Positions 1 through 64,000 of a DNA stretch of 64,000 nt are shown here, one piece after another. The notes beneath the pieces were generated by a model. It did no database searches and was not told where the DNA came from. It saw only the letters and a program-made list of their open reading frames with translations. The number at the start of each line of letters is the position of its first letter. Positions within the stretch are counted from its first letter, which is position 1. Made by a program: the position numbers and the translations under genes. The DNA is from Solirubrobacteraceae bacterium (lineage in GTDB: Bacteria; Actinomycetota; Thermoleophilia; Solirubrobacterales; Solirubrobacteraceae). The stretch spans positions 1 to 64,000 of the forward strand of contig JAUJOT010000002.1 of NCBI GenBank assembly GCA_030447505.1. The letters run 5' to 3'.

Positions 1-189
1 CCCGGTGGGGGCGCCGCGCCCTCACACCTTCCCCCCCCCGCGGACCCCCCGCCCGCGGGGGGCTCAACCCCCCCCCGGCGGGGGGCCCGGCCCCCCCCGC
101 CGGGGCCCCCCGCGGGGGGTGACCGGGGGGGACCCCTCGTGTGGGGGGGTCCCCCCGCCCCGCCCCGGGGGGGGGTGCGCTAGGGGAAG
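1..189. other. G/C homopolymer-rich contig-end artefact
   Basis: This stretch is nearly all runs of C and G (for example long C runs near 30-45 and G/C blocks at 60-180), unlike the balanced GC-rich coding sequence after it. The minus-strand CNNM gene to the right reads cleanly down to about position 190 and then turns into Pro/Gly/Arg-rich nonsense. I read this as sequencing or assembly error at a contig edge, not biology. Confidence 0.75.
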
Positions 190-660
190 GCTAAGCTCGA
201 GCGCGGGGCGCATGACGCGTACGACGAAGGCGAGCGGCGGGCCGAGCACGAGCGCGGCGCGGTCGGGGCCGGCGAGCGCGAGGTTCTTGGGCACCATCTC
301 GCCGAGGACGACGTGCAGGAACGTCACGATCGACAGCGCGATCGCAAACGCGATCGGGTGCAGCAGCGCGTCGGACACGCCGACGGTCGCGAGCGGCTTC
401 TCGATGAGGTGCGCGATCGCCGGTTCGCCGAGGTAGCCGAGGCCGAGCGAGCAGATCGTGATGCCCAGCTGCGCGGCGGCCATCATCAGCGACACGTTCT
501 CGATCGCGCGTAGCGTGATCTTCGCCGCCCGGCTGCCGGCCTGCGCGCGCGGCTCGATCGTCGTGCGTCGCGCCGAGACGAGCGCGAACTCGGCGCCGAC
601 GAAGAACGCGTTGGCGCCCAGCAGCACGAGCGCGAGGGCGATCGCCGATCCGGTGCTCAC
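190..660 (-). CDS. CNNM/DUF21-domain membrane protein, C-terminally truncated
   Basis: This is the N-terminal part of a second hemolysin-C/CorC-like protein. Residues about 1-150 form a DUF21 (CNNM transmembrane) domain: an N-terminal helix starting GSAIALALVLLGANAFFVGA, then helices around residues 55-80 and 100-125, with the family motif GEMVPKNLA. The CBS pair and the CorC_HlyC C-terminal domain would follow, but the sequence dissolves into G/C runs below position 190, so the gene is incomplete here. The GTG start at 660 overlaps the stop of the upstream paralogue by 4 bp (GTGA), so the two are translationally coupled. The family is linked to Mg2+/Co2+ transport; the substrate cannot be told from sequence. 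Confidence 0.8.
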
Positions 661-2012
661 CGCTCGTCCTCGTCCTCGTCCTCGTCCGCGAGCGGCTCGC
701 TCTCAAGCCGCACGCGGTCGACGCGCAGCCCGTCCATGGCCGAGACGGTCAGCATGACGCGTTGCGGACGGCGGTCGGTGTCGATGGTGTCGAGCGTCAC
801 GCTGTCGCCCTCCTGCGCCATCCGGCCGAGCTGGAAGCCGACGAGGCCGGCGAGCGTCTCGTACTCCTCGTCTTCGGGCAGCACGATGCCGACGGCGTGC
901 GCGACCTCGTCGGGGCGCAACAGCCCCGACACAGACCACGTGCCGTCGGCGTGACGTCGAATTCGGGCGTCGTGCTTGTCGTGCTCGTCGCGGACCTCTC
1001 CGACGATCTCCTCGATGAGGTCCTCGAGCGTGACGATCCCGTCGACGGTCCCGAACTCGTCGACGACGACGGCCATCTGCAGCCCGCCTCGCTGCAGCTC
1101 GCCGAGCAGGCTGTCCAGCGCGACCGATGAGGGCACGAAGACGGGCTCGGCCATTACCGCGCGCACCGGCACGCGATCGCGGCGCTCGGGCGGGACCGAC
1201 ACCCCGTCCTTGACGTGCACGATCCCGACGACGTGGTCGTTGTCACCGTCGATCACCGGAAAGCGCGATCGTCCCGTCCCCCGCGCGAGCGCGAGCATCG
1301 CTAGCACGTCGCTGTCGGCCTCGACGGCCTGCGTCCGGGCGCGCGGCGTCATCACGTCGACGGCGTGGCGGTCGCCGAAGGCGATCGAGCGTTCCAACAA
1401 CACGGCGGTGTCGAGCTCAAGCGTGCCGTGTTCGGCGGAGCGGCGAACCAGCGATGTCAGCTCCTGCGGCGAGCGCGCCGACGCAAGCTCCTCCTGCGGC
1501 TCGACGCCGAAACGACACAGGATCGCGTTCGCGGTGTTGTTGAAAAACCCGATCGCGGGCCCGAAGAGGCGCGTGAACCCGCGCTGGAACGCTGCGACCG
1601 CGCGGGCGGTCGCGAGCGGCCGCGCGATCGCGAGGTTCTTCGGGACAAGCTCGCCGAACACCATCGTGACAGCGGTCGCCAGCACCAGCGCGACGGAGAT
1701 CGACACACCGTCGACGGCGCCGTCCGGCACGCCGGCCGCCTCAAGCGGCCCGTCGATCAGCCGCGCGACCGACGGCTCGGCGAGAAAGCCGATCAGCAGG
1801 TTCGTCAGCGTGATGCCGACCTGCGCGCCCGACAACTGCGTCGACAGCGACCGCAGCGCCGCCAGGACCCCAGTCGCCTGGCGATCGCCGTCGGCGGCCG
1901 CCCGCTCGACGCTCGGCCGATCGACGGTGAGCAACGAGAACTCCGCGGCGACAAACGCGCCGCACGCCGCGACCAGCAGCAGCGAGACGACGACCAGAAC
2001 AACCTCGATCAC
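657..2012 (-). CDS. Hemolysin family protein: CNNM TM domain + CBS pair + CorC_HlyC domain
   Basis: A 451-aa integral membrane protein of the CNNM/CorC family (putative divalent-cation transport or efflux). Residues 1-190 are the DUF21 domain with several TM helices and the motif GELVPKNLA. Residues about 205-330 are two CBS repeats, probably adenine-nucleotide binding (motifs DVMTPR and VVDEFGTVDGIVTLEDL). Residues about 350-430 are the CorC_HlyC C-terminal domain. Length is normal for the family. A poly-(Asp/Glu) tail (EDEDEDER) ends the protein. It is the first gene of a coupled pair with the truncated paralogue. The cation specificity is not known. Confidence 0.9.
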   Translation of the reverse strand: MIEVVLVVVSLLLVAACGAFVAAEFSLLTVDRPSVERAAADGDRQATGVLAALRSLSTQLSGAQVGITLTNLLIGFLAEPSVARLIDGPLEAAGVPDGAVDGVSISVALVLATAVTMVFGELVPKNLAIARPLATARAVAAFQRGFTRLFGPAIGFFNNTANAILCRFGVEPQEELASARSPQELTSLVRRSAEHGTLELDTAVLLERSIAFGDRHAVDVMTPRARTQAVEADSDVLAMLALARGTGRSRFPVIDGDNDHVVGIVHVKDGVSVPPERRDRVPVRAVMAEPVFVPSSVALDSLLGELQRGGLQMAVVVDEFGTVDGIVTLEDLIEEIVGEVRDEHDKHDARIRRHADGTWSVSGLLRPDEVAHAVGIVLPEDEEYETLAGLVGFQLGRMAQEGDSVTLDTIDTDRRPQRVMLTVSAMDGLRVDRVRLESEPLADEDEDEDER

Positions 2013-2255
2013 GAAACCCGCACCTCCGGCGATCCCCCCTCAACCAGCCAAGAGCTCCAGCTCGGGTCGTTGGCATCGCGACCGACTCGTAGGGCGCCGG
2101 TGCTGCACGAACAATAGGCAGTCGAGCGCAGCGACATTGACGCAGCGCCTGTCAGTCGCGGGGATCGCGCGCCGCTCACCCCTGCCCGTGCGCCCATCGG
2201 CGCTAGGACCGCAGGCCCTGGCGTTCCGCTGCAAGCGGTGATCGGCATCGCGTCG

Positions 2256-2811
2256 CTAACTGCTGCGCCACGCCTCGTCGGTCCGGCGCGGATTGAACTC
2301 CGACCCGTTCGAGGATGGGCGCCAACAGCGACCGCCCGCTCGAGGGTCGCAAAGCCGGCCGGTCGATCGGCGGACGCTCGACGACTGCGGCTTGCCCGAC
2401 GAGGCGTTTTGGCGATGCTGGTCACTGATCGCGCTGACGAGTTCTTCTGTGCGCAGGTCGTCGGCTCCGTCGATGCCCTCCTGGCGCGCGCGTTCCCGCA
2501 GCTCATCGATCTGCATCGCGCGCAGCTCGGTCTCGCTGAGGTCCGGCGTGTTCGGCGTCTCGTTGCCGCGACCAGCGGCCACGACCGCGCTCGCCTTGCC
2601 GCGACCGCTCTGTCCGCCGCCCTGACCGCTGCGCGAGCGGTGCTGCTCGCTGATCGCCTTGACAAGTTCCTCCTTGCGCAGCCTTTTCGGCGTCCTGCAC
2701 GCCCTCGTCGCGCGCACGCTGACGCAGGTCGTCGATGTGCGTCGCGCGCAGCTCGGTCTCGCTGAGGTCAGGCGTTCCCGGCGTCTGGTTTCCTGGCTCG
2801 TTCTTGCTCAT
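2256..2811 (-). pseudogene. Rho N-terminal/SAP-like repeat protein, frameshifted
   Basis: Two copies of a SAP-like Rho-N repeat are visible: the first begins PDLSETELRATHIDDLRQRA, the second PDLSETELRAMQIDELRERA. Each is followed by a (R/T)xEELVxAISxQH segment. They lie in different frames: the first starts at the ATG at 2811, and the second follows in the frame ending at 2256. Removing one G near 2683-2686 (GAAAAGGCTGCGC) restores ...DAEKLRKEELVKAISEQH across the break, so a single-base insertion is the likely lesion. The protein would be about 180 aa, small and basic, probably nucleic-acid binding. Either a true pseudogene or a sequencing error; the well-kept coding on both sides favours error or a recent event. 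Confidence 0.75.
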
Positions 2812-2820
2812 CTGCTTGAG

Positions 2821-2826
2821 CTACCC
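2821..2826 (-). promoter_or_regulatory. GGGTAG element upstream of the Rho-N gene
   Basis: On the minus strand GGGTAG lies 9 nt before the ATG at 2811, with no Shine-Dalgarno between. The motif resembles the -10 box of SigB-type stress promoters in Actinobacteria (GGGTAY). If used, the transcript would be almost leaderless. The same motif and the same 9-nt spacing occur before the membrane peptide at 2984. No convincing -35 was seen here. Confidence 0.3.
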
Positions 2827-2968
2827 GGCAGCCACTGAGTCCGCTTCGGTGCCCGTCAGGCCGCCGACGTTTGATCGTCGCGCCGGCGCGACGTGCGGGA
2901 GCCCTAGGACCGAGATTGCGCGCGGCGCGTCATGCGCCTGACGCGGGGGGATGACGGCGCACGGTCGG

Positions 2969-2974
2969 GGGTAG
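2969..2974 (+). promoter_or_regulatory. GGGTAG element upstream of the 47-aa membrane peptide
   Basis: GGGTAG ends 9 nt before the ATG at 2984. A GGAT lies 15 nt upstream of it, close to the GNNT-N14-16-GGGTAY pattern of actinobacterial SigB-like promoters. A similar box (GGGTAG at 7292-7297) precedes csbD, and GGGTAC (29937-29942) precedes the acidic protein at 29985. Weak evidence individually. Confidence 0.35.
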
Positions 2975-2983
2975 GCGGCGGTC

Positions 2984-3127
2984 ATGGTTTGGTTGATCTT
3001 GCTGGTCGTGCTGATCGCGATCTTCGGGCTCGGGTCCGTGCTCGAAGCGGCGTTCTGGACGCTGTTGCTGATCGCCGCCGTCGTGATACTCGCCGCGGTT
3101 GCGATCGCGCGACGGATCGCCCGCTGA
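2984..3127 (+). CDS. 47-aa hydrophobic membrane peptide
   Basis: ATG at 2984, stop TGA at 3125-3127. The peptide begins MVWLILLVVLIAIFGLG and continues as a second hydrophobic stretch around residues 23-42, ending in IARRIAR. It therefore looks like one or two TM segments with a positively charged cytoplasmic tail. Short conserved 'hydrophobic proteins' like this are common in actinobacterial stress regulons, but I cannot assign a function. It is convergent with the lipoprotein gene ending at 3169. Confidence 0.6.
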   Translation: MVWLILLVVLIAIFGLGSVLEAAFWTLLLIAAVVILAAVAIARRIAR

Positions 3128-3168
3128 GCGCTACTGCGCCAGCGAACGCCTCTCTCGTGAGCGGATGA

Positions 3169-4017
3169 CTACTCGAGGTCGGCGAGGACGCGGCGGATGA
3201 TCTGATAGCCGCGGAAGTCGCCGGTCGGTGCGGGAAAGGCGGCGAGGACGTTCGCGGCGGTCGCGAGTTGGTAGTCCTGGTCGAGCAGCAGATCAGGGTT
3301 CCTGAGGTCTTTGACGGCGCGCTTCAGCGCGGCGCGCGATGGAAAGACCAGTAGTTCAAATTCGCGGCTGCTGGGCGAGATCTCGTAGCGGCGCGCGGCG
3401 AGTGTCGCCTCATCGGTCTCGTCTTCGATGTCAGAGCCTCCGCCCGTCGTCACCAGCATCAGGCCGGCGGCCTCGAGGCGATCTTGGACATCGGCGATGT
3501 CGTAGATCGCCGTGTCGTCGCCGCGCTCGGGCCTCTCGTCGGCCGCGGGACGCTGATCGCCGCGCTGCTCATCGCCGTCCCACACGAGCGCGCGAAAGAC
3601 GATGAATGGCTCGCCGATCTGCGCCGGGGTCTGGTTGATCGCGTCTGACTCAGACGGCTGAAGCGGCGGGTCGACGGGGCGGCGAAGGGCTTTGATCACC
3701 TCGTCGGCGTCGTCTTGCGTGAGGCGCTCCACGTCGCCGCGGACGGCGACGCGTTCGCCGCGCTCGATCGCTGGCACCCCGCCGGGCGCGGCGACCCAGA
3801 TCGACGAGCCCGCGTCGACGAGCACAAAGCCGCGTTCTCGCGGGTACGCGCGGCCACGAACGGTGACAAGCGGCGCCTGATCCCAAACCTCGGGGTCGCG
3901 GAGGATCTGCTCGATCGTTGTCGAGCGGACGCTGGCTTCGCGTTCGTCGTCGCCACCGCACGCCGCAAGCAGCGCCCCGATCAGCACGAGCGATAGCAGC
4001 AACCCTCGCGTCGCCAT
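3169..4017 (-). CDS. Secreted lipoprotein, unknown function
   Basis: A 282-aa protein with a lipoprotein signal peptide: MATRGLLL, a hydrophobic core, then lipobox LLAAC with the acylated Cys at about residue 20, followed by an acidic GGDDE linker. Residues about 35-105 look like a small beta-barrel (OB-like) domain (VTVRGRAYP, FVLVDAGSSIWVAAPG, ERVAVRGDVERL). A second region, about 180-280, has no family I recognise. The downstream divergent protein at 4161 carries a similar 'ERVTISGEVEKF' OB-type segment, so the two may be functionally related. Anchored outside the cell membrane; role unknown. Confidence 0.7.
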   Translation of the reverse strand: MATRGLLLSLVLIGALLAACGGDDEREASVRSTTIEQILRDPEVWDQAPLVTVRGRAYPRERGFVLVDAGSSIWVAAPGGVPAIERGERVAVRGDVERLTQDDADEVIKALRRPVDPPLQPSESDAINQTPAQIGEPFIVFRALVWDGDEQRGDQRPAADERPERGDDTAIYDIADVQDRLEAAGLMLVTTGGGSDIEDETDEATLAARRYEISPSSREFELLVFPSRAALKRAVKDLRNPDLLLDQDYQLATAANVLAAFPAPTGDFRGYQIIRRVLADLE

Positions 4018-4160
4018 GAACGCGCTGTGCCCACAGACCCGCGCGTTTGCATTCGCGACGTCAGCGCCCTGACCACCCGAGGGGGAGTCGAAGCGGCGCC
4101 CGCAGGTCAGCCAGCAGACGGCTGCGGTGTGGCGCCGGAGCGGCGTGGTATGCGCTCGCT

Positions 4161-4565
4161 ATGAGGATCGCCGTCGTCATTGGCCTGGTCGTTGTGGTTG
4201 GCGTCGGGCTGGTGGTCTACGAGTTCGCGCACACGGAGGATCTCGCTGATGGTGCCGAGGCGATCGTTGATGAGCCCGACCGGTTTGTCGGCGAACGCGT
4301 GACGATCAGCGGCGAGGTCGAGAAGTTCTATCCCGACGCCTTCACGCTGGGCGAGACGACGTGGGGCGATGAGCTGCTGATCGTGCCCGCCGACCGAACA
4401 CGGGTGCCGCGCGTGATCACGCTGCGCGCGGCGCAGCCGCGCGTCGAGATCACCGGCACCGTACGTCGCAACGACGGCGCCGATGCACTGCCCGGGACGC
4501 TCGCTGAGGCCTTCCAGGGCAAGCCGTACGTTCGCGCCTCACGCATCGAGCTGACCGATGAGTGA
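4161..4565 (+). CDS. Membrane-anchored OB-fold-like protein
   Basis: A 134-aa protein. I chose the ATG at 4161 because it starts directly with a TM/signal anchor (MRIAVVIGLVVVVGVGLVVY); the longer frame upstream is Arg-rich and non-coding in character. Residues 35-130 resemble an OB-fold: FVGERVTISGEVEKF, then FTLGE, LLIV and VEITGTVRR strands. It is divergent from the lipoprotein at 3169-4017, which has a similar barrel segment. Function unknown; I infer extracytoplasmic ligand binding only. Confidence 0.65.
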   Translation: MRIAVVIGLVVVVGVGLVVYEFAHTEDLADGAEAIVDEPDRFVGERVTISGEVEKFYPDAFTLGETTWGDELLIVPADRTRVPRVITLRAAQPRVEITGTVRRNDGADALPGTLAEAFQGKPYVRASRIELTDE

Positions 4566-4582
4566 CCACGCCGACCGTGGTC
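4564..4582 (+). terminator. Hairpin after the OB-fold gene
   Basis: A perfect 7-bp inverted repeat GACCACG / CGTGGTC with a 5-nt loop (CCGAC) begins at the stop codon of the preceding gene. There is no T tract, as is usual in high-GC actinobacteria, so it may act as an intrinsic terminator or a processing site. Confidence 0.4.
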
Positions 4583-4598
4583 AGGCTGCACCCGCCGC

Positions 4599-5962
4599 GT
4601 GAGTGAGCTCGGCGAGAGCGCTTCGCTGCCCGAGCGCGTAAGCAGCGTGTGGGATGCGCTGCGCTCGAGCTTTGGGTTTCTCAGCGGCGTGGCGATGGCG
4701 CTCGGGCTGCTCGTCGGGTTCGTGCTGCCGTCGGTCGACGCCGCACTTGACGTCGACCTGCCGGTGTTCGCACTCGCCGAGTCCGACGTCGCACGATCGC
4801 TGTTGCAGACGGTCGCGACCGCGACCGTGTCGGTGGCCGGACTGTCGTTCTCGGTCACGGTCGTGGCGTTCACGCTGGCGTCCTCGCAGCTGAGCCCGCG
4901 CGTGCTGCGCAGCTTTCGCGCCGATCGCCTCAGCCAGGCGACGCTTGCCTGCTTTTTGGGGACGTTCATCTACTGCCTCGCGGTGCTGATCCGGCTGGGC
5001 TCCACGCACGAGGGCGGCGCGGTGCCCAACCTCTCGATCACGCTCGCCGTCGTGCTGGCGATCGTCGCCTTCGCGATGTTCGCGGCGTTCATCGCGCACA
5101 TCGTCAGCATGCTGCAGCCATCATCGATCATCGACGGCATCCGCGAGACCGGGCGCGACGCGCTGCAGTTGCCATACCCGGCGGGCGTCGGCGACGAGCC
5201 CACAGACGAGCTCGCGGGAGCGCGCGCGGTCGCCAGTGCGCGCGACCGTCCAGGGACACCGGTGCTCGCCGAGCGCGAGGGGTATGTCTCTTCGCTGCAG
5301 GCGACGCGGCTGCTGACGGCGGCCGCTTCGTGCGACGGCCTTGGCGTGCAGCGAGTGCAGATCGGCGAATACGTCACACCCGAGCTGCCGCTCGCCGACG
5401 TCTGGTGCAGCGACGCCAGGCGCGAGACGCTCGCCAGCGCGGTGCGCGCGGCGTTCGTGCTGGGTCGCCAGCGCACGCCGGTGCAGGACGCGGCGTTCCC
5501 GCTGCGCCAGCTCGCCGACGTCGCCCTGAAGGGCCTCTCGCCCGGCATCAATGATCCGACGACCGCCGAGAACGCGCTCGAGGCGCTCACGTCGCTGCTG
5601 ATCCGCTCGGCGACCGGGCAGCACCCCTCGCGCCTGCGCGCAGACGAGCACGGCGTCGTGCGATTCGTTGCGCTCGCGCCCGACCTCGATGACCTAGTGC
5701 GCCTCGGGTTTGAGCAGGTGCGCGTCTTCGCGGCCCCTATCCGGTGCTCTCGCGGCGCCTGCTGACATTGCTCGCAAGCATCGACGACGCCGCGCAAAAG
5801 GCGGGAGTGCCCTGCACCGAGCCGGCCCGTCAGGCAGCGCTGATCGCCGAAGCCCCCGCCGGCTCCGTCCCCACCAGCGCCGACGTCAACTCGGTGCGCG
5901 CACAGCACGCCGCGCTGTGGACCCGTTCGCGTGAACGCCCGCTGGGTGACGGCAGCAGATAG
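4599..5962 (+). pseudogene. DUF2254 membrane protein with a single-base frameshift near the C-terminus
   Basis: GTG start at 4599. The first 378 residues are a clear DUF2254 protein: TM segments around residues 28-50, 68-92, 105-130 and 145-172, and the conserved motif ALKGLSPGINDPTTAENA near residue 310. After FEQVRVFAAP the frame runs into a premature stop at 5765, while the next frame continues with PVLSRRLLTLLASIDDAA to a stop at 5962. One extra C in the CCCC run at about 5734-5737 would restore AAPYPVLSRRLL. So either a sequencing deletion or a recent frameshift that costs the last ~75 residues. The TerC Shine-Dalgarno overlaps the restored stop, as expected for an intact gene. Function of the family is unknown. 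Confidence 0.75.
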
Positions 5963-5973
5963 GAGGCGCGGCG

Positions 5974-6984
5974 TTGGACGTTTCGCTCGTCATCTGGGTC
6001 GCGTTCGTCGCGTTCGTCGTCGCCATGCTGGCGGTCGACCTCGTCCTGTTCGGGCGCGAGGCGCGCGAAGTCACGACGCGGCACGCGGCGACTTGGAGCA
6101 TGGTGTGGGTCGCGCTCGCGCTCGTGTTCTGGGCCGGGCTGTGGGCGGCCGAGGGCGACACGCGCGCCGGCGAGTTTCTCGCCGGCTACGTCGTCGAGAA
6201 AAGCCTCTCGGTCGACAACATCTTCGTCTTCGCGCTGCTGTTCTCGTACTTTGCGGTGCCGCCGGCGCTGCAGCACCGCGTGTTGCTGTGGGGAGTCGTG
6301 ATGGCGCTCGTGATGCGCGGCGCGTTCATCGCGGTCGGCGCCGCGCTGCTCGCCGCGTTTCACTGGATGATCTACGTCTTCGGCGCGTTTCTCGTCATCA
6401 CCGGCATCCGGCTCGCGACGCATAAGGACGAGGAGGTCCACCCGGAGCGCAATCCCGTCCTGCGACTGCTGCGCCGGGTGATCGCGATCACCGGCGACTA
6501 CCGCGGCACGCGGCTGTTCGTGCGCGAGGACGGCCGGCGGATGGGGACGCCGCTGCTCGCCGTCGTCGTCGCCGTCGCGACGACGGACCTGCTGTTCGCG
6601 CTGGACTCGATCCCGGCGATCTTCGCGATCACCAACGTCACGTTCATCGTCTTCACCGCCAACGCCTTTGCGCTGCTGGGCCTGCGCGCGCTGTTCTTTC
6701 TCGTCGTCGGCCTGCTGCGACGCTTCATCTACCTCAAGGTCGGCCTGTCGATCATCCTCGTGTTCGTGGGGATCAAGATGCTTTTGACCGACGTCGTCGG
6801 GAAGGTGCCCGTCGGGATCTCGCTCGGCGTGATCATCACGACGCTGGCGATCACGATCATCGCCTCACTGCGCGCGACACGGGGGATGGCCACCGCCGAC
6901 ACCGAGGAGGAGCGCCAGCGCCGGCTGACCGAGGAGCTGCCGGCCGGCGAGCTGCTGGAGGAGCTGCGAAGCGCCGACCGCTGA
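5974..6984 (+). CDS. TerC family integral membrane protein
   Basis: A 336-aa protein starting at TTG 5974, chosen because AGGAGG at 5961-5966 sits 7 nt upstream and no better start lies nearby. It has about eight or nine TM helices, with the TerC signature acidic residues in the membrane: SLSVDNIFVFALLFSYF and the later FALDSIPAIFAIT. The N-terminal VDLVLFGR and central LVITGIRLATHKDEEVHPE are typical. Family members export manganese or take part in tellurite/metal handling and load metal onto exported enzymes. No yybP-ykoY riboswitch is visible upstream; the gene directly follows the DUF2254 gene and may be co-transcribed with it. Confidence 0.92.
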   Translation: MDVSLVIWVAFVAFVVAMLAVDLVLFGREAREVTTRHAATWSMVWVALALVFWAGLWAAEGDTRAGEFLAGYVVEKSLSVDNIFVFALLFSYFAVPPALQHRVLLWGVVMALVMRGAFIAVGAALLAAFHWMIYVFGAFLVITGIRLATHKDEEVHPERNPVLRLLRRVIAITGDYRGTRLFVREDGRRMGTPLLAVVVAVATTDLLFALDSIPAIFAITNVTFIVFTANAFALLGLRALFFLVVGLLRRFIYLKVGLSIILVFVGIKMLLTDVVGKVPVGISLGVIITTLAITIIASLRATRGMATADTEEERQRRLTEELPAGELLEELRSADR

Positions 6985-7333
6985 GACGTAACGCGCGACG
7001 AAGCGGTGTCTACGTACCGCCCAGGCGTGGGAGGCGTTTGGCGCACACCTCGGCTCGCCAGGGCACCGCGTTGAGTTGCACCTCGGACCGGACCTGGCTG
7101 GTGCGGTGCTACCTGCGGTTCCTCGCGCCAACGCGCCTACAGGGGGCCGAGAGCTAACAGACGAGTTGTGCGACGCGCGACCGCCTTACCGACGTCAAGC
7201 GCTGCGCTGCGACTACCGTTCGGATACGGCCCGCCCGGCTGAACAGCTCCGACCAACCGGGTCCCCGAGGTGTGCAGCGCGACGCGTATGCGGGTAGGCG
7301 ACCCTGAACCGCATCCTGCGCGAAGGAGAAAGC
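6985..7333. other. Intergenic region before csbD
   Basis: About 350 bp with no ORF I can support; small frames here lack start signals and family resemblance. It contains GGGTAG at 7292-7297, a possible SigB-type -10 box for the CsbD gene, followed by a leader with the Shine-Dalgarno AAGGAGAA. Confidence 0.5.
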
Positions 7334-7510
7334 ATGTCTGACGGAACAGCCGACGACGCCAAGGGACGCACGAAGGAGGCCGTGGGCGACCTGACGGGCG
7401 ACGAGAAGCTCAAGGACGAGGGCAAGGTCGACCGCACCTCGGGGAAGGTCAAGGACGCCGTCGGCGGCGTCGCCGACAAGGCGAAGGGACTGCTCCGCAA
7501 GGACAAGTAG
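7334..7510 (+). CDS. CsbD family stress-response protein
   Basis: A 58-aa protein, ATG at 7334 with AAGGAG 7 nt upstream, stop TAG 7508-7510. Composition and repeats are characteristic of CsbD: KGRTKEAVGDLTGDEKLKDE followed by GKVKDAVGGVADKAKGLL. It is highly charged and soluble, without TM segments. CsbD in Bacillus belongs to the SigB general stress regulon; the GGGTAG box upstream would fit a comparable control here. Molecular function is unknown. Confidence 0.85.
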   Translation: MSDGTADDAKGRTKEAVGDLTGDEKLKDEGKVDRTSGKVKDAVGGVADKAKGLLRKDK

Positions 7511-7791
7511 CCCTCGTTCTGAGCGCCGACACGCCCCGCCGGCCGCGGAGGACGTCCGCTTTCATCGCGACCCAGTCCGGCGCCCTGCGCGTAGTGGTCA
7601 TCGCGAGTGGCTGGCCCGATGACTACCGCGGGGCATAACCGGCGGTCCCAAGGCGTGCGCCGATCGCTGGACTGATACGGCGGCTAATGCTTCTTGGTCG
7701 CCGCTCGCGAGGCGGTGGACGGCAACAAAGCGGGTCTAACGCCGCCGCGTAGCGGGCTTCCGCCGCAGCGAAAAATAGGGCCGGCGCCGGG

Positions 7792-8420
7792 ATGCAGCAG
7801 CTCGGCGAGGTCGCGACGGCCAGGATCGAGTTCGAGCGGTGGCTCGAGCATCAGCCGCTCGCCGCGCGCACCAAGAGCGAATACCGGCGCAACCATCGCG
7901 TCTTCCTCGAGTCGGTTGCGGCCGGCGAGGCGCGGTGGCCGGCGATCCGCTCGGCGATCGCTTGGCGCGCGATCACCCTGCACGCGACTTTCGGCGCTGG
8001 CTGAAGGTCGAACGGCGTGCGTCGGCGTTGACGGTGAACCTCGCGCTGGCGTCGCTGGACGCGCTGTACCGCCAGTGCGGGCCGGGGAACCCAAACGTGC
8101 GTCGCGAGAAGGCGGTGCGCGCAGCGCCACGCGCGCGTGATCAGGACGATCAGCGCCAGCTGTTGCGCGCGTGCGAGCGCGCGAGCGCTCGCGACCGCTC
8201 TCGTGGTGCTGATGCTGTTCACGGCGCTGCGGTTGTCTGAGGCGATCGCGCTGGACCGCGACGATGTCCGGGTCAGCGCGCGCAAAGGCCGTGTCGTCGT
8301 CCGATGCGGGAAGGGCGACCTGCTGCGCGACGTCCCGCTGAACCCCGCTCGTGCGCCAGGTCCTTGATGAGTGGCTCAGCCAGCGCTCGGTGATCGCCGC
8401 GTCCCAGCAGCCGGCACGAG
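7792..8420 (+). pseudogene. Decayed tyrosine recombinase (tnpI/Xer-like)
   Basis: Pieces of one integrase appear in three frames in order. EHQPLAARTKSEYRRN lies near 7850; RDFRRWLKVERRASALTVN near 7985-8045 aligns with the RDFKRYLKVERGWAPSSVN segment of the intact recombinase at 19974; FTALRLSEAIALDRDDVRVS near 8220-8275 aligns with HTALRLSELVALDVGDVRTS. The last recognisable piece, VLDEWLSQRSV, ends near 8395. The HxxR and catalytic Tyr region is lost. Several frameshifts make it clearly dead. It marks the left edge of the accessory region and is a cousin of the Tn3-linked TnpI. Confidence 0.8.
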
Positions 8421-8668
8421 CGTGTCGGCCACGAGCAGCAACGCCGCGCAGCACTCGCCAAGTAGTTCGAGATCCACAAGCCGGTCCTCTACCGGCGGGC
8501 GATTGCGAACCCCGTTGAGCTCGACGGCGGCCGGGGCGGCCGTCCCACCGGCGAACGGCTGGCGGGACGCTGATCCGCTCGGGCGCGCCGGCGGGGCCGG
8601 TCCCCTAGGCCGATGCCCTGAGCCGATTGCGCGCGGCAAGCACCGTTTGAGTAGCGTCGGACCATGCG

Positions 8669-8982
8669 GTGGCGGACGCGACAGTCAGCTCCCTCGGAGA
8701 CGTTGCTGAACAGCTCGATGATCTTGATCCCGAGCTGACGATCTACGCCTCGGAACAGCCGGGTGCAGAGCTGAGGACGCCGGCAGTCGTTGCCGTGGAA
8801 CCCGAAGACGGGTCGGTGCCCGCCCCGAGGCCGACGGGATGGTCTACTACCTGGAGGTCAGCCAGGCACAAGAGGTCGTGCAGGTGTGGAAGGAGTGGCG
8901 CGGCGGCCGCGAGCCCACGTTGGCAGACCGCCACGAGGCGATCAGGTTCTACGCGATGAACGACGCTTACCTCCCCGTCTGA
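8669..8982 (+). pseudogene. Small hypothetical protein, frameshifted
   Basis: A GTG start at 8669 opens a frame reading LDDLDPELTIYASEQPGAEL. Near 8820-8827 the coding moves to another frame and continues EADGMVYYLEVSQAQEVVQV and HEAIRFYAMNDAYLPV to a stop at 8980-8982. One missing base in the CCGCCCCGAGG stretch accounts for it. The restored protein would be about 104 aa, acidic and cytosolic. I do not recognise a named family. Nearby pseudogenes suggest real decay, but a sequencing error is possible. Confidence 0.55.
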
Positions 8983-9155
8983 CGGTCCTCGCCGGCACCT
9001 CTGGCGCGTCCCACAGGCGACCAACGGCAAGCGGGACATCGTTCAACCTGGCACGGTTCCTGGGGCTGGCTCTCGGACCCTTCCTGCCCGCCGCAGTATG
9101 GCGCTCTGTGGCGGGGCTACACCGAGCAGAGCGGCCGGTACCGCGTGACGCGACC

Positions 9156-10298
9156 TCAGCTGGCGAGGAACTGCAGGTCGAACTCGACAAGGTCGTCGAG
9201 TTCGAGACCCGTTGGCTGGCGGCCGGTTCGCGTCTGGCCGCGATGTCGGGTGATGGTCGCTCCGCCGCCTTCGTGCGAGGCCATGTCCTTCACGGCGGTT
9301 CGGTACGCGGGCTCCAGCCACAGGCCCTCGGGGTAGTCGTTGTTCAGCAGCTCCTCGAACGACATTCTCTGGCCGCCGTACGTAGTGAGCAGATGACGCT
9401 GGAGTTCGGGGAACGGTGGCTGCTCTGCGGTGTCGAGCGCGAGTTGATCGGGCGGGCGGATGGTGACGGGCCAGAAGGTCATCTCGGGGGACGTCTTGAT
9501 CATCGCCTTCTTCATTTCGCGCATGCCCAGCGGCTCGTTGGTGAGGTGCACGAGGTAGTAGATGGTCTGGCGCCGTTCGTCCTCCATGACACGGAAGGGG
9601 GTCGCGAATCGCGCGATCCCGCGCTCGCGGACCGTCTGCGAGAAGCGCAGCAGTAGACAGCTCTCTCGGTCGGCGGCGTCGGCGCACCCGCGCCAGGCGT
9701 CGCCGCCGAAGAAGTCCGTGAGCGGTGCCTCGAAGTTGGGTTGCTCTAGGAACCGGCGCATGTCCCGGACCATGAACGTCAGCAGGACTTCCCAGCGGCG
9801 TACGGCCATCAGCCGGCCGAGGGTGTTCAGGCGGACGCCCGTGAAGCCGAAGGGGTCGGCGAAGAAGAAGATCGGCGGTACCTGTCCGCGCGTCTGTCGG
9901 ACGTGAATCGCGTGGTCGGCAGCCTCGTTGGCCACCACGTCGAAGCGCTCGTGCCGGGCCTGGATGGTGACCGCCGGGTGCGTGAGCTCGCTGATCGTCT
10001 GCTGGAGATGGGTGTGGTTCTCGCGGTCTGCCTCAACGCAACGGATGGAGACCTCGTGCGGGCGTCCCGCGTCAACGGCCTCGACCGCGCGGCGGAAAAT
10101 GAGCACCGGTGAGCCCGGCTCACCCCCGGTGTACCGGCCGCGGCCGGCGAAGCCGTCGTAGATGACGAGGCGGTTGTGCGCGGTTCCGAGAATGGGGAGC
10201 CACGCTCCGAGGTAGCGACGCAGGATCTCGTGCTTGGCTGCTGCGTGTTCCGAGTAGACCCACTTCTCGGGGTCGGAGTCAGCTAGGTCCCGCGACAA
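9156..10298 (-). CDS. tcmP: Three-Cys-motif partner protein TcmP
   Basis: A 380-aa protein. I chose the TTG at 10298, which overlaps the end of the DUF5131 gene by 20 bp; the longer frame upstream is only the shadow of that gene. Family hallmarks: an N-terminal KHEILRRYLGAWLPIL helix, YDGFAGRGRYTGG near residue 57-70 (the glycine-rich loop recalls a methyltransferase-type Rossmann fold), PPIFFFADPFGFTGV near 155, and a long C-terminal helical region. TcmP is known only as the constant neighbour of three-Cys-motif (Gp37/Gp68-like, DUF5131) proteins, often in mobile or phage-related regions. Biochemical function is not established. Adjacent and coupled partner present here. Confidence 0.85.
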   Translation of the reverse strand: MSRDLADSDPEKWVYSEHAAAKHEILRRYLGAWLPILGTAHNRLVIYDGFAGRGRYTGGEPGSPVLIFRRAVEAVDAGRPHEVSIRCVEADRENHTHLQQTISELTHPAVTIQARHERFDVVANEAADHAIHVRQTRGQVPPIFFFADPFGFTGVRLNTLGRLMAVRRWEVLLTFMVRDMRRFLEQPNFEAPLTDFFGGDAWRGCADAADRESCLLLRFSQTVRERGIARFATPFRVMEDERRQTIYYLVHLTNEPLGMREMKKAMIKTSPEMTFWPVTIRPPDQLALDTAEQPPFPELQRHLLTTYGGQRMSFEELLNNDYPEGLWLEPAYRTAVKDMASHEGGGATITRHRGQTRTGRQPTGLELDDLVEFDLQFLAS

Positions 10299-11049
10299 GT
10301 TCCGCTGCCCGTTCCTTCGGTTCTGGCATCTGTGACCACTCGCGGCCCTGCAGCAGCCGGCCGCCCGACTTGCTCCGCTGGCCGCCCCACTGCTTGAAGA
10401 AGTACGGCACCCCCTGCTCAAGGCAGCGGTCGCGCAGTTCCACAAGCCATTGCTCGCGGACAGGCCGGTGCTTCGCGCCGGATTCGCCGCCAGCGATTAG
10501 CCAGTCGATGCCGTCGAGGTTGAGGCCTTCGAGGGGACCGAGGAGCGGCTCGGCGGAGATGAAGCGCACGGCCGCCGGTACGCCGCGGAGGACGTCGGCG
10601 CGGTGGACGAAGCGGCGGTTCTCGATCGTGACGCCCATCCAGACGTTGCGTGCCCACGGCAGCGTGGGCGCGAGCTCGGCAAGGCGTTCATGGCGTTTCG
10701 TCAGGATCTGGAACGTGTGCTGAGCGGCCTGCTGCATGATCGCGAACACCCGGGCGATGTACTCGTCGGGGATCTCCTCGTGGAAGAGGTCACTCATCGA
10801 GTTCACGAAGACGACCCGAGGCGCCCGCCAACGCAGTGGCTCAGTCAGGGTGCGCTCGTGCAGCGTCACGGCGAACCCGGGGCCGCTTGACCCAGGACGC
10901 CCGTCGCGCTGGTACTTGGGCTGGCCGAACCGTTTGAGGCGCGCTGCCAGGTCCAGCGCGTAGCAATGCGCGCAGCCGGGCGACACCCGGTCGCAGCCCG
11001 TGGTCGGGTTCCACACGTGCGTCGCCCACTCGATCGATGTTTCCGCCAC
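10279..11049 (-). CDS. DUF5131 / phage Gp37-Gp68 family three-Cys-motif protein
   Basis: A 256-aa protein with GTG start at 11049 (first residues MAETSIEWATHVWNPTTGC). Cys19, Cys26 and Cys29 form a C-x6-C-x2-C motif (GCDRVSPGCAHCYA), the spacing that names the family and that resembles a radical-SAM-like Fe-S binding loop. Other conserved stretches are VVFVNSMSDLFHEEIP, FQILTKRHERL, WMGVTIEN and WLIAGGESG near residues 175-185. It heads a two-gene operon with tcmP, with a 20-bp overlap. Such pairs occur in phages and genomic islands; the reaction is unknown. The cassette sits inside the accessory region. Confidence 0.88.
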   Translation of the reverse strand: MAETSIEWATHVWNPTTGCDRVSPGCAHCYALDLAARLKRFGQPKYQRDGRPGSSGPGFAVTLHERTLTEPLRWRAPRVVFVNSMSDLFHEEIPDEYIARVFAIMQQAAQHTFQILTKRHERLAELAPTLPWARNVWMGVTIENRRFVHRADVLRGVPAAVRFISAEPLLGPLEGLNLDGIDWLIAGGESGAKHRPVREQWLVELRDRCLEQGVPYFFKQWGGQRSKSGGRLLQGREWSQMPEPKERAAELVAGPS

Positions 11050-11294
11050 GCTCGTAGTTTCGCCGCCGCAGCGGCGGCTCCTCGGCGCGACACCTGAACT
11101 GCCAAGACCGGCACAGCCTCGTGTGCGGATGCGCCTGGAACGGGACCCGCACTCCCGCAAGCGAACCTTGAGTCCTGTCCAGGCGATGCGTAGCGCGAGC
11201 TCGCGCGGCTATCCAGAGCCACTGCGCGGTCGCATCGTGATGGAACGGCTGTATGAGGAGATGGCCAGTTCCTAGGCCGGCGGAGCGCCGCCCG

Positions 11295-11876
11295 TCAGCC
11301 GTCATGGAGCTCTTCGTGAGGCGGCAGCAAACCCAGGTCCTGCAGACGCCGGATCTCGGCCTCGTCGTGCAGGCGTGCGCGACGCTCAGTCTCCTCGGCC
11401 GTGAGCGATAGGTGCTCGATGTCGAGCTCTGCCCACGTGCGCCCGCGCACGACAAACTGAGCGGTGACTTCGATCCTGCAGGGGCTGGAGGCATCGACGT
11501 CCTGTAAGAGCCCCCCGCCGTGCTCCTCGCCCTCAACGCGACCGGAGAACGCGTCGAGGTCGTTACTCGAGAGCTTTGACACGTGCCAATGGACGTTGCC
11601 GTGCCCCTCGATGGTCGCCACGACGTCGTAGGAGGCCGACGGGCGGTCTTCGTCGCCCACGTAGGCCTCGCGGATAACTGGCGGCCCGTCGACGACGAAG
11701 TCGTGGAGCTTGGCGTCTTCCAGCTCGCCCTCCAGGTAGTCCTCGGGCGTGAACTCGTCGAACGGCCACCCACGAGCGTTGACGAGCCGTTCGACCCGTC
11801 GGCCGAGCTTCGTCAATGCCCCATTGGGGAGCCAGTTGTACGGCGGACTGAGCCGGTCGCCCGCTCGGCTGGCCAT
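11295..11876 (-). CDS. Unknown protein, last gene of the nucleotidyltransferase operon
   Basis: A 193-aa soluble acidic protein, ATG at 11876 sharing one base with the stop of the preceding membrane-protein gene (TGATG), so it is translationally coupled. Visible segments: PYNWLPNGALTKLGRRVERL, WPFDEFTPEDYLEGELEDA, then beta-rich stretches (YDVVATIEGHGNVHWHVSKL, IEVTAQFVVRGRTWAELDIE) and a charged C-terminal helix. No family recognised. Its constant coupling with a nucleotidyltransferase and a TM protein suggests a role in the same system. Confidence 0.65.
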   Translation of the reverse strand: MASRAGDRLSPPYNWLPNGALTKLGRRVERLVNARGWPFDEFTPEDYLEGELEDAKLHDFVVDGPPVIREAYVGDEDRPSASYDVVATIEGHGNVHWHVSKLSSNDLDAFSGRVEGEEHGGGLLQDVDASSPCRIEVTAQFVVRGRTWAELDIEHLSLTAEETERRARLHDEAEIRRLQDLGLLPPHEELHDG

Positions 11877-12385
11877 CAGGTGAGCGCTCCATACACCGCC
11901 GCGGCGATCGCAAGCACGGTCAGCGCCCCGTAGACCAACAGGTAGACCGCGCGGGGGCGCGCGCGGCGCAGGAAGCGCCAACGGAAGCGCGGCAGCGCGA
12001 GGTACGGTCCGAATCGGTGGGCGGCGAGCGCGCGGTCGAGGTCGCGCTCGGCATCGGGGTCCTCGTCGCCACGCTCCAGCTGCTGGTAGCGCAGGCGCAC
12101 CACGTGCTCGACTGTCCGGGCGCGACGCCGGGCCTCGTCGTACAGCCATCCGTGGAAGGCGTCCAGGTACAGGAACAACCACGTTGACGCGATCCCGAGT
12201 AGCCCGATGGCGAAGCTCGATTGCGCCACGGCGTAGCCGAGCAGAGCCAGTGTTAGCGTCATGCCGATCCCGCGCAGGGCGATCGACGTTCGCACGACCC
12301 CATCGATCATTGACCGCGTAGCGTCGTAGTCGGCGCGCACGAGCGCGAGGAGTTCCGCGCGCCGCGCCTCGTCGGGGTCGGTCAT
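11876..12385 (-). CDS. Three-TM membrane protein (SLATT-like layout) of the nucleotidyltransferase operon
   Basis: A 169-aa protein. After an N-terminal charged helix (residues 1-25) come two adjacent TM segments at about 30-52 and 53-75 (MTLTLALLGYAVAQ, FAIGLLGIASTWLFLYLDAF), a cytosolic helical stretch 76-140 rich in Arg/Glu, and a final TM at about 145-167. The ATG at 12385 overlaps the stop of the upstream (IS-interrupted) gene by 4 bp (ATGA). The paired TM plus helical domain recalls SLATT-type effectors that accompany nucleotide-second-messenger nucleotidyltransferases, but I cannot show homology. With the NTase disrupted downstream, this gene may be poorly expressed. Confidence 0.65.
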   Translation of the reverse strand: MTDPDEARRAELLALVRADYDATRSMIDGVVRTSIALRGIGMTLTLALLGYAVAQSSFAIGLLGIASTWLFLYLDAFHGWLYDEARRRARTVEHVVRLRYQQLERGDEDPDAERDLDRALAAHRFGPYLALPRFRWRFLRRARPRAVYLLVYGALTVLAIAAAVYGALT

Positions 12386-12519
12386 CGCGCGAGCCTGGCG
12401 GCGGCCTTCGCGAACTCACGGCTTCCGCGCTCGGCCTCCTCGGCGAGGTTCGGCAGGTGCTCGGTGGCCGCGGCGTATTGGGCGAAGCGTTCGAGTAGCC
12501 GCTGGATGAACGTGAGGAC

Positions 12520-13990
12520 AGAGTTGTCCCGTAGCTCGTAGAACTTCGTAGGACGGCGGTCCCTCCCGCCGCGTCCGCTGCCGTTGGCAGCGTTCGCGGT
12601 GATCCGCCAAAGATCGAGGAGGAACCGCCATGAAGACCGTATCGGTCGCGCAGGCCGCGACCGCGCAGGAGGGCGTGTTGCCCGCGCGCGTGCAGGAAGC
12701 GCTCGGCGAGCTCGTCGGCGCCGCGAAGGAAGGACTGTTGGCGCTGAGCGTCGGCGTCGGCCTCGGCGTGCTCGCCGAGTTGATGGAAGAAGAGGTCGAT
12801 GAGGTCGTCGGGCCGAAGGGCCGCCACGACCCTGATCGCAGCGCGGTGCGTCACGGCCGCGAGGACGGCAGCGTGACGCTCGGCGGCCGGCGCGTCCCGG
12901 TTCAACGGCCGCGCGTGCGTAGCGCCGACGACAGCGAGGAGGTGGCCTTGAAGACGTACGCGCACTTCGCCGACCGTGACGCCCTGACAGCTGTCGTGCT
13001 CGAGCGGATGCTCGCCGGCGTGAGCACGCGCCGCTACGCGCGCACGCAGGAGCCCGTCGGCGAGGAGGTCGAGCAGGCGTCGCGGTCGACATCGAAGTCC
13101 GCGGTCTCGCGGGCGTTCGTGGCGCGCACGAGCGAGCGCCTGGGCGAGCTGATGGCGCGTCGCCTGGACGACATCCGCCTCGCGGTGCTGATGCTTGACG
13201 GCATCGATCTGAAGGGCCGCTGCAACGTCGTCGCGCTCGGTGTCACGACGCAGGGCGTGAAGATCCCGCTCGGCCTGTGGGAAGGATCAACCGAGAACGC
13301 CGCCGTCGCGACCGCGCTGCTCGCAGACCTCGTCGACCGCGGTCTGAATGTCGGTCAGGGCGTGCTCTGCGTCCTCGACGGCGCCAAGGCGCTGCGCAAA
13401 GCGGTCCGCGACGTGCTCGGCGCCGACACGCCGGTGCAGCGCTGTATCCGTCACAAGGAACGCAACGTCCTCGATCACCTGCCCGAGCGCGATCGTCCGC
13501 CCGTCAAGCGCCGGCTGCGGGCGGCGTGGAAGCTTGACGATCACGCTGCAGCGCTCGAGCGGCTGCAGGCGCTCGCCGACGAGCTCGCGCGCTCACACCC
13601 GGGTGCCGCGGCGTCGCTGCGTGAGGGCATCGCCGAGACGCTGACAGTGACCAGGCTCGGGATTCGCGGCGCGCTCAAGCGCACGCTCGAGTCCACGAAC
13701 CCGTGCGAGTCGATGATCGAGTGCGTGCGTCGCACCAGCCGCAACGTCAAGCACTGGCAGTCCGGCGACATGGCGCTGCGCTGGACGGCCGCGGGCATGC
13801 TCGAAGCCGAGCAGCAGTTTCGCCGTGTGATCGGCTACCGCGATCTCGCCAAGCTCGCCGTCGCCGTCGAGCGCGACCTGACCGCCAACGTTCCTTCACC
13901 GACCGCCGAGGAGGCCGCTACGCTCGTCACCGCCTGACCACCACCCACTGGACCGTCGTCGAGAAGTTCCACGACGAGCGGGACATCCTC
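12520..13990 (+). mobile_element. IS256-family insertion sequence, complete, 1471 bp
   Basis: Bounded by a perfect 9-bp direct repeat CGTGAGGAC at 12511-12519 and 13991-13999. The ends are imperfect inverted repeats: left AGAGTTGTCCCGTAGCTCGT, right (reverse complement) GAGGATGTCCCGCTCGTCGT, and they continue into a shared GAACTTC. Over 28 bp 19 positions match. It carries one transposase gene (12630-13937). The target duplication length, element size and transposase all fit the IS256/mutator family. It sits in the second gene of the nucleotidyltransferase operon in the opposite orientation. Confidence 0.92.
12630..13937 (+). CDS. IS256-family transposase
   Basis: A 435-aa DDE transposase of the mutator type. 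ATG at 12630 preceded by GAGGAGGAACCGCC. The catalytic core includes LAVLMLDGIDLKGRCNVVALG (first Asp near residue 190), GVLCVLDGAKALRKAVRDVL (second Asp near 248) and ESTNPCESMIECVRRTSRNV (Glu near residue 353). CIRHKERNVLDHL, between the second Asp and the Glu, is also typical. Full length with no frameshift, so the element may still be active. Confidence 0.93.
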   Translation: MKTVSVAQAATAQEGVLPARVQEALGELVGAAKEGLLALSVGVGLGVLAELMEEEVDEVVGPKGRHDPDRSAVRHGREDGSVTLGGRRVPVQRPRVRSADDSEEVALKTYAHFADRDALTAVVLERMLAGVSTRRYARTQEPVGEEVEQASRSTSKSAVSRAFVARTSERLGELMARRLDDIRLAVLMLDGIDLKGRCNVVALGVTTQGVKIPLGLWEGSTENAAVATALLADLVDRGLNVGQGVLCVLDGAKALRKAVRDVLGADTPVQRCIRHKERNVLDHLPERDRPPVKRRLRAAWKLDDHAAALERLQALADELARSHPGAAASLREGIAETLTVTRLGIRGALKRTLESTNPCESMIECVRRTSRNVKHWQSGDMALRWTAAGMLEAEQQFRRVIGYRDLAKLAVAVERDLTANVPSPTAEEAATLVTA

Positions 13991-14345
13991 CGTGAGGACG
14001 GCGTCGTGGAAGTCCTCTTGCTCCTCGGGGTCGTTCTCCGGGGAGGCTTCCTCGTGGTCGATCTCGACGTCCATGAGATCGATGAGCACCGTCAGCAGCG
14101 CGCGGGCAGGCGCCGACGCCGCCCGCTGGTCGCGTAGGCGGACGCGCAGGTCGTGCGTCTCGCGGCGCGCCGCATCGGGATAGCCCTCGATCGTCGTGCC
14201 GAACTCCTTCTCGAGCAGCTCGCCGGCGAACGTCCGAACGAACCGCAGCAGGCCGGGCAGGCGCTCGCGCTGTTCGGCCGGGTCGATCTCCTCCTCGCGG
14301 TTGACGCCGACGGCGAAGCCGATCGGTCGTCGCAGGATCGCCCGA

Positions 14346-15098
14346 TCATCGGCGAGCGGCATCGTGCTTCAGCGCGCCGATGAGCTCATGCGCCGCCCCG
14401 ACCGCCGCCTCGGCCTTCGGTCGGCGGTCACGGTACGGGAATGGCAGCGGCTCGTGGACGTCGCGGTCGGCGAGCACGAAGAACGGTCGTAGGCGCGCGA
14501 TGCACTCGGTCGCCGGGCGGAGGTCGGGCCACTCGTCGGCGACGCGCGCCAGCGCCTTGCGCGCCGAGAACTCGAAGACTCCGCGCTGGCCGAGCAGCGC
14601 GTAGGCGGCCGCACGTCCGGTCGAGTAGCAGTCGGCGAGGCAGTACAGGTACAGGCCCTGGCACCAGTCGAGGTCGTCGTAGAGTTCGATGCGGCGATGC
14701 AGCGCCGTGGGATCGGCCCGCACCGGCGCGTCCGGCGAGTGCTGCGCGCGCAGCCGCGCGAACCGGTCGCCCTCGTCGTGGACGATGACCGCCTCGCGCA
14801 GCACATGTACCGCGAACGTCGACCGGTCGCTGAGGATCTCGGCCAGGCGCGCCTCGTCGAGGACCTTCGTCTGGACCTTGCCCGTCTGGGCATTGCGCGC
14901 GGCGAGCGCGCGCAGGGCCCGACGCCGGACGTCCTTGACGTGGCTGCGGGCGTCGACCATCGCGAGCAGGTCGATGTCGCTGTCCGGCTCGGAGTCGCCC
15001 CGCGCCGTACTGCCGAGCAGGCACACGGACCGGACGTGGTCCAGATCCGCCAAGCGGTCAGCGAGATCGAGCGCCGCCAAGTCGACGGTCGCGGTCAT
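14346..15098 (-). CDS. Nucleotidyltransferase-domain protein heading a four-gene operon
   Basis: A 250-aa protein with a pol-beta-type nucleotidyltransferase fold at its N-terminus: the active-site signature GSTARGDSEPDSDIDLLAM has Gly29-Ser30 and the metal-binding pair Asp41/Asp43. Residues 110-250 are helical (ELYDDLDWCQGLYLYCLADC, RPATECIARLRPFF), giving a kanamycin-NTase-like or HEPN-like second domain. The layout fits a MNT/minimal NTase; transfer of AMP or another nucleotide to protein, RNA or small molecules is possible. It is the first gene of a chain of overlapping genes ending at 11295 that includes a TM protein, typical of conflict or defence operons. The specific role is inference. 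Confidence 0.8.
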   Translation of the reverse strand: MTATVDLAALDLADRLADLDHVRSVCLLGSTARGDSEPDSDIDLLAMVDARSHVKDVRRRALRALAARNAQTGKVQTKVLDEARLAEILSDRSTFAVHVLREAVIVHDEGDRFARLRAQHSPDAPVRADPTALHRRIELYDDLDWCQGLYLYCLADCYSTGRAAAYALLGQRGVFEFSARKALARVADEWPDLRPATECIARLRPFFVLADRDVHEPLPFPYRDRRPKAEAAVGAAHELIGALKHDAARR

Positions 15099-15130
15099 GC
15101 GGTGATCATGACGGGTGAGCCGGACAACCC

Positions 15131-15432
15131 ATGCGCAATGAGTCTGACCTCATCCGAGTGCGAACGAAGGAGAGGATGCACGTCGCCAAGGCCCAAGGGC
15201 GCCTGCGTGGGAGACAGCCGAGGCTCAACCCGCGCCAGGAAGCGCATCTCGTCACGTTGCACCGCGCTGGTCACCACGCACCGCAGACGTCAGCGATCTG
15301 TGCGGCATCGGACGCTCTACCGTATACCGAGTCATGAACGCGACGCGCGAGTCCGCAGAGCGGGAGCTCCGCCAACGCAAGCTCCTCGCCTCGAATAGCG
15401 GAACCTCAACCGGGACCAATGCCGGCTCCTAG
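15131..15432 (+). pseudogene. Serine resolvase/invertase C-terminal relic
   Basis: Only the end of the catalytic domain and the DNA-binding tail remain: ESDLIRVRTKERMHVAKAQG, then RLRGRQPRLNPRQEAHLVTL, and after a frameshift near 15280 the helix-turn-helix TADVSDLCGIGRSTVYRVMN, ending at TAG 15430-15432. The N-terminal serine-recombinase core is absent. It lies 4 bp outside the left target duplication of the Tn3 element, so it belongs to an older element into which, or next to which, the transposon inserted. Confidence 0.8.
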
Positions 15433-15435
15433 CGC

Positions 15436-15440
15436 GATGT
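15436..15440. repeat. Left target-site duplication GATGT of the Tn3 element
   Basis: GATGT directly before the left terminal repeat; an identical GATGT follows the right terminal repeat at 25241-25245. A 5-bp duplication is the rule for Tn3-family transposition. Confidence 0.88.
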
Positions 15441-15483
15441 GGGGTCGACTGTGTAGTCGGGCGAAAGCGGCGAACTGCGTTAG
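15441..15483 (+). repeat. Left terminal inverted repeat (IRL) of the Tn3-family transposon
   Basis: Starts GGGGTCGACTGTGTAGTCGG and ends CGGCGAACTGCGTTAG. The right end reads inward GGGGCCGACTGAGTAATCGG ... CGGCGAGCTGCGTTAG. The outer 20 positions match at 17 and the inner 16 at 15; the left copy has 4 more bases in the middle. GGGG at the tip and GTTAG at the inner edge are typical of Tn3-family ends. Confidence 0.9.
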
Positions 15484-15790
15484 TGGAAGAGGCAGCACGG
15501 GGTCTCGCGGGGCGAGCCACGGGCCTGGATCAGGACGAGTTCGCGCGGTTGCTGGGGATGCTCGATCGGCGTACCACTGGGGCAAGCGTGACCTGGCGTT
15601 GTTGCACCTGCTCGGCTCGGCCGGCGTGGCGGCGCGCCGAGGCCGACTTGCTGGTGAGCGACGTCGACGAGCGTCGCCGCTCCAGCGTCCCTCGCCTGCG
15701 CGCGGCGATGGCGCGGTCGACGAGCTGGTGGGTGGCCCTCCGCTGCGGTAGGCGCGGCCGCACCCGCGCGGTGTGGCTGTCTTTCCCCCC
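15483..15790 (+). pseudogene. Tyrosine integrase fragment just inside the left Tn3 end
   Basis: Degenerate core of an Xer-type recombinase split over two frames: LDQDEFARLLGMLDRRT near 15525, GKRDLALLHLLGSAGV near 15590, then RRAEADLLVSDVDERRR and a later STSWWVALRCGRRGRTRAVW near 15720-15780. The second block resembles the region around the first catalytic Arg, but the HxxR and Tyr box are missing. It is unlike tnpI at 19974, so a different recombinase was lost here. From 15791 to 16100 I see no gene. Confidence 0.65.
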
Positions 15791-16100
15791 GGGTATGTGG
15801 TCACGCGACGACGCCCGGATCTGACTGTCGAGCGCGGGTGGAGTGGCAGCGGGCGGGGAAACGATTGGGGCGCAGGCCGGGGGGTGTGGGGGCGCCGAAT
15901 CGCAGGGTCAGCTGCTCGAGCCGGCGATCGGTGCCCGCGCTTGGAGCCGCTCTTGGGCGAGGGATTGCATGGGCGGCGGGACATCGAAGCGCGCCGCCTG
16001 GTCGAGGCGGCGGGCAGCGGCGGTCGCGGGCTGCTAAGCATCGCGAGTCTGTGCGTTCTCCCCGCCCCGTAGCCGTGTTTCGTGTGACCGCAGCGACGCG

Positions 16101-16637
16101 GTGGTAGTTCGGGCCAGTGATCGGTTCCTTGTCGGGGCGGCGCAGGCGGGCGATCTTCACGCGTTCGAGGCGCTGGTCGGCCGCCATCAGGGTGCCGTCT
16201 ATCGGGTGGCGTTGCGGATGCTGGGCTCTAAGGTCGATGCCGAGGACGCCGCGCAGGACGCGCTGGTGCAGGCGTGGCGGGCGCTGTCTACGTTTCGGGG
16301 GGAGAGCGAGTTTTCGACGTGGCTGTATCGGATCGTGACCAACCGTTGCCTCAAGGCCCGGGCCGCCCGGCATCCCATGGAGGCGCTGCCTGAGGTGCTG
16401 ATCGACCGCGGCAGTGACCCAGCCGAGGCGCTGGCGCAGAGCGAGCGGCTGCGTGCGCTGGCGCGTGGGGTGCTGGCGTTGCCGGCCGAGCAGCGCGCTG
16501 CGCTGGTGTTGCGTGAGCTGGAGGGCTTGTCCTATGAACAGATCGCCCAGGCCCTGGGAGTGACCGTGCCGGCGGTCAAGGGTCGTATTCACCGCGCTCG
16601 CCTCGGGCTGCTGAAAGCGAGTGCCACGTGGCGGTGA
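16101..16637 (+). CDS. ECF-type RNA polymerase sigma factor
   Basis: A 178-aa sigma-70 family protein with only regions 2 and 4. Region 2 (about residues 10-85) includes DAEDAAQDALVQAWRALSTF and FSTWLYRIVTNRCLKARA (-10 binding). Region 4 (about 122-172) includes LPAEQRAALVLRELEGLSYE and the helix-turn-helix IAQALGVTVPAVKGRIHRAR (-35 binding). GTG start at 16101. It is the first gene of a seven-gene operon and overlaps the next gene, a Zn-type anti-sigma/Asp23 fusion, by 10 bp, the usual arrangement of a sigma and its regulator. It probably drives its own operon under envelope stress. Confidence 0.92.
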   Translation: MVVRASDRFLVGAAQAGDLHAFEALVGRHQGAVYRVALRMLGSKVDAEDAAQDALVQAWRALSTFRGESEFSTWLYRIVTNRCLKARAARHPMEALPEVLIDRGSDPAEALAQSERLRALARGVLALPAEQRAALVLRELEGLSYEQIAQALGVTVPAVKGRIHRARLGLLKASATWR

Positions 16638-17176
16638 CCGACCCGCCTGAGCGGCTGTCGTGCGGCACCCAGCTTGCGGCGCTGATCACCCAGGTCGCCG
16701 ACGGCGCCCCCGCCATCGACCCGGCGCACCAAGCCGAGTGCCCGTACTGTCAGGCGTCGCTCGGGCGCATCCGCGAGCTGTGGAGCGACGTTCGGGCCTT
16801 GGCCGACGAGCCGGTGCGCGCGCCGCGCGGTCTGCTGGACGAGGTCATGGCCCGCCTCAGCGGGCCCGCCGGCGCCGTGACCCTGCGCGACGCGACCCGG
16901 GGCCACACCCAGGTCAGCGAGGCGGTGCTCGCCGGCGTCGCCCGCCGGATCGCCGAGGCGATGCCCGCGGTGGCATTCGCGTCGGTCTTGGCGCATGCCG
17001 CCGGGCCGGGAACGGTCGCCCTGCGCGTGCGACTCGTGGTCGCCTACGGACCTTCGCTTCCCGTCCTGGCCGCCGCGGTGCGCGAGCAGATCGTCATACA
17101 CGTGCGGCGCCTAACGGACGTGCAGGTGACCGAGGTCGAGCTGTCGGTCGACGACCTCGCCGCTCCTGACACCTAG
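16628..17176 (+). CDS. Zinc anti-sigma (ZAS-like) N-domain fused to an Asp23/Gls24 domain
   Basis: A 182-aa protein, GTG start at 16628 inside the sigma gene. Residues 10-70 resemble a zinc-associated anti-sigma domain: His34, Cys38 and Cys41 in PAHQAECPYCQ give exactly H-x3-C-x2-C. Residues about 75-180 are an Asp23/Gls24 domain (VSEAVLAGVARRIAEAMPAV, LRVRLVVAYGPSLPVLAAAV, VTEVELSVDDL). No TM segment, so attachment to the membrane would have to come from the AmaP-like proteins encoded downstream. I infer that it holds the ECF sigma factor inactive; the fusion links sigma control directly to the Asp23 complex. Confidence 0.8.
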   Translation: MAVTDPPERLSCGTQLAALITQVADGAPAIDPAHQAECPYCQASLGRIRELWSDVRALADEPVRAPRGLLDEVMARLSGPAGAVTLRDATRGHTQVSEAVLAGVARRIAEAMPAVAFASVLAHAAGPGTVALRVRLVVAYGPSLPVLAAAVREQIVIHVRRLTDVQVTEVELSVDDLAAPDT

Positions 17177-17273
17177 GCCCACGATATTGCGCAGAACTTT
17201 TCCTCGCCGACGCGATCGAACTATATGAACGCACGCTCCCGCGATCGGCGGGACCGTCCTCGAGGAGGCCATG

Positions 17274-17774
17274 ATGAGCGAACCCCAGTCCCCCAGCACC
17301 CCCGGCCGACCCGGAGCGGCCAGCGAGCCGGCCGAGGCGTCCTCGAAGGCGATGTCGCGGCGCGGCAACGAGCAGCTGAGCTCCGAGCTCGGCTCGACCA
17401 CGATCGCCGACGCGGTCGTTACCAAGATCGCGAGCATCGCCGCGCGGGAGGTGCGCGGCGTGTATGACCTCGGCGGTGGAACGGCGCGGGCGATCGGGGG
17501 GATGACACGGAGCGTTGGCATCGGTGGGATCGGTGTTGACGAGCGCATGCAGGGCGTCGCGGTGGAGCTCGGCGAGCGCGAGGCGGCGGTCGACCTCACG
17601 GTGGTGGTCGAGTACGGCGAGTCGATCCCGCAGATCGCCAAGACCCTGCGCGAGAACATCACCCGTCGCATCGAGGGCATGACCGGCCTGACGGTCACCG
17701 AGGTCAACATCGCCGTCAACGACCTCTACTTCCCCGGCGACGAGACGGCGGCCGAGCCGGCGCGCGTCGAGTAG
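17274..17774 (+). CDS. Asp23/Gls24 family envelope stress protein
   Basis: A 166-aa protein; of two adjacent ATGs (17271, 17274) either may be used, with CGAGGAGG just upstream. After a disordered Ser/Pro/Ala N-terminus (1-45), the Asp23 domain runs from TTIADAVVTKIASIAAREVR to LTVTEVNIAVNDLYFPGD, including AVDLTVVVEYGESIPQIAKT. Asp23 proteins form membrane-associated assemblies recruited by AmaP. It follows the anti-sigma fusion in the same operon. Confidence 0.9.
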   Translation: MSEPQSPSTPGRPGAASEPAEASSKAMSRRGNEQLSSELGSTTIADAVVTKIASIAAREVRGVYDLGGGTARAIGGMTRSVGIGGIGVDERMQGVAVELGEREAAVDLTVVVEYGESIPQIAKTLRENITRRIEGMTGLTVTEVNIAVNDLYFPGDETAAEPARVE

Positions 17775-17792
17775 CCCGGTCACAGCGCGGCC

Positions 17793-18194
17793 GTGTCATC
17801 TGCCGTTCCGAGCGCCGGTGCGACGACCATGCCGGTCTCCTCGCCCGCCGAGGTCCCGGCCTCGGCGTCGGTGCGCCTGCGTCTGGCCGCCCACGCGCGT
17901 GCAGCCGCGCTCGCCACTCGCGGCGTTCTCGGGCTCGACGCCGGGCGGACGGGCATGTGCATGACGGCCAGCGCGGGCCTGCGCGTCGACGGAGTGGTGT
18001 GCGCGGCGCTGCCCGACGGGCGCTACCAGGTGTCCGTCCACATCGTCGCCGCGATGGTCGCGCTGCGCCCGTTGGCCGACGCCGTCCGGGCGCGCGTCGA
18101 ACGCGACGTCGCGATTGCGGGCCTGGCCGACCGGCTCGGTCCGGTAGATGTCGCCGTGGAGGACGTCCAGGGCCGAACGGAGGCGCGCCCGTGA
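17793..18194 (+). CDS. Asp23-related protein
   Basis: A 133-aa protein from GTG 17793, 18 bp after the Asp23 gene. It has the layout of a degenerate Asp23 domain: an N-terminal helix (LRLAAHARAAALATRGVLGL), a central strand YQVSVHIVAAMVALRPLADA and a final strand VDVAVEDVQ. Its stop overlaps the next GTG by 4 bp (GTGA). Probably a third member of the Asp23 assembly. Confidence 0.7.
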   Translation: MSSAVPSAGATTMPVSSPAEVPASASVRLRLAAHARAAALATRGVLGLDAGRTGMCMTASAGLRVDGVVCAALPDGRYQVSVHIVAAMVALRPLADAVRARVERDVAIAGLADRLGPVDVAVEDVQGRTEARP

Positions 18195-18751
18195 TCGTGC
18201 TGCTGCGCGCGCTGGTGCGACTGCTCGGGTTTCTGCTGCTCATCGCGCTCGCGCTCGTCGGTCTCGGCTTCGCGCTGGCGGCGTTGCTCGGTGACCAGCT
18301 CGGGGTGCAGCTTGAGGGCTCGGCGGCCAGCCGCTGGCTCGAGCGGCTGGAAGGCAACGACACCCAGGTCCTCGAGGCCGTCATCGGCGGCGGCATGGTC
18401 CTGCTCGGGCTGTTGTTGTTGATCGGGGCGCTGGCGCCGCGCCGTGAACGCCGCGCCGTGCTCGAGCAGGGCGAGCACGGAACGCTCGACGCGCGCCGGC
18501 GCCCACTGACGCAGATGTTCACGGCGCTCGCCGAGCGCACCCGCGGCGTCACGCACGCCAAGGCGAAGCTGCGCCTCGGCCGGCAAGCGCGCCACGGACG
18601 GCTGGTGCTGCGAGCCGAACGACCGCGCACGACGGACAGCAGCGCCGTCCGCGACGCCGTCCGATCCGACGTCGGTGAGCTGGCGGCCGCCTTCGGCCTC
18701 AAGACCCGGATCCAAGCCCCGCTCGGGCGCCACGGCCATCGCGTGCAGTGA
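18191..18751 (+). CDS. AmaP-like alkaline-shock membrane anchor protein
   Basis: A 186-aa membrane protein beginning at GTG 18191. TM1 is residues about 2-30 (LVRLLGFLLLIALALVGLGF) and TM2 about 58-82 (VIGGGMVLLGLLLLIGALAP). The C-terminal cytosolic domain (90-186) is basic and helical (LTQMFTALAERTRGVTHAKA, VRSDVGELAAAFGLKTRIQA). The two-TM plus cytosolic domain layout and position in the Asp23 operon fit AmaP, which anchors Asp23 to the membrane. Confidence 0.75.
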   Translation: MIVLLRALVRLLGFLLLIALALVGLGFALAALLGDQLGVQLEGSAASRWLERLEGNDTQVLEAVIGGGMVLLGLLLLIGALAPRRERRAVLEQGEHGTLDARRRPLTQMFTALAERTRGVTHAKAKLRLGRQARHGRLVLRAERPRTTDSSAVRDAVRSDVGELAAAFGLKTRIQAPLGRHGHRVQ

Positions 18752-19359
18752 TGTTGCGCCAGCGCCTGCGCACGCGAACCTCGCCGCTCGCCTTCATCCA
18801 GCGGCTCCTCGAGCTCGCCCTCGCATTGGCGCTGATCTGGTACGGGCTCATCCTCGCCGGCCTCGCCCTCGACGTGATCGGCCGCGCCAGCGCCGACACC
18901 TACAGCGGCTACCGCACCGCCTACGACTTCGCCGCCGACCTGCTGGCGGGTCGGGCGTCGGACAGCGCGCGGCTGATCGCCGGCATCGCCGGCCTGGTCG
19001 CCTTCCTCCTCCTGTTCACCGTCGCAATCAAGCAGCTGCCGCGCCCCTACCTCGCCCGCCATGACCTCGAGCTCGAGGCCGGCGACCGCGGCACGGTCAC
19101 CGTCGAGCCGCGCGCCGTGGAGCGCTTGGCCGAGGGCATCGCGCTCCAGCACCCCGCCGTGGCGAGCGCCTCAGGGCGCTTCGGAACCGACGACCTGGCC
19201 GTGCTGCTCGAGGTGCGCCGCGCTCGCGACCTGCCCGACACGCTGCGCACCGTCCAGCGCAGCGTCAGCAACGGCCTCGAGCGCCACGGGCTACCCACCG
19301 TCCCCGTCAACGTGACTCTGACCGGCTATGACCGCTCAAGCAAGAGGGAGCTCAACTGA
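18748..19359 (+). CDS. DUF6286/AmaP-like two-TM membrane protein
   Basis: A 203-aa protein; GTG 18748 and ATG 18751 are both possible and both overlap the preceding stop. TM1 about residues 20-47 (LALALALIWYGLILAGLALD), TM2 about 78-100 (LIAGIAGLVAFLLLFTVAIK). The cytosolic domain 105-200 has an alternating strand/helix layout (GTVTVEPRAVERLAEGIALQ, LAVLLEVRRARDLPDTLRTV, VPVNVTLTGYD) much like an Asp23/AmaP C-domain. It is the second membrane anchor in this operon. Confidence 0.75.
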   Translation: MMLRQRLRTRTSPLAFIQRLLELALALALIWYGLILAGLALDVIGRASADTYSGYRTAYDFAADLLAGRASDSARLIAGIAGLVAFLLLFTVAIKQLPRPYLARHDLELEAGDRGTVTVEPRAVERLAEGIALQHPAVASASGRFGTDDLAVLLEVRRARDLPDTLRTVQRSVSNGLERHGLPTVPVNVTLTGYDRSSKRELN

Positions 19360-19360
19360 C

Positions 19361-19588
19361 ATGACCCCCAGACAATTCGCCGCCCTGCTCGGCTTCCTCT
19401 TCGCCGCCGCGTGGATCGGCTTCGGCCTCGGCGAAGCCATACTCTGCCTGGTCGGCGCCGGCGTTTTCACCGCCCTGCTCTACGCAGGCGAAGGCTTCCT
19501 CCGCGGCGACATCGACCTCGGCGAACTCCAAACCCGCGTGACCAACCGCCCGAACGCCAGCCGCGGCCCGGCTCCCCGCGCGCGCTGA
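19361..19588 (+). CDS. Small DUF2273-like membrane protein
   Basis: A 75-aa protein, ATG at 19361 with AGAGGGAG upstream; the frame is open earlier but the signal favours this start. Two close hydrophobic segments (FAALLGFLFAAAWIGFGLGE and ILCLVGAGVFTALLYAGEGF) are followed by a charged tail with GDIDLGELQTRV. DUF2273 proteins of this size regularly accompany Asp23. It closes the seven-gene operon. Confidence 0.7.
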   Translation: MTPRQFAALLGFLFAAAWIGFGLGEAILCLVGAGVFTALLYAGEGFLRGDIDLGELQTRVTNRPNASRGPAPRAR

Positions 19589-19973
19589 GCGGCCTGCCAT
19601 ACGCCAAGCGCCAGGGCATGATCGAGCCGGCCTTCGCCGACGCTCAGTTCAACCGACACCGCAACCGCCGCCTACGGCGCGGCAGATCCGTCGCTCGCTC
19701 AGAGCGCAGACGTAGCACGGCGACGCCCAGGGGCTCAAGCTCTGGCGGCACACCACCGCGCCGACACCGGCCTGAGCCGCGCCAGGCGCGGGCGGCGCGC
19801 TTCCGCGAACGCGCTTCTCGCCCATCTGGCCGCCCACCCCCCGACCCGCGCCACGTCGCCGCCTTACCCAACAGCCTCGACGAGATGCAGCAGCAGCGCA
19901 CAGGCGACCCGGCGCTTCTTCTAAGTGCGTTTAGACGAACGATCCGTCCGGCCGGGGATCTACTAATGCGCAC
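19589..19973. other. Intergenic region before tnpI; candidate internal resolution region
   Basis: About 385 bp without a supportable gene. It separates the stress operon from tnpI and is where Tn4430-type elements keep the TnpI target site. It contains the palindrome at 19941-19960 and the segment TGCGTTTAGACGAAC at 19926-19940, which resembles the inner edge of the right terminal repeat (TGCGTTAGACGAAG on that strand). Confidence 0.45.
19941..19960. promoter_or_regulatory. Imperfect palindrome upstream of tnpI
   Basis: GATCCGTCCGGCCGGGGATC, 13 bp before the tnpI ATG, is symmetric around CCGG with one mismatched pair. Its size and place suggest either the core crossover site for the tyrosine recombinase or an operator for the tnpI-tnpA-apeA transcript. 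No experimental analogue is claimed. Confidence 0.4.
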
Positions 19974-20903
19974 ATGGACCCTGCCCAGCCGCCGGATACC
20001 GCTTCGACTAACACGCGCGGCTCGCACGGAGATGCCGCCCGCGGCGCCCTCGGGCGCTATCTCGACGATCTAGCTGGCCAGCCGCTTGCGGCACGCACCC
20101 GCCAAGCGTACGCCGCGCACGTGTCGACCTATGTCGACTGGCTCGCCGAACGCCCGGAAGCCGGCGCGGCGTTGCGCGAGCCTCGAGCGCGAGACTTCGC
20201 CGGTCGGGACTTCAAGCGCTATCTGAAGGTCGAGCGTGGCTGGGCGCCGAGCTCGGTGAACCTCGCGCTTGCCGCGACCGATCACTTCAACCGCTTCCTC
20301 GGCCTCGGGCCCGCCGTCGTCACGCGCGAGCGCCTCGCGCAGTCCGCACCCCGCGCGCTGGATGAAGACCAGCAGCGCGATCTCGTCCGCGCCGCCGAGC
20401 AAGTCTCGCCACGCGACCGCGCGATCGTCGTGCTGCTACTGCACACCGCGCTGCGTCTGTCGGAGCTCGTCGCGCTGGACGTGGGTGATGTCCGCACTTC
20501 GGCGCGCAAGGGCGTCGTGGTCGTGCGCTCGGGCAAGGGTGATACGTACCGCGAGGTGCCGCTGAACCCGACCGCGCGCGCCGTCGTCGACGCGTGGCAC
20601 AAGGAGCGCGCGAAGGTCGTCGCTGAGGATGAGCCGGCGCTGCTGGTCGGCCGCGGTGGGGGGCGCCTTACCCCGCGCGCGGTTGATCTCGTGGTGCGGA
20701 AGGTCGCGCGCGCCGCGGGGCTCGAGCTGTCGGCGCACGTGCTGCGCCACACGTGCATCACCAAGCTCGTGCGCAAGGGCAGCGACGTCGTGCTCGTCGC
20801 CGAGCTCGCCGGCCACCGACGTTTGGAGACCACGCGCCGCTACAGCCTGCCCTCCCAAGCCGATCGGCAGCTGGCGATGGACGGCCTGGAGGTTGAGGAC
20901 TGA
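19974..20903 (+). CDS. tnpI: Tyrosine recombinase (TnpI-type resolvase of the Tn3 element)
   Basis: A 309-aa phage-integrase family protein. The N-terminal SAM-like DNA-binding domain spans about 25-125 (LAARTRQAYAAHVSTYVDWL). The catalytic domain holds Arg near 160 (HTALRLSELVALDVGD), Lys in the beta-hairpin (VVRSGKGDTYREVPLN), H-x-x-R near 256-259 (HVLRHTCITKLV), His near 281 (ELAGHRRLETTRRY) and the nucleophilic Tyr near 290. All catalytic residues are present, so it should be active. Its stop shares one base with the tnpA start. It probably resolves cointegrates made by TnpA. Confidence 0.9.
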   Translation: MDPAQPPDTASTNTRGSHGDAARGALGRYLDDLAGQPLAARTRQAYAAHVSTYVDWLAERPEAGAALREPRARDFAGRDFKRYLKVERGWAPSSVNLALAATDHFNRFLGLGPAVVTRERLAQSAPRALDEDQQRDLVRAAEQVSPRDRAIVVLLLHTALRLSELVALDVGDVRTSARKGVVVVRSGKGDTYREVPLNPTARAVVDAWHKERAKVVAEDEPALLVGRGGGRLTPRAVDLVVRKVARAAGLELSAHVLRHTCITKLVRKGSDVVLVAELAGHRRLETTRRYSLPSQADRQLAMDGLEVED

Positions 20904-23890
20904 TGGCGCGCAGCATCCTCAGCGACGCCGAGCGCCTCGCCTGGGAGCGCTTCCCGCAAGACCCCGACCCGGACGTCATCGGCGTGTACTTCACGCTCGC
21001 CGACGGCGAGGTCGACGATCTGCGTCGCCTGCCGACACCGGCGGGCCGGCTGGCGACCGCGATCGCCATCGCGGCGATCCGCTGGCTGGGGTTCGTCCCG
21101 GTCGAGCTCGACCTCGCCCCGAGCGCGGGCGTTCAGCGGCTCGCAGACCAGCTCGATGTCGATGCGGAGGCGGTCGCGGCGTACGAGCCGCCCGAGCGCA
21201 CCGGGCGCGAGCATCGCCAACGCGCGACAGATCTGGCGCACTTCCGCGACGCCGATGCGCGCGACGTCGACGACGTCGAGGATCTCCTCGTCGAGCACGC
21301 GCTTGAGCACGACTCGCCGCTGGCGCTGCTGCGGACCGCGGCAATCACGCTGCGCGACCGCCAGCTGCTGCGCCCGGCGATCTCGACGCTCGAGCGGCTC
21401 GTCGCCTCCGCACGGGCCCGCGCCGAGCGCGACACCCACGAGCGCCTCGAGCCGGTGCTGCACGCGCAGACGCGGCGGGTGCTGGACGCGCTGTGCGTGA
21501 CCGACGTGCGCCTTGGCGTGAGCCGGCTGGTGTGGCTGGGCCGCGAAGCGAGATCGGCGAGTCCGGCGCAGATCGTGGGGCAGCTGGAGAAGCTCGCGTT
21601 CCTGCGCGACCTCGGCGCACCCCACTGGCAGGTTGAGGCCGTGTCCGCCAACCGGCGCCGTCAGCTCGCGGCGCTCGCACGGCGCTCGACTACGGCGGCG
21701 CTCGCTGGCCGACCGGATCGCCTTCGCTACCCCGCGCTGCTGTGCTTCTGCCACGACCAGGCCGTCCGGCTGCTCGACGAGATCCTCGACCGCGCCGACC
21801 AGGCGGTCGGCGAGGCGCACGGACAGGCACTGCGCGAACTGCGCGAGCTGAAGGCGCAGACAGCGACCGCGGCCAACGAGAAGGTCGCGCTGTTCGACTT
21901 GCTCGTCGGCCTGCTGCTCGATGACGACGTGGCCGACGATGAGGTTCGCGCGCGTGCGTGGGAGGCGATGGCCCCGGAGCGCTGGGCGGCGGCGCGCCAG
22001 CAGGCCCAGGCGATCCTGCGACCGCTGGATGACAACCACTTCGCGCAGCTCGATGGCCGCTACGCGCACCTGCGGCGCTTCGTCCCGGCGTTGATCGCGG
22101 CGCTGCGCTTCGAAGCCGTCCCGACCGCTCAGCCGCTCATCAACGCGATCGAACTACTGCGCGAGCTCGACGGCATCGGCCGGCGCGCGCTGCCCGACAC
22201 GGCAGTGACCGCGTTCGTCCCGGCCCGCTGGCGCGCGCACGTCATCGGCGACGACGGACGCCCCGATCGTCGGCGCTGGGAGCTGTGCCTGCTGTCGGAA
22301 CTGCGAACTGCGCTGCGCTCCGGTGCCGTCTGGGTGCAGGGATCGCGCCGCTACCAACCTGCCGACCGCTACCTCATCGCGGCGGCCGCGTGGCCCGCGC
22401 GACGCGACGCCGCCCGGCGCATGCTGGGGCTACCAGCATCCGCCGACGAGCGCCTCGAGCAGCTCGCCCGCGACGTCGACCAGCGTGTGTCCGCGCTCGA
22501 TCGCGCGCTCGCGACAGGCGACGTCGCTGTCGACGTCCAAGACGGCGAGCTGCACGTCCGCCGCCTCCCCGGCGCCGAGCGACCCGCCGCGACGACCGCG
22601 CTGGCAGCGCACATCGCCAGCCGGCTGCCGCAGGTCGATCTCGCCGACATCCTGATCGACGTCGACGCGTGGACCGCCTTCAGCGACGAACTCACGCACG
22701 CGCACGGCGCGACACCGCGCCAGCCGCGGCTGCACGAGCACCGCTACGCCGCGCTGCTGGCTCACGCCTGCAACCTCGGCTACGCGCGCATGGGCCAGGC
22801 CGCCCGCATCGACCCGCAGCAGCTCGCGTGGACGACGCAGTGGTACCTGCGCCCCGAGGCGCTCGCCATGGCGAACGCCCGGATCGTGAACGCGCACCAC
22901 GCGTTGCCGCTCGCACAGGAGTGGGGCGACGGGCGCTTTTCAAGCTCCGACGGCAGGCGCTACCCCGTCGGCGTCGACTCGCCCGAAGCCCGCGCGGTGT
23001 CGCGTTACTTCGGCCGCGGCCGCGGCGTGACGTTCTACGTCTGGACGTCCGATCAGCACACCCACTACGCCACTCGCGTTGTCCGCACGACCGTCCGTGA
23101 CGCGACGTACGTCCTGGACGGGATCCTGGACAACCAGACCGAGCTTCCGATCGAGAAGCACACGACCGATACCGCTGGCTACAGCGACATCATCTTCGCG
23201 CTCTTCGATCTCCTTGGCCTGCAGTTCGCGCCCCGTCTCGCCGGGCTCCCCGACCGCCGCCTGTACCGACTTGGAAAGGCTGCGCGGACACCAGCCGAGC
23301 AGCTGCTCGCCCACCCGTTGAACCTCGATGTGATCCGCGACGGCTGGGACGACCTTGTGCGCTGCGCGGCGTCGCTGCGCGACGGGACCGTGACGGCGAG
23401 CCTGCTCGTCGCGCGACTGCAGGCCGCCGGCAGCAAGCTGCCGCTCACTCGGGCGCTGCAGGAGTACGGGCGGCTCGTCAAGACGCGGTTCGTGCTCGGC
23501 TACCTGGCCGACGAGGCCGAGCGCCGCGCCATCGGCCGCCAGCAGAACAAAGGTGAGAGCCTGCACGCGCTGCACGACCGCACCTTCCACGGCAACCATG
23601 GCACCGTGCGCCTGCACACGCTCGAGCGCCAATCCACACAGGCGCACTGCCTGCATCTCGTCGCCAACGCGATCGTCTACTGGAACACGATCTACATCCA
23701 GCGCGCCCTCGACGAACTCCCGTGCCAGTCCGGCGGCGACGAGCTCGCCGGGCTCACGCCGACGCTCTTCGAGCACATCAATCCGCTCGGCACCTACGAC
23801 TTCCGCACGGACCGGCCAGCCGGAAAGCTACGACCGCTTCGCGAACAACCAATGCCGCGGGAACCTCACCGTGGAGCCGCACGAGCATGA
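20903..23890 (+). CDS. tnpA: Tn3-family transposase
   Basis: A 995-aa Tn3 transposase. An N-terminal DUF4158 DNA-binding region (about 1-165, SILSDAERLAWERFPQDPDP) precedes a long helical middle and the RNase-H-like core: Asp in LADILIDVDAW near residue 588, Asp in HTTDTAGYSDIIFALFDLLG near 756 and Glu in QQNKGESLHALHD near 884. The family C-terminal motif HINPLGTYDF is near 960. The last ~15 residues are unlike the usual ending, and the stop overlaps the ApeA start by 4 bp (ATGA), which suggests that the passenger was joined directly onto the 3' end of tnpA. Full length, apparently functional. Confidence 0.93.
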   Translation: MARSILSDAERLAWERFPQDPDPDVIGVYFTLADGEVDDLRRLPTPAGRLATAIAIAAIRWLGFVPVELDLAPSAGVQRLADQLDVDAEAVAAYEPPERTGREHRQRATDLAHFRDADARDVDDVEDLLVEHALEHDSPLALLRTAAITLRDRQLLRPAISTLERLVASARARAERDTHERLEPVLHAQTRRVLDALCVTDVRLGVSRLVWLGREARSASPAQIVGQLEKLAFLRDLGAPHWQVEAVSANRRRQLAALARRSTTAALAGRPDRLRYPALLCFCHDQAVRLLDEILDRADQAVGEAHGQALRELRELKAQTATAANEKVALFDLLVGLLLDDDVADDEVRARAWEAMAPERWAAARQQAQAILRPLDDNHFAQLDGRYAHLRRFVPALIAALRFEAVPTAQPLINAIELLRELDGIGRRALPDTAVTAFVPARWRAHVIGDDGRPDRRRWELCLLSELRTALRSGAVWVQGSRRYQPADRYLIAAAAWPARRDAARRMLGLPASADERLEQLARDVDQRVSALDRALATGDVAVDVQDGELHVRRLPGAERPAATTALAAHIASRLPQVDLADILIDVDAWTAFSDELTHAHGATPRQPRLHEHRYAALLAHACNLGYARMGQAARIDPQQLAWTTQWYLRPEALAMANARIVNAHHALPLAQEWGDGRFSSSDGRRYPVGVDSPEARAVSRYFGRGRGVTFYVWTSDQHTHYATRVVRTTVRDATYVLDGILDNQTELPIEKHTTDTAGYSDIIFALFDLLGLQFAPRLAGLPDRRLYRLGKAARTPAEQLLAHPLNLDVIRDGWDDLVRCAASLRDGTVTASLLVARLQAAGSKLPLTRALQEYGRLVKTRFVLGYLADEAERRAIGRQQNKGESLHALHDRTFHGNHGTVRLHTLERQSTQAHCLHLVANAIVYWNTIYIQRALDELPCQSGGDELAGLTPTLFEHINPLGTYDFRTDRPAGKLRPLREQPMPREPHRGAARA

Positions 23891-25143
23891 TCGCGTCTGA
23901 CCTGGTTTCCAGTGAGCTACACGGGACCTGGAGCCTCTTCGGCACGTCGCAGCGCGTGCGCGGGCGGTTGATTTCATCCGAGGGGCGCGAGCGACTCCAG
24001 CTCGAGGGACTGCTTCCAATTTCGTCATCAGAGCGCCACGTCACGATCGAAGGCGAGTTGCTCGATGGCCGGGCCGTCTCTCTGCTGGATTGCGATCTCG
24101 CTGCTCGACGCGTAGGCCATCCGGACCTGTACATGGACGAGTGGCATGTGGGTCGGTCGCTGCTCGGCGTCAGCGTGGCGGGCGATCAGGAGCATGCGTT
24201 TGCTCGGCTGCGCCTCGAGCTGGATGGGCTGGCAGAGGCTCTCGGCCTTTCCGGGCTGAGCGTCGCCAGCTCCGATCTGACCAGTCCCAAGCACAAGCGT
24301 GTAGCCGTCGAGTGGGAAGAACCGGCACCGATCGTCGCGCCGTTCGGCCAAGCCACGCTGACGCTTCGCTGCCACCCGAGGTTCGAAGCGGTGTCCGACT
24401 TCGAGTTCCGACTCACGAACCGCGCAGTAGCTGACGTGACGCCCCACACCCCGATCAGCCTCGACGATGTCGGCCGCTTGGTCGATGACTTGATGAGCCT
24501 AGTGGCGCTAGCAACCGAGGCCGCCGGCGGTGTCTCACAACTGACCCTTCAGCCATGTTCGGGCGACCTCGATGTCGTCGTGAGCACCGCCGGCCGCCCC
24601 TGGTACGGGCCCACGCCGGCCGCCCAGGAGCCCCGATTGACGCTGGCGCAACTCGGCGCCGACGCCCCACGCTTCGTCGAAGCCTTCGAGCGCTTCCGGC
24701 GCGATCAGCCAGAGGCAGCCGAGCTGCTCTTCGAGTACCAGGTGTTCGCAGCCGTCATGACGCCACCGGACCGCTTCCTCTACCTGGCACGCTTCCTTGA
24801 GGCGTACCACAGACGCGATGCAGGCGTCGCATCGAACATCAACTTCGTAGACAGAGTCACCGCGCTACTTGAGGGCCCGGGAGCAGCCGCTCAACGGGCG
24901 TTCGGCGCACCCGCCTTGGAGCTCGCCAAGACGATCCGCGACACCCGCAACTATTACGTTCACTACGACCCCAGGAAGCGAGCCAGGGCGCGTCATGACG
25001 TGCCACTCGATGACCTGGCCGATCGCGTCTGGTGTGCAGTCCGCAGTGTCCTTCTCAGCGACCTCGGACTAAGCGCCGCGACGATCCAGGCCGTCCTCCA
25101 AGGCGACTGGCGCTTTCAACGAGCTACCGAAGCACCGCTGTGA
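23887..25143 (+). CDS. apeA: ApeA-like HEPN-domain antiphage protein
   Basis: A 418-aa protein, ATG at 23887. The N-terminal ~230 residues match the layout of the ApeA N-terminal domain: SELHGTWSLFGTSQRVRGRL, then ITIEG-type strands (HVTIEGELLDGRAVSLLDCD) and PIVAPFGQATLTLRCHPRFE. The C-terminal ~170 residues are a HEPN-type helical domain with FEYQVFAAVMTPPDRFLYLA and the RNase motif R-x4-H in TRNYYVHYDP near residue 361. ApeA proteins are single-gene phage defence factors thought to act by RNA cleavage and abortive infection. Here it is a transposon passenger between tnpA and the right terminal repeat. Homology is by motif reading, not by search. Confidence 0.75.
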   Translation: MIASDLVSSELHGTWSLFGTSQRVRGRLISSEGRERLQLEGLLPISSSERHVTIEGELLDGRAVSLLDCDLAARRVGHPDLYMDEWHVGRSLLGVSVAGDQEHAFARLRLELDGLAEALGLSGLSVASSDLTSPKHKRVAVEWEEPAPIVAPFGQATLTLRCHPRFEAVSDFEFRLTNRAVADVTPHTPISLDDVGRLVDDLMSLVALATEAAGGVSQLTLQPCSGDLDVVVSTAGRPWYGPTPAAQEPRLTLAQLGADAPRFVEAFERFRRDQPEAAELLFEYQVFAAVMTPPDRFLYLARFLEAYHRRDAGVASNINFVDRVTALLEGPGAAAQRAFGAPALELAKTIRDTRNYYVHYDPRKRARARHDVPLDDLADRVWCAVRSVLLSDLGLSAATIQAVLQGDWRFQRATEAPL

Positions 25144-25168
25144 TCGCCGCCCTACAGCCTGACCACTT

Positions 25169-25196
25169 GTTCATGCGTGTAGCCGCGGGCATGAAC
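25169..25196 (+). terminator. Perfect 8-bp inverted repeat after apeA
   Basis: GTTCATGC, a 12-nt loop, then GCATGAAC, 26 bp after the apeA stop and 6 bp before the right terminal repeat. It could terminate the tnpI-tnpA-apeA transcript at the transposon end, or be a protein-binding site. Confidence 0.45.
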
Positions 25197-25201
25197 TTCG
25201 T

Positions 25202-25240
25202 CTAACGCAGCTCGCCGATTCCGATTACTCAGTCGGCCCC
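25202..25240 (-). repeat. Right terminal inverted repeat (IRR) of the Tn3-family transposon
   Basis: Read from outside (minus strand) it begins GGGGCCGACTGAGTAATCGG and ends CGGCGAGCTGCGTTAG, matching the left end as described for 15441-15483. It is followed by the GATGT duplication at 25241-25245. Confidence 0.9.
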
Positions 25241-25245
25241 GATGT
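25241..25245. repeat. Right target-site duplication GATGT of the Tn3 element
   Basis: Identical to 15436-15440 on the far side of the element. Confidence 0.88.
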
Positions 25246-25570
25246 GTCAGTCTCAGCCATATCTCCGCCGGGAGCTCGGCTGTTGCGTCCGACGTATCGT
25301 TCGACTCGCGGTCTGCCGTCTAGCCGCTGTCGCGCAGGCCGCGCAGGCAGGTCGCGTCGGACACTGCGACGCCGTCGTGGCGACACAGCCACGCGACTTG
25401 CGGTGCCACCACAGTTGGCCGTTTTGCCGCCGTTACTCAGACGACCCCTCCAGCGGCGAACCCGGTGATCAGGGGCTCAGCGCCCTACTTGGCACTTGGT
25501 GCCACGCGGCACCCGGGAGAGGGAGAAACCAAGAGGTTCCCTCTCCAACCGGCCTCGGCGAGTCGGTTTC
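25246..25570. other. Intergenic region right of the transposon
   Basis: About 325 bp with no supportable gene and no clear hairpin or tRNA; it follows the transposon and precedes the 3' end of the MMPL gene on the opposite strand. It is the pre-insertion continuation of the sequence that ends at 15435. Confidence 0.5.
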
Positions 25571-27718
25571 CTACGCGGGCTGCGGGATGGGTTCGGGGGC
25601 TGCCTGGGAGTGCGCGTCGGACGGTTCGACGCGTAGGATCCTCGCGGCCCGGTTGGGGAGCCACCAGTTCCAGCGGCCGAGGAGGGCGACGGCCGCCGGG
25701 GCGAGGATGCCACGGATGATCGTTGCGTCGATCAGGATGCCGCCGCCGAGCGCGGTGGCGAAGATCTTGGCTTCGGTGCCGGGGCTGTTGCTGAATGCGA
25801 CGAACGCCAGGCCCAGGATCAGTGCTGCGCTCGTCACGAGTCGGCCGGTGCGGCCGATGCCCTCGATGACGGCGGCCTCGGTCGAGCGGGTGCGGTCGTA
25901 TGCCTCGCGCATGCGGCTGATGATGAAGACCTGGTAGTCCATCGAGATGCCGAACAGGAAGGCGAAGATGACGATCGGCATCTCGACGTTGATTGCCTGT
26001 GTCGCCTCGATGCCCCAGATCGCCCCGGACCCGAAGCCCTTCTGGAAGACGAGCACGATCAGGCCCCAGGCGGCGGCGACGGACAGCAGGTTCAGCAGGA
26101 CGGCTTTGAGTGGGAGGATCAGCGAGCGGAATGCGCGCGCGAGCAGCAGGAAGGTGAGGATCGAGATGAGCGCGAGCAAGAGCGGGAAGTTGCCGTAGAC
26201 AGCGTCGAGGAAGTCGGCGGTCTGCGCGGCCTGGCCACCGATCGTCACGCCGGCGGGCAGGGAGGTGGCATGGATGCGGTCGAGTGTCGCTCGGCCGGCC
26301 GGGGAGTTGCCGTCTTCCGTTGGGATGACGGTGATGAGCGCCTTCGTGCCGCGTCGCCAGTCCGGGGGCGCTGTCGCGCTGCGGACACCCTCGATGCCGG
26401 CGAGCGTCCTCGCGACGGTGTCGGCGTCGCCTGAGCGCACGAGCGCGTCAAATGGGGAGAGCGGACCTGTGCCGATGCCGGAGTCCTGCAGGTTCTCAAG
26501 GCCGGCGCGTGCGGGCCCGGCTTGCGCGAGTGAGTCTGCGCGCGGGTTGCCGAGCTGCATCGAGAAGGCGGCGACCACAAGGACGCCCAGTACGGTGGCG
26601 GACGCCGCGGCGGCGGTCCGGCGGTGGCGTACGACAAGGCGCGCCCAGGCCGACCAACCGCGGCTAGGCCGGGCGTCGCGCCGGTTGCGAGGCCAATCGA
26701 TCTTTGGCCCGATCGTCGCCAGGACGACCGGCAGCAGCGTCGTAGCGACGGCGACGCTGACGAGTGCGATCAGCAGGCCCGCGATGCCGATGCTGCGCAA
26801 GAATGGCACCGGCAGGGCGACGAGCGCGAGCAGCGAGATCGCCACGGTCGTGCCGCTGAAGACGACGGCGGAGCCGGCGCGGCGCATGGCGTTCCGTACC
26901 GCCGCCTCGTTGGAGACGTTCGGCTGCTGAAGTTCCTCGCGCCAGCGGACGACCACGAGCAGTGCGTAGTCGATCGCGATGCCCAGCCCGATCAGCGCAA
27001 CGAGGTACTGGACGATCACCGAGACGTCGGTGATGCTCGCGAGCGGCCAGACCAGCAGGAAGGTCGTTGGGATCGCGACCAGTGCCATCAACAGCGGCAC
27101 GAACGCCATGAACGAGCGGAACACGAAGACGAGGACCAAGAGCGCGCCCAGCGCCCCCACCAGAGTCCCCAGCAGCACGCCGGTGCCGCCCTCGCTCCTG
27201 CCGGCCGAGGCGCGCAGCGCGTCCAGCCCCGTCACCTGCACGGGCGAACCGCCGACCGTGACGCCGGTCAGCGCCGCCTGCGCCAGGCGCGCCTCGACCT
27301 GCCCGGGATCGACTCCGCCCTTGGCCGGGATGTACACCAAAGCGAAGGTGGTGCGACCGTCATCCGAGACGAACGCCTGGTCACGCGTTGAGGCATAGGA
27401 GGCCGCACTCGCCTTCGGCAGCGCTGTCAGGACCCTCGCAAGAGCAGCGTCGAGCTGCTCCGCGATGCCGGGGGAGTCGACGGTCTTGCCCTTCGCGAGC
27501 GTCACGACGGGCACGATCGGCGCGACATTGCCACCGTTGCCGTAGATCTCGGCGAGCTTCCGATTTGTCTCAAAGCCCTCGCGGCCCGGCACGTTGAACT
27601 CCTGCGACAGGGCGTTGCCCGCCGGCTGAATCGCAGCAAACGCGGCGATCGTGACGATCAGCCAGAAACCGAGAACCAGCCGTTTGTGATCAAGCACGAA
27701 ACGCGTGAGAACGGTCAT
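25571..27718 (-). CDS. MMPL-family RND transporter
   Basis: A 715-aa membrane protein with two MMPL halves. TM1 is near residues 14-32 (VLGFWLIVTIAAFAAIQPAG). An extracytoplasmic domain follows, then TM2-6 around 180-330, including LIGLGIAIDYALLVVVRWRE. The second half (about 370-690) has the matching pattern and the motif FLFGISMDYQVFIISRMREA near 590-610. The paired Asp-Tyr motifs (AIDYALL, SMDYQVF) are the proton-relay signature of MMPL proteins. Members export lipids or drugs; the substrate is unknown. It stands alone with about 600 bp of non-coding DNA upstream. Confidence 0.92.
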   Translation of the reverse strand: MTVLTRFVLDHKRLVLGFWLIVTIAAFAAIQPAGNALSQEFNVPGREGFETNRKLAEIYGNGGNVAPIVPVVTLAKGKTVDSPGIAEQLDAALARVLTALPKASAASYASTRDQAFVSDDGRTTFALVYIPAKGGVDPGQVEARLAQAALTGVTVGGSPVQVTGLDALRASAGRSEGGTGVLLGTLVGALGALLVLVFVFRSFMAFVPLLMALVAIPTTFLLVWPLASITDVSVIVQYLVALIGLGIAIDYALLVVVRWREELQQPNVSNEAAVRNAMRRAGSAVVFSGTTVAISLLALVALPVPFLRSIGIAGLLIALVSVAVATTLLPVVLATIGPKIDWPRNRRDARPSRGWSAWARLVVRHRRTAAAASATVLGVLVVAAFSMQLGNPRADSLAQAGPARAGLENLQDSGIGTGPLSPFDALVRSGDADTVARTLAGIEGVRSATAPPDWRRGTKALITVIPTEDGNSPAGRATLDRIHATSLPAGVTIGGQAAQTADFLDAVYGNFPLLLALISILTFLLLARAFRSLILPLKAVLLNLLSVAAAWGLIVLVFQKGFGSGAIWGIEATQAINVEMPIVIFAFLFGISMDYQVFIISRMREAYDRTRSTEAAVIEGIGRTGRLVTSAALILGLAFVAFSNSPGTEAKIFATALGGGILIDATIIRGILAPAAVALLGRWNWWLPNRAARILRVEPSDAHSQAAPEPIPQPA

Positions 27719-28332
27719 GACGTCTCCTCTGGAAGATTCGTATCGCTGCCTCGGCCAGGGCTGTTCGGCGCGCGGAGGCCCTGCGGAGCGATGCTCGTCA
27801 TATGCTGCTCCTTGGATCGATCGCTAGACGAGCTGACGCGAGGACTATCTCGCGGCGATCCACTGCCGGCGAGGGGGGCTACCATGCGCGTCGAGGTACG
27901 GCCTGCCCCCCGAACAGCGAGCGTCCGGCCGCGATCGCACGGCGCCGCATGGTGTCATCGGGGGAGCACCGCAGCAATCCCTTGGGACCAACGCGTCGTT
28001 GACCGCAAGGCGGTCCGCGACCGGGACGGCTCCAGCATCTGCGCTGGAGCTCGTGGCGCCAGTCGTCGCCGTCCCGTTTGACCCGTCCGAATTGAAATCC
28101 CGGACAGGGGCCTCCTAGGGCGCGCCGTTCCGCAAGCACGCGCCGATGCTTGGCCGGCGGTCGCGACAACCACCAAGCGTTCGATTTCGCGCGGATGATG
28201 GCGCTACCCCGACTAACGGGACGGCGACTAACGGTTAGCGTTGCCTGACGCAGACTTGTGGTCGGAACCCCACCTCGACGAGCTCGATCGCCGGCGTTCT
28301 CGCCGTGCGCCGAGCCGCGTGCTGGCTACGCG
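27719..28332. other. Intergenic region upstream of the MMPL gene
   Basis: About 610 bp with only short frames that lack family resemblance. The MMPL promoter must lie here. Near the far end a direct repeat GACTAACGG occurs at 28211-28219 and 28226-28234, and the second copy runs into the palindrome CTAACGGTTAG (28228-28238), a possible repressor site. Confidence 0.45.
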
Positions 28333-29304
28333 TCAAGCGGCGCTCAGCCGCGCGAGCGTCGCCTCGAGCTGCTGCTCGTCGACGGAGCCCGGCAGGCCGA
28401 TCACGACGAGCTGCGAGGCCGGCGCGTCGTCGCCCCACGGCCGGTCGGCCTGAATGCTGAAGCGCCGGCCGACCATCTGCAGGACATAGCGGTTGGATCG
28501 ATCCTCGCGCAGGTGCAGCAGGCCCTTCGCGCGCACGATCCCGTCCGGCAGCGCCTTCAGCGCCTCGACGAGGCCGGCGCCGCTGAGCGCCTGCTGCCCG
28601 CTCCAGCTCCAGGTCTCGAAGGCCGGGTGGCGGTCGTCGTCGTGCGCGTCGTGATCGTGCTCGTCGTGGCCCGAGCGCGCCGGCCGGTCGGCGAGCGCCT
28701 GCACTCCGAGCACGACGTCGACCGCAACCGCGCCGAACGCGGTCTGCACGATCGCCGTCGACGGCCCCGCGACCTCGCGCAGCCAGGCGCGCGTGTCGGC
28801 GACCTGCTCGGGCTCGACGAGGTCGGTCTTGTTGAGCACGAGCAGGTCGGCGGCGCGCAGCTGGCCCATGATCTGGTGCCCGGTCAGCTCGTCGGCGGCG
28901 CGCTCGCGCACGGTCTCGGCGTCGACGACCACGACGGCCGCGTCCTTGCGGTAGCCGGGCAGGTCGCCGAGCACGGCGATCGCGCCAGGATCGGCCACGC
29001 CGCTGGCCTCGACGACGACGTGCTGCGGCGGGTCGCGACGGTCGCGCAGCAGCGCGAGCTCGCCGATGAAGTCCCCAGCGACGCCGCAGCAGATGCAGCC
29101 GTTCTTCAGGCTCACCAGCTCGCCCTCGCGCGACTGCACGAGCTCGGCGTCGATGTTGATCGCGCCGAAGTCGTTGACGAGCACGGCCAGGCGACGGCCG
29201 CCGGCGTCGCGCAGCAGCCCGTTGAGCAGCGTCGTCTTGCCGGCGCCGAGAAACCCGCCGATGACGGTCAGCTGGATCGGCTCGCGCGGCGCTGCTGTCC
29301 CCAT
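28333..29304 (-). CDS. CobW/ZNG-family metal-chaperone GTPase
   Basis: A 323-aa G3E GTPase. Residues 1-185 are the GTPase domain: P-loop GGFLGAGKTTLLNGLL at about 16-31, the metal-binding GCICCG (CxCC) near 69-74, a Walker-B-type VVVEASGVADPGAI, and the guanine-specificity NKTD near 158. A His/Asp-rich linker (HDEHDHDAHDDDRH, about 212-225) probably binds zinc. The CobW C-terminal domain follows (YVLQMVGRRFSIQADRPWGD). It probably delivers a divalent metal, zinc being most likely, to client enzymes. The next gene, a methyltransferase, is on the same strand 10 bp beyond its start in the upstream direction, so the two may form an operon. Confidence 0.9.
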   Translation of the reverse strand: MGTAAPREPIQLTVIGGFLGAGKTTLLNGLLRDAGGRRLAVLVNDFGAINIDAELVQSREGELVSLKNGCICCGVAGDFIGELALLRDRRDPPQHVVVEASGVADPGAIAVLGDLPGYRKDAAVVVVDAETVRERAADELTGHQIMGQLRAADLLVLNKTDLVEPEQVADTRAWLREVAGPSTAIVQTAFGAVAVDVVLGVQALADRPARSGHDEHDHDAHDDDRHPAFETWSWSGQQALSGAGLVEALKALPDGIVRAKGLLHLREDRSNRYVLQMVGRRFSIQADRPWGDDAPASQLVVIGLPGSVDEQQLEATLARLSAA

Positions 29305-29314
29305 GGCGGGCAGG

Positions 29315-29899
29315 CTAACGCTCGTCAGCCGGACGTCGCGCGACGACGCTTCCGACCCCGCGCTCGCCGCCCGCGCGCTCGGCGACGCCCTCGAAGCAGT
29401 CGATCAGCTCGAGCTCGCCGAACGCGCGCAGCAGCTCGCCGTCCTCGAGCAGGTACGCGCGGTTGAAGCTGCGCCCGAGCTGCGCCAAGTGCGCCTGTCC
29501 GAGCGTCTCGTAGAACAGTAGGCCCCCGGGGGCGAGCGCGTCCTGCAGCGGGCCGAACAGGTCGCGCTGCAGGAAGTTCATCGTGACGATCACGTCGTAC
29601 GGACCCACCGGCAGCGGCTCGCGCTCGAGGTCGACGACGCGCGGCGCGATCGCAAGGGCACGCTCCCGCGCCGCCGACCGCAACGCGTCGATCGCCAGAT
29701 CGGAGGCGTCGATCGCGTCGACCTCGTAGCCGCGCCGCGCGAGGTACAGGGCGTTGCGGCCGTCGCCGCAGGCGACGTCGAGCGCTCGGCCGCCGCCGTC
29801 GAGCAGGTCGCCGTGCTCGACGAGCCACTCGGCCGGGGCGTCGGGAAACGGCTCGAAGTCCTGCGAATAGCGCTCGTTCCAGCGCCTGCCTGCACTCAT
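29315..29899 (-). CDS. Class I SAM-dependent methyltransferase (TehB-like)
   Basis: A 194-aa protein from ATG 29899 (MSAGRRWNERYSQ). SAM-binding motif I is ALDVACGDGRNALYLARRGY near residues 40-58, the acidic end of beta2 is VDAIDASDLAIDAL, and motif IV is YDVIVTMNFLQRDLF. A C-terminal GGLLFYETLGQAHL matches TehB/UbiE-type small-molecule methyltransferases. It lies 10 bp upstream of cobW and may be co-transcribed. Substrate unknown; tellurite resistance is one family role. Confidence 0.85.
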   Translation of the reverse strand: MSAGRRWNERYSQDFEPFPDAPAEWLVEHGDLLDGGGRALDVACGDGRNALYLARRGYEVDAIDASDLAIDALRSAARERALAIAPRVVDLEREPLPVGPYDVIVTMNFLQRDLFGPLQDALAPGGLLFYETLGQAHLAQLGRSFNRAYLLEDGELLRAFGELELIDCFEGVAERAGGERGVGSVVARRPADER

Positions 29900-29984
29900 C
29901 CACCCACCGTAACGGCTCATGAGGCGCGGACCTGCGGGGTACGGCAGTCAGAGCGCAGGGAACTCGACGAGGAGGAGACGCACG

Positions 29985-30359
29985 ATGGGAGAGCAGGATC
30001 CCAGGACATACCGAGGCGGCGTTCACGAGGCCGGCGACGCGAAGGGCGGAATCGCCGACGATGGAATCGTGCCCCGCGACATGATCGACGAGCCCGGAGC
30101 GCCGCCGCCCGAGCGGGCCGACGACGAGCAGGCGCTGCCCGACAGCTCATTGGGCAAGGTCACCGATCGCAGCGATCCGAGCGAGGACAACATCGACCGC
30201 TCCGGCGGCGACGAGGCCGACGCGACGAGCCACGGCGGGACCGGCGCCGACGCCGCGGAGCTCAAGGAGCAGATGCAGGAGGGCGAACCCGCGCCGTGGC
30301 CCCAGGCCGCCAACGTCGCGCGTGAGAACACCGACGAGGACGAGACCGCGACGGCCTAG
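29985..30359 (+). CDS. Acidic hydrophilic protein of unknown function
   Basis: A 124-aa protein from ATG 29985 with GAGGAGGAG 8-16 nt upstream. The sequence is rich in Asp, Glu, Gly and Ala with almost no hydrophobic core (RTYRGGVHEAGDAKGGIADD, DPSEDNIDRSGGDEADATSH), so it is probably disordered. GGGTAC at 29937-29942 upstream may be a stress-type -10 box, as for csbD. No family recognised. Confidence 0.65.
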   Translation: MGEQDPRTYRGGVHEAGDAKGGIADDGIVPRDMIDEPGAPPPERADDEQALPDSSLGKVTDRSDPSEDNIDRSGGDEADATSHGGTGADAAELKEQMQEGEPAPWPQAANVARENTDEDETATA

Positions 30360-30370
30360 CGGGATAGCCC

Positions 30371-31024
30371 CTAGTTCAGGCGCGCGCGGAGTCCTCGCAG
30401 CTCGGTCGCCAGCGCCTCTGCAAGACGACGCTCGAGCGGAAGCTCGAGCCGCAACTCGGCCGCGCGGATCGCGCGGCCGAGGTCGTTGCGGCGCGTGTAC
30501 GAGCCGACGAGGTTGTTGAGCATCCGCAGTGCGGTCTCGTGCGCGCCCCACGGCCGGATCTCGGGACTGGCCGCGGTCGTCGCGGCCTCGATCCGCACGC
30601 CGCCCGCGAACGGATCGAGCAGCACCGGGGGCGCGGCGCCGCGCGCAAACTGGCCGACGACGTAGTGGCCCGGCAAGCCGACGCCGTCGAGCGCGATGCC
30701 GGCGCGCCGCGCCGTCTCGACGTACACGACCGACAGCGCGATCGGCAGCCCGCGGCCGCGCTCGAGCACGAGGTCGAGCATCGAGTTGTCCGGATGGTCG
30801 TAGTCGTCGGCCGCACCGGCGAACCCGTGCCGGACGCCGAGGACCTCGCCGAGCGCGTCGAGCTCGTGCATCGAAGCGGCGGCAGCGGCGACGTCGGCGC
30901 CAAGCTCGTCGAGGCGCGCGAGCGCGCCGCTCTCGTCCACCTCACGGAACTCGGCAGCGAGCGCGAGCGCGAGCGCGCCGAGCCCCGCGGTGGCGTCTGC
31001 GGCGAGGTCGGCGAAGCCTGGCAT
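30371..31024 (-). CDS. SirB1-like transglutaminase-fold protein
   Basis: About 217 aa from ATG 31024 (MPGFADLAADATAG); earlier starts would run into the divergent gene at 31059. The core is NSMLDLVLERGRGLPIALSV followed by YVETARRAGIALDGVGLPGH and LLDPFAGGVRIE, which is the SirB1/transglutaminase-like pattern. A C-terminal TPR-like helical pair follows (LRMLNNLVGSYTRRNDLGRA IRAAELRLEL). The classical catalytic Cys is not at the expected place, so enzymatic activity is doubtful. Function unknown. Confidence 0.8.
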   Translation of the reverse strand: MPGFADLAADATAGLGALALALAAEFREVDESGALARLDELGADVAAAAASMHELDALGEVLGVRHGFAGAADDYDHPDNSMLDLVLERGRGLPIALSVVYVETARRAGIALDGVGLPGHYVVGQFARGAAPPVLLDPFAGGVRIEAATTAASPEIRPWGAHETALRMLNNLVGSYTRRNDLGRAIRAAELRLELPLERRLAEALATELRGLRARLN

Positions 31025-31058
31025 CTGCCCATTGTCGCCGCTTGCGATCATCTGAGCC

Positions 31059-31457
31059 ATGCCACGACTGAGCATCGACGAGGCCGACGGCCTGACCGTC
31101 GCCGACATCACGCACGTCCGCTTCACGGCGCTGGCGTCGAGCGCGACCGTGGGCGACGTGCGCGCCTGGTTTGAGGAGAGCGCGAGCCGCCGCCTGGCGT
31201 TCGTCGCCGACGGCGAGCGCTATCTCGGCTCCCTCACCCCGGAGGACGTGGCCGACGCCGCCGACGCCGGCCGGCCCGCGGTCGAGGTCGCGCACGACGG
31301 CCCGACCGTCTCCCCCGACGCGCCCGCGACGATCGGGCGCGATCTTGCGCTGCTGACCGACGCGCGCCGGGTGCCCGTCGTCGATGCCGACGGACGCCTG
31401 CTCGGCGTCGTCGCCGTCACCGGCGACCTGCAGTCCTTCTGCGGGACCGGCAGCTAG
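31059..31457 (+). CDS. CBS-domain protein
   Basis: A 132-aa protein with two CBS motifs: residues about 15-60 (TALASSATVGDVRAWFEESA, YLGSLTPEDVADA) and 75-125 (TVSPDAPATIGRDLALLTDA, RRVPVVDADGRLLGVVAVTG). It probably senses adenine nucleotides. The stop codon TAG uses the TA that an IS630-family element took as target; the original sequence after that TA also begins with G, so the protein ending is unchanged by the insertion. Confidence 0.85.
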   Translation: MPRLSIDEADGLTVADITHVRFTALASSATVGDVRAWFEESASRRLAFVADGERYLGSLTPEDVADAADAGRPAVEVAHDGPTVSPDAPATIGRDLALLTDARRVPVVDADGRLLGVVAVTGDLQSFCGTGS

Positions 31458-32698
31458 TGGACCCATCCGCAAGTTCGTCGGGTTATGTAAAGGAGGATGC
31501 GGGCCCGGTGTCGAACGTGAGATCGTGGCCCGGACCAGCCGCTACCCGATCGAGCTTGGCGAGGCGGATCGTGATGAGCTTGCGCGGCGCGCGGGGACGC
31601 CGACGCTCGCGTATCGCGATGTTCAGCGCGCGCGGATGATCTTGTACGCAGCCGAGGGTCTGGCCGACAAGGAGATCGCGGTGCGCTGCGATTGTCATCC
31701 GGATGTCGTCAGCAAGTGGCGACGAAGATTCTGTGAGCAGGGCATCGAGGGGCTGACCGACAAACCACGCGCGGGCCGCCCGCGCCGTTTTCCCCCGCAG
31801 CAGGTCGCCGACGTCGTCGCCGTCGCGTGCGAGCTGCCGGTCAAGCACGACCGGCCGCTGGGACGCTTCTCGCGCACTGAGCTGCATCGCCTCGTCATCG
31901 AGCAGGGCGTCACCGAGGCATCGGCGACGACGATCTGGCGCTGGCTGCATGACCGCTCTTAAAGCCGTGGCAGCAGCGCTCGTGGATCTTTCCGCGCGAC
32001 CCCAACTTCCAGCCGAAGGCGGGCCGCGTCCTGGATCTGTACGCGCGCCGCTTCGAAGGCCGGCTGCTGCATCCCGGCGAGTACGTCATCTGCGCCGACG
32101 AGAAGTCTCAGCTGCAAGCGCTCGCACGCCGCCACGAGACGGTTGCACCAACGCCCGAGCACCCCGCGCTGGTTGAGTTCGAGTACAAGCGCGGCGGCAC
32201 ACTGGCCTACCTCGCCGCGTGGGACGTCCATCACGCCAGACTCTTCGGGCGCTGCGAGGCGAAGACGGGGATCGAACCGTTCAGACGGCTCGTCGAGCAG
32301 GTCATGAGCAGCGAGCCCTACAAGTCGGCCAAGACCGTGTTCTGGATCGTCGACAACGGCTCAAGCCATTCCGGCAAGACCTCGATCGCCCGCATGCAGG
32401 ACACCTACGCCAACGCACGCCTGATCCACCTGCCGGTCCATGCCTCGTGGCTGAACCAGATCGAGATCTACTTCTCGATCCTGCAACACCGCAAGGCGCT
32501 GACACCCAACGACTTCGCAGACCTCGACGCGCTTGCCGCGCGCATCACGGCCTTCGAGGAGCACTACCGCCAGATCGCCAAGCCCTTCGATTGGACCTTC
32601 ACCCGCGCCAAGCTCGACGACCTCCTGGCCCGCCTCGCCGACCGCGAGCCGCACCTCAAGCTCGCGGCCTAACCCAACGAACTAACGGACACGTCCAC
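31457..32698 (+). mobile_element. IS630-family insertion sequence, 1242 bp
   Basis: Flanked by TA at 31455-31456 and 32699-32700, the target used by IS630/mariner elements. The ends are 29-bp inverted repeats matching at 23 positions: left begins GTGGACCCATCCGCAAGTTC, right (reverse complement) GTGGACGTGTCCGTTAGTTC, and both end GGGTTA. It carries one transposase, frameshifted. It sits between the convergent CBS and TPR genes and harms neither. Confidence 0.9.
31525..32672 (+). pseudogene. IS630-family transposase, frameshifted
   Basis: Start GTG at 31525 (MARTSRYPIELGEADRDELA). The N-terminal helix-turn-helix domains run to 31962 (DKEIAVRCDCHPDVVSKWRR, TEASATTIWRWLHD), where a stop interrupts them. 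The DDE domain continues in another frame from about 31955: PWQQRSWIFPRDPNF, CADEKSQLQAL (first Asp), WIVDNGSSHSGK (second Asp) and LPVHASWLNQIEIYFSILQ (third acidic, Glu). One missing base explains the break. No slippery heptamer in the correct phase was seen, so a mutation or sequencing error is more likely than programmed frameshifting. Confidence 0.85.
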
Positions 32699-32719
32699 TA
32701 GTGCGTCAGGACGGGTGTA

Positions 32720-33721
32720 CTAGCCGTTCGCCGTCGGCGCGCTGTTGAGCGTGCGCGTCTTCTTGGCGGCGACGGTCGCCGGGTGGTCCTTGCCGAGCAG
32801 CCGCTCGCTGTCGGCGATCACGCGGTCCTGCAGCTGATTGCCGTCGTCCAGGCGGCCGGAGACGCGATACGACGAGGCCAGCGCGGCGCGCGCCTGCAGC
32901 GTGTCGATGTGATCCTCGCCGTTGATGCGCTCGGTCTCCTCGAGGATCCGCTCCTCGGTCGCGACCGCGTCTTCGATCTGCTCGGCGTTCCAGAGCGCCG
33001 AGGCGAGGTTCGCGAGCGCGTCGAGCGTGTCGGGATCGTCAGGATCGAGCACGCGCTGGCGGTCGGCGACGACCTGGCGCTGGATCTCCACGGCGTCCTC
33101 CTTGCGGCCCGCCGACGAGTAGGAGAAGGCGAGGTTCGCGCGCGCGGTCAGCGTCGCGAGGTGGTCGAGGCCGAGGATCCGCTCGGCGTCCGCGAGCACC
33201 GCCTCCTCGATCGCGATCGCCTCCTCGATGCGTTGCGCGCTCCAGAGGCTCGAGGCCAGGTTCGAGCGGGCCGTCAGCGCCTCGGGGTGCTCGTCGCCAT
33301 GAACGCGGGCGCTGTCCTTGACGAGCTCCTCCTCGAGCTCGATCGCCTCGTCGTGGCGGCCGGCCTGCCACAGCGCCGTCGCGATGTCGGCGCGCGCGTG
33401 CAGCGTGCCGGGATGATCGGGGCCGCGCTGCTCGAGGCTGTTGGCCAGCACGCGGCGCAGCCCGTTGAGATGCTCCTCGGTCTCCGCGTCCTGCTCCGCC
33501 CGGGCCTCGTCTGCGGCCTGCTGGGGGTCCTGCAGGAGCTTGTCCTCGCCGCCGAAGATCGGTTGCGCGACGTCGCCGGAGCCGGCGACCGGAGGCCGTG
33601 CCGCCGCCGCCTCCTCGGGCTCCTCGGCGCCGACTTCGGCGACCGGCCCCGCATCGGCAGGCGTGACCCCGCCGCCCTGCCTGCGAACGACCCTGCTCTT
33701 GGTCTTCTTCCCTCGGCTCAT
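32720..33721 (-). CDS. Tetratricopeptide-repeat protein (TPR_12/kinesin-light-chain-like)
   Basis: A 333-aa soluble protein. Residues 1-95 are a basic then acidic low-complexity tail. Residues about 100-320 hold five 42-residue repeats of the TPR_12 type, each with the pattern HPxTLxARxNLAxxLWxxxRxxEAIxxEExxLxDxxRxLGxDH (for example ARSNLASSLWSAQRIEEAIA and ARANLAFSYSSAGRKEDAVE). Such arrays are protein-interaction scaffolds. Partner unknown. Confidence 0.85.
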   Translation of the reverse strand: MSRGKKTKSRVVRRQGGGVTPADAGPVAEVGAEEPEEAAAARPPVAGSGDVAQPIFGGEDKLLQDPQQAADEARAEQDAETEEHLNGLRRVLANSLEQRGPDHPGTLHARADIATALWQAGRHDEAIELEEELVKDSARVHGDEHPEALTARSNLASSLWSAQRIEEAIAIEEAVLADAERILGLDHLATLTARANLAFSYSSAGRKEDAVEIQRQVVADRQRVLDPDDPDTLDALANLASALWNAEQIEDAVATEERILEETERINGEDHIDTLQARAALASSYRVSGRLDDGNQLQDRVIADSERLLGKDHPATVAAKKTRTLNSAPTANG

Positions 33722-33810
33722 CGCGTCCTCCTCGCCTGCCCGGCTACGAGGACAAATCTAGCGACGAGCAGTCGTACGCCGACCGCTGGGCGCGCCGACG
33801 CTCGCCGCGC

Positions 33811-34248
33811 TCAGACGGCGAGCAGCTGCTCGCGCGCCTCTTCCTCCGCCGCGGCGAACTCGCAGCAGAGGTCCATCAGCGGGCCGGCGAGGGCGCGCAG
33901 GCGGGCGATCCGGTCGCGCTCCTCGGGCGGCTGGTAGCTGTCCGTGTCGCGCTCGGTGACATATGCGCCCGAGATCTGGCACAGCAGCCGGGCCTGCTCG
34001 CGCGTCAGCGTCAGCGTCGCCTCGGGCCCGATCTCGCGCTCGGCGGCAAGCAGGTCGTCGAGCGTCATCAGCGCGCGCAGCTCGAGGACGGCCTCTGCCT
34101 CCTCGATGCCGTGGCGGCCGATCTCCTCGCGCCGCCACGCCAGGGCCTCGCCGAGCGACTCGTTCTCCTCCTGCCCGACGACCGCGTAGCAGACGACGCT
34201 ACGTCCGTCCGGTGCGATGCGATAGCTGCGCTCCATGAATGCCCTCAT
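33811..34248 (-). CDS. Conserved hypothetical protein
   Basis: About 145 aa. Among three possible ATGs I favour 34248 because GGAG lies 8 nt upstream. Segments: MERSYRIAPDGRSVVCYAVV, ALAWRREEIGRHGIEEAEAV, and a helical C-terminus ending LMDLCCEFAAAEEEAREQLL. Acidic and cytosolic. No named family recognised. Confidence 0.65.
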   Translation of the reverse strand: MRAFMERSYRIAPDGRSVVCYAVVGQEENESLGEALAWRREEIGRHGIEEAEAVLELRALMTLDDLLAAEREIGPEATLTLTREQARLLCQISGAYVTERDTDSYQPPEERDRIARLRALAGPLMDLCCEFAAAEEEAREQLLAV

Positions 34249-34334
34249 ACCCATATCTCCATCATCGGCATACGCTGCCCCGATCGTTATGTACGAATGG
34301 CGGGGATCCAGCGGATCTCCTGTGCCACCAGGGC

Positions 34335-35372
34335 CTACCTCGTAAGAGCCGAGTTACAGGCCCGACGTACATCTGCGGCGAACGCATCGACCTCCTCGGC
34401 CGTCGTGTCCCACGAGCAGACGAGGCGCACCTCGCCCGTCGCCTCAGCCCACGTATAGAAGGCCCAGTCGCGCTGCAGCTGCTCCGTCGCGCTCGCCGGC
34501 AGGACGGCGAAGACGGCGTTTGCCTGCACGGGCTGGGTCAGCCGCAGCCCAGGCACGTCGAGCAGCGCCTCGGCCAGCCGCGCGGCCATCGCGTTGGCCT
34601 GCGTGGCATTACGCAGCCACAGGTCGCCCTCGAGCAGCGCGATGAACTGCGCCGCGATGAAGCGGCCCTTGGAGGCGAGCTGCAGCGTCTGCTTGCGCAG
34701 GTACTTGAAGCCGTCGGCCAGCTCGGGGTTGCAGAACACCACGGCCTCGCCGAGCAGCAGGCCGTTCTTCGTGCCGCCAAAGGAGACGACGTCGACGCCG
34801 ACGTCGGTCGTCAGCGCGCGCAGCGGGAGGTCGAGCGCGGCCGCGGCGTTTGCGAGCCGGGCCCCGTCGAGATGCAGCAGCAGGCCGCGCTCGTGGGCGA
34901 AGTGGGCGAGCGCGTGCAGCTCGTAGGGGCTGTAGCGCGTGCCGAGCTCGGTGCTCTGCGTGACGCTCGCGACGCGCGGCTGGACGACGTGCTCGTCGCC
35001 GCGGCGCACGAGCAACCGCTCGACCTGCTCCGGCGTGAGCTTGGCGTCCAGCGTCGGGACGTCCTGGAGCTTGATGCCCGCGATCTGCTCGGGGGCGCCG
35101 CCCTCGTCGACGTTGATGTGCGCCTGCGCGGCGCAGATGACCGATTCCCACGGACGGCAGAGTGCGCGCAGGGACAGGACGTTGGCGGCGCTGCCGTTGA
35201 AGACGAGGTAGGAGACGGCCTGCTGGCCGAAGTGCTCGCGCAGCAGCTGCTCGGCGCGCGCGGTCCAGGGATCGTCGCCGTAGGAGACGGCGTGCCCGTG
35301 GTTGGCGTCGGCGATCGCGGCGAGGACCTCCGGGTGCGCGCCCGCGTAGTTGTCGGATGCAAAGCCCTTCAC
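34335..35372 (-). CDS. Low-specificity L-threonine aldolase
   Basis: A 345-aa PLP enzyme that cleaves threonine to glycine and acetaldehyde. The GTG at 35372 gives the normal family length and the typical start VKGFASDNYAGAHPEVL; the longer frame is Arg-rich nonsense. Motifs: YGDDPWTARAEQLLREHFG, FNGSAANVLSLRAL, ICAAQAHINVDEGGAPE, LHLDGARLANAAAAL, and the PLP lysine in DVVSFGGTKNGLLLGEAVVF near residue 200. It is divergent from alanine dehydrogenase with 170 bp between, which must hold both promoters. Confidence 0.9.
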   Translation of the reverse strand: MKGFASDNYAGAHPEVLAAIADANHGHAVSYGDDPWTARAEQLLREHFGQQAVSYLVFNGSAANVLSLRALCRPWESVICAAQAHINVDEGGAPEQIAGIKLQDVPTLDAKLTPEQVERLLVRRGDEHVVQPRVASVTQSTELGTRYSPYELHALAHFAHERGLLLHLDGARLANAAAALDLPLRALTTDVGVDVVSFGGTKNGLLLGEAVVFCNPELADGFKYLRKQTLQLASKGRFIAAQFIALLEGDLWLRNATQANAMAARLAEALLDVPGLRLTQPVQANAVFAVLPASATEQLQRDWAFYTWAEATGEVRLVCSWDTTAEEVDAFAADVRRACNSALTR

Positions 35373-35542
35373 GCTCGCCTTCAGCGTAGGGATCGCAGAG
35401 GGCGCGACGGCCGATGGTCCAAGATGTACGCCGTGTTCTCGCCGGCTTTGACCGCAGCGCCTGTCGCGCTCGCGCTCGGCAGCGCCGTCCCGGTGCCGCA
35501 CGACGCGCTCGTCGACCCCGTCATCGGCCGGCAGCGTGCGCT

Positions 35543-36640
35543 GTGAAGGTCGGGATTCCCACCGAGATCAAGACGGACGAGTTTCGCGTCGCGATCACGC
35601 CAGCAGGCGTACGCGAGCTGACGACGGATGGACACGAGGTGGTCGTCCAGGCCGGGGCCGGCCTCGGCAGCGCGATCGAGGACCTCGAGTACGCGGCGCA
35701 GGGCGCGCGCATCGTGCCGGATGCCGCGAGCGTCTGGAGCGAGGCGGAGCTCGTGCTGAAGGTCAAGGAGCCGCAGGCGTCCGAGGTCGGGCTGCTGCGG
35801 GCGGGCCAGACGCTCTTCACGTACCTGCATCTCGCCGCCGAGCCGCAGCTCGCCGCGCGGCTGTGCGCGTCGGGCGCGACGTGCATCGCCTACGAGACGG
35901 TCGAGGACGCGCGCGGGCGGCTGCCGCTGCTCGCGCCGATGAGCGAGGTCGCCGGCAAGATCGCGACGCAGGCGGGCGCGTTCATGCTCGAGAAGCCGCT
36001 CGGCGGCCGCGGCGTGCTGCTCGGCGGCGTGCCGGGCGTCGCGGCGGCGACCGTGCTCGTCATCGGCGCCGGCGTCGTCGGCACGAACGCAGCGCTGATC
36101 GCGATCGGCATGCAGGCCGAAGTGTTCGTCTTCGATCGCTCGATCGACCGCCTGCGCGAGCTTGATCTCGTCTTCGGCGGGCGCGCGTCGACCGTGCACT
36201 CCTCGACGCTCGCGATCGAGCGGATGCTGCCGAGCGCCGACCTCGTCATCGGCGCGGTGCTGATCCACGGGGCGCGCGCGCCGCGCGTCATCACGCGCGA
36301 GCAGCTCGCGCTCATGAAGTCGCGCGCCGTGCTCGTCGACGTCTCGATCGACCAGGGCGGCTGCTTTGAGACGTCGCGACCGACGACGCACTCCGACCCG
36401 ACGTTCCAGGTCGACGACGTGACGCACTACTGCGTGACGAACATGCCCGGCGCCGTCCCCGTCACCGCGACCTTTGCGCTGACGAACGCGACGTTGCCCT
36501 ACGTGCTCAAGCTCGCCGGCCTCGGCGTCCAGCGCGCGCTCGAGGAGTGCCCCGAGCTGCGCCTCGGCGTCAACGTCGCGGACGGCAAGGTCACCCATCC
36601 CGCCGTCGCCGAGGCGCTGCGCTCCGTGCCCGCCGGATAG
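35543..36640 (+). CDS. ald: Alanine dehydrogenase
   Basis: A 365-aa NAD-dependent enzyme interconverting L-alanine and pyruvate plus ammonia. GTG at 35543 begins MKVGIPTEIKTDEFRVAITP, the family start. Substrate residues are visible: Arg15, Lys in ELVLKVKEPQ and His in TLFTYLHLAAEP near residue 96. The NAD site is VLVIGAGVVGTNAALIAIGM, followed by the acidic Asp in VFVFDRSIDRL. The C-terminal lobe has THYCVTNMPGAVPVTATFAL. Length is normal (about 370). Confidence 0.95.
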   Translation: MKVGIPTEIKTDEFRVAITPAGVRELTTDGHEVVVQAGAGLGSAIEDLEYAAQGARIVPDAASVWSEAELVLKVKEPQASEVGLLRAGQTLFTYLHLAAEPQLAARLCASGATCIAYETVEDARGRLPLLAPMSEVAGKIATQAGAFMLEKPLGGRGVLLGGVPGVAAATVLVIGAGVVGTNAALIAIGMQAEVFVFDRSIDRLRELDLVFGGRASTVHSSTLAIERMLPSADLVIGAVLIHGARAPRVITREQLALMKSRAVLVDVSIDQGGCFETSRPTTHSDPTFQVDDVTHYCVTNMPGAVPVTATFALTNATLPYVLKLAGLGVQRALEECPELRLGVNVADGKVTHPAVAEALRSVPAG

Positions 36641-36773
36641 CGCCCCCGCGCACCGATCGCCGATCGGCTGCGCACCGGACAGGACGAGCGATCGAGCGCG
36701 GCCAACAGCGTCGCGTCGTCGATCAGCGCGTGGTTCGAGGCACCGCCGGCGCGGTCGTCTTCCTGCGTCGACC

Positions 36774-38723
36774 ATGCGTCCAACGGCTCAGGTTCGGCTC
36801 GCTGCTGGCGCCAGGGCAGTCGAAAACGTCATCGTGCGGATCACCAACTTGCTTCCTGGCGGACGTGGTCGCCGCGGAACGGGCCGGTCCAGCACCCCCG
36901 TCGCCCTGGACATCGGCGCCGACGCAGTCGTAGCGCTTCAGGCCGCCGACGACGGCGGACTGGTGCGCCCCGCCATCGTTCATCCCCTGCCGGTCGGGCT
37001 CGTCGTCGACGGCGAGGTCGTCGATTCCGACGCGCTGGCGGCGGAGCTGCGGACGCTCTTCCGCGAGCACAAGCTGGCGCGCGACGTGCGCGTCGGGCTC
37101 GCGCACCCGCGGCTCATGGTGCGCCTGGTCGAGCTGCCCGCGACGATCTCCGGCCGCGACCTCGACGGCGCCGTCCGCCACCTGGCGAGCGACCATCTGC
37201 CGGTCGGTCTCGACCAGCTCGTCGTCGACTACCGCCGTGTCGGCCGCGTGCCCGGGTCGAGCACGAGTGCGCTGCAGCGGATCCTGATGGCCGCCGCGCG
37301 CGTCGACGGCATCGACCGCCTGACGCGGGCTCTCGACGGCGCGGGGCTGCGGCTGCAGGGCATCGCGCTGTCCGGGCTGGCGATGGTCTCCGCTCTCGAC
37401 CATCCGGCGCCGCCGGGCGAGGCGATCCTCTACGTGCAGGCCGGTGCGCTGACGAACGTCGTCATCACCGAGGCTGGACAGCCGCTGCTCGTGCGCGCCG
37501 CGTCCGCGGGCTCGGAGTCGATCGCCGCCGGTCTCGCCGAGCGCGCATCGATCAGCCACGAGCAGGCGCGCGCCTACGTCTCGGCGCTCGGCCTCGGCTC
37601 GGCGCCGCACCACGGCTCGCCCGCGCCGATCAGCGACGAGATCCAGACGAGCGTCCAGCAGCAGGTTCGCGAGGGGCTGCGCCGCGTCGTCGCCGAGGTG
37701 CAGTCCTCTCGCGGGGTGTATGCCGCCCGCCCCGACGCCTGCCCGATCGGCGCCGTCGTGCTGACCGGCTCGATGACGAGCTGGCCGGGCGTCGTCCAGG
37801 CGCTCGAGGACGACCTGCATCTGCCCGTCGTCCTCGCCGGCCGCGAGAGCTGGCCGCCGCTCGGCGATGTCGGCGTCCCCGTCGAGCGCCTCGACGTCGT
37901 CATCGGGCTCGCTCGCATGAGCGCCGGCGATCGACCGGACCTGCGACCGACGCAGCTCGCGCAGACGCGGCGCGAGTCCACGTCGGTGACCCTCGTCGCC
38001 CAGGCCTGCTGCGCGATGCTCGCGGTGCTGGCGGCGACGATCGTGTACCTCGTCGTCATCTCGAACCAGGTCAGCTCGGGCCGCGAGCAGGTCGCCAGGA
38101 TCTCCGCCGAGCTGGTGGCCGCCGAGCGCGAGGCCGTCGTACTGAAGCCCTACGAGGACTTCGCCGCGGCGACCGTCACGCGCCGCGAGGCCGTCGCCGC
38201 CGTCGCGAAGACGCGCTTCAACTGGGACCGCGCGCTCACCGAGCTCGCCAGCGTCGCGCCCGGCGGCGTCTGGCTGACCTCGGCAAAGGGCACGCTGTCG
38301 CCGAACACCGCGCTCGAGGGCGGTGGCAGCGAAGGCGCGACGCAGAGCCTGCGCAGCGTGCTGCCGGTGCCCGCCCTCGAGCTCGTCGGCTGCGCCGAGC
38401 GCGAGAGCATCGTGCCCGCCTACATCGACCGGCTGCATGCGATGACCGGCGTCACGAAGGTCGGCTTCAGCCGCAGCCAACGACTTGAGAAGACGACGAA
38501 GGGTGCGGGCGGCGCCGGCGACTGCCGCAACGGCAACGACCGGATCGCGCAGTTCGCGCTCGTGGCGTACTTCAAGGCCAGTCCGGCGCAGCCGGCAGCG
38601 GCTGCCGCAGCGGCGCGCGGCGGGACGCCGCAGGCCGTCAAGCCCGCGCCGGCGGCGGCGCCGTCGGCGGCGAGCGCTCCGTCCAAGCAGACGGCATCGA
38701 CGGCGACGGGAGGCTCGAAATGA
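36774..38723 (+). CDS. PilM-PilN fusion, type IV pilus assembly
   Basis: A 649-aa protein. Residues about 40-390 are an actin-like PilM domain: VALDIGADAVVALQ, VRLVELPATISGRDLDGAVR, AILYVQAGALTNVVITEAGQ and the C-lobe VVLTGSMTSWPGVVQALEDD. A single TM at about 405-428 (CCAMLAVLAATIVYLVVISN) then begins a PilN-like part: a coiled coil (430-480), followed by NWDRALTELASVAPGGVWLT and VGFSRSQRLEKT. In most bacteria PilM (cytosolic) and PilN (inner membrane) are separate proteins that bind each other through a short PilN tail; here they are joined. GTG at 36834 is an alternative start. First gene of the pilus operon. Confidence 0.88.
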   Translation: MRPTAQVRLAAGARAVENVIVRITNLLPGGRGRRGTGRSSTPVALDIGADAVVALQAADDGGLVRPAIVHPLPVGLVVDGEVVDSDALAAELRTLFREHKLARDVRVGLAHPRLMVRLVELPATISGRDLDGAVRHLASDHLPVGLDQLVVDYRRVGRVPGSSTSALQRILMAAARVDGIDRLTRALDGAGLRLQGIALSGLAMVSALDHPAPPGEAILYVQAGALTNVVITEAGQPLLVRAASAGSESIAAGLAERASISHEQARAYVSALGLGSAPHHGSPAPISDEIQTSVQQQVREGLRRVVAEVQSSRGVYAARPDACPIGAVVLTGSMTSWPGVVQALEDDLHLPVVLAGRESWPPLGDVGVPVERLDVVIGLARMSAGDRPDLRPTQLAQTRRESTSVTLVAQACCAMLAVLAATIVYLVVISNQVSSGREQVARISAELVAAEREAVVLKPYEDFAAATVTRREAVAAVAKTRFNWDRALTELASVAPGGVWLTSAKGTLSPNTALEGGGSEGATQSLRSVLPVPALELVGCAERESIVPAYIDRLHAMTGVTKVGFSRSQRLEKTTKGAGGAGDCRNGNDRIAQFALVAYFKASPAQPAAAAAAARGGTPQAVKPAPAAAPSAASAPSKQTASTATGGSK

Positions 38724-39400
38724 GCGCGCAGGCGCGTCCATTCGCGGCAGCGATCGCCGTCGGCATCGCGCTGTTCGCGGCGGTCTGGTTTCTCGCGGTC
38801 GCACCGAACCGATCGGAGAAGGCGCAGGTCGACAGGAACGTCGCGGCGCAGCAGACACGGCTTGATCTGGCCAGGGCGAACGTCGCGACCTTCACCGCCT
38901 CACGCAAGCGGTTCTCGGGGCTGCTGGCGGAGCTGCGCCGCCTCGACAAGGCCGTCCCGGCGCGCGGCGACATCTCGGCGCTGCTGCGCGAGCTCCAGCG
39001 GCGCGCGAAGGCGCGCGACAGCGACCTGCGGCTCGTGGCGCTGAAGGACCCGGGCCAGGCGGGTCCCGAGACGACGCGCGCGACGCCCGGAGCGATCACC
39101 GGTCCGGGCGGGCTGTCGGCGCTCCCCTTCACCTTCGAGTACACGGGCGGGTACTTCGACCTGCTCGACATCCTCAAGGCCGTCCGACGCTCCGTGCGGG
39201 TGACGGCCGGCGATCTCGACATCGACGGGCGCCTGCTGACGATCGACGGGCTGTCGTTCAGGCGCGTGAATGCCGACACCGCGCTGACCAAGGCCGTGCT
39301 GAACGCGACGGCATACGTCGCGGCCGATGGCGGCGCCGCCGCGGCGGCAACCCCGGCCGCCGCGGCCCCCGCAACTGCAGCTACCAAGGAAGGTCGATGA
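38720..39400 (+). CDS. pilO: PilO-like type IV pilus inner-membrane protein
   Basis: A 226-aa protein starting 4 bp inside the PilM-N gene. One TM at about residues 9-27 (AAIAVGIALFAAVWFLAVAP), a coiled coil at about 30-100 (LRRLDKAVPARGDISALLRE) and a ferredoxin-like C-domain at 120-205 (LPFTFEYTGGYFDLLDILKA, RVTAGDLDIDGRLLTIDGLS), which is the PilO plan. The Ala/Pro-rich tail is low complexity. PilO pairs with PilN to form the alignment complex. Confidence 0.85.
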   Translation: MSAQARPFAAAIAVGIALFAAVWFLAVAPNRSEKAQVDRNVAAQQTRLDLARANVATFTASRKRFSGLLAELRRLDKAVPARGDISALLRELQRRAKARDSDLRLVALKDPGQAGPETTRATPGAITGPGGLSALPFTFEYTGGYFDLLDILKAVRRSVRVTAGDLDIDGRLLTIDGLSFRRVNADTALTKAVLNATAYVAADGGAAAAATPAAAAPATAATKEGR

Positions 39401-40314
39401 TGCTTCGCAACCTGGTCGACGAGGTCATGCGCCGCCGTCTGTGGCCGATCGCCGCGCTTGCCGTGCTCGTCGCGCTCGCAACGCCGCTGCTGTTCCTGCA
39501 GTCGGCGCCGTCCGACGCTCCGGTCGCTTCGGCCCCTGCTGGCGCGATCGCACCGACCGCCGAGCTGCCCGCGCGCGCCCAGCGACTGCTCGCGACGGGC
39601 GCGAGCGCCGAGCAGGGCGCGTCGCGCAAGCCGTCGGGCCGCGCCAACGATCCGTTTCAGGCGCCGTCGTCGCATGCCGCGAAGTCCTCCGGCAAGGCAG
39701 CGGCCGGCAGATCGGCAACGTCCTCGGGCGAGCGATCCGCGGGCGCGGCCAGCGAGCCGGTCCCGGTCGTCATCACGAACGCCGACGGGACGAACCCGGC
39801 GACCTCGACGACGCCGGGGACGACCTCCTCCCCCGTGCCGATCGGCGACGCCACGACCAGCAACGTGGCCACGAGCGTGACGGCGGTCGACGTGCGCTTC
39901 GGCGAGCGCTTCCCGGGCACGCTTCATCGCGGCATCCCGCGACGACAGACGTTCGTCGCCGGCGGCCGCATCATCGCGATCTTCGTCAAGTACTCGCCCA
40001 ACCGCGACAAGGCCGTCTTCGCGATCGCGCCCAGCACAGTCGTCAGCGGCGCGGCTGAATGCCGCCGCAAGGACGATCTGTGTCGCTACGTCGACATCCC
40101 AGCCGGCGAGCACGTCCGCCTGGCGACGCTCTCGACGAGCGGATCGCTCGTCAGCCGCCGACTCGAAGTCGTGCGCATCAACCGCACGCCGAGCTCCGCC
40201 GCGACCGCCGCCGCCGCCAGCAGCGCGCCGGCGGACGGGTCCTGCCTGCTCGGCAGGCTGCTGACGCTCGACGAACGAGACTCGCCGCTCGCCAGCGACG
40301 CCTGCGAGAGCTGA
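39397..40314 (+). CDS. Pilus-operon membrane protein in the PilP position
   Basis: A 305-aa protein; its ATG overlaps the pilO stop by 4 bp. One TM at about residues 14-35 (LWPIAALAVLVALATPLLFL), a long Ser/Thr/Ala-rich linker (50-155) and a C-terminal beta-rich domain (160-255: VTAVDVRFGERFPGTLHRGI, GRIIAIFVKYSPNRDKAVFA). It holds the place of PilP but has no lipobox and I see no clear PilP homology, so the role as an alignment-complex component is inference from position. Confidence 0.65.
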   Translation: MMLRNLVDEVMRRRLWPIAALAVLVALATPLLFLQSAPSDAPVASAPAGAIAPTAELPARAQRLLATGASAEQGASRKPSGRANDPFQAPSSHAAKSSGKAAAGRSATSSGERSAGAASEPVPVVITNADGTNPATSTTPGTTSSPVPIGDATTSNVATSVTAVDVRFGERFPGTLHRGIPRRQTFVAGGRIIAIFVKYSPNRDKAVFAIAPSTVVSGAAECRRKDDLCRYVDIPAGEHVRLATLSTSGSLVSRRLEVVRINRTPSSAATAAAASSAPADGSCLLGRLLTLDERDSPLASDACES

Positions 40315-40320
40315 GCTCGG

Positions 40321-41079
40321 ATGGGTGCGAGCACGCGAAGCCCGGGGACCGGCGGCGAGGCGGGCTTCACGATCGTCGAGGTCATGGTCGGCGCGTTCCT
40401 GCTCGTCGTCGGCGTCCTGGCGATGCTCGTCATGATCGAGGGAAGCCTGGCGAGCACGAGCCGCACGACGGCTCGCGAGCAGGCGACGAACCTCGCGCGC
40501 GACATCGTCGAGCGAGCGCGGCAGGTGCCGTACAGCAGCACGACCACCGCCGCGGCGGCGGCGGCGATCGCCGCGAAGCTGCCCGAGAACCCCGTCGTGA
40601 CGGCCTCGAGCTTCGTCGTCGAGCGGCGCAACGTCGAGTACGCGGTGACGCTGTCGGCGTGCTCGATCGACGACCCCGCGGACGGCGTCGGTGTCGGCGA
40701 CGCCAGCTTCTGTGACGCACCCTCGAACTCGACCGGTCCCGGCAGCGCAACGACCGGCTCGGGGCTCGCAGCCGCGCCGAACATCCTCGGGCTGTCCGTC
40801 ACGCTCGCCGCCAGCGGCAGCCTGGTCGACACCGTCTGCGAGGCCGTCGGTACGGACACGGCGATCGCCGCTCTGGTCGAGACCAGCGCCGGCGCTTTGC
40901 TCGCGGCGGAGAGCAAGGGCGCTGTGCTCTCCATCTGTCCGGCGATCGCCGGGGCGGTCGCCTACGACCCGACGCCGGCCGACCTGCGCCGCATCCGCGT
41001 GCAGGTGGAGTGGGCCCCACGTGGCAGGACCACGCCGACCGCATTGACCCAGACGACCCTCCTGACCTCCCCCACCTGA
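40321..41079 (+). CDS. Prepilin-like protein (PilV type)
   Basis: A 252-aa minor pilin candidate. A short leader ends in GEAG, followed by the type IV N-methylation motif FTIVEVMVGAFLLVVGVLAM, with Glu at +5 of the mature protein. The rest is a Ser/Ala-rich globular domain with four or five cysteines. It would be cleaved by a prepilin peptidase (not in this window). It starts 6 bp after the preceding gene. Confidence 0.82.
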   Translation: MGASTRSPGTGGEAGFTIVEVMVGAFLLVVGVLAMLVMIEGSLASTSRTTAREQATNLARDIVERARQVPYSSTTTAAAAAAIAAKLPENPVVTASSFVVERRNVEYAVTLSACSIDDPADGVGVGDASFCDAPSNSTGPGSATTGSGLAAAPNILGLSVTLAASGSLVDTVCEAVGTDTAIAALVETSAGALLAAESKGAVLSICPAIAGAVAYDPTPADLRRIRVQVEWAPRGRTTPTALTQTTLLTSPT

Positions 41080-41912
41080 TGGCCCCGCGTTTGGCAGAGC
41101 CGCAGCTGCGCAACGAGTCCGGCTTCACGCTCGTGGAGCTGCTTGTCGCCATGACGCTGGCGCTGATCGTGCTCTTCGGCGTCCTCGACGTCTTCGACGG
41201 CTTCAGCTCGAACGCCGCGCGCCAGACGCGCGTGACCGACGCCAACGAGCACGTGCGCGCGGCGATGGACAGGATCGTCAGCGATCTGCGCCACTCCCGC
41301 GCGCTCGAGGTCGCCGACCCCAACGACCTCGTCTACACCGTCACCGACTCGGCGACCGCGACCCGCCGCGAGCGCATCTGCCTCGACTCCGCCGGCCACC
41401 TGTGGCGCTCGAGCGTCACGACCACCAGCCCGCCGGACACGCCGATCGCCTCCGGCACCGCCTGCCCGACGCCGAGCAGCGGGGCCTTCATGATCGCCCC
41501 GATGCGCTCGGCTAACACGGCGTCCAACCCCCTCTTCAGCTACGACTCTGCGACTCCCGCGGACGTGCGCAACGTCGGGCTTACGTTCGCCCTGGACGCG
41601 GGCAGCAGCGCCCGCGCCCACACCAGCACGCTGCGCGCCAGCGCATTCGTCCGTCGGCAGAGCGAGCGGGCGCTCGGGCTCGACCAGGACGCCATCACCA
41701 CCACCTGCAGCAGCACCGGCGTCCCCACGCTGACGCTCGAGGCGGGGGACGGGGCGCTGTCGGTCACCTACACCGACCTCGACGGCAACGTGCTCGGCGC
41801 ATCGGCGAACGGGAGCGCCACGACGCTCCCCTCGGGCTCGACGAAGGTGGTGGCGATCGTCACGGCCGAGTCGGGCGCGACGAGCGAGATCCTGGAGGCG
41901 ATCGCATGCTGA
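41079..41912 (+). CDS. Prepilin-like protein (PilW type)
   Basis: A 277-aa protein; ATG 41079 shares a base with the stop of the PilV-like gene (TGATG). The prepilin signal NESGFTLVELLVAMTLALIV has the cleavage site after Gly and Glu5. The body is globular with EHVRAAMDRIVSDLRHSRAL, a common PilW segment. Minor pilin, probably in the pilus tip or priming complex. Confidence 0.85.
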   Translation: MAPRLAEPQLRNESGFTLVELLVAMTLALIVLFGVLDVFDGFSSNAARQTRVTDANEHVRAAMDRIVSDLRHSRALEVADPNDLVYTVTDSATATRRERICLDSAGHLWRSSVTTTSPPDTPIASGTACPTPSSGAFMIAPMRSANTASNPLFSYDSATPADVRNVGLTFALDAGSSARAHTSTLRASAFVRRQSERALGLDQDAITTTCSSTGVPTLTLEAGDGALSVTYTDLDGNVLGASANGSATTLPSGSTKVVAIVTAESGATSEILEAIAC

Positions 41913-43495
41913 AGCGCCTGAAGCTCGAAGGCGAGAGCGGCTCGGTGATCGTCACCGCGGTGCTGGTGATGGCGATCATGATCCCGCTCGGCCTCGCGCT
42001 GCTGTCGATCGTCGACACGCAGGCGCGCGAGTCGGGCACGGAGCGCACGCGCGACCGCGCGTTCAACCTCGCCGAGAGCGCGCTGCGCAGCGCCGCCTTC
42101 AACCTGGGCCGCGGGGCCTGGCCCGCAACCGCGGCGTCGGCGCCCAGCAACAGCGGCCCCGTCGGATCGTCGATGTACTGCGGCGAGGCCTCCTATGGGG
42201 CAACCCTCGGCGCGGCGACGAACCCGGGCTCGGCGACGGCGAAGCTGCAGCCCAACCTCAACGCCAGCTACGACGACGCGGCCTTCACGGGCGCCACGTG
42301 GCAGATCAACGTCTGTGACAACGACCTGGGCAGCGCGGCGCCGACCGTCTGGAGCGAGGAGCTGCTGAACACCAGCCGCAACTTCGACGAGAACGCCGAC
42401 GAGCACGTCTGGGTGCGCTCCGAGGCTTCCGTCGACGGGCGCAGGCGCGTTCTCGCGGCGCTCGTGCGCGTCGAGCAGGCGGCGGTGTTCTCCTCCAAGT
42501 ACGGGATCATCACGGGTCGCATGAGCGCCGAGCTCACCAACACGGCCGGCGAGCCGCTGAGCGCCGAGCTCGTCGCCGAGCTCGTCCCGGAGCTGTTCGG
42601 AAGCGACCCGCTCGTCGCGCCCGACCCGTCCGCCGACACATCACCGCCGACCTCGGGCGTGATCGGCCTGCGCTGCGGGGCGCTGGAGGGCTGCCTTGCG
42701 GGCGCGCTCGGCGGGCTGTCGTCGAGCGCCGAGCCGCTCAGCAGCGCGATCGGCAGCGGCAGGATCGAGCAGTACACCTCGCCGACCGCGACGAGCGAGG
42801 CGAACGGCGCGCAGCTCAAGCAGCAGGCGATCAGCTCGAGCACGTACGTCGCGTCGACCTCGGGGTCGTCGTCGTCCTCGAGCCCGCCCGCATGCACGAT
42901 CCCGGCGGGCGCCAATGCAGACACGATCGTCTACATCGAGCAGGTGGGGACCAAGGAGGAGGTCGAAGCGGAAGCCGCGGAAGGCGGAAGCACGGGAAGC
43001 ACCGAAACCGAAGGCGGTGCCGGCGACCGGTTCTGCGTCGTCGACGTCTCGTCCAACGTCGCCTTCAAGGCGCTCGTCATCGGTCGCGGACGCGTCGTCC
43101 TGCGCGGCGACGACACGACCGCCGGCGGCACCGTCAACACCTTCCGCGGCGTGCTGTACGCCCTCAACGAGCAGCGCGCGACGCTCGGGGACGACGCCCT
43201 GCCGGGCCGCGAGGTCGTGCGCCTCGACCGCGGCGCTCGCGTCCTCGGCGGTGTCGCCGCCGACGGCAAGAGCGCGCAGATCGGCATCTACCCCCCGGGG
43301 CTGTGCACCTCGGTCTACGTGCTCGGCGTCGACGTCGGCTGCGCTCTCAGCGAGCTGACGAGCATCGTCGCCGTGCTCCACGACTACAACCCGGCGATCC
43401 CATCCAACGTGTCCACGATGCTGGCCGTCAAGTCCTACAGCGCGTCGCGCATCGTGGCCGGGACATATCGGGACGTCGCGGGCGAACTGCGCTGA
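41906..43495 (+). CDS. PilX-like pilus assembly protein
   Basis: A 529-aa protein overlapping the PilW-like gene by 7 bp. The N-terminus ESGSVIVTAVLVMAIMIPLG is a TM helix following the pattern seen in PilX proteins, which often lack the canonical Glu5. RAFNLAESALRSAAFNLGRG is the usual PilX segment. A large Ser/Thr-rich C-terminal region (about 200-500), with a Glu/Gly repeat around 350-370 (EEVEAEAAEGGSTGSTETEG), is far longer than usual and may be surface exposed. Last gene of the pilus operon. Confidence 0.75.
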   Translation: MLKRLKLEGESGSVIVTAVLVMAIMIPLGLALLSIVDTQARESGTERTRDRAFNLAESALRSAAFNLGRGAWPATAASAPSNSGPVGSSMYCGEASYGATLGAATNPGSATAKLQPNLNASYDDAAFTGATWQINVCDNDLGSAAPTVWSEELLNTSRNFDENADEHVWVRSEASVDGRRRVLAALVRVEQAAVFSSKYGIITGRMSAELTNTAGEPLSAELVAELVPELFGSDPLVAPDPSADTSPPTSGVIGLRCGALEGCLAGALGGLSSSAEPLSSAIGSGRIEQYTSPTATSEANGAQLKQQAISSSTYVASTSGSSSSSSPPACTIPAGANADTIVYIEQVGTKEEVEAEAAEGGSTGSTETEGGAGDRFCVVDVSSNVAFKALVIGRGRVVLRGDDTTAGGTVNTFRGVLYALNEQRATLGDDALPGREVVRLDRGARVLGGVAADGKSAQIGIYPPGLCTSVYVLGVDVGCALSELTSIVAVLHDYNPAIPSNVSTMLAVKSYSASRIVAGTYRDVAGELR

Positions 43496-43541
43496 CGCGC
43501 CCGCAGTGATCCGGACGCGTCCCGCACACGCTCAGAGAGGT

Positions 43542-43931
43542 ATGAGAAAAGCGATCCTCGCCGCCCTGCTCGGCGCGGCACTGCTCGCCGGCTGCGGCAG
43601 CGACGACGACATGACCACCCGGGAACCGAAGACGAACACGGCAGCGGCTCCGAGCGCGGCCGCGCCCGTCGACACGATCCGGATCAAGGACTTCGAGTTT
43701 CAGCCCTCGCGCGCGACGGTCACGGCAGGCCAGAAGATCTCCGTCCCGAACGAGGACTCGGCCCCGCACACGCTCACCCACGAGCCCACCAGTGGCGAGC
43801 CGCTGTTCGACACCGGCACCGTGCGCGGCGAGCAGACGGGGTCGTTCAGTGCGCCGAAGCCCGGCACCTACAACATCTTCTGCGACATCCACCCGTTCAT
43901 GAAGGGCGAGATCGAGGTCGTCGCCTCCTAG
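43542..43931 (+). CDS. Cupredoxin-domain lipoprotein
   Basis: A 129-aa protein from ATG 43542 (GAGAGG upstream). Signal peptide with lipobox LLAGC; Cys at about residue 20. Residues 45-129 are a plastocyanin-like fold: [20 protein letters not shown], and the type-1 copper ligands His in PHTLTHEP and Cys, His and Met in [11 protein letters not shown]. It probably carries electrons or copper outside the membrane. Its end overlaps the convergent sigma-factor gene by 4 bp. Confidence 0.88.
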
Positions 43932-44989
43932 GCGGCCTCGTTGAGCGCCTCGAGCTCGCGCAGGCCGGCCAGACGCTCGAGCGCGCGCTCCTCGAGCTTG
44001 CGCGTCTCGGGCTGCGTGATGCCCAGCCGCCGGCTGGCCTCGCGGATCCCGACCGGCCCCTCGGCGCCGTTGACGCCGTAGCGCAACGCGACGACCTTGC
44101 GCTCCTCGTCGGGCAGCTCCTGCAGCGCGCGCCGCAGGACGTCGTCGCGCAACGCGACCTCGACCTCCTCGGCGGGGCCCGCGCGCTCGTCTCCGAGCAC
44201 GTCGCCGAGCGATGCCTCGCCCTCCTCGCCGAGCGGACGATCGAGGCTCGTCACCGTGCGCGCGAGGTCGGACATCGCCTCGACCTGGGCGAGCTCGAGC
44301 TCGGCCGCCTCGGCGATCTCCTCGTCCGTCGGGTCGCGGCCGAGCTTCGTCGACAGCGCGCGCCGCGTGCGCTGGATCTTGCGCTCGCGCTGGGCGATGT
44401 TCGTCGGGAGGCGGATCGTGCGGGCCTTGTTCTCGATCCCGCGCTGGATCGCCTGCCGGATCCAGTACGTAGCGTAGGTCGAGAACTTGAAGCCGCGCCG
44501 CCAGTCGAACTTCTCAGTCGCACGGATGAGCCCGAAGATCCCCTCCTGGATGAGGTCCAGCAGCGGCAGCTCGTTCTGCGGGTACTTCTTGGCGATCGAG
44601 ACGACGAGCGCGAGGTTGGAGTTGATCATCCGCTCCTTCGCGGCGGCGTCGCCCTGCTCGATGCGCTTGGACAGCTCGACCTCCTCGGCGGCCGTCAGCA
44701 GCGGGTGGCGGCGGATCTCGTTGAGGAACAGCCCGAGAGCGTCGGTCGTCGCCACGGCCAGCGCGCCGTTGCCGTAGGCGGTCGCGGGGACGTCGCTGCG
44801 ACCGCAGTCGTCGGTGACGTCGATTCCATGCACTTCAAAGGCCTCGTGCAGATCGCAGAGGTCGTCGTCGGGAACGCCGAGCCGGCGCGCGATCGCGTCG
44901 AGCTCGGAGAGGTTGACGCAGCCGGTCTCCTCTGCGTCGTCGAGCAGGCGGGCGAGCGGGGCGGGCGGGTCGTCGAGGTCGAGTTCCAT
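43928..44989 (-). CDS. Sigma-70 family (group 1/2) RNA polymerase sigma factor
   Basis: A 353-aa sigma factor with regions 1.2 to 4. Region 1.2: [20 protein letters not shown]. Region 2: [40 protein letters not shown] and [20 protein letters not shown]. Region 3: [20 protein letters not shown]. Region 4: [14 protein letters not shown] and the helix-turn-helix [20 protein letters not shown]. The N-terminal extension (1-75) is acidic and shorter than in RpoD, so a group 2 sigma is likely, though it could be the primary one. Confidence 0.9.
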
Positions 44990-45039
44990 CGTTGGTTCGG
45001 GCTACCCGGAGTCGGCCGCGCGGGAACGACGTCCTACGC

Positions 45040-45450
45040 CTACTGCGGCCGGTTGCGCTTGCGCTGCTGGCGGGCGGCCTTGGCCTTGGCGCGCCTGGCG
45101 CGCTGCTGGCGCTCGCGCTCGCGCGCCGACTTCCCGGAGCCGCCTGCGCCGGCGCTCGTGGCGCCGCCTGCGCTCGATCCGCTGCGCCGCTCGTCCGGCG
45201 GCGCCGCGCGGCGCGCGTCGCGTACGATCACGAAGGCGATCGTGCCGAGGACAAGCGCGGCCGTGCCGAAGATCAGGACCTTCTGCAGCGTGCTCAATCC
45301 GCCGTCGTCGAACGCGTTCGAAGGAGCAGGTGGTGGTGGCGGCGGCTCGGTCAGCGGCGTCGGCACGTTGGGACCGAGCTGCGCCTGCGCGAGCGAGACC
45401 GGGGCGAGGCCGACGAGCAGGATCGCGAGCGCTGCGCCAAGACGATGCAT
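45040..45450 (-). CDS. Small secreted/membrane protein with basic tail
   Basis: 136 aa from ATG 45450: signal peptide (HRLGAALAILLVGLAPVSLA), a proline-rich stretch (PPPPPPAP), one TM at about 58-80 (LQKVLIFGTAALVLGTIAFV) and a highly basic C-tail (RQQRARRAKAKAARQQRKRN). Function unknown. Divergent from the gene at 45512. Confidence 0.6.
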   Translation of the reverse strand: MHRLGAALAILLVGLAPVSLAQAQLGPNVPTPLTEPPPPPPAPSNAFDDGGLSTLQKVLIFGTAALVLGTIAFVIVRDARRAAPPDERRSGSSAGGATSAGAGGSGKSARERERQQRARRAKAKAARQQRKRNRPQ

Positions 45451-45511
45451 GGGCGCCGAGATTACGCGCAATGCCCGCTGCTGAGCGCGGCGACCTGCAT
45501 AGACTCTTCCC

Positions 45512-46123
45512 ATGGCCAAGCAGCGGCAGGTACGCGTCGAACAGAAGAGCGCGCTGGCGGCGATGAGCCAGCTCGAGACGCGCTCGGATGAAGAGCTGCT
45601 CGCCGAGACGAGGTATCGCGCCGCCGCGCAGGCGATTCTTGGCGCGCGCGCCTCCGAGCGCTACGACGCGCAGACCGCGCGCGAGCACTTCCGCAAGGCG
45701 ATCGCGGCCGCCCGGCCGCAGGAGCGCCTGCAGCTGCGCCGCATGGCCGAGGCGTCGCTGGCGCTCGCCGAGCGCCGTCCCGACGACCTCAAGGCGGCGG
45801 TCGAGAAGCTCGGTCAGCAGGCGCCGTCGAGCCGCCAGCTGTTCGTGCTGCGGCTGATGGGGCTGATCGCGCCCGCGCCGGGCGCGGGCGTCCTGATGAA
45901 GATCCGCGGCGGGCTGATCATCCTCGCCATCGTCGTCGTGCTGCTCGCCGTCGGCGTCGGCGTGGCGTCGCTCGTCCTGCTGCCCTTCGGCGGCGGCTCG
46001 ACGCTGGGCGCGGGCGCGCTGGGCATCGTCGTCGTGATCATCGCGCTCGCGGTGCTCGCCGTGCTCGGCAAACGCAAGCAGGCGGCTCAGCGCGAGAAGG
46101 CTCGGGCCGCGCGCGCGGGCTGA
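45512..46123 (+). CDS. Membrane protein of unknown function
   Basis: A 203-aa protein. N-terminal helical cytosolic part (1-125; ARASERYDAQTAREHFRKAI, a single TPR-like pair), then two TM helices at about 130-155 and 160-185 (GGLIILAIVVVLLAVGVGVA, LGIVVVIIALAVLAVLGKRK) and a basic tail. No named family recognised. It starts 4 bp before the SRAP gene. Confidence 0.65.
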   Translation: MAKQRQVRVEQKSALAAMSQLETRSDEELLAETRYRAAAQAILGARASERYDAQTAREHFRKAIAAARPQERLQLRRMAEASLALAERRPDDLKAAVEKLGQQAPSSRQLFVLRLMGLIAPAPGAGVLMKIRGGLIILAIVVVLLAVGVGVASLVLLPFGGGSTLGAGALGIVVVIIALAVLAVLGKRKQAAQREKARAARAG

Positions 46124-46127
46124 CGCG

Positions 46128-46820
46128 ATGTGCGGGCGCTACACGCTCGCGGGAATCGACCCGATCCAGCTCCGCTCGCGCTGGCCGATCGCAGAGCAGC
46201 TGGAGGTGCGCCGGCGCTTCAACGTCGCGCCGGGCGACGACGTGCTGGCGGTCGTCGGGCCTGGCGAGCATTCCTGCGCCCCCGAGGGCACGCTGCTGCG
46301 CTGGGGGCTCGTGCCGTTCTGGGCGTCGGACCCCAAGCAGCTCGGCGTCAAGACGGTCAACGCACGCGCCGAGACGATCGCCGAGCGCCGCGCGTACCGC
46401 GACGCGTTCGAGAGCCGCCGCTGCCTGATCCTCGCCGACGGCTTCTACGAGTGGTCCGGCGGCGTCCCGCACTGGATCGCGCGCGAGGACGGCGAGCCGT
46501 TTGCGTTCGCCGGGCTGTGGGCGTCGTGGCGGCCGAAGGGCGCTGCGCGCGAGCTGCAGCCGCTGCGCTCGTGCGCGATCGTGACGACCGCCGCGGCGGG
46601 GCCGGTGCGCCGGCTGCACGACCGGATGCCGGTGATCCTCGAGCCCGACCAGGAGCCGCTGTGGATCGACCCGGCGACCGGGACCGATGAGCTTCGCGCC
46701 GTCTGTTCTGGCGAGCGCGTGCCGGCGCTGGTGTTGCGGCCGGTGAGCCGGGCGGTCAACGACGCGCGCCACGACGAGCCCGACTGTCTGGATCCGCCGG
46801 AGCAGGCTTCTCTGTTCTAG
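46128..46820 (+). CDS. SRAP/HMCES-type protein (YedK, abasic-site DNA-protein crosslink)
   Basis: A 230-aa SOS-response-associated peptidase family protein. The initiator Met would be removed to expose Cys2 (MCGRYTLAG), which forms a thiazolidine crosslink with abasic sites in single-stranded DNA. Other active-site motifs: RRFNVAPGDDVL, LRWGLVPFWASDPK, VNARAETIAE, CLILADGFYEWSG (Glu) and LHDRMPVIL (His). Length is normal. It protects abasic sites in ssDNA during replication. Confidence 0.93.
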   Translation: MCGRYTLAGIDPIQLRSRWPIAEQLEVRRRFNVAPGDDVLAVVGPGEHSCAPEGTLLRWGLVPFWASDPKQLGVKTVNARAETIAERRAYRDAFESRRCLILADGFYEWSGGVPHWIAREDGEPFAFAGLWASWRPKGAARELQPLRSCAIVTTAAAGPVRRLHDRMPVILEPDQEPLWIDPATGTDELRAVCSGERVPALVLRPVSRAVNDARHDEPDCLDPPEQASLF

Positions 46821-46896
46821 GGCCCTCGTCGATGCCGCTCGCAGGCGCCGAGCCGGGCGGCCAGCGCGTGCAGCGAGCGCCTGGCGCGCGAGCGCG

Positions 46897-47640
46897 CTAC
46901 CGCTTCGAGGACCGGATCCGCACCGAGCTGATCACGACGGGGTCGATCGGCATCTCGGTCGCCGGATCGGTCGCCACAGCCGCGATGCGGCGCACGACGG
47001 ACTTGCCGCCGACGACCTCGCCGAGCAGCGCGAAGTCGGGCTCCAACGGCGCCTCGCGCGCAGTGACGATGAAGAACTGGCTGCCCGAGGTGCCGGGCCG
47101 CTCGGTCTGCGCCTTGGCCATCGCGACGACGTAGCGGCGGTACTTCAGATCGCTCGGCGGCGCCTCGACGACGGCGTAGCCGGGGCCGCCGTTGCCGGTG
47201 CCGAGCGGGTCGCCGCCCTGGATCACGAAGTCGTTGCCGCCGGGCCTCGCGATCCGGTGGAAGGTCAGACCGTCGTAGAAGCCGCTGCGCGCCAGGGCCG
47301 CGAACGACGACGTCGTCTTCGGCGCGCGCCGCACGTCGAGGCGGATCTCGATCGTCCCGCAGTTCGTCCGCACGATGGCGGTGTGGCGGCGGTTGCGGTT
47401 CAGGCGCCGGCGGGGGCGGCGGCGGTCGGCATTCGCCGCGCGCGCGGGCCGCTGCACGGCCTTGCAGCCGTCGCGCGTGCTGCGCTGCGGCGTGGTGGCC
47501 GTCGTCGTCGTCGTCTCGCTGCTGACAGCGGATCGGTCTTCGTCCGTCGTCGCGTCGCCCGTCAGCGGACCGTCCTTGCCGCACGCGACGAGCGCCACCG
47601 CTGCAAGCAGGATCACGACGAGGACGAGCGCGGGTCGCAC
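46897..47640 (-). CDS. Cyclophilin-type peptidyl-prolyl isomerase lipoprotein
   Basis: 247 aa from GTG 47640. Signal peptide with lipobox ALVAC near residue 20, then a Thr/Arg-rich linker and a cyclophilin domain (about 88-240): IVRTNCGTIEIRLDVRRAPK, FYDGLTFHRIARPGGNDFVI, GDPLGTGNGGPGYA and SGSQFFIVTA. The catalytic FHRIxxxFVIQGGD pattern is present. It assists folding of proteins outside the membrane. Confidence 0.9.
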   Translation of the reverse strand: MRPALVLVVILLAAVALVACGKDGPLTGDATTDEDRSAVSSETTTTTATTPQRSTRDGCKAVQRPARAANADRRRPRRRLNRNRRHTAIVRTNCGTIEIRLDVRRAPKTTSSFAALARSGFYDGLTFHRIARPGGNDFVIQGGDPLGTGNGGPGYAVVEAPPSDLKYRRYVVAMAKAQTERPGTSGSQFFIVTAREAPLEPDFALLGEVVGGKSVVRRIAAVATDPATEMPIDPVVISSVRIRSSKR

Positions 47641-47708
47641 CGCCGAGAGCGTAGTGGCTCGCCGCTCGAGCGCGCGCAGTTGCGCCCACAGCCTGTGCCA
47701 CGCGGGTA

Positions 47709-48524
47709 GTGGTCAAACTTCCCGCGGTGCCGCTCAGCTCCCTGATCGCTGGATACGACCACATCCTGCTCGACCTCGACGGCTGCGTCTGGGTCGGCAA
47801 CGAGGCCACGCCCGGCGCCGCCGACGCCGTCGCGGCGCTGCGCGCCGCCGGCAAGGGCGTCGCGTTCGTCACCAACGACACGCAGCTGAGCACCGAGGAG
47901 TACGTGCAGAAGCTCTGGCGGCTCGGGTTGCAGGCATCGCTCGAGGAGGTCGTGACGGCCGGCGCGGCACTGCAGTTCGTGCTCGCCGAGCGCTTCCAGG
48001 GGCGTGCCGCCGTCGTCGTCGGGTCCGCCGCGCTGCACCGTCACGTCGAGGCGGCGGGCCTGCGGATCGTCAACGCCACGGCGTTCGCCAGTCGCGCCGA
48101 CGTCGTCGTCGTCGCGTTTCACCCGCAGTTCAACTACGACGAGCTGCGCGAGGCGACCCAGGCGGCGCTGCGCGGCGCGTTCATGATCGGATCGAACCGC
48201 GACCCGACGTTTCCCGCCGCCGACGGCTTGTGGCCCGGCTCGGGAGCCGTCATCGCCGCGGTCGAAACGGCCTCGGGCCGCAGCGTCCAGACCGTCGGCA
48301 AGCCTGCGCCGACGCTCGTGCAGACCGCGCTGGACCGGCTCGGCCCCGGCCGCGCGCTGATGATCGGCGATCGCGTCGACGCCGACCTCGGCGCGGCAAA
48401 CGCGGCGGGCATCGACGGGGCGATCGTCCTGACCGGCGCCGCCGACCGCGAGGCGGCGCAGGCGGCGAGCAAGCCGAGCCCCGTCGCGATCGCCGAGCGG
48501 CTCGAGACCCTGGTCTTGGGATAG
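47709..48524 (+). CDS. HAD-superfamily phosphatase (NagD/IIA type)
   Basis: 271 aa from GTG 47709. Motif I is ILLDLDGCVWVG (Asp nucleophile near residue 22), motif II VAFVTNDT, motif III VGKPAPTLVQTAL and motif IV LMIGDRVDADLGAANAAGID. The inserted C2 cap domain lies between residues about 80 and 185. It removes phosphate from a sugar or nucleotide monophosphate; substrate unknown. It lies upstream of the murT operon. Confidence 0.9.
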   Translation: MVKLPAVPLSSLIAGYDHILLDLDGCVWVGNEATPGAADAVAALRAAGKGVAFVTNDTQLSTEEYVQKLWRLGLQASLEEVVTAGAALQFVLAERFQGRAAVVVGSAALHRHVEAAGLRIVNATAFASRADVVVVAFHPQFNYDELREATQAALRGAFMIGSNRDPTFPAADGLWPGSGAVIAAVETASGRSVQTVGKPAPTLVQTALDRLGPGRALMIGDRVDADLGAANAAGIDGAIVLTGAADREAAQAASKPSPVAIAERLETLVLG

Positions 48525-48531
48525 TCCTGGA

Positions 48532-48654
48532 GTGGACCGTGACGTGACCCTGCTGCCGTTCAACCGATCCGCCGCCGCTGCCCGCGCGCGCAAGCTCCTG
48601 CCGCCTGCCGAGCGTCGCTTCCCGCGCGCGCTGCGGGTGCTGGTGGCGGCCTGA
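48532..48654 (+). CDS. Possible 40-aa leader peptide overlapping murT
   Basis: GTG at 48532, TGA at 48652-48654 sharing a base with the murT ATG (TGATG). The peptide is basic (FNRSAAAARARKLLPPAERR). Start-stop coupling and in-frame length support translation, but nothing else does. It may simply be a short open frame. Confidence 0.3.
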   Translation: MDRDVTLLPFNRSAAAARARKLLPPAERRFPRALRVLVAA

Positions 48655-50018
48655 TGCTCGGCGCGAAGATCGCCGTCGCCCGCGCCGCCGGAGCGCTCTC
48701 GCGGAGCAGCGGCCGCGGCGCGACGAGCCTGCCCGGCAAGCTGCTCATGCGGATGGAGCCGCGCGCGATCGAGCGCCTCGCGCGCCGCCTGCCGCAGGGC
48801 AGCGCCGTGATCTCGGCGACGAACGGCAAGACGACGACGGCCGCGATGGTCGCCGCGATCCTCGAGCGATCGGGCACGCGGCTGGTGCACAACCGCGCCG
48901 GGGCGAACATGGCGGGCGGCGTCGCGAGCGTGCTGCTCGCGGCGGCGCGCGGCGACGGCATCGACGGCGACGCCGGGCTCTTCGAGGTCGACGAGTTCTG
49001 GCTCGATCGCGTCGTGGCGCAGCTTCGCCCGCGCGCGCTGCTGCTGGCGAACCTCTTTCGCGACCAGCTCGACCGCTACGGCGAGCTCGAGACGATCGCC
49101 GACCGCTGGGCGGCGACGGTCGCCGCCGCGCCCGACGCAACGCTCGTCCTCAACGCCGACGACCCGCTCGTCGCCGACCTCGGCCGGCAAAGGCCGCCTC
49201 GACAGGTCGTGTACTTCGGCCTCGAGGACGACGGCCTCGCGCTGTCGCAGATGGCCCACGCGTCGGACTCCAAGCACTGCCGCCGCTGCGGCGCGCCCTA
49301 TGTATACGACGCGATCCACATGGGCCACCTGGGCCGCTACCACTGCCCCAACGGCGACTCGCGTCGCCCGCGCCCCGACGTGCAGGCGACAGGCGTCGAG
49401 CTCGACGGCACCCGCGGCGCGCGCTTCGCGCTGCACGTCGGCGCACAGCACGCGGTCGTCGCGCTCCCCCTCCCCGGCCTCTACAACGTCTACAACGCGC
49501 TCGGCGCCGCCGCGCTGGCGAGCGCGCTCGGCGCGCCTCTCGGCCAGATCGTGGAGGGGCTGCAGGCAACGCAGGCGGCGTTCGGCCGCGCGGAGACCGT
49601 CAGCCTCGGCGGCCGCGAGCTCGCGATCCTGCTCGTCAAGAACCCGGCCGGGGCGAACGAGGTACTGCGCACGCTCGCGCTCGACGACGGCGACCACGAC
49701 GTGCTCGCGGTGCTCAACGACAACACCGCCGACGGGCGCGACATCTCGTGGGTCTGGGACGTCGACTTCGAGCTGGTGGCGCGGCGCGTGCGGCGCGTGA
49801 CGTGCAGCGGCACGCGCGCGGCGGAGCTCGCGCTGCGGCTGAAGTACGCCGGCGTCGCCCCCGAGCGCCTGCACGTCGAGCCCGCGCTCGAGCGTGGCCT
49901 CGATGCCGCGCTGGCCGACGGCGCCGGCCGGCTCGTCGCGCTGCCGACGTACACCGCCATGCTCGCGCTGCGCGAGCTGCTCGTCGCGCGCGGCGCGGCG
50001 CGGGGGTCGTTTCGGTGA
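48654..50018 (+). CDS. murT: Lipid II isoglutaminyl synthase subunit MurT
   Basis: A 454-aa Mur-ligase family protein that, with GatD, amidates the gamma-carboxyl of D-Glu in lipid II. P-loop VISATNGKTTTAAM at about residues 52-64; EVDEFWLDRV and LLANLFRDQLDRYGEL are MurT signatures; the zinc ribbon CRRCGAPYVYDAIHMGHLGR lies near 208-229, with a Cys after YH; LVLNADDPLVADL and LLVKNPAGANEVLRTL follow. The DUF1727 domain ends the protein (NDNTADGRDISWVWDVDFE). It is coupled to the next gene by a GTGA overlap. Confidence 0.93.
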   Translation: MLGAKIAVARAAGALSRSSGRGATSLPGKLLMRMEPRAIERLARRLPQGSAVISATNGKTTTAAMVAAILERSGTRLVHNRAGANMAGGVASVLLAAARGDGIDGDAGLFEVDEFWLDRVVAQLRPRALLLANLFRDQLDRYGELETIADRWAATVAAAPDATLVLNADDPLVADLGRQRPPRQVVYFGLEDDGLALSQMAHASDSKHCRRCGAPYVYDAIHMGHLGRYHCPNGDSRRPRPDVQATGVELDGTRGARFALHVGAQHAVVALPLPGLYNVYNALGAAALASALGAPLGQIVEGLQATQAAFGRAETVSLGGRELAILLVKNPAGANEVLRTLALDDGDHDVLAVLNDNTADGRDISWVWDVDFELVARRVRRVTCSGTRAAELALRLKYAGVAPERLHVEPALERGLDAALADGAGRLVALPTYTAMLALRELLVARGAARGSFR

Positions 50019-50734
50019 GCGACGTGATCTGGCACGACGTCGAGTGCGGACGCTACGACGCCGACTTCGCGCTCTGGCGCGAGCTCGCCGCGCAGGCGAA
50101 CGGCCCGATCCTGGACGTCGGCGCGGGCACCGGCCGCGTGGCGCTCGAGCTCGCGCGCCGCGGCCACGAGGTCGTCGCGCTGGACCGTGACCCGCGACTG
50201 CTCGGCGTCCTCGCCGACCGCGCGCACGGCGAGGGCCTGCACGTCGAGACGGTCGTCGCGGACGCAGGGAACTTCAAGCTCGGCCGCCACGACTTCGCGA
50301 TCGTGATGGCGCCGATGCAGACCGTGCAGCTGCTGCGCCGCGAGGGCCGGCTCGGGTTCCTGCGCTCGGCGCGCGCGCACGTGGCGCCCGGCGCGCTCGT
50401 CGCGATCGCGCTCGCCGACGCGCTGGAGTGCTTCGACGCCGACCACGTCCTGCTGCCGCTGCCCGACCGGCTGATCGTCGACAGCACGCTGTACTCGAGC
50501 CAGCCCGTCGCGCTGCGCGACCACGGCGAGACCGTCGCGATCGAGCGGATCCGCGAGATCCTCACCGCCGACGGGCAGCGCATCGCGAGCCAGGACATCC
50601 TGCACCTCGACCGGGTCACGATCGCGCAGCTCGAGACCGAGGGGCAGGCGGCCGGGCTGACGCCGCTGCCGGCCCGGATCGTCGACGCGACCGAGGAGCA
50701 CGTCGGCACGAGCGTGGTGATGCTGCGTGGCTGA
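50015..50734 (+). CDS. SAM-dependent methyltransferase between murT and gatD
   Basis: 239 aa from GTG 50015, overlapping murT by 4 bp and gatD by 8 bp. Motif I is PILDVGAGTGRVALELARRG near residues 32-51, the beta2 acid is EVVALDRDPRLLGVL, and motif IV region is HDFAIVMAPMQTVQLLRREG. C-terminal strands EHVGTSVVMLRG. A class I methyltransferase; a cell-wall or lipid II target is suggested only by position. In most genomes murT and gatD are directly adjacent. Confidence 0.85.
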   Translation: MSDVIWHDVECGRYDADFALWRELAAQANGPILDVGAGTGRVALELARRGHEVVALDRDPRLLGVLADRAHGEGLHVETVVADAGNFKLGRHDFAIVMAPMQTVQLLRREGRLGFLRSARAHVAPGALVAIALADALECFDADHVLLPLPDRLIVDSTLYSSQPVALRDHGETVAIERIREILTADGQRIASQDILHLDRVTIAQLETEGQAAGLTPLPARIVDATEEHVGTSVVMLRG

Positions 50735-51470
50735 GGCGGGCCGCGCCACCCTGCGCGTCTGCGCGTTGTATCCCGACCTCATGAACATCTACGCCGACCG
50801 CGGCAACCTGCTGATGCTCGAACGCCGCTGTGAGTGGCGCTCGATCGGCTTCGAGGTCAGCGCCGCCGGCCTCGGCGAGGGCGTCGAGCCCGACGCGCAC
50901 GACCTCTTCTACCTCGGCGGCGGCCAGGACCGCGACCAGCGCCTGTGTGCGCTGGACCTCGTCGAGACCAAGCGCGACGCACTGCACGCCGCGGCCGGGC
51001 GCGGCGCCCTCGTGCTCGGCGTCTGCGGCGGCTACCAACTGCTCGGCCACCGCTACGCGCTGGGCGACGAGGAGATCCCCGGGCTCGGCCTCGTCGACCT
51101 CGAGACGATCCGCTCCGACGGCGCGCGCCTGATCGGCAACGTCGCGATCGAGGTCGACCTCGACGGCGACGGACGCCGGCGGGTGTTGGCGGGCTTCGAG
51201 AACCACGCCGGGCACACGCACCTCGGCCCCGCCGAGCGACCGCTCGGCCGCGTCCTGAAGGGCCACGGCAACACCGGCTCCTCCGGCTTGGAGGGCGTGC
51301 GGCGCGGCAGCGTCATCGGCACGTACCTGCACGGCCCGCTGCTGCCCAAGAACGCCTGGTTCGCCGACTGGCTGATCGCCGCGGCGCTCGGCCTCGACGC
51401 GCTCGACGCGCTCGACGACAGGTTCGAGGACGCGGCGCACGCCGAGGCGCGGCGGGCGGCGGGGGTCTGA
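50727..51470 (+). CDS. gatD: Lipid II isoglutaminyl synthase glutaminase subunit GatD
   Basis: A 247-aa class I glutamine amidotransferase (cobyric-acid-synthase type). GTG at 50727. VCALYPDLMNIYADRGNLLM is the family start; LFYLGGGQDRDQRL follows; the catalytic Cys100 is in LVLGVCGGYQLLGHRYA; the catalytic His is in VIGTYLHGPLLPKN near residue 200; LAGFENHAGHTHL is also conserved. It supplies ammonia to MurT. The pair makes amidated lipid II, needed for efficient crosslinking. Confidence 0.93.
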   Translation: MAEAGRATLRVCALYPDLMNIYADRGNLLMLERRCEWRSIGFEVSAAGLGEGVEPDAHDLFYLGGGQDRDQRLCALDLVETKRDALHAAAGRGALVLGVCGGYQLLGHRYALGDEEIPGLGLVDLETIRSDGARLIGNVAIEVDLDGDGRRRVLAGFENHAGHTHLGPAERPLGRVLKGHGNTGSSGLEGVRRGSVIGTYLHGPLLPKNAWFADWLIAAALGLDALDALDDRFEDAAHAEARRAAGV

Positions 51471-51523
51471 AATGTGGGCGAACTTGCGCATCAACTTGCT
51501 GCATCGGCGGTAGCATCGCGCCG

Positions 51524-52723
51524 GTGGGGGACGCCTCCGACCGTTCATCGGCCGAGCCGCTCGAGTTCCGCGAGGTCACGAAGCGCTACCCCGGTAACGC
51601 CGAGCCCGCCGTGGACGGGCTGTCGCTCAAGCTCCCGGCGGGCGAGATCTGCGTGCTCGTGGGCCCCTCCGGCTGCGGCAAGACGACCGCGATGCGGATG
51701 GTCAACCGGATGATCGACATCACCTCGGGCGACATCCTGCTCGGCGGCCGCAGCGTCAAGCAGCGACAGCCCGACGAGCTGCGGCGCAACATCGGCTACG
51801 TCATCCAGCAGATCGGCCTGTTCCCGCACCGCACGATCGCCGACAACATCGCGACGGTGCCGGCGCTGCTCGGATGGAAGAAGGACCGCATCGCGACGCG
51901 CGTCGACGAGCTGCTCGAGCTCGTCGGCCTCGATCCGCACGAGATGCGCGACCGCTTCCCGGCGCAGCTCTCGGGCGGGCAGCGCCAGCGCGTCGGCGTC
52001 GCCCGCGCGCTCGCCGTCGATCCACCGGTGATGCTGATGGACGAGCCGTTCGGCGCGATCGACCCGATCAACCGCGAGCGGCTGCAGAACGAGTTCCTGC
52101 GCCTGCAGGCCGAGCTGCGCAAGACGATCGTCTTCGTGACCCACGACATCGACGAGGCGATCAAGATGGGCGACCGCATCGCGGTGATGCAGGTCGGCGG
52201 CAGGCTCGCGCAGTACGCGCCGCCGGCGGAGCTGCTGACCGCGCCTGCCACCCCGTTCGTCGAGGACTTCGTCGGGGCGGACCGCGCGCTGAAGCGGCTC
52301 GCGCTGCAGCGCGTGCGCGACATCGACCTGTGGTCGGTCGCGACGTGCCGGGCCGGCGAGCCGACGGCCGCCGCGCGCGCCCGCCTCACGGACGCCGACC
52401 TCGACATCCCGATGCTCGTCGACGGCGAGCGCCGGCCGCTCGGCTGGCTCAGCGAGCGCGGGCTGACCGGCGAGCGGGTCCGCCCGGAGCTGCGCTCGCC
52501 CGCGGAGCCGATCGTCGAGCTCGACGACATCCTGCGCGACGCGCTGTCGGACCTGCTCGCCCGCGAGTCGATGTACGGCCCCGTCGTCGATGCGGGCGGC
52601 CACCTCGTCGGCGCGCTCTCGATCCAGGCGATCTCGCACGCGATCGGCAGCGCCGGCTCAGAGGTGCGCAGCGCGGCCGAGCGTGTCGCCGGCGACGCCG
52701 GCGAGTCGGCGGGCCAGGAATGA
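51524..52723 (+). CDS. Osmoprotectant (glycine betaine/choline-type) ABC transporter ATP-binding protein
   Basis: 399 aa from GTG 51524. Walker A GPSGCGKTTAMRMVNRMI near 50, Q-loop GYVIQQIGLFPH, signature SGGQRQRVGVARAL, Walker B VMLMDEPFGAIDPINRERLQ, H-loop IVFVTHDIDEAIKMGD. The C-terminal 130 residues (270-399) carry a CBS-like pair (LVDGERRPLGWLSERGL, MYGPVVDAGGHLVGALSIQA) that in OpuA/OpuC senses ionic strength or c-di-AMP. Operon of four overlapping genes. Confidence 0.92.
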   Translation: MGDASDRSSAEPLEFREVTKRYPGNAEPAVDGLSLKLPAGEICVLVGPSGCGKTTAMRMVNRMIDITSGDILLGGRSVKQRQPDELRRNIGYVIQQIGLFPHRTIADNIATVPALLGWKKDRIATRVDELLELVGLDPHEMRDRFPAQLSGGQRQRVGVARALAVDPPVMLMDEPFGAIDPINRERLQNEFLRLQAELRKTIVFVTHDIDEAIKMGDRIAVMQVGGRLAQYAPPAELLTAPATPFVEDFVGADRALKRLALQRVRDIDLWSVATCRAGEPTAAARARLTDADLDIPMLVDGERRPLGWLSERGLTGERVRPELRSPAEPIVELDDILRDALSDLLARESMYGPVVDAGGHLVGALSIQAISHAIGSAGSEVRSAAERVAGDAGESAGQE

Positions 52724-53439
52724 GCGGCGCGCCGCTCATCGCTCAGGGCGGCTTCGTGCGCGACCGCGCCGGCGAGTCCAGCTGCGTCGCGGACAACGGC
52801 TTCTGTCTGGACTGGATCTCGAAGAACCTCGACCGCTACCAGACGCCGTTTCTCGAGCACGTCTACCTCGTCGTGGTCTCCGTGGCGATCGGCTTCGTGA
52901 TCGCGGTCGCGCTGGGCCTGCTCGCGCACCGACGGCGCTGGCTGATCGGCCCGCTCACGGGCGTCACCGGAGCGCTGTACACCGTGCCGAGCATCGCGAT
53001 GTTCTTCCTGCTGCAGCCGCTGCTGGGGCGGGGGAACGCGCCGGCGATCGTCGGCCTCGCGATCTACACCCAGGTCATCATCTTCCGGAACGTCATCACG
53101 GGGCTGGCGGGGGTGCCCAAGGAGATGGTCGATGCCGCCGCCGGCATGGGCATGACGCCCAACCAACGGCTGTTCAAGGTCGAGGTGCCGCTGGCGTTGC
53201 CGGAGATCCTCGCCGGGTTGCGCATCGCCTCGGCGACGACCGTCGGCCTCGCCGCGTTCGCGGCGCTCGCCGGCGCCGGCGGCCTCGGGCAGCAGCTGAT
53301 CGTCTCGAGCCTGATCGTCTTCAAGTCCAACGTCGTCGTCGCGGGAGGCCTCGTGACGCTGCTCGCCGCGGCGCTCGACCTCGTCGTGCTGGGCATCCAG
53401 CGGCTGCTGACGCCGTGGCGCAGAGCGGTGCTCGCGTGA
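52720..53439 (+). CDS. Osmoprotectant ABC transporter permease
   Basis: 239 aa, ATGA overlap with the ATPase gene. Five or six TM helices. The EAA-type loop is VPKEMVDAAAGMGMTPNQRL, followed by FKVEVPLALPEILAGLRIAS. Helix TAALYTVPSIAMFFLLQPLL-like segment precedes it (residues about 82-105). Typical OpuBB/OpuCB permease. The first 35 residues (with two Cys) face one side and are unusual. Confidence 0.9.
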   Translation: MSGAPLIAQGGFVRDRAGESSCVADNGFCLDWISKNLDRYQTPFLEHVYLVVVSVAIGFVIAVALGLLAHRRRWLIGPLTGVTGALYTVPSIAMFFLLQPLLGRGNAPAIVGLAIYTQVIIFRNVITGLAGVPKEMVDAAAGMGMTPNQRLFKVEVPLALPEILAGLRIASATTVGLAAFAALAGAGGLGQQLIVSSLIVFKSNVVVAGGLVTLLAAALDLVVLGIQRLLTPWRRAVLA

Positions 53440-54197
53440 TCCTCGCCTCGCTGCTGACCGACTTCGGCGACGGCGTGCGCTTCATCTTCGAGGCGCGGGA
53501 GTCGCGTGCGGGGACCGTCGAGGTCGGCGGCCTCGGCGAGATCGGGCACCTGGCCGCCAACCACCTCCAGGTGTCGTTCCTGGCCGTCGCCGTCGCGATC
53601 GCCGTCGCGCTGCCGCTGGCCCTGTGGCTCGGTCACAAGGGCCGCGGCGAGTTCCTCGCCGTCAGCCTGTCCAACGTCGGGCGCGCGGTCCCGTCGCTTG
53701 CGATCATCGCGTTCTTCGTGGCGTTCCTGGGCACCGGCTTCACGAACATCTGCTTCGCGCTGATCCTGCTCGCGATCCCGCCGATTCTCACGAACACCTA
53801 CGTGGCGGTTCGGCAGGTCGATCGCGACATCGTCGACGCCGCGCGCGGGCAGGGCCTCAGCGAGGCGCAGATCGTCAGGCGCATCGAGCTCCCGCTCGCC
53901 CTGCCGACGATCTTCGGCGGCATCCGCCTGTCGTCGGTGAACGTGCTGGCGACGGCGATCATCGCGCCGCTGGCCGGCTACGAGACGCTCGGCACGCCGA
54001 TCCTCTCACTCAACGTCTATGGCTTCGCCGGGGCGATCGGCGCCGCGATCGTCGTCGCCCTGCTGACGCTGATGGCGGACGCCGGCTTCGCCGGCGTGCA
54101 GCGCTTGACAACACCAAAGGGCCTGAAGGTCGCCAAGGGCGACCGGCGCGGCGTGCGCCTCTGGCCCCGATCCCCAAGGAGCGTGCAGATCCCGTGA
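53436..54197 (+). CDS. Osmoprotectant ABC transporter permease, second subunit
   Basis: 253 aa, GTG 53436 in a 4-bp overlap (GTGA). TM helices begin after residue 40 (LQVSFLAVAVAIAVALPLAL); the motif NVGRAVPSLAIIAFFVAFLG and the EAA loop VDAARGQGLSEAQIVRRIEL are typical of OpuC-type permeases. The two permeases form the heterodimeric channel. Its C-tail (RSPRSVQIP) overlaps the start of the binding-protein gene. Confidence 0.9.
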   Translation: MILASLLTDFGDGVRFIFEARESRAGTVEVGGLGEIGHLAANHLQVSFLAVAVAIAVALPLALWLGHKGRGEFLAVSLSNVGRAVPSLAIIAFFVAFLGTGFTNICFALILLAIPPILTNTYVAVRQVDRDIVDAARGQGLSEAQIVRRIELPLALPTIFGGIRLSSVNVLATAIIAPLAGYETLGTPILSLNVYGFAGAIGAAIVVALLTLMADAGFAGVQRLTTPKGLKVAKGDRRGVRLWPRSPRSVQIP

Positions 54198-55213
54198 CTC
54201 GCAGCAGCATCCGCATCCTGTTCGCACTGCTCGCCGTGCTCGTGCTCGGCGTCGGCTTCGCCGCGTGCGGCGACGACGACGACAGCGCCGGCACGACGAC
54301 ACCGGCCGCGCAGGCCACCCAACCCGCTGACAGCGGGGACATCTCCGCCGAGGAGAAGGCCGCCAACAAGATCGAGCCGGTGCAGGGAGCGTCGAACGTC
54401 TCGCTGACGGTCGGCTCCAAGAACTTCACCGAGCAGTTCATCCTCGGCGAGATCTACGCGCAGGCGCTGGACGCTGCGGGCTACAACGTCAAGAAGGACC
54501 TCAACCTCGGGTCCGAGCTCGTGGCCTTCAAGTCGCTGCGCGAGGGCGACATCGACGCCTACCCCGAGTACACGGGCACGGCGCTGACGTCGTTCTTCGA
54601 CGTGAAGATCGAGGACGTCCCGAAGGACGCCGAGCAGGCCTACCAGGACGCCAAGGCCGAGTACGCGAAGGCGAACATCGCGGCGCTGCCACCGACGCCG
54701 TTCGAGAACACGTACCGGATGGCGATCACGAAGGAGAAGGCCGAGGAGCTCGGCAACCCGACGAAGATCTCCGACATCACCGACGACGCGAGCGAGATGG
54801 TCGTCAACGGCTTCCCCGAATGCCGGCAGCGGATCGACTGCCTGCTCGGCGTCGAGCGTGGCTACGACCTGAAGTTCAAGCGCTTCCTGCCGGGCGAGAA
54901 CAAGTACCAGATCCTCGACAACGGCGACGCCGACATCGCGTTCGTGTTCACGACCGACGGCCCGCTGGCCTCGAACAAGTACGTCGTCCTCGACGACGAC
55001 AAGTCGATCTTCCCGCCCTACAACATCAGCTTCTCGATCCGCGACGCCGCGGCGAAGCAGCTCGGGCCGGAGGGCCAGAAGGTCGTCACCGACATCCAGA
55101 AGTACATGACCGAGGAGATCATGCAGGAGCTCAACGCGCGCGTCGACATCGACAAGCAGGAGCCGAAGGCCGTCGCGGCCGAGTACCTGAAGAACTTCGG
55201 GTTCACGAGCTAG
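54194..55213 (+). CDS. Glycine betaine/osmoprotectant-binding lipoprotein (OpuAC/OpuCC type)
   Basis: 339 aa from GTG 54194 (4-bp overlap). Signal peptide with lipobox FAAC; Cys25 is lipidated. Ser/Thr/Asp linker, then the binding domain 65-335: VSLTVGSKNFTEQFILGEIY, GDIDAYPEYTGTALTSFFDV and DADIAFVFTTDGPLASNKYV are OpuC-type substrate-binding motifs; LPPTPFENTYRMAITKEKAE is also typical. It delivers the osmoprotectant to the two permeases. Confidence 0.93.
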   Translation: MTRSSIRILFALLAVLVLGVGFAACGDDDDSAGTTTPAAQATQPADSGDISAEEKAANKIEPVQGASNVSLTVGSKNFTEQFILGEIYAQALDAAGYNVKKDLNLGSELVAFKSLREGDIDAYPEYTGTALTSFFDVKIEDVPKDAEQAYQDAKAEYAKANIAALPPTPFENTYRMAITKEKAEELGNPTKISDITDDASEMVVNGFPECRQRIDCLLGVERGYDLKFKRFLPGENKYQILDNGDADIAFVFTTDGPLASNKYVVLDDDKSIFPPYNISFSIRDAAAKQLGPEGQKVVTDIQKYMTEEIMQELNARVDIDKQEPKAVAAEYLKNFGFTS

Positions 55214-55229
55214 GCCCGGCTGCCACCAG

Positions 55230-55256
55230 CGCCGGCCGGAAACGCTCCGGCCGGCG
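55230..55256 (+). terminator. Strong GC-rich hairpin after the osmoprotectant operon
   Basis: An 11-bp perfect stem CGCCGGCCGGA / TCCGGCCGGCG with a 5-nt loop (AACGC), 17 bp after the stop of the binding-protein gene, followed by TTGG. No T tract, as usual in this GC range. Confidence 0.8.
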
Positions 55257-55346
55257 TTGGCGGGCGCGCTTGCTCTGCTCGGTCTACGACGTGTTCCAAG
55301 GCGGCGAGCGCGACTCGCGCACAGCGGTCCACGACCCGCACGAGTC

Positions 55347-55787
55347 TCACACCCCGCTCGAGCCGAACCCGCCCTCGCCGCGCGGCGTCGCGGCGAGGGC
55401 GTCGGCCTCGACGATCTGCGGCGTCGCGACGGCGACGATCACGAGCTGGGCGATCCGGTCGCCGGGGGCGATCTCGAACCGCTCCGTGCGGTCTGTGTTC
55501 AGCAGCAGGACCTTCAGCTCGCCGCGATAGCCGGCGTCGATCAGGCCGGGCGCGTTGACGAGCGCGATGCCGTGGCGCGCCGCGAGGCCGCTGCGCGGCA
55601 GCACGAGCCCGGCGTGGCCCGACGGCAGCTCGATCGCGATCCCGGTGCGGAGCATCGCCCGGTCGCCGGGCGCGAGCGTCGCGGCGTGCAATGCGCAGAG
55701 GTCATAGCCGGCGTCGTCGTCGTGCGCCCGGGCCGGCAGTCGCGCGGCGCGGTCGAGCCGCCGGACGCGCAGCTCGCCGGCGCTCAC
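55347..55787 (-). CDS. dut: dUTP diphosphatase
   Basis: 146 aa, GTG at 55787. All five trimeric dUTPase motifs are present in order: DAGYDLCA (I), PRSGLAARHG (II), GLIDAGYRGELKV (III, with the catalytic Asp), RIAQLVI (IV) and RGEGGFGSSG (V, the C-terminal Gly-rich cap). Hydrolyses dUTP to dUMP and keeps uracil out of DNA. Last gene of the miaA-dapF-dapL-DUF429-hflX-dut series. Confidence 0.95.
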   Translation of the reverse strand: MSAGELRVRRLDRAARLPARAHDDDAGYDLCALHAATLAPGDRAMLRTGIAIELPSGHAGLVLPRSGLAARHGIALVNAPGLIDAGYRGELKVLLLNTDRTERFEIAPGDRIAQLVIVAVATPQIVEADALAATPRGEGGFGSSGV

Positions 55788-55844
55788 GCTATGACTGCTC
55801 GCCGTTGCTCGACGCGAGGTACGCCGCGGCGCTCATCGCCTGCT

Positions 55845-57164
55845 CTACGCGGGCGTGCCGTTGACCGAGTAGCGCGAGTAGCGCTCGGCGAGCGTGGCGG
55901 GCAGCCGCGCGCGGACGCGCACGCCATCCGCCGTATCGGTCCGCTCGAGGTCGCCGGCGAACTCGTGCAGCTCGGCGAGGCGCGCGCCCTCGGCGTAGGG
56001 CAGCAGCAGGTCGACCGCGCGCAGCGAGCGGCGGAACTCCTCCTCGATGCGGTCGCCGAGGTCGTCGATCCCCTCGCCGGTCACGGCCGAGATGAGCATC
56101 CCGTCGGGATGGGCGAAGCGCAGCTCCTCGCGGCGCTCGTCGTCGATCGCGTCGGCCTTGTTGAGCACGAGGATCCGCGGGCGCTCGCCCGCGCCGACGG
56201 CCTCGAGCGTCTCGTCGACCGCGCGCAGCATCGCGCTCATCTCCTCCTCGTCGGCGGACGCGTCGACGAGGTGCAGGATGAGGTCGGCCTCGCGCGTCTC
56301 GTGCAGCGTCGCCGCGAACGCGTCGACGACCTGGTGGGGCAGCTTGCGGATGAAGCCGACGGTGTCGGTCAGCAGGTACGGGCGGCCGTTGATGCGCAGC
56401 TCGCGGGTCGTTGGATCGAGCGTATGGAAGAGCCGATCGCGGACGCCGACCTCGGCGCCCGTGAGGTGGTTGAGCAACGTCGACTTGCCGGCGTTCGTGT
56501 AGCCGGCGAGCGCGACCTGCGGCAGCTGCGCGCGCTCGCGCTCGGCGCGCATCGTCGCGCGCGAAGCCGACACGCCGACGAGCTTGCGGCGCAGCGCCGT
56601 GATGCGGTTGCGCGCCAGCCGGCGGTCGGTCTCGATCTGCGACTCGCCCGGTCCGCGGGCGCCGATGCCGGGCGTCGCCGCGCTCGCGCCGAGGCGCTCG
56701 AGATGCGTCCACAGGCCGCGCATCCGCGCCATGTTGTATTCGAGCTGGGCGAGCTCGACCTGCAGCTTGCCCTCGGCGCTGTGCGCGTGCCCGGCGAAGA
56801 TGTCGAGGATGATCGACGTGCGGTCGACGACCGGCATGCCGAGGGCGGACTCGAGGTTTCGCTCCTGGCGCGGGCTGAGCTCGTCGTCGCAGGCGATGAC
56901 GTTGGCGTCGGCGGCCTTCGCCGCGGCCTTGACCTCCTCGAGCTTGCCGGGGCCGAGGTAGGAGTTCGGATGCGCCTTCTCGCGGTGCTGGACGGTCTGG
57001 CCGACGACGGCGACGCCAGCGGTACGCAGCAGCTCGCGCAGCTCGGAGAGATCGTCGCCCTGCTCGAGCGCGGCGATGCAGTACGCGCGTTGCCTTGCGC
57101 GCCCCTGGTCGGCATCGCCGACCGGCGGATGCTCGCCCTCACGGCCCTGACGGGATCGCTGCAC
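55845..57164 (-). CDS. hflX: Ribosome-associated GTPase HflX
   Basis: 439 aa, GTG at 57164. Residues 1-190 are the HflX N-domain (HPNSYLGPGKLEEVKAAAKA, ACDDELSPRQERNLESALGM, DRTSIILDIFAGHAHSAEGK, GARGPGESQIETDRRLARNR). The G domain has G1 AGYTNAGKSTLLNHL near 215, G3 DTVGFIRKLPHQVVDAFAAT and G4 NKAD near 333, with a short C-domain. It splits stalled ribosomes under stress. 80 bp separates it from DUF429. Confidence 0.95.
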   Translation of the reverse strand: MQRSRQGREGEHPPVGDADQGRARQRAYCIAALEQGDDLSELRELLRTAGVAVVGQTVQHREKAHPNSYLGPGKLEEVKAAAKAADANVIACDDELSPRQERNLESALGMPVVDRTSIILDIFAGHAHSAEGKLQVELAQLEYNMARMRGLWTHLERLGASAATPGIGARGPGESQIETDRRLARNRITALRRKLVGVSASRATMRAERERAQLPQVALAGYTNAGKSTLLNHLTGAEVGVRDRLFHTLDPTTRELRINGRPYLLTDTVGFIRKLPHQVVDAFAATLHETREADLILHLVDASADEEEMSAMLRAVDETLEAVGAGERPRILVLNKADAIDDERREELRFAHPDGMLISAVTGEGIDDLGDRIEEEFRRSLRAVDLLLPYAEGARLAELHEFAGDLERTDTADGVRVRARLPATLAERYSRYSVNGTPA

Positions 57165-57244
57165 AGGCTCAGTCTAGTGTCCGGCGGGCGTCGTCAGGGC
57201 GGATTCGAGCCCCGTCGGCGAGCCAGGTCCGGACGCTGACCGCG

Positions 57245-58042
57245 TCACGCCAGCGGCGCCCGCGCCGGCGGCGGCAGCGGGTCATAGCGCGCCAGCAACT
57301 CGTCGACGGGCAGCACGATGACGCCCTCGCGCGGGTCGCCGACCCATGACCCCGCGCCGCCGGCGAGCATGTAGGCGGTGTACGCGGCAGCGCAGGCGTC
57401 GAGCTCGTCGAGCGTGCGGTGCCAGAGCCCGCCGTCGGCGTCGACGACCCCGCGCACGCGCAGCGCGGCGATCCGCTGCTGCAGTCCCCATGGCGTGCGC
57501 TTCGGCGGCGGCCGGTGGCCGAGCATCGAGCAGAAGACGGCGTCGGGATAGGTCTCGCACAGACGGCCGAAGCGCAGCGCGCCGTGGTCGACGCGGCCCT
57601 GCACCGCGCCGCCGGCGTCGGGTCGGTAGAGCCGCAGCGGCGCGAGCGCCGCGAACAGGTCAAAGCCGACACCGATCCAGCGCTCCCAGCTCGCGAGCGC
57701 CTGATTGGCCGACGGCACCGGGTACAGCGGAAGCCTGCGGCGAAAGAGCAGCGCGTCGCAGACGCGATGGCGCTCGAAGCGCGCGTCGGGCAGGTCGAGC
57801 TCGGCGCGCAGCGGCGCGCCCGGGGCGAGCAGGTCGAGCCGGTGACCGGACGGCGCATCGACGGCCGCGACGGCCTCGCCGCCGAAGCCGAGCACCGTGC
57901 GCGCGACGGCGTCGACGCTGCCGGGAACATAGAACGTCGCGACGAGCTCGGTTCCCTCCCCTTCGCTGCCGCGCCGCTCGTGCAGCGTGCAGAGCTGCTG
58001 ATTGGCGGGATTGGCGGAGACGTCGATGCCGCAGTAGCGCAT
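57245..58042 (-). CDS. DUF429 domain protein
   Basis: 265 aa from ATG 58042. The opening YCGIDVSANPANQQLCTL and VAAVDAPSGH have the Asp-containing first strands of an RNase-H/actin-like fold; FETYPDAVF-like LCETYPDAVFCSML and LDELDACAAAYTAYMLAGGA near the C-terminus complete the DUF429 pattern. Predicted nuclease-like; no function is proven. It lies 27 bp after dapL. Confidence 0.82.
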   Translation of the reverse strand: MRYCGIDVSANPANQQLCTLHERRGSEGEGTELVATFYVPGSVDAVARTVLGFGGEAVAAVDAPSGHRLDLLAPGAPLRAELDLPDARFERHRVCDALLFRRRLPLYPVPSANQALASWERWIGVGFDLFAALAPLRLYRPDAGGAVQGRVDHGALRFGRLCETYPDAVFCSMLGHRPPPKRTPWGLQQRIAALRVRGVVDADGGLWHRTLDELDACAAAYTAYMLAGGAGSWVGDPREGVIVLPVDELLARYDPLPPPARAPLA

Positions 58043-58069
58043 GGAGGCGAACCGGCGCGCGCTCGCCCG

Positions 58070-59236
58070 TCAGCCGGCGAGCCGGCCCAGCCGCTGCACG
58101 GCCTCGAGCAGCCTGTCGTCGGGCGTCGTCAGCGAGATGCGAAAGAAGCCTTCGCCGTTGGGCCCGTACGCGCCGCCCGGGGAGATCGCCACCCCCGCCT
58201 GCTCGAGCACGTGCTCGCAGTACGCCGCCGCGGTCTCGAAGCCGGCGGGGACCGGCGCCCAGACGTAGATCGTGCCCTTCGGCGGCGTGACGTCGACGCC
58301 GATCGCCCGCAGCGCGTCGACGACGAGGTCGCGGCGACGCGTGTAGAGCGCGTTCATCTCCTTCACGTCGCCGTCGGCATCGGGGCTCAATGCCGCGATC
58401 CCTGCGAGCTGGACGGCCTCGAACAGCCCGGAGTCGATGTTCGTCTTCAGCCGCCAGTAGTGCTCGATCGCCTCGGCGTTGCCGACGATCGCCGCGCAGC
58501 GCCAGCCCGTCATGTTGTAGCCCTTCGACCACGAGAAGACCTCGACGCCGACGTCCTTCGCGCCGGCCGTCGCGAGAAACGAGGGCGCGCGGTAGCCGTC
58601 GTACGTCGTCTCTGAGTAGGCGTTGTCGTGCACGGCGACGATGTCGGTGCCGCGGACGTAGTCGACGACCTCGTCGAAGAACCCCGGCCGCACGACGGCG
58701 CCCGTCGGGTTGTTCGGGTAGTTGAAGAACATCAGCTTCGCACGCTGCCGATCGGCGTCGGCGATCGCCATCAGATCGGGCGTGAAGCTGTGCTCGGGCA
58801 GCAGCGGCATCAGCACCGGGTCGCCGCCGGCGATCAGCGGGCCGCCCGTGTAGACCGGATAGCCGGGGTCGGCGCTGAGCGCGGCGTCGCCCGCGTCGAG
58901 GAACGCCAGGTTGAGGTTGAAGATGCACTCCTTGGCGCCGATCGCGGGCATGATCTGCGTCGCGGGATCAAGCTCGACGTCGAAGCGGCGCGCATAGAAG
59001 TCCGCGACGCTCTCGCGGAAGTCCGCGCGGCCGCGGTTTGACGGGTACCGGTGCGTCTCGGGCTCGCTGACGGCCTCCTGCATCGCACCGACGATCGGCG
59101 CCGGCGTCGGCCGGTCCGGGTCGCCGATGCCGAGCGAGATCACGTCGACGCCGGCCTCGCGCTTGGCGGCGATCTTGCGCGCGAGCTCGGCGAACATGTA
59201 GGGCGGGATCAGGTCGAGTCGCTTGCTGGGCTTCAC
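58070..59236 (-). CDS. dapL: LL-diaminopimelate aminotransferase
   Basis: 388 aa from GTG 59236 (4-bp overlap with dapF). Fold-type I aminotransferase: RLDLIPPYMFAELARKIAAK, VISLGIGDPDRPTP, KLMFFNYPNNPTGAVV, VHDNAYSETTYDGYRAPSFL, PLP Lys in EVFSWSKGYNMTGWRCA, and FFRISLTTPDDRLLEAV (Arg for the substrate carboxylate). The family converts tetrahydrodipicolinate directly to LL-DAP. Together with dapF this supplies meso-DAP and lysine; the acyl-DAP branch may be absent. Confidence 0.92.
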   Translation of the reverse strand: MKPSKRLDLIPPYMFAELARKIAAKREAGVDVISLGIGDPDRPTPAPIVGAMQEAVSEPETHRYPSNRGRADFRESVADFYARRFDVELDPATQIMPAIGAKECIFNLNLAFLDAGDAALSADPGYPVYTGGPLIAGGDPVLMPLLPEHSFTPDLMAIADADRQRAKLMFFNYPNNPTGAVVRPGFFDEVVDYVRGTDIVAVHDNAYSETTYDGYRAPSFLATAGAKDVGVEVFSWSKGYNMTGWRCAAIVGNAEAIEHYWRLKTNIDSGLFEAVQLAGIAALSPDADGDVKEMNALYTRRRDLVVDALRAIGVDVTPPKGTIYVWAPVPAGFETAAAYCEHVLEQAGVAISPGGAYGPNGEGFFRISLTTPDDRLLEAVQRLGRLAG

Positions 59237-60090
59237 AGGTTCTCCAGTTCGGTGCAGAAGTCGGGGGCGAGCTCGCCGCGGTACACGGGCCGGGCCCATC
59301 CGCTGAGGTCGAAGTGCAGGTCCTCGGCGACGTCGACGGTCAGCTCGCCGCCGTCGAGGCGCACGGCCACGGGCGAGTCTCCGCCGCGCAGGGCGTAGGC
59401 GATCGCCGCGCCGCTGGCACCGGTTCCCGAGGACATCGTCTCCCCCACGCCGCGCTCGAAGATCCGTGCGCGGATGACGCCGGGTTGCAGCTCCGCATAC
59501 CAGCAGACGTTGGTGCGATTGGGAAACAGCTCGTTGTGCTCGATCGCGGGACCGAGGGCGGCGAGGTCCAGTCGCTCCAGGTCGTCGAGGTCGGGGTGGT
59601 GGATCGCGCACTGCGGGTTGCCGACCTGGACGTGCTGGAAGCGCCAGATGCGGCCATCGGCTCGCAGCTCGCCGATACCCTCCGCGCTGCCGGTCGGGAA
59701 GTCCTCCGACGACGTGCGCGCGCGGCCCATGTCCAGCGTGCAGGTGTCGGGGCCGGTGATGTGCGGCTGGATCTCGCCGGCGCCGGTCTGGATCGAGAAG
59801 CGGTCGCTGTCGGTCCAGCCGTTGCGGCGCAGGTACATCACGGCCTCGCGCGCGCCGTTGCCCGACAGGCCGGCCTCCGAGCCGTCGGGGTTGAAGATCC
59901 GCAGCCGTGCGACGAAACCGCTTTCGTCGGGCTCGGACAGCAGCAGGATCCCGTCCGAGCCGACGCCGGTATGGACGTCGCAGATGCGCTGGATGCGGGT
60001 CGGCGTGAGCTGCCACGGCAGCGCTCGCTCCTCGAAGATGAGGTAGTCGTTGCCGAGCGCCTGCCACTTCTCAAAGGCGATCGCGGTCAT
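59233..60090 (-). CDS. dapF: Diaminopimelate epimerase (DapF) with Ser in both catalytic Cys positions
   Basis: 285 aa, ATG 60090. Both halves of the DapF fold are seen: FEKWQALGNDYLIFEERALP, HTGVGSDGILLLSEP, RIFNPDGSEAGLSGNGAREA, VQVGNPQCAIHHPDL, FPNRTNVCWYAEL and ERGVGETMSSGTGASGAAIA. In known DapF the two catalytic cysteines precede GNGAR and G(S/T)GAC (Cys73 and Cys217 of the Haemophilus enzyme). Here both are Ser (near residues 78 and 223). Length and remaining motifs are normal, and the gene sits next to dapL as the pathway requires. Activity by a Ser pair or loss of activity cannot be told from sequence. Confidence 0.88.
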   Translation of the reverse strand: MTAIAFEKWQALGNDYLIFEERALPWQLTPTRIQRICDVHTGVGSDGILLLSEPDESGFVARLRIFNPDGSEAGLSGNGAREAVMYLRRNGWTDSDRFSIQTGAGEIQPHITGPDTCTLDMGRARTSSEDFPTGSAEGIGELRADGRIWRFQHVQVGNPQCAIHHPDLDDLERLDLAALGPAIEHNELFPNRTNVCWYAELQPGVIRARIFERGVGETMSSGTGASGAAIAYALRGGDSPVAVRLDGGELTVDVAEDLHFDLSGWARPVYRGELAPDFCTELENL

Positions 60091-60149
60091 GCGGGCGCGG
60101 AGTCTATGAGGGCTGTCACGTGCTCCGGTCCCTGGCCGTGATCGTCGCG

Positions 60150-61049
60150 TCAGCGCAGCAGCTGCTCCGCGACCGACTCCGCCGTACGCCCGGTCATGTC
60201 GACGATCTCGACTGCGGGCAGCTTGCGCATCCATGTGAGCTGGCGGCGCGCGTAGTTGCGCGTGCGGCGCTTCATCGCCTCGATGTCGCCGCTGAGCAGC
60301 TCCTGGAATCCCAGCGCGACGCGCGCGGTCTGCGAGGCGCCGGCGGCATCTGCCCGGCGCACCTCCTCGACGGCGCCCGCGGCGATCATCGCGTCGACGC
60401 GCCGATCGATGCGCGCATAGAGCTCCTCGCGTTCGCACACGAGGCCGACGAGCCGCGTCGGGCGCCGCATCTCGCTCGTCCACAGCTGGCTCGCCTTGGG
60501 GGGCGGTGTGAGCGCCCCCTGGTCGTGCAGCTCGAGCGCCCGGACGATGCGGTGACGGTCGCGCGGGTCGATCGTCTCCGCGGCCCACGGCGCGGCGCGG
60601 GCGAGCTCGGCGTGCAGGGCCTGCGGCCCGCGCGCCAGCAGCTCGGCCTGCCAGTGCTCGCGTACGCCCTCTGGCGGCGGCGGGCGCAGCGTCAGCTCGG
60701 CGAGCGCGGCGCGCAGGTACAGCCCCGTGCCGCCGACGACGATCACAGCGGCGCCCGCGCCGAGCAGGGCGTCGATCTCGGCGTGCGCGAGCTGTCCGTA
60801 CTCGGCGACGGAGAAGCGCGCGTCGATCGGCCGAAACGAGACCAGGCGGTGCTCGAGGCGCGCGCGCTGCGCCTTGTCGGGAACGCCGGTGAGGATCTCG
60901 AGGCCCTCGTAGACCTGCAGCGCGTCGGCCGACACCGCGACCGGCCGGCCGCCGCGGGCGCGGATGCGCTTTGCGACCGCGATCGCGACGTCGGTCTTGC
61001 CGACGCCGGTCGGGCCGAAGAGCGCGAGCAGCTGTGCCTCGTCTGCCAC
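60150..61049 (-). CDS. miaA: tRNA dimethylallyltransferase
   Basis: 299 aa; GTG 61049 gives the usual start (EAQLLALFGPTGVGKTDVAI) and avoids overlap with the divergent FIST gene. P-loop at about residues 8-16; SADALQVYEGLEILTGVPDK (DSxQxY-type motif); DARFSVAEYGQLAHAEI; VVGGTGLYLRAALAEL; and the zinc-less C-region TRNYARRQLTWMRKL. Adds a dimethylallyl group to A37 of tRNAs reading UNN codons. First gene of the minus-strand series. Confidence 0.95.
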   Translation of the reverse strand: MADEAQLLALFGPTGVGKTDVAIAVAKRIRARGGRPVAVSADALQVYEGLEILTGVPDKAQRARLEHRLVSFRPIDARFSVAEYGQLAHAEIDALLGAGAAVIVVGGTGLYLRAALAELTLRPPPPEGVREHWQAELLARGPQALHAELARAAPWAAETIDPRDRHRIVRALELHDQGALTPPPKASQLWTSEMRRPTRLVGLVCEREELYARIDRRVDAMIAAGAVEEVRRADAAGASQTARVALGFQELLSGDIEAMKRRTRNYARRQLTWMRKLPAVEIVDMTGRTAESVAEQLLR

Positions 61050-61096
61050 GCGGTCAGTATGGGCGCGCACTCCGGTGGGAGTATCGTCCGCAGGCG

Positions 61097-62260
61097 ATGA
61101 GCGTGCGTATCGCGTGTGGGCTTTCGACCGCATCGGATCCGCGCGCGGGCGCAGTCGAGGCCGCCGCCAAGGTCGCCGCTGAGCTGGCCGGCAGAAGCAT
61201 CGACCTGGCCGTCGTGTTCGCGTGCGGAGCGCATCTCGCGGCGCCCGAGGCGACGCTCGAGGGCGTCCACGACGCGCTGCAGCCCGACGTGCTGATCGGT
61301 TGCGGCGCGGGCGGCATCGTCGGCGACGGGCGCGAGATCGAGGGCGGCACCGCCGTCTGCGTCTGGGCGGCGGCGTTCGAGAACGGGATCGTGTCGACGT
61401 TCCATGCCGAGGTGACCGAGGTCGAGGAGGGCGTCGCGGTCGCGGGCGTGCCGGACCTGCAGGGCGCGGGCGGCGCGATCCTGCTGCCCGATCCGTACTC
61501 GTTTCCGACCGACGCCGTGCTTTCCGAGCTCGCCGAACGCTCGCCGGGCGTGCCGGTGCTGGGCGGGATCTCGAGCGTGCGCACGCTGCGCGGCCAGGCG
61601 GCGCTGTTCCTCGGCGAGCGCGTCGTTCCCGGTGGCGCCGTCGGCGTGCGCTTCGACGGCGTCGAGCTGCTGCCGTGCGTCTCGCAGGGCGCGACCCCGC
61701 TCGGCCCGGAGCTGACGATCACCGCCGGCGAGGGCCGGCTGATCAAGGAGCTCGCGGGACGGCCGGCGCTGGGCGCGCTGCGCGCCGTGCTCGACCGCCT
61801 CGACGATGCCGAGCGCGAGATGCTCAGTGAGGGGATGCTGCTGGGGATCGTCGTCGAGCGCGGCCAGGGCGATCACCAGCACGGCGACTTCCTCGTGCGC
61901 AGCGTGCTCGGTGGAGATCCGGAGACCGGGACGATCGCCGTCGGCGCGACGATCGAGGAGGGGCAGGTCGTGCGCGTGCACGCGCGCGACGCGAAGTCCG
62001 CCGACCGCGACCTGCACGACGCGCTCGCACTGCGCCGCCAGGCGCTCGGGTCCGATCCTCCTGCGGGCGCGCTGATGTTCACGTGCAACGGACGCGGGCG
62101 CGGGATGTTCGGCGTCCCGGACCACGATGCGGCCGCGCTCGCGGGCGAGCTCGGCGACGTGCCGACGGCCGGGTTCTTCGCCGCCGGCGAGATCGGGCCC
62201 GTCGGCGGCGAGAACTTCCTGCACGGCTTCACCGCGACCGTCGCCGTCTTCGCGTCGTAG
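61097..62260 (+). CDS. FIST-domain signal-transduction protein
   Basis: 387 aa from ATG 61097, 47 bp from the divergent miaA start. FIST_N at about 20-200 (LAVVFACGAHLAAPEATLEG, LIGCGAGGIVGDGREIEGGT) and FIST_C at about 215-385 (LGIVVERGQGDHQHGDFLVR, GALMFTCNGRGRGMFGVPDH, TAGFFAAGEIGPVGGENFLH). FIST proteins are thought to bind small ligands such as amino acids. No output domain is attached; it may act with an unlinked kinase or alone. Confidence 0.9.
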   Translation: MSVRIACGLSTASDPRAGAVEAAAKVAAELAGRSIDLAVVFACGAHLAAPEATLEGVHDALQPDVLIGCGAGGIVGDGREIEGGTAVCVWAAAFENGIVSTFHAEVTEVEEGVAVAGVPDLQGAGGAILLPDPYSFPTDAVLSELAERSPGVPVLGGISSVRTLRGQAALFLGERVVPGGAVGVRFDGVELLPCVSQGATPLGPELTITAGEGRLIKELAGRPALGALRAVLDRLDDAEREMLSEGMLLGIVVERGQGDHQHGDFLVRSVLGGDPETGTIAVGATIEEGQVVRVHARDAKSADRDLHDALALRRQALGSDPPAGALMFTCNGRGRGMFGVPDHDAAALAGELGDVPTAGFFAAGEIGPVGGENFLHGFTATVAVFAS

Positions 62261-62317
62261 CCGTCGCGTCGAGCGCCGCGAGGCCGAGCGCCGCCAGCGC
62301 GTCGTAGTCTTCGCGCC

Positions 62318-63109
62318 ATGAACGTCGGCGCAAGGACCGTGCTGCTCACCGGGGCGACGGGTGGACTCGGCCACGCGATCGCCCGCCGCCTCGCAGCCGC
62401 GGGCGCGCGCGTCGTGCTGTCGGGTCGGCGCGCCGACGTGCTCGCCGCGCTCGCGAGCGAGATCGGCGCGCAGGTCGCGCCCGCCGATCTGTCTGATCCC
62501 GATGCGGTGCGCGCGCTGGCGGCGGCGCACGCCGATGTCGACATCCTGATCGCGAATGCCGGCGTGCCGGCCTCCGGTCGCCTGCAGAGCTACAGCGACG
62601 ACCAGATCGAGCGCGCGCTGCTCGTCAACCTGCACGCGCCGATCATCCTCACCCACGCGCTCGCGCCACAGATGGTCAAGCGCGGCGCAGGTCACATCGT
62701 CTTCATGTCCTCACTTGCCGGAAAGACGGCGACCGCGGGCAGCTCGCTCTACAACGCCACGAAGTACGGCCTGCGCGGCTTCGCGGGTGCGATGCGCGCC
62801 GAACTGCACGGCACGGGCGTCGGCGTGTCGACGATCTTCCCTGGCTTCATCCGCGATTCGGGGATGTTCGCCGACGCGAACGTCAAGCTGCCGTTCGGCG
62901 TCGGGACGAAGACGCCCGGACAGGTCGCCGACGCGACACTGCGCGCGATCGAGCGCAACCGCGGGGAGATCGACGTCGCGCCCGTCAGCCTGAAGCTCGG
63001 CTCCCTGCTGGGCGGAGTCGCGCCGGAGACGGCGGCACGCGTCACCCGCAAGTCTGGCGGCGACGACATCGCCAGGCAGTTCGAGACAGGTCAGCTCGAC
63101 AAGCGCTGA
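62318..63109 (+). CDS. Short-chain dehydrogenase/reductase (SDR)
   Basis: A 263-aa classical SDR. NAD(P) motif LLTGATGGLGHAIARRLA, with Arg after strand 2 (VVLSGRRADVLAAL) suggesting NADPH; DILIANAGVPASGRL; catalytic Ser in IVFMSSLAGK; YNATKYGLRGFAGAMRAEL (Tyr and Lys); and STIFPGFIRDSGMFAD after it. Substrate unknown. It is 58 bp downstream of the FIST gene. Confidence 0.93.
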   Translation: MNVGARTVLLTGATGGLGHAIARRLAAAGARVVLSGRRADVLAALASEIGAQVAPADLSDPDAVRALAAAHADVDILIANAGVPASGRLQSYSDDQIERALLVNLHAPIILTHALAPQMVKRGAGHIVFMSSLAGKTATAGSSLYNATKYGLRGFAGAMRAELHGTGVGVSTIFPGFIRDSGMFADANVKLPFGVGTKTPGQVADATLRAIERNRGEIDVAPVSLKLGSLLGGVAPETAARVTRKSGGDDIARQFETGQLDKR

Positions 63110-63113
63110 AGGA

Positions 63114-64000
63114 TCAGAAGAGCGACGCCTGCACCTCGAGCGGTCGCGGTTCGGCCGGCGGCTGTCGTCGTGGCTGACCGTTGGCTTCGATCTCCTCGCG
63201 GTCGCGCACACGAAACCGGCTCGGCGGTGGCAGTGCCGGATGGCGCAGCAGCGCCGCGAGGCGCTTGCGCTCCTGCGGCGGCGCGTAGGCCCCGCGGGCG
63301 TAGAGCGTGTCGTAGTGCTCGACCAGGTCGGGCCGGTAGACGCGCAACCAGTCCATGTAGATCTGCTTGACATCGCCGCGCAGGTGCAGCGCGATGCCGC
63401 CGATCCCGGTCGCGCCGGCTTCGATCGCCGCCTCGAGCAGCGGCTCGACCTGCTCGGGCGCGTCGTTGATGCCGGGCATCAGCGGCGCCACGAGCACGCC
63501 CGTCGGTATTCCCGCCCGGTTGAGCTCGGCGACCGCCTCCAGCCGCGCCCTCGGGTTCGGCGTGTGCGGCTCGGTCGCGCGCCATGCCTTCGGATCGAGC
63601 GTCGGAATCGACAGGTTCGCGTGGATGTCCGTCACGGCGGCGATCTCGCACAGGAGGTCGATGTCGCGCAGCAGCAGCGGCGACTTCGTCAGGATCGAGC
63701 ACGGATTGCGCGCGTCGCGCATCGCCTCCCAGATGCCCGGCATGAGCTTGTAGCGCGATTCGACCCACTGATACGGATCGGTGTTCGTCCCCAGCGCGAC
63801 GTGCTCGCCCTTCCACGACGGCCGCGCCAACTCTGCGCGCAGGACCTCCGGCGCGTTGACCTTGACGATGATCTCGCGCTCGAAGTCGCGGTCGGCGTCG
63901 AAGTCCAAGAACTTGTGGGTCGGCCTGGCGAAGCAGTATTTGCAGGCATGACTGCAACCGCGGTACGGATTGATCGTCCAGCGAAACGGCACGCTCGACT
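63114..64000 (-). CDS. Radical-SAM protein (Rv2578c/SPL-like family), 5' end beyond the window
   Basis: At least 295 aa in frame to the window edge; the N-terminus is missing. The 4Fe-4S motif is RGCSHACKYCFARPTHKFLD (C-x3-C-x2-C). NPYRGCSHACKYC and ALGTNTDPYQWVESRYKLMP match the Rv2578c-type family of spore-photoproduct-lyase-like proteins of unknown function. The C-terminus has QERKRLAALLRHPAL. Stop at 63114-63116; convergent with the SDR gene. Confidence 0.9.
   Translation of the reverse strand, partial: SSVPFRWTINPYRGCSHACKYCFARPTHKFLDFDADRDFEREIIVKVNAPEVLRAELARPSWKGEHVALGTNTDPYQWVESRYKLMPGIWEAMRDARNPCSILTKSPLLLRDIDLLCEIAAVTDIHANLSIPTLDPKAWRATEPHTPNPRARLEAVAELNRAGIPTGVLVAPLMPGINDAPEQVEPLLEAAIEAGATGIGGIALHLRGDVKQIYMDWLRVYRPDLVEHYDTLYARGAYAPPQERKRLAALLRHPALPPPSRFRVRDREEIEANGQPRRQPPAEPRPLEVQASLF

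What the first reader, a model, noticed from the sequence alone, without database searches (positions are those of the whole stretch)
15436..25245. Complete 9.8-kb Tn3-family transposon with matched ends and GATGT target duplication carrying stress and defence cargo
Seen directly: GGGG-tipped terminal repeats (outer 20 bases match at 17, inner 16 at 15), a 5-bp duplication GATGT on both sides, tnpI and tnpA inside, and two unrelated passengers (sigma/Asp23 operon; ApeA-like gene). Tn3 family members are known mainly for resistance and catabolic cargo; an envelope-stress sigma system as cargo is, to my knowledge, not described.
Basis: partly seen in the sequence, partly recalled or inferred. 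Interest (0 to 1): 0.87.

Follow-up and report, generated by a model that had tools for sequence, protein, structure and literature searches.

The report
Tn3 transposon carrying a sigma-factor regulon
A 9.8-kb jumping gene of the Tn3 family in an uncultured actinobacterium carries a complete stress switch (a sigma factor, its probable inhibitor and the only copy in the genome of its likely target promoter) plus a probable anti-virus gene joined to the transposase gene, a kind of cargo and of Tn3 element (TnpI type) that I did not find described together.

Summary
A 9,800-bp Tn3-family element (15441-25240) is flanked by the 5-bp repeat GATGT. Its ends are confirmed independently. The TnpI half-site CTTCnnCTAA occurs exactly four times in the 64 kb (0.13 expected): at the inner edge of each terminal repeat and twice in the resolution site before tnpI. 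tnpI and tnpA are intact; TnpA keeps the Tn4430 DDE residues. The layout is that of Tn5401 and Tn4430, the rare TnpI subgroup known from Bacillus.

Cargo, left: ECF sigma, a zinc-motif Asp23 protein (probable anti-sigma), and an asp2/DUF6286 operon. The promoter motif before asp2 is the only exact copy in the 3.84-Mb genome. In relatives it occurs in all 7 operon loci with this sigma plus one with the anti-sigma alone, and in none of 15 others. So the element carries a self-contained sigma regulon. Cargo, right: an ApeA-like HEPN gene overlapping the tnpA stop (ATGA); a genome of another family has the same tnpA-apeA pair.

Limits: no empty site or second copy was found; the flanks are mobile-element debris; the two ends differ (38/49 identical). 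Sigma-Asp23 pairs are known (ECF286/ECF292) and occur on plasmids. New variant of a known kind.

The parts
15436..15440 (.). left copy of target duplication GATGT
   Evidence: sequence
15441..15489 (+). IRL, 49 bp, ending in TnpI half-site TTAGTGGAAG (15480-15489)
16101..16637 (+). ECF sigma factor (Sigma70 r2 + r4)
   Evidence: Pfam
16628..17176 (+). asp1: N-terminal helices with zinc-type motif HxxxCxxC (HQAECPYC) + C-terminal Asp23 domain; probable soluble anti-sigma, overlaps the sigma stop
   Evidence: Pfam; motif kept in L074, L075, L127, L131, L132 and L140; single-sequence AF2 model of low confidence
17193..17220 (+). ECF-type promoter AGAACTTT-N15-TCGAA in front of asp2; only exact match in the genome
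17271..17774 (+). asp2, Asp23 family
   Evidence: Pfam E 7e-27
17793..18194 (+). p4, conserved operon gene, no family
18191..18751 (+). p5, DUF6286 / AmaP-like membrane protein (both below the curated cut-offs)
18748..19359 (+). p6, weakly AmaP-like membrane protein
19328..19588 (+). p7, small conserved last gene of the operon
19915..19940 (+). core of the resolution site (IRS): IR1 CTTCTTCTAA / 6-bp spacer / IR2 TTAGACGAAC
19957..19966 (+). IRS DR1 GATCTACTAA
   Evidence: same spacing in L039, L083, L045
20002..20011 (+). IRS DR2 CTTCGACTAA
19974..20903 (+). tnpI tyrosine recombinase (start codon uncertain; DR2 lies inside this frame)
   Evidence: Phage_integrase E 4e-32; conserved R-K-H/R-H-Y motifs
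20903..23890 (+). tnpA, 995 aa, Tn3 transposase with D683, D756, E885
   Evidence: Pfam, NCBIfam and Tn4430 alignment
23887..25143 (+). apeA-like gene: ApeA_NTD1 + HEPN_Apea, RNYYVH motif; ATG overlaps the tnpA stop (ATGA)
25196..25240 (-). IRR, 45 bp, ending in TnpI half-site TTAGACGAAG (reads CTTCGTCTAA at 25196-25205 on +)
25241..25245 (.). right copy of target duplication GATGT
   Evidence: sequence

Best explanation
15441-25240 is a TnpI-type (Tn4430/Tn5401-like) Tn3-family transposon. TnpA would copy it by replicative transposition between IRL and IRR, making 5-bp duplications; TnpI would resolve the cointegrate at IR1-IR2, helped by DR1/DR2, and would also bind half-sites at both ends as in Tn5401. 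Its left cargo is a portable envelope-stress regulon: an ECF sigma held by a soluble zinc-motif/Asp23 anti-sigma and released by an unknown cytoplasmic or membrane signal, driving one promoter (17193) that makes Asp23 and its membrane partners. Its right cargo is an ApeA-like HEPN nuclease gene translated with tnpA, probably an abortive anti-phage gene. Shown from sequence: anatomy, ends, duplication, intact genes, single promoter copy, conserved co-occurrence. Inferred: activity of TnpA/TnpI, the anti-sigma role, the promoter's use, anti-phage function.
For: TSD and IRs. Four-and-only-four TnpI half-sites at both ends and the IRS; IRS layout and spacing conserved upstream of tnpI in relatives. 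Same kind of end with a half-site 70-90 bp downstream of tnpA in L041, L036 and L039, and on both ends of a 1.66-kb mini-element with its own TSD in the same genome. TnpA vs Tn4430 (PDB 7qd4) 484 bits with the DDE residues kept. tnpA-apeA pair at 79% apeA identity in a genome of another family. Single promoter match in the genome and co-occurrence 8/8 vs 0/15 with the sigma/anti-sigma pair or the anti-sigma. The operon occurs in 24 of 232 genomes of the order and is absent from 5 of 6 genus-mates; in its host the only copy is inside the element.
Against: No second copy of the whole element and no empty site were found. IRL and IRR are only 38/49 identical and differ by 4 bp in spacing, whereas the complete relative L045 has identical ends; the element may be a hybrid or no longer active. 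Only one genome carries this combination, in a metagenome-type assembly. The p5/p6 family hits are below the curated cut-offs.
Confidence: 0.85

Rival explanations
1. The two repeats are ends of different, related Tn3 elements that happen to bracket the region; the sigma operon is host DNA between them and never moved with tnpA.
For: IRL is as similar to ends of other elements (38-40 matches) as to IRR (38/49); a solo Tn3 end lies 208 bp further right and a recombinase remnant on the left, so this site collects fragments.
Against: Identical 5-bp flanks outside both ends (about 1 in 1000 by chance) and half-sites at both inner edges. The operon is absent from 5 of 6 genus-mates.
Confidence: 0.1
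2. A real but dead transposon: it inserted once with its cargo and is now fixed, the sigma operon being kept as an ordinary host stress operon.
For: Unequal ends, no second copy in the genome, long branch of the operon with no close kin.
Against: All ten genes, including tnpI and tnpA with catalytic residues, are open; the TSD is still perfect.
Confidence: 0.4
3. Assembly artefact joining a transposon to unrelated contigs.
For: Assembly in 13 contigs; repeats are where assemblies break.
Against: The element is internal to a 648-kb contig, single copy, and the TSD and half-sites would not arise from a misjoin.
Confidence: 0.03

Closest known systems
Tn4430 / Tn5401 / TnBth4 (TnpI subgroup of the Tn3 family, Bacillus)
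   Same: tnpI-tnpA colinear; IRS with IR1-IR2 core plus DR1, DR2 just upstream of tnpI; in Tn5401 a TnpI site near each end (PMC7157771); TnpA alignable nearly end to end with Tn4430
   Different: Actinobacterial host; carries a sigma regulon and apeA, whereas Tn4430 has no known passengers and Tn5401/TnBth4 only a toxin-antitoxin pair (PMC7157771); half-site CTTCnnCTAA; unequal ends
Tn of G118:C595 (L045, complete, 5.85 kb, identical ends)
   Same: TnpI type, IRS with the same spacing, GGGGTCG-type ends with a half-site
   Different: tnpA only about 38% identical; perfect ends; no sigma or apeA match in it
ECF286 / ECF292 sigma factors with soluble Asp23 anti-sigmas (PMC8999054)
   Same: sigma next to a soluble Asp23-family protein
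   Different: here the Asp23 protein also bears an HxxxCxxC motif; group assignment was not tested
ApeA / PDC-S58 (HEPN anti-phage genes)
   Same: ApeA_NTD1 and HEPN_Apea domains, RxxxxH motif
   Different: joined to tnpA inside a transposon; only one close relative (80%) among 232 genomes of the order
[quoted passage not shown]
   Same: the same genome holds a 1.66-kb Tn3-ended element of this IR family without tnpA
   Different: that mini-element is a side observation, not the finding

Membership tests
Tn3 family | large DDE transposase of the Tn3 type | tested here: met
   Pfam DDE_Tnp_Tn3 E 3e-127, NCBIfam transpos_Tn3 848 bits vs cut-off 500; D683/D756/E885 align with Tn4430
Tn3 family | terminal inverted repeats starting GGGG, about 38 bp or longer | tested here: met
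   49/45-bp ends, 38/49 identical
Tn3 family | 5-bp target duplication | tested here: met
   GATGT on both sides; 1/300 shuffles as good
Tn3 family | replicative transposition via cointegrate | not testable with these tools
   needs a bench assay; no second copy in the genome
TnpI (Tn4430/Tn5401) subgroup | tyrosine recombinase TnpI colinear with and upstream of tnpA | tested here: met
   tnpI 19974-20903, Phage_integrase E 4e-32
TnpI (Tn4430/Tn5401) subgroup | IRS with IR1-IR2 core and DR1, DR2 next to tnpI | tested here: met
   19915-20011; spacing 42 and 45 bp as in L039, L083 and (41, 46) L045
TnpI (Tn4430/Tn5401) subgroup | TnpI site near each transposon end (Tn5401) | tested here: met
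   exact CTTCnnCTAA at 15480-15489 and 25196-25205
TnpI (Tn4430/Tn5401) subgroup | TnpA phylogenetic placement with Tn4430/Tn5401 | not tested
   only pairwise similarity to Tn4430; no family tree was built
ECF sigma with Asp23 anti-sigma (ECF286/ECF292) | ECF sigma adjacent to a soluble Asp23-family gene | tested here: met
   16101-17176
ECF sigma with Asp23 anti-sigma (ECF286/ECF292) | membership by the ECF group models | not testable with these tools
   ECF group models not available
ApeA anti-phage genes | ApeA N-terminal domain and HEPN domain with RxxxxH | tested here: met
   Pfam both above cut-off, RNYYVH at aa 354
ApeA anti-phage genes | protects against phage | not testable with these tools
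   bench test needed

The most novel reading that the evidence does not exclude
The element couples host stress to its own spread: the mobile sigma factor drives its one promoter, and the transcript, with no terminator found after p7 and all genes in the same direction, runs into the IRS-tnpI-tnpA-apeA unit, so envelope stress would raise transposition and the ApeA defence together.
Probability: 0.15. Interest if true: 0.8.

Novelty: new variant of a known kind. Interest (0 to 1): 0.56.

Why it matters
Only 3 of 190 catalogued Tn3 members had TnpI (PMC7157771), with no cargo or only toxin-antitoxin genes. This shows a TnpI-type lineage in Solirubrobacterales with real cargo. The cargo is a regulatory circuit (sigma, inhibitor, and the only exact copy of its promoter), not a resistance or catabolic gene. 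Because the regulon appears to consist of one promoter that travels with the sigma, the circuit can be tested in isolation, and it gives a clean case of how an alternative sigma factor can spread without disturbing the host's own promoters.

Tried and rejected
Empty site: right-flank homologues align only from about 25570 (end of the MMPL gene) and left-flank homologues only over 15139-15367 (serine recombinase C-terminus); joined flanks matched nothing across the junction. Other copies: one whole-genome hit, plus degraded tnpA copies on C12. Element in plasmids: nearest TnpA 43% (Rubrobacter); Asp23 operons on Streptomyces, Dietzia, Arthrobacter and Tsukamurella plasmids have no Tn3 transposase annotated near them. 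apeA in viral contigs: none. Donor of the operon: the tree gave no supported sister. Left inner segment 15490-16100: by eye a recombinase remnant, but family, protein and DNA searches gave only noise, so not claimed. 19589-19914: by eye a transposase tail, not confirmed. Structure of asp1 from a single sequence: helical N-terminus plus alpha/beta C-terminus, pLDDT 62, too weak to search with. Literature: no paper with Asp23 + Tn3 + Actinobacteria or Solirubrobacter + transposon + Tn3 in the library; absence there is weak evidence.
Full report
Setting. The window is the first 64 kb of a 648-kb contig in a 3.84-Mb, 13-contig genome.

Ends and duplication. GATGT stands at 15436-15440 and 25241-25245, directly outside GGGG/CCCC. 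With 5-mer flanks required to match, the pair is the best in the window; 1 of 300 Markov shuffles reached 17/20 in the outer 20 bases, and the inner 16 bases match at 15 besides.

Are these the ends of the tnpA element? Three independent lines say yes. (a) Upstream of tnpI there is an IRS: CTTCTTCTAA-6 bp-TTAGACGAAC, then DR1 and DR2 at +42 and +87, with nearly the same spacing in L039, L083 and L045. Its half-site, CTTCnnCTAA, occurs exactly four times in 64 kb (0.13 expected; 0 of 100 shuffles with four): IR1, DR2 and the inner edges of IRL and IRR. (b) In relatives a GGGG end finishing in the same half-site lies about 70-90 bp after tnpA (L041, L036, L039). (c) A 1,664-bp element in the same genome (C12, L040 12123-13786) has two ends of this family, both with half-sites, and its own TSD GAGGC. 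The published description of Tn5401 (PMC7157771) is the same: irs next to tnpI and a DR2 copy close to each end.

Enzymes. TnpA: NCBIfam transpos_Tn3 at 848 bits (cut-off 500); it aligns to Tn4430 TnpA (PDB 7qd4) over residues 46-982 with D683, D756 and E885 opposite the Tn4430 DDE residues (which Tn4430 residues are catalytic is from my own knowledge). TnpI: phage-integrase family with the R, K, HxxR, H and Y motifs. Both are uninterrupted.

Left cargo. Genes: ECF sigma; asp1 (Asp23 C-terminus, HQAECPYC near the N-terminus); asp2; p4; p5; p6; p7, several overlapping. The set asp2-p7 is a chromosomal operon in 24 of 232 genomes of the order. In the nine loci checked with wide flanks no tnpA match lies nearby, and no contig carrying an asp2 match, other than the window's, also carried a tnpA match. 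In the host genome the only copy is inside the element; of six genus-mates only G002 has the operon, without the sigma. Ahead of asp2 lies AGAACTTTTCCTCGCCGACGCGATCGAA, an ECF-type -35/-10 pair. The pattern RGAACTTT-N14-17-TCNAA has one match in the whole genome, this one (control pattern 0). Among 23 order loci with the operon it is in 8 and not in 15; 7 of the 8 have this sigma (56% identity or more) nearby, the eighth (L138/L140) has the zinc-motif anti-sigma, and none of the 15 has a sigma match above 41%. I read this as a sigma dedicated to one promoter. PMC8999054 states that ECF286 and ECF292 are encoded next to soluble Asp23 proteins predicted to be anti-sigmas, so the pairing itself is known. 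Actinobacterial plasmids also carry such sets.

Right cargo. apeA starts at the ATG of ATGA that ends tnpA. It has ApeA_NTD1 and HEPN_Apea domains and RNYYVH, and hits to PADLOC PDC-S58 and Cas13-ApeA models. G172, in another family of the order, has a tnpA fragment (86% over 105 aa) followed within about 20 bp by apeA at 79%; no Tn3 end is visible after it. Thus apeA belongs to the tnpA lineage, and the sigma block is more likely the later addition (inference).

Flanks and age. Left: the C-terminal part of a serine recombinase, frameshifted, ends a few bases before the TSD. Right: a solo end at 25406-25448 matches the ends of the complete element L045 at 20/20 outer bases. The element therefore landed in mobile-element debris and no empty site could be tested. 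IRL is no closer to IRR (38/49) than to the ends of L040, L041 or L116, so the element may be a hybrid or old.

How it probably works. Shown: anatomy, one joint insertion (TSD around all cargo), intact genes. Inferred: replicative transposition and TnpI resolution by analogy to Tn4430/Tn5401; sigma held by Asp1; ApeA as an abortive nuclease. A speculative link is read-through from the sigma-driven operon into tnpI-tnpA-apeA: no terminator-like site was found between.

Verdict. A real, structurally complete TnpI-type Tn3 transposon with an unusual regulatory cargo; a new variant of a known kind. Activity is untested.

Noticed in passing
L040 12123-13786 (G000:C12, 322000-338000): 1.66-kb Tn3-ended mini-element, TSD GAGGC, TnpI half-sites at both ends, no tnpA, carrying a RelA/SpoT-domain gene (Pfam E 3e-18): a TIME-like carrier of a (p)ppGpp synthetase candidate.
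   Followed up: partly
25406-25448 (-): Solo Tn3-family terminal repeat 208 bp right of the element, of a different subgroup (matches both ends of the complete transposon L045, G118:C595).
   Followed up: partly
15139-15430: Frameshifted C-terminal remnant of a serine recombinase abutting the left target duplication; intact relative on C12 (L114).
   Followed up: partly
L039 7437-11454 (G000:C12): Second, frameshifted TnpI-type Tn3 copy in the genome, with IRR at 11454 inside what looks by eye like an hsp20 gene and IS3-like transposase genes upstream; left end not found.
   Followed up: partly
12630-13937: Intact Mutator-family (IS256-like) transposase gene left of the element; about 50-bp sequences next to its end recur at about 98-100% in three other places of the genome.
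   Followed up: no
14349-15098 (-): Stand-alone nucleotidyltransferase (NTP_transf_2) with weak matches to PADLOC candidates PDC-S09/M05A.
   Followed up: no
19589-19914: Stretch between p7 and the IRS that reads by eye like the tail of a degenerate transposase; Pfam and plasmid searches found nothing.
   Followed up: partly
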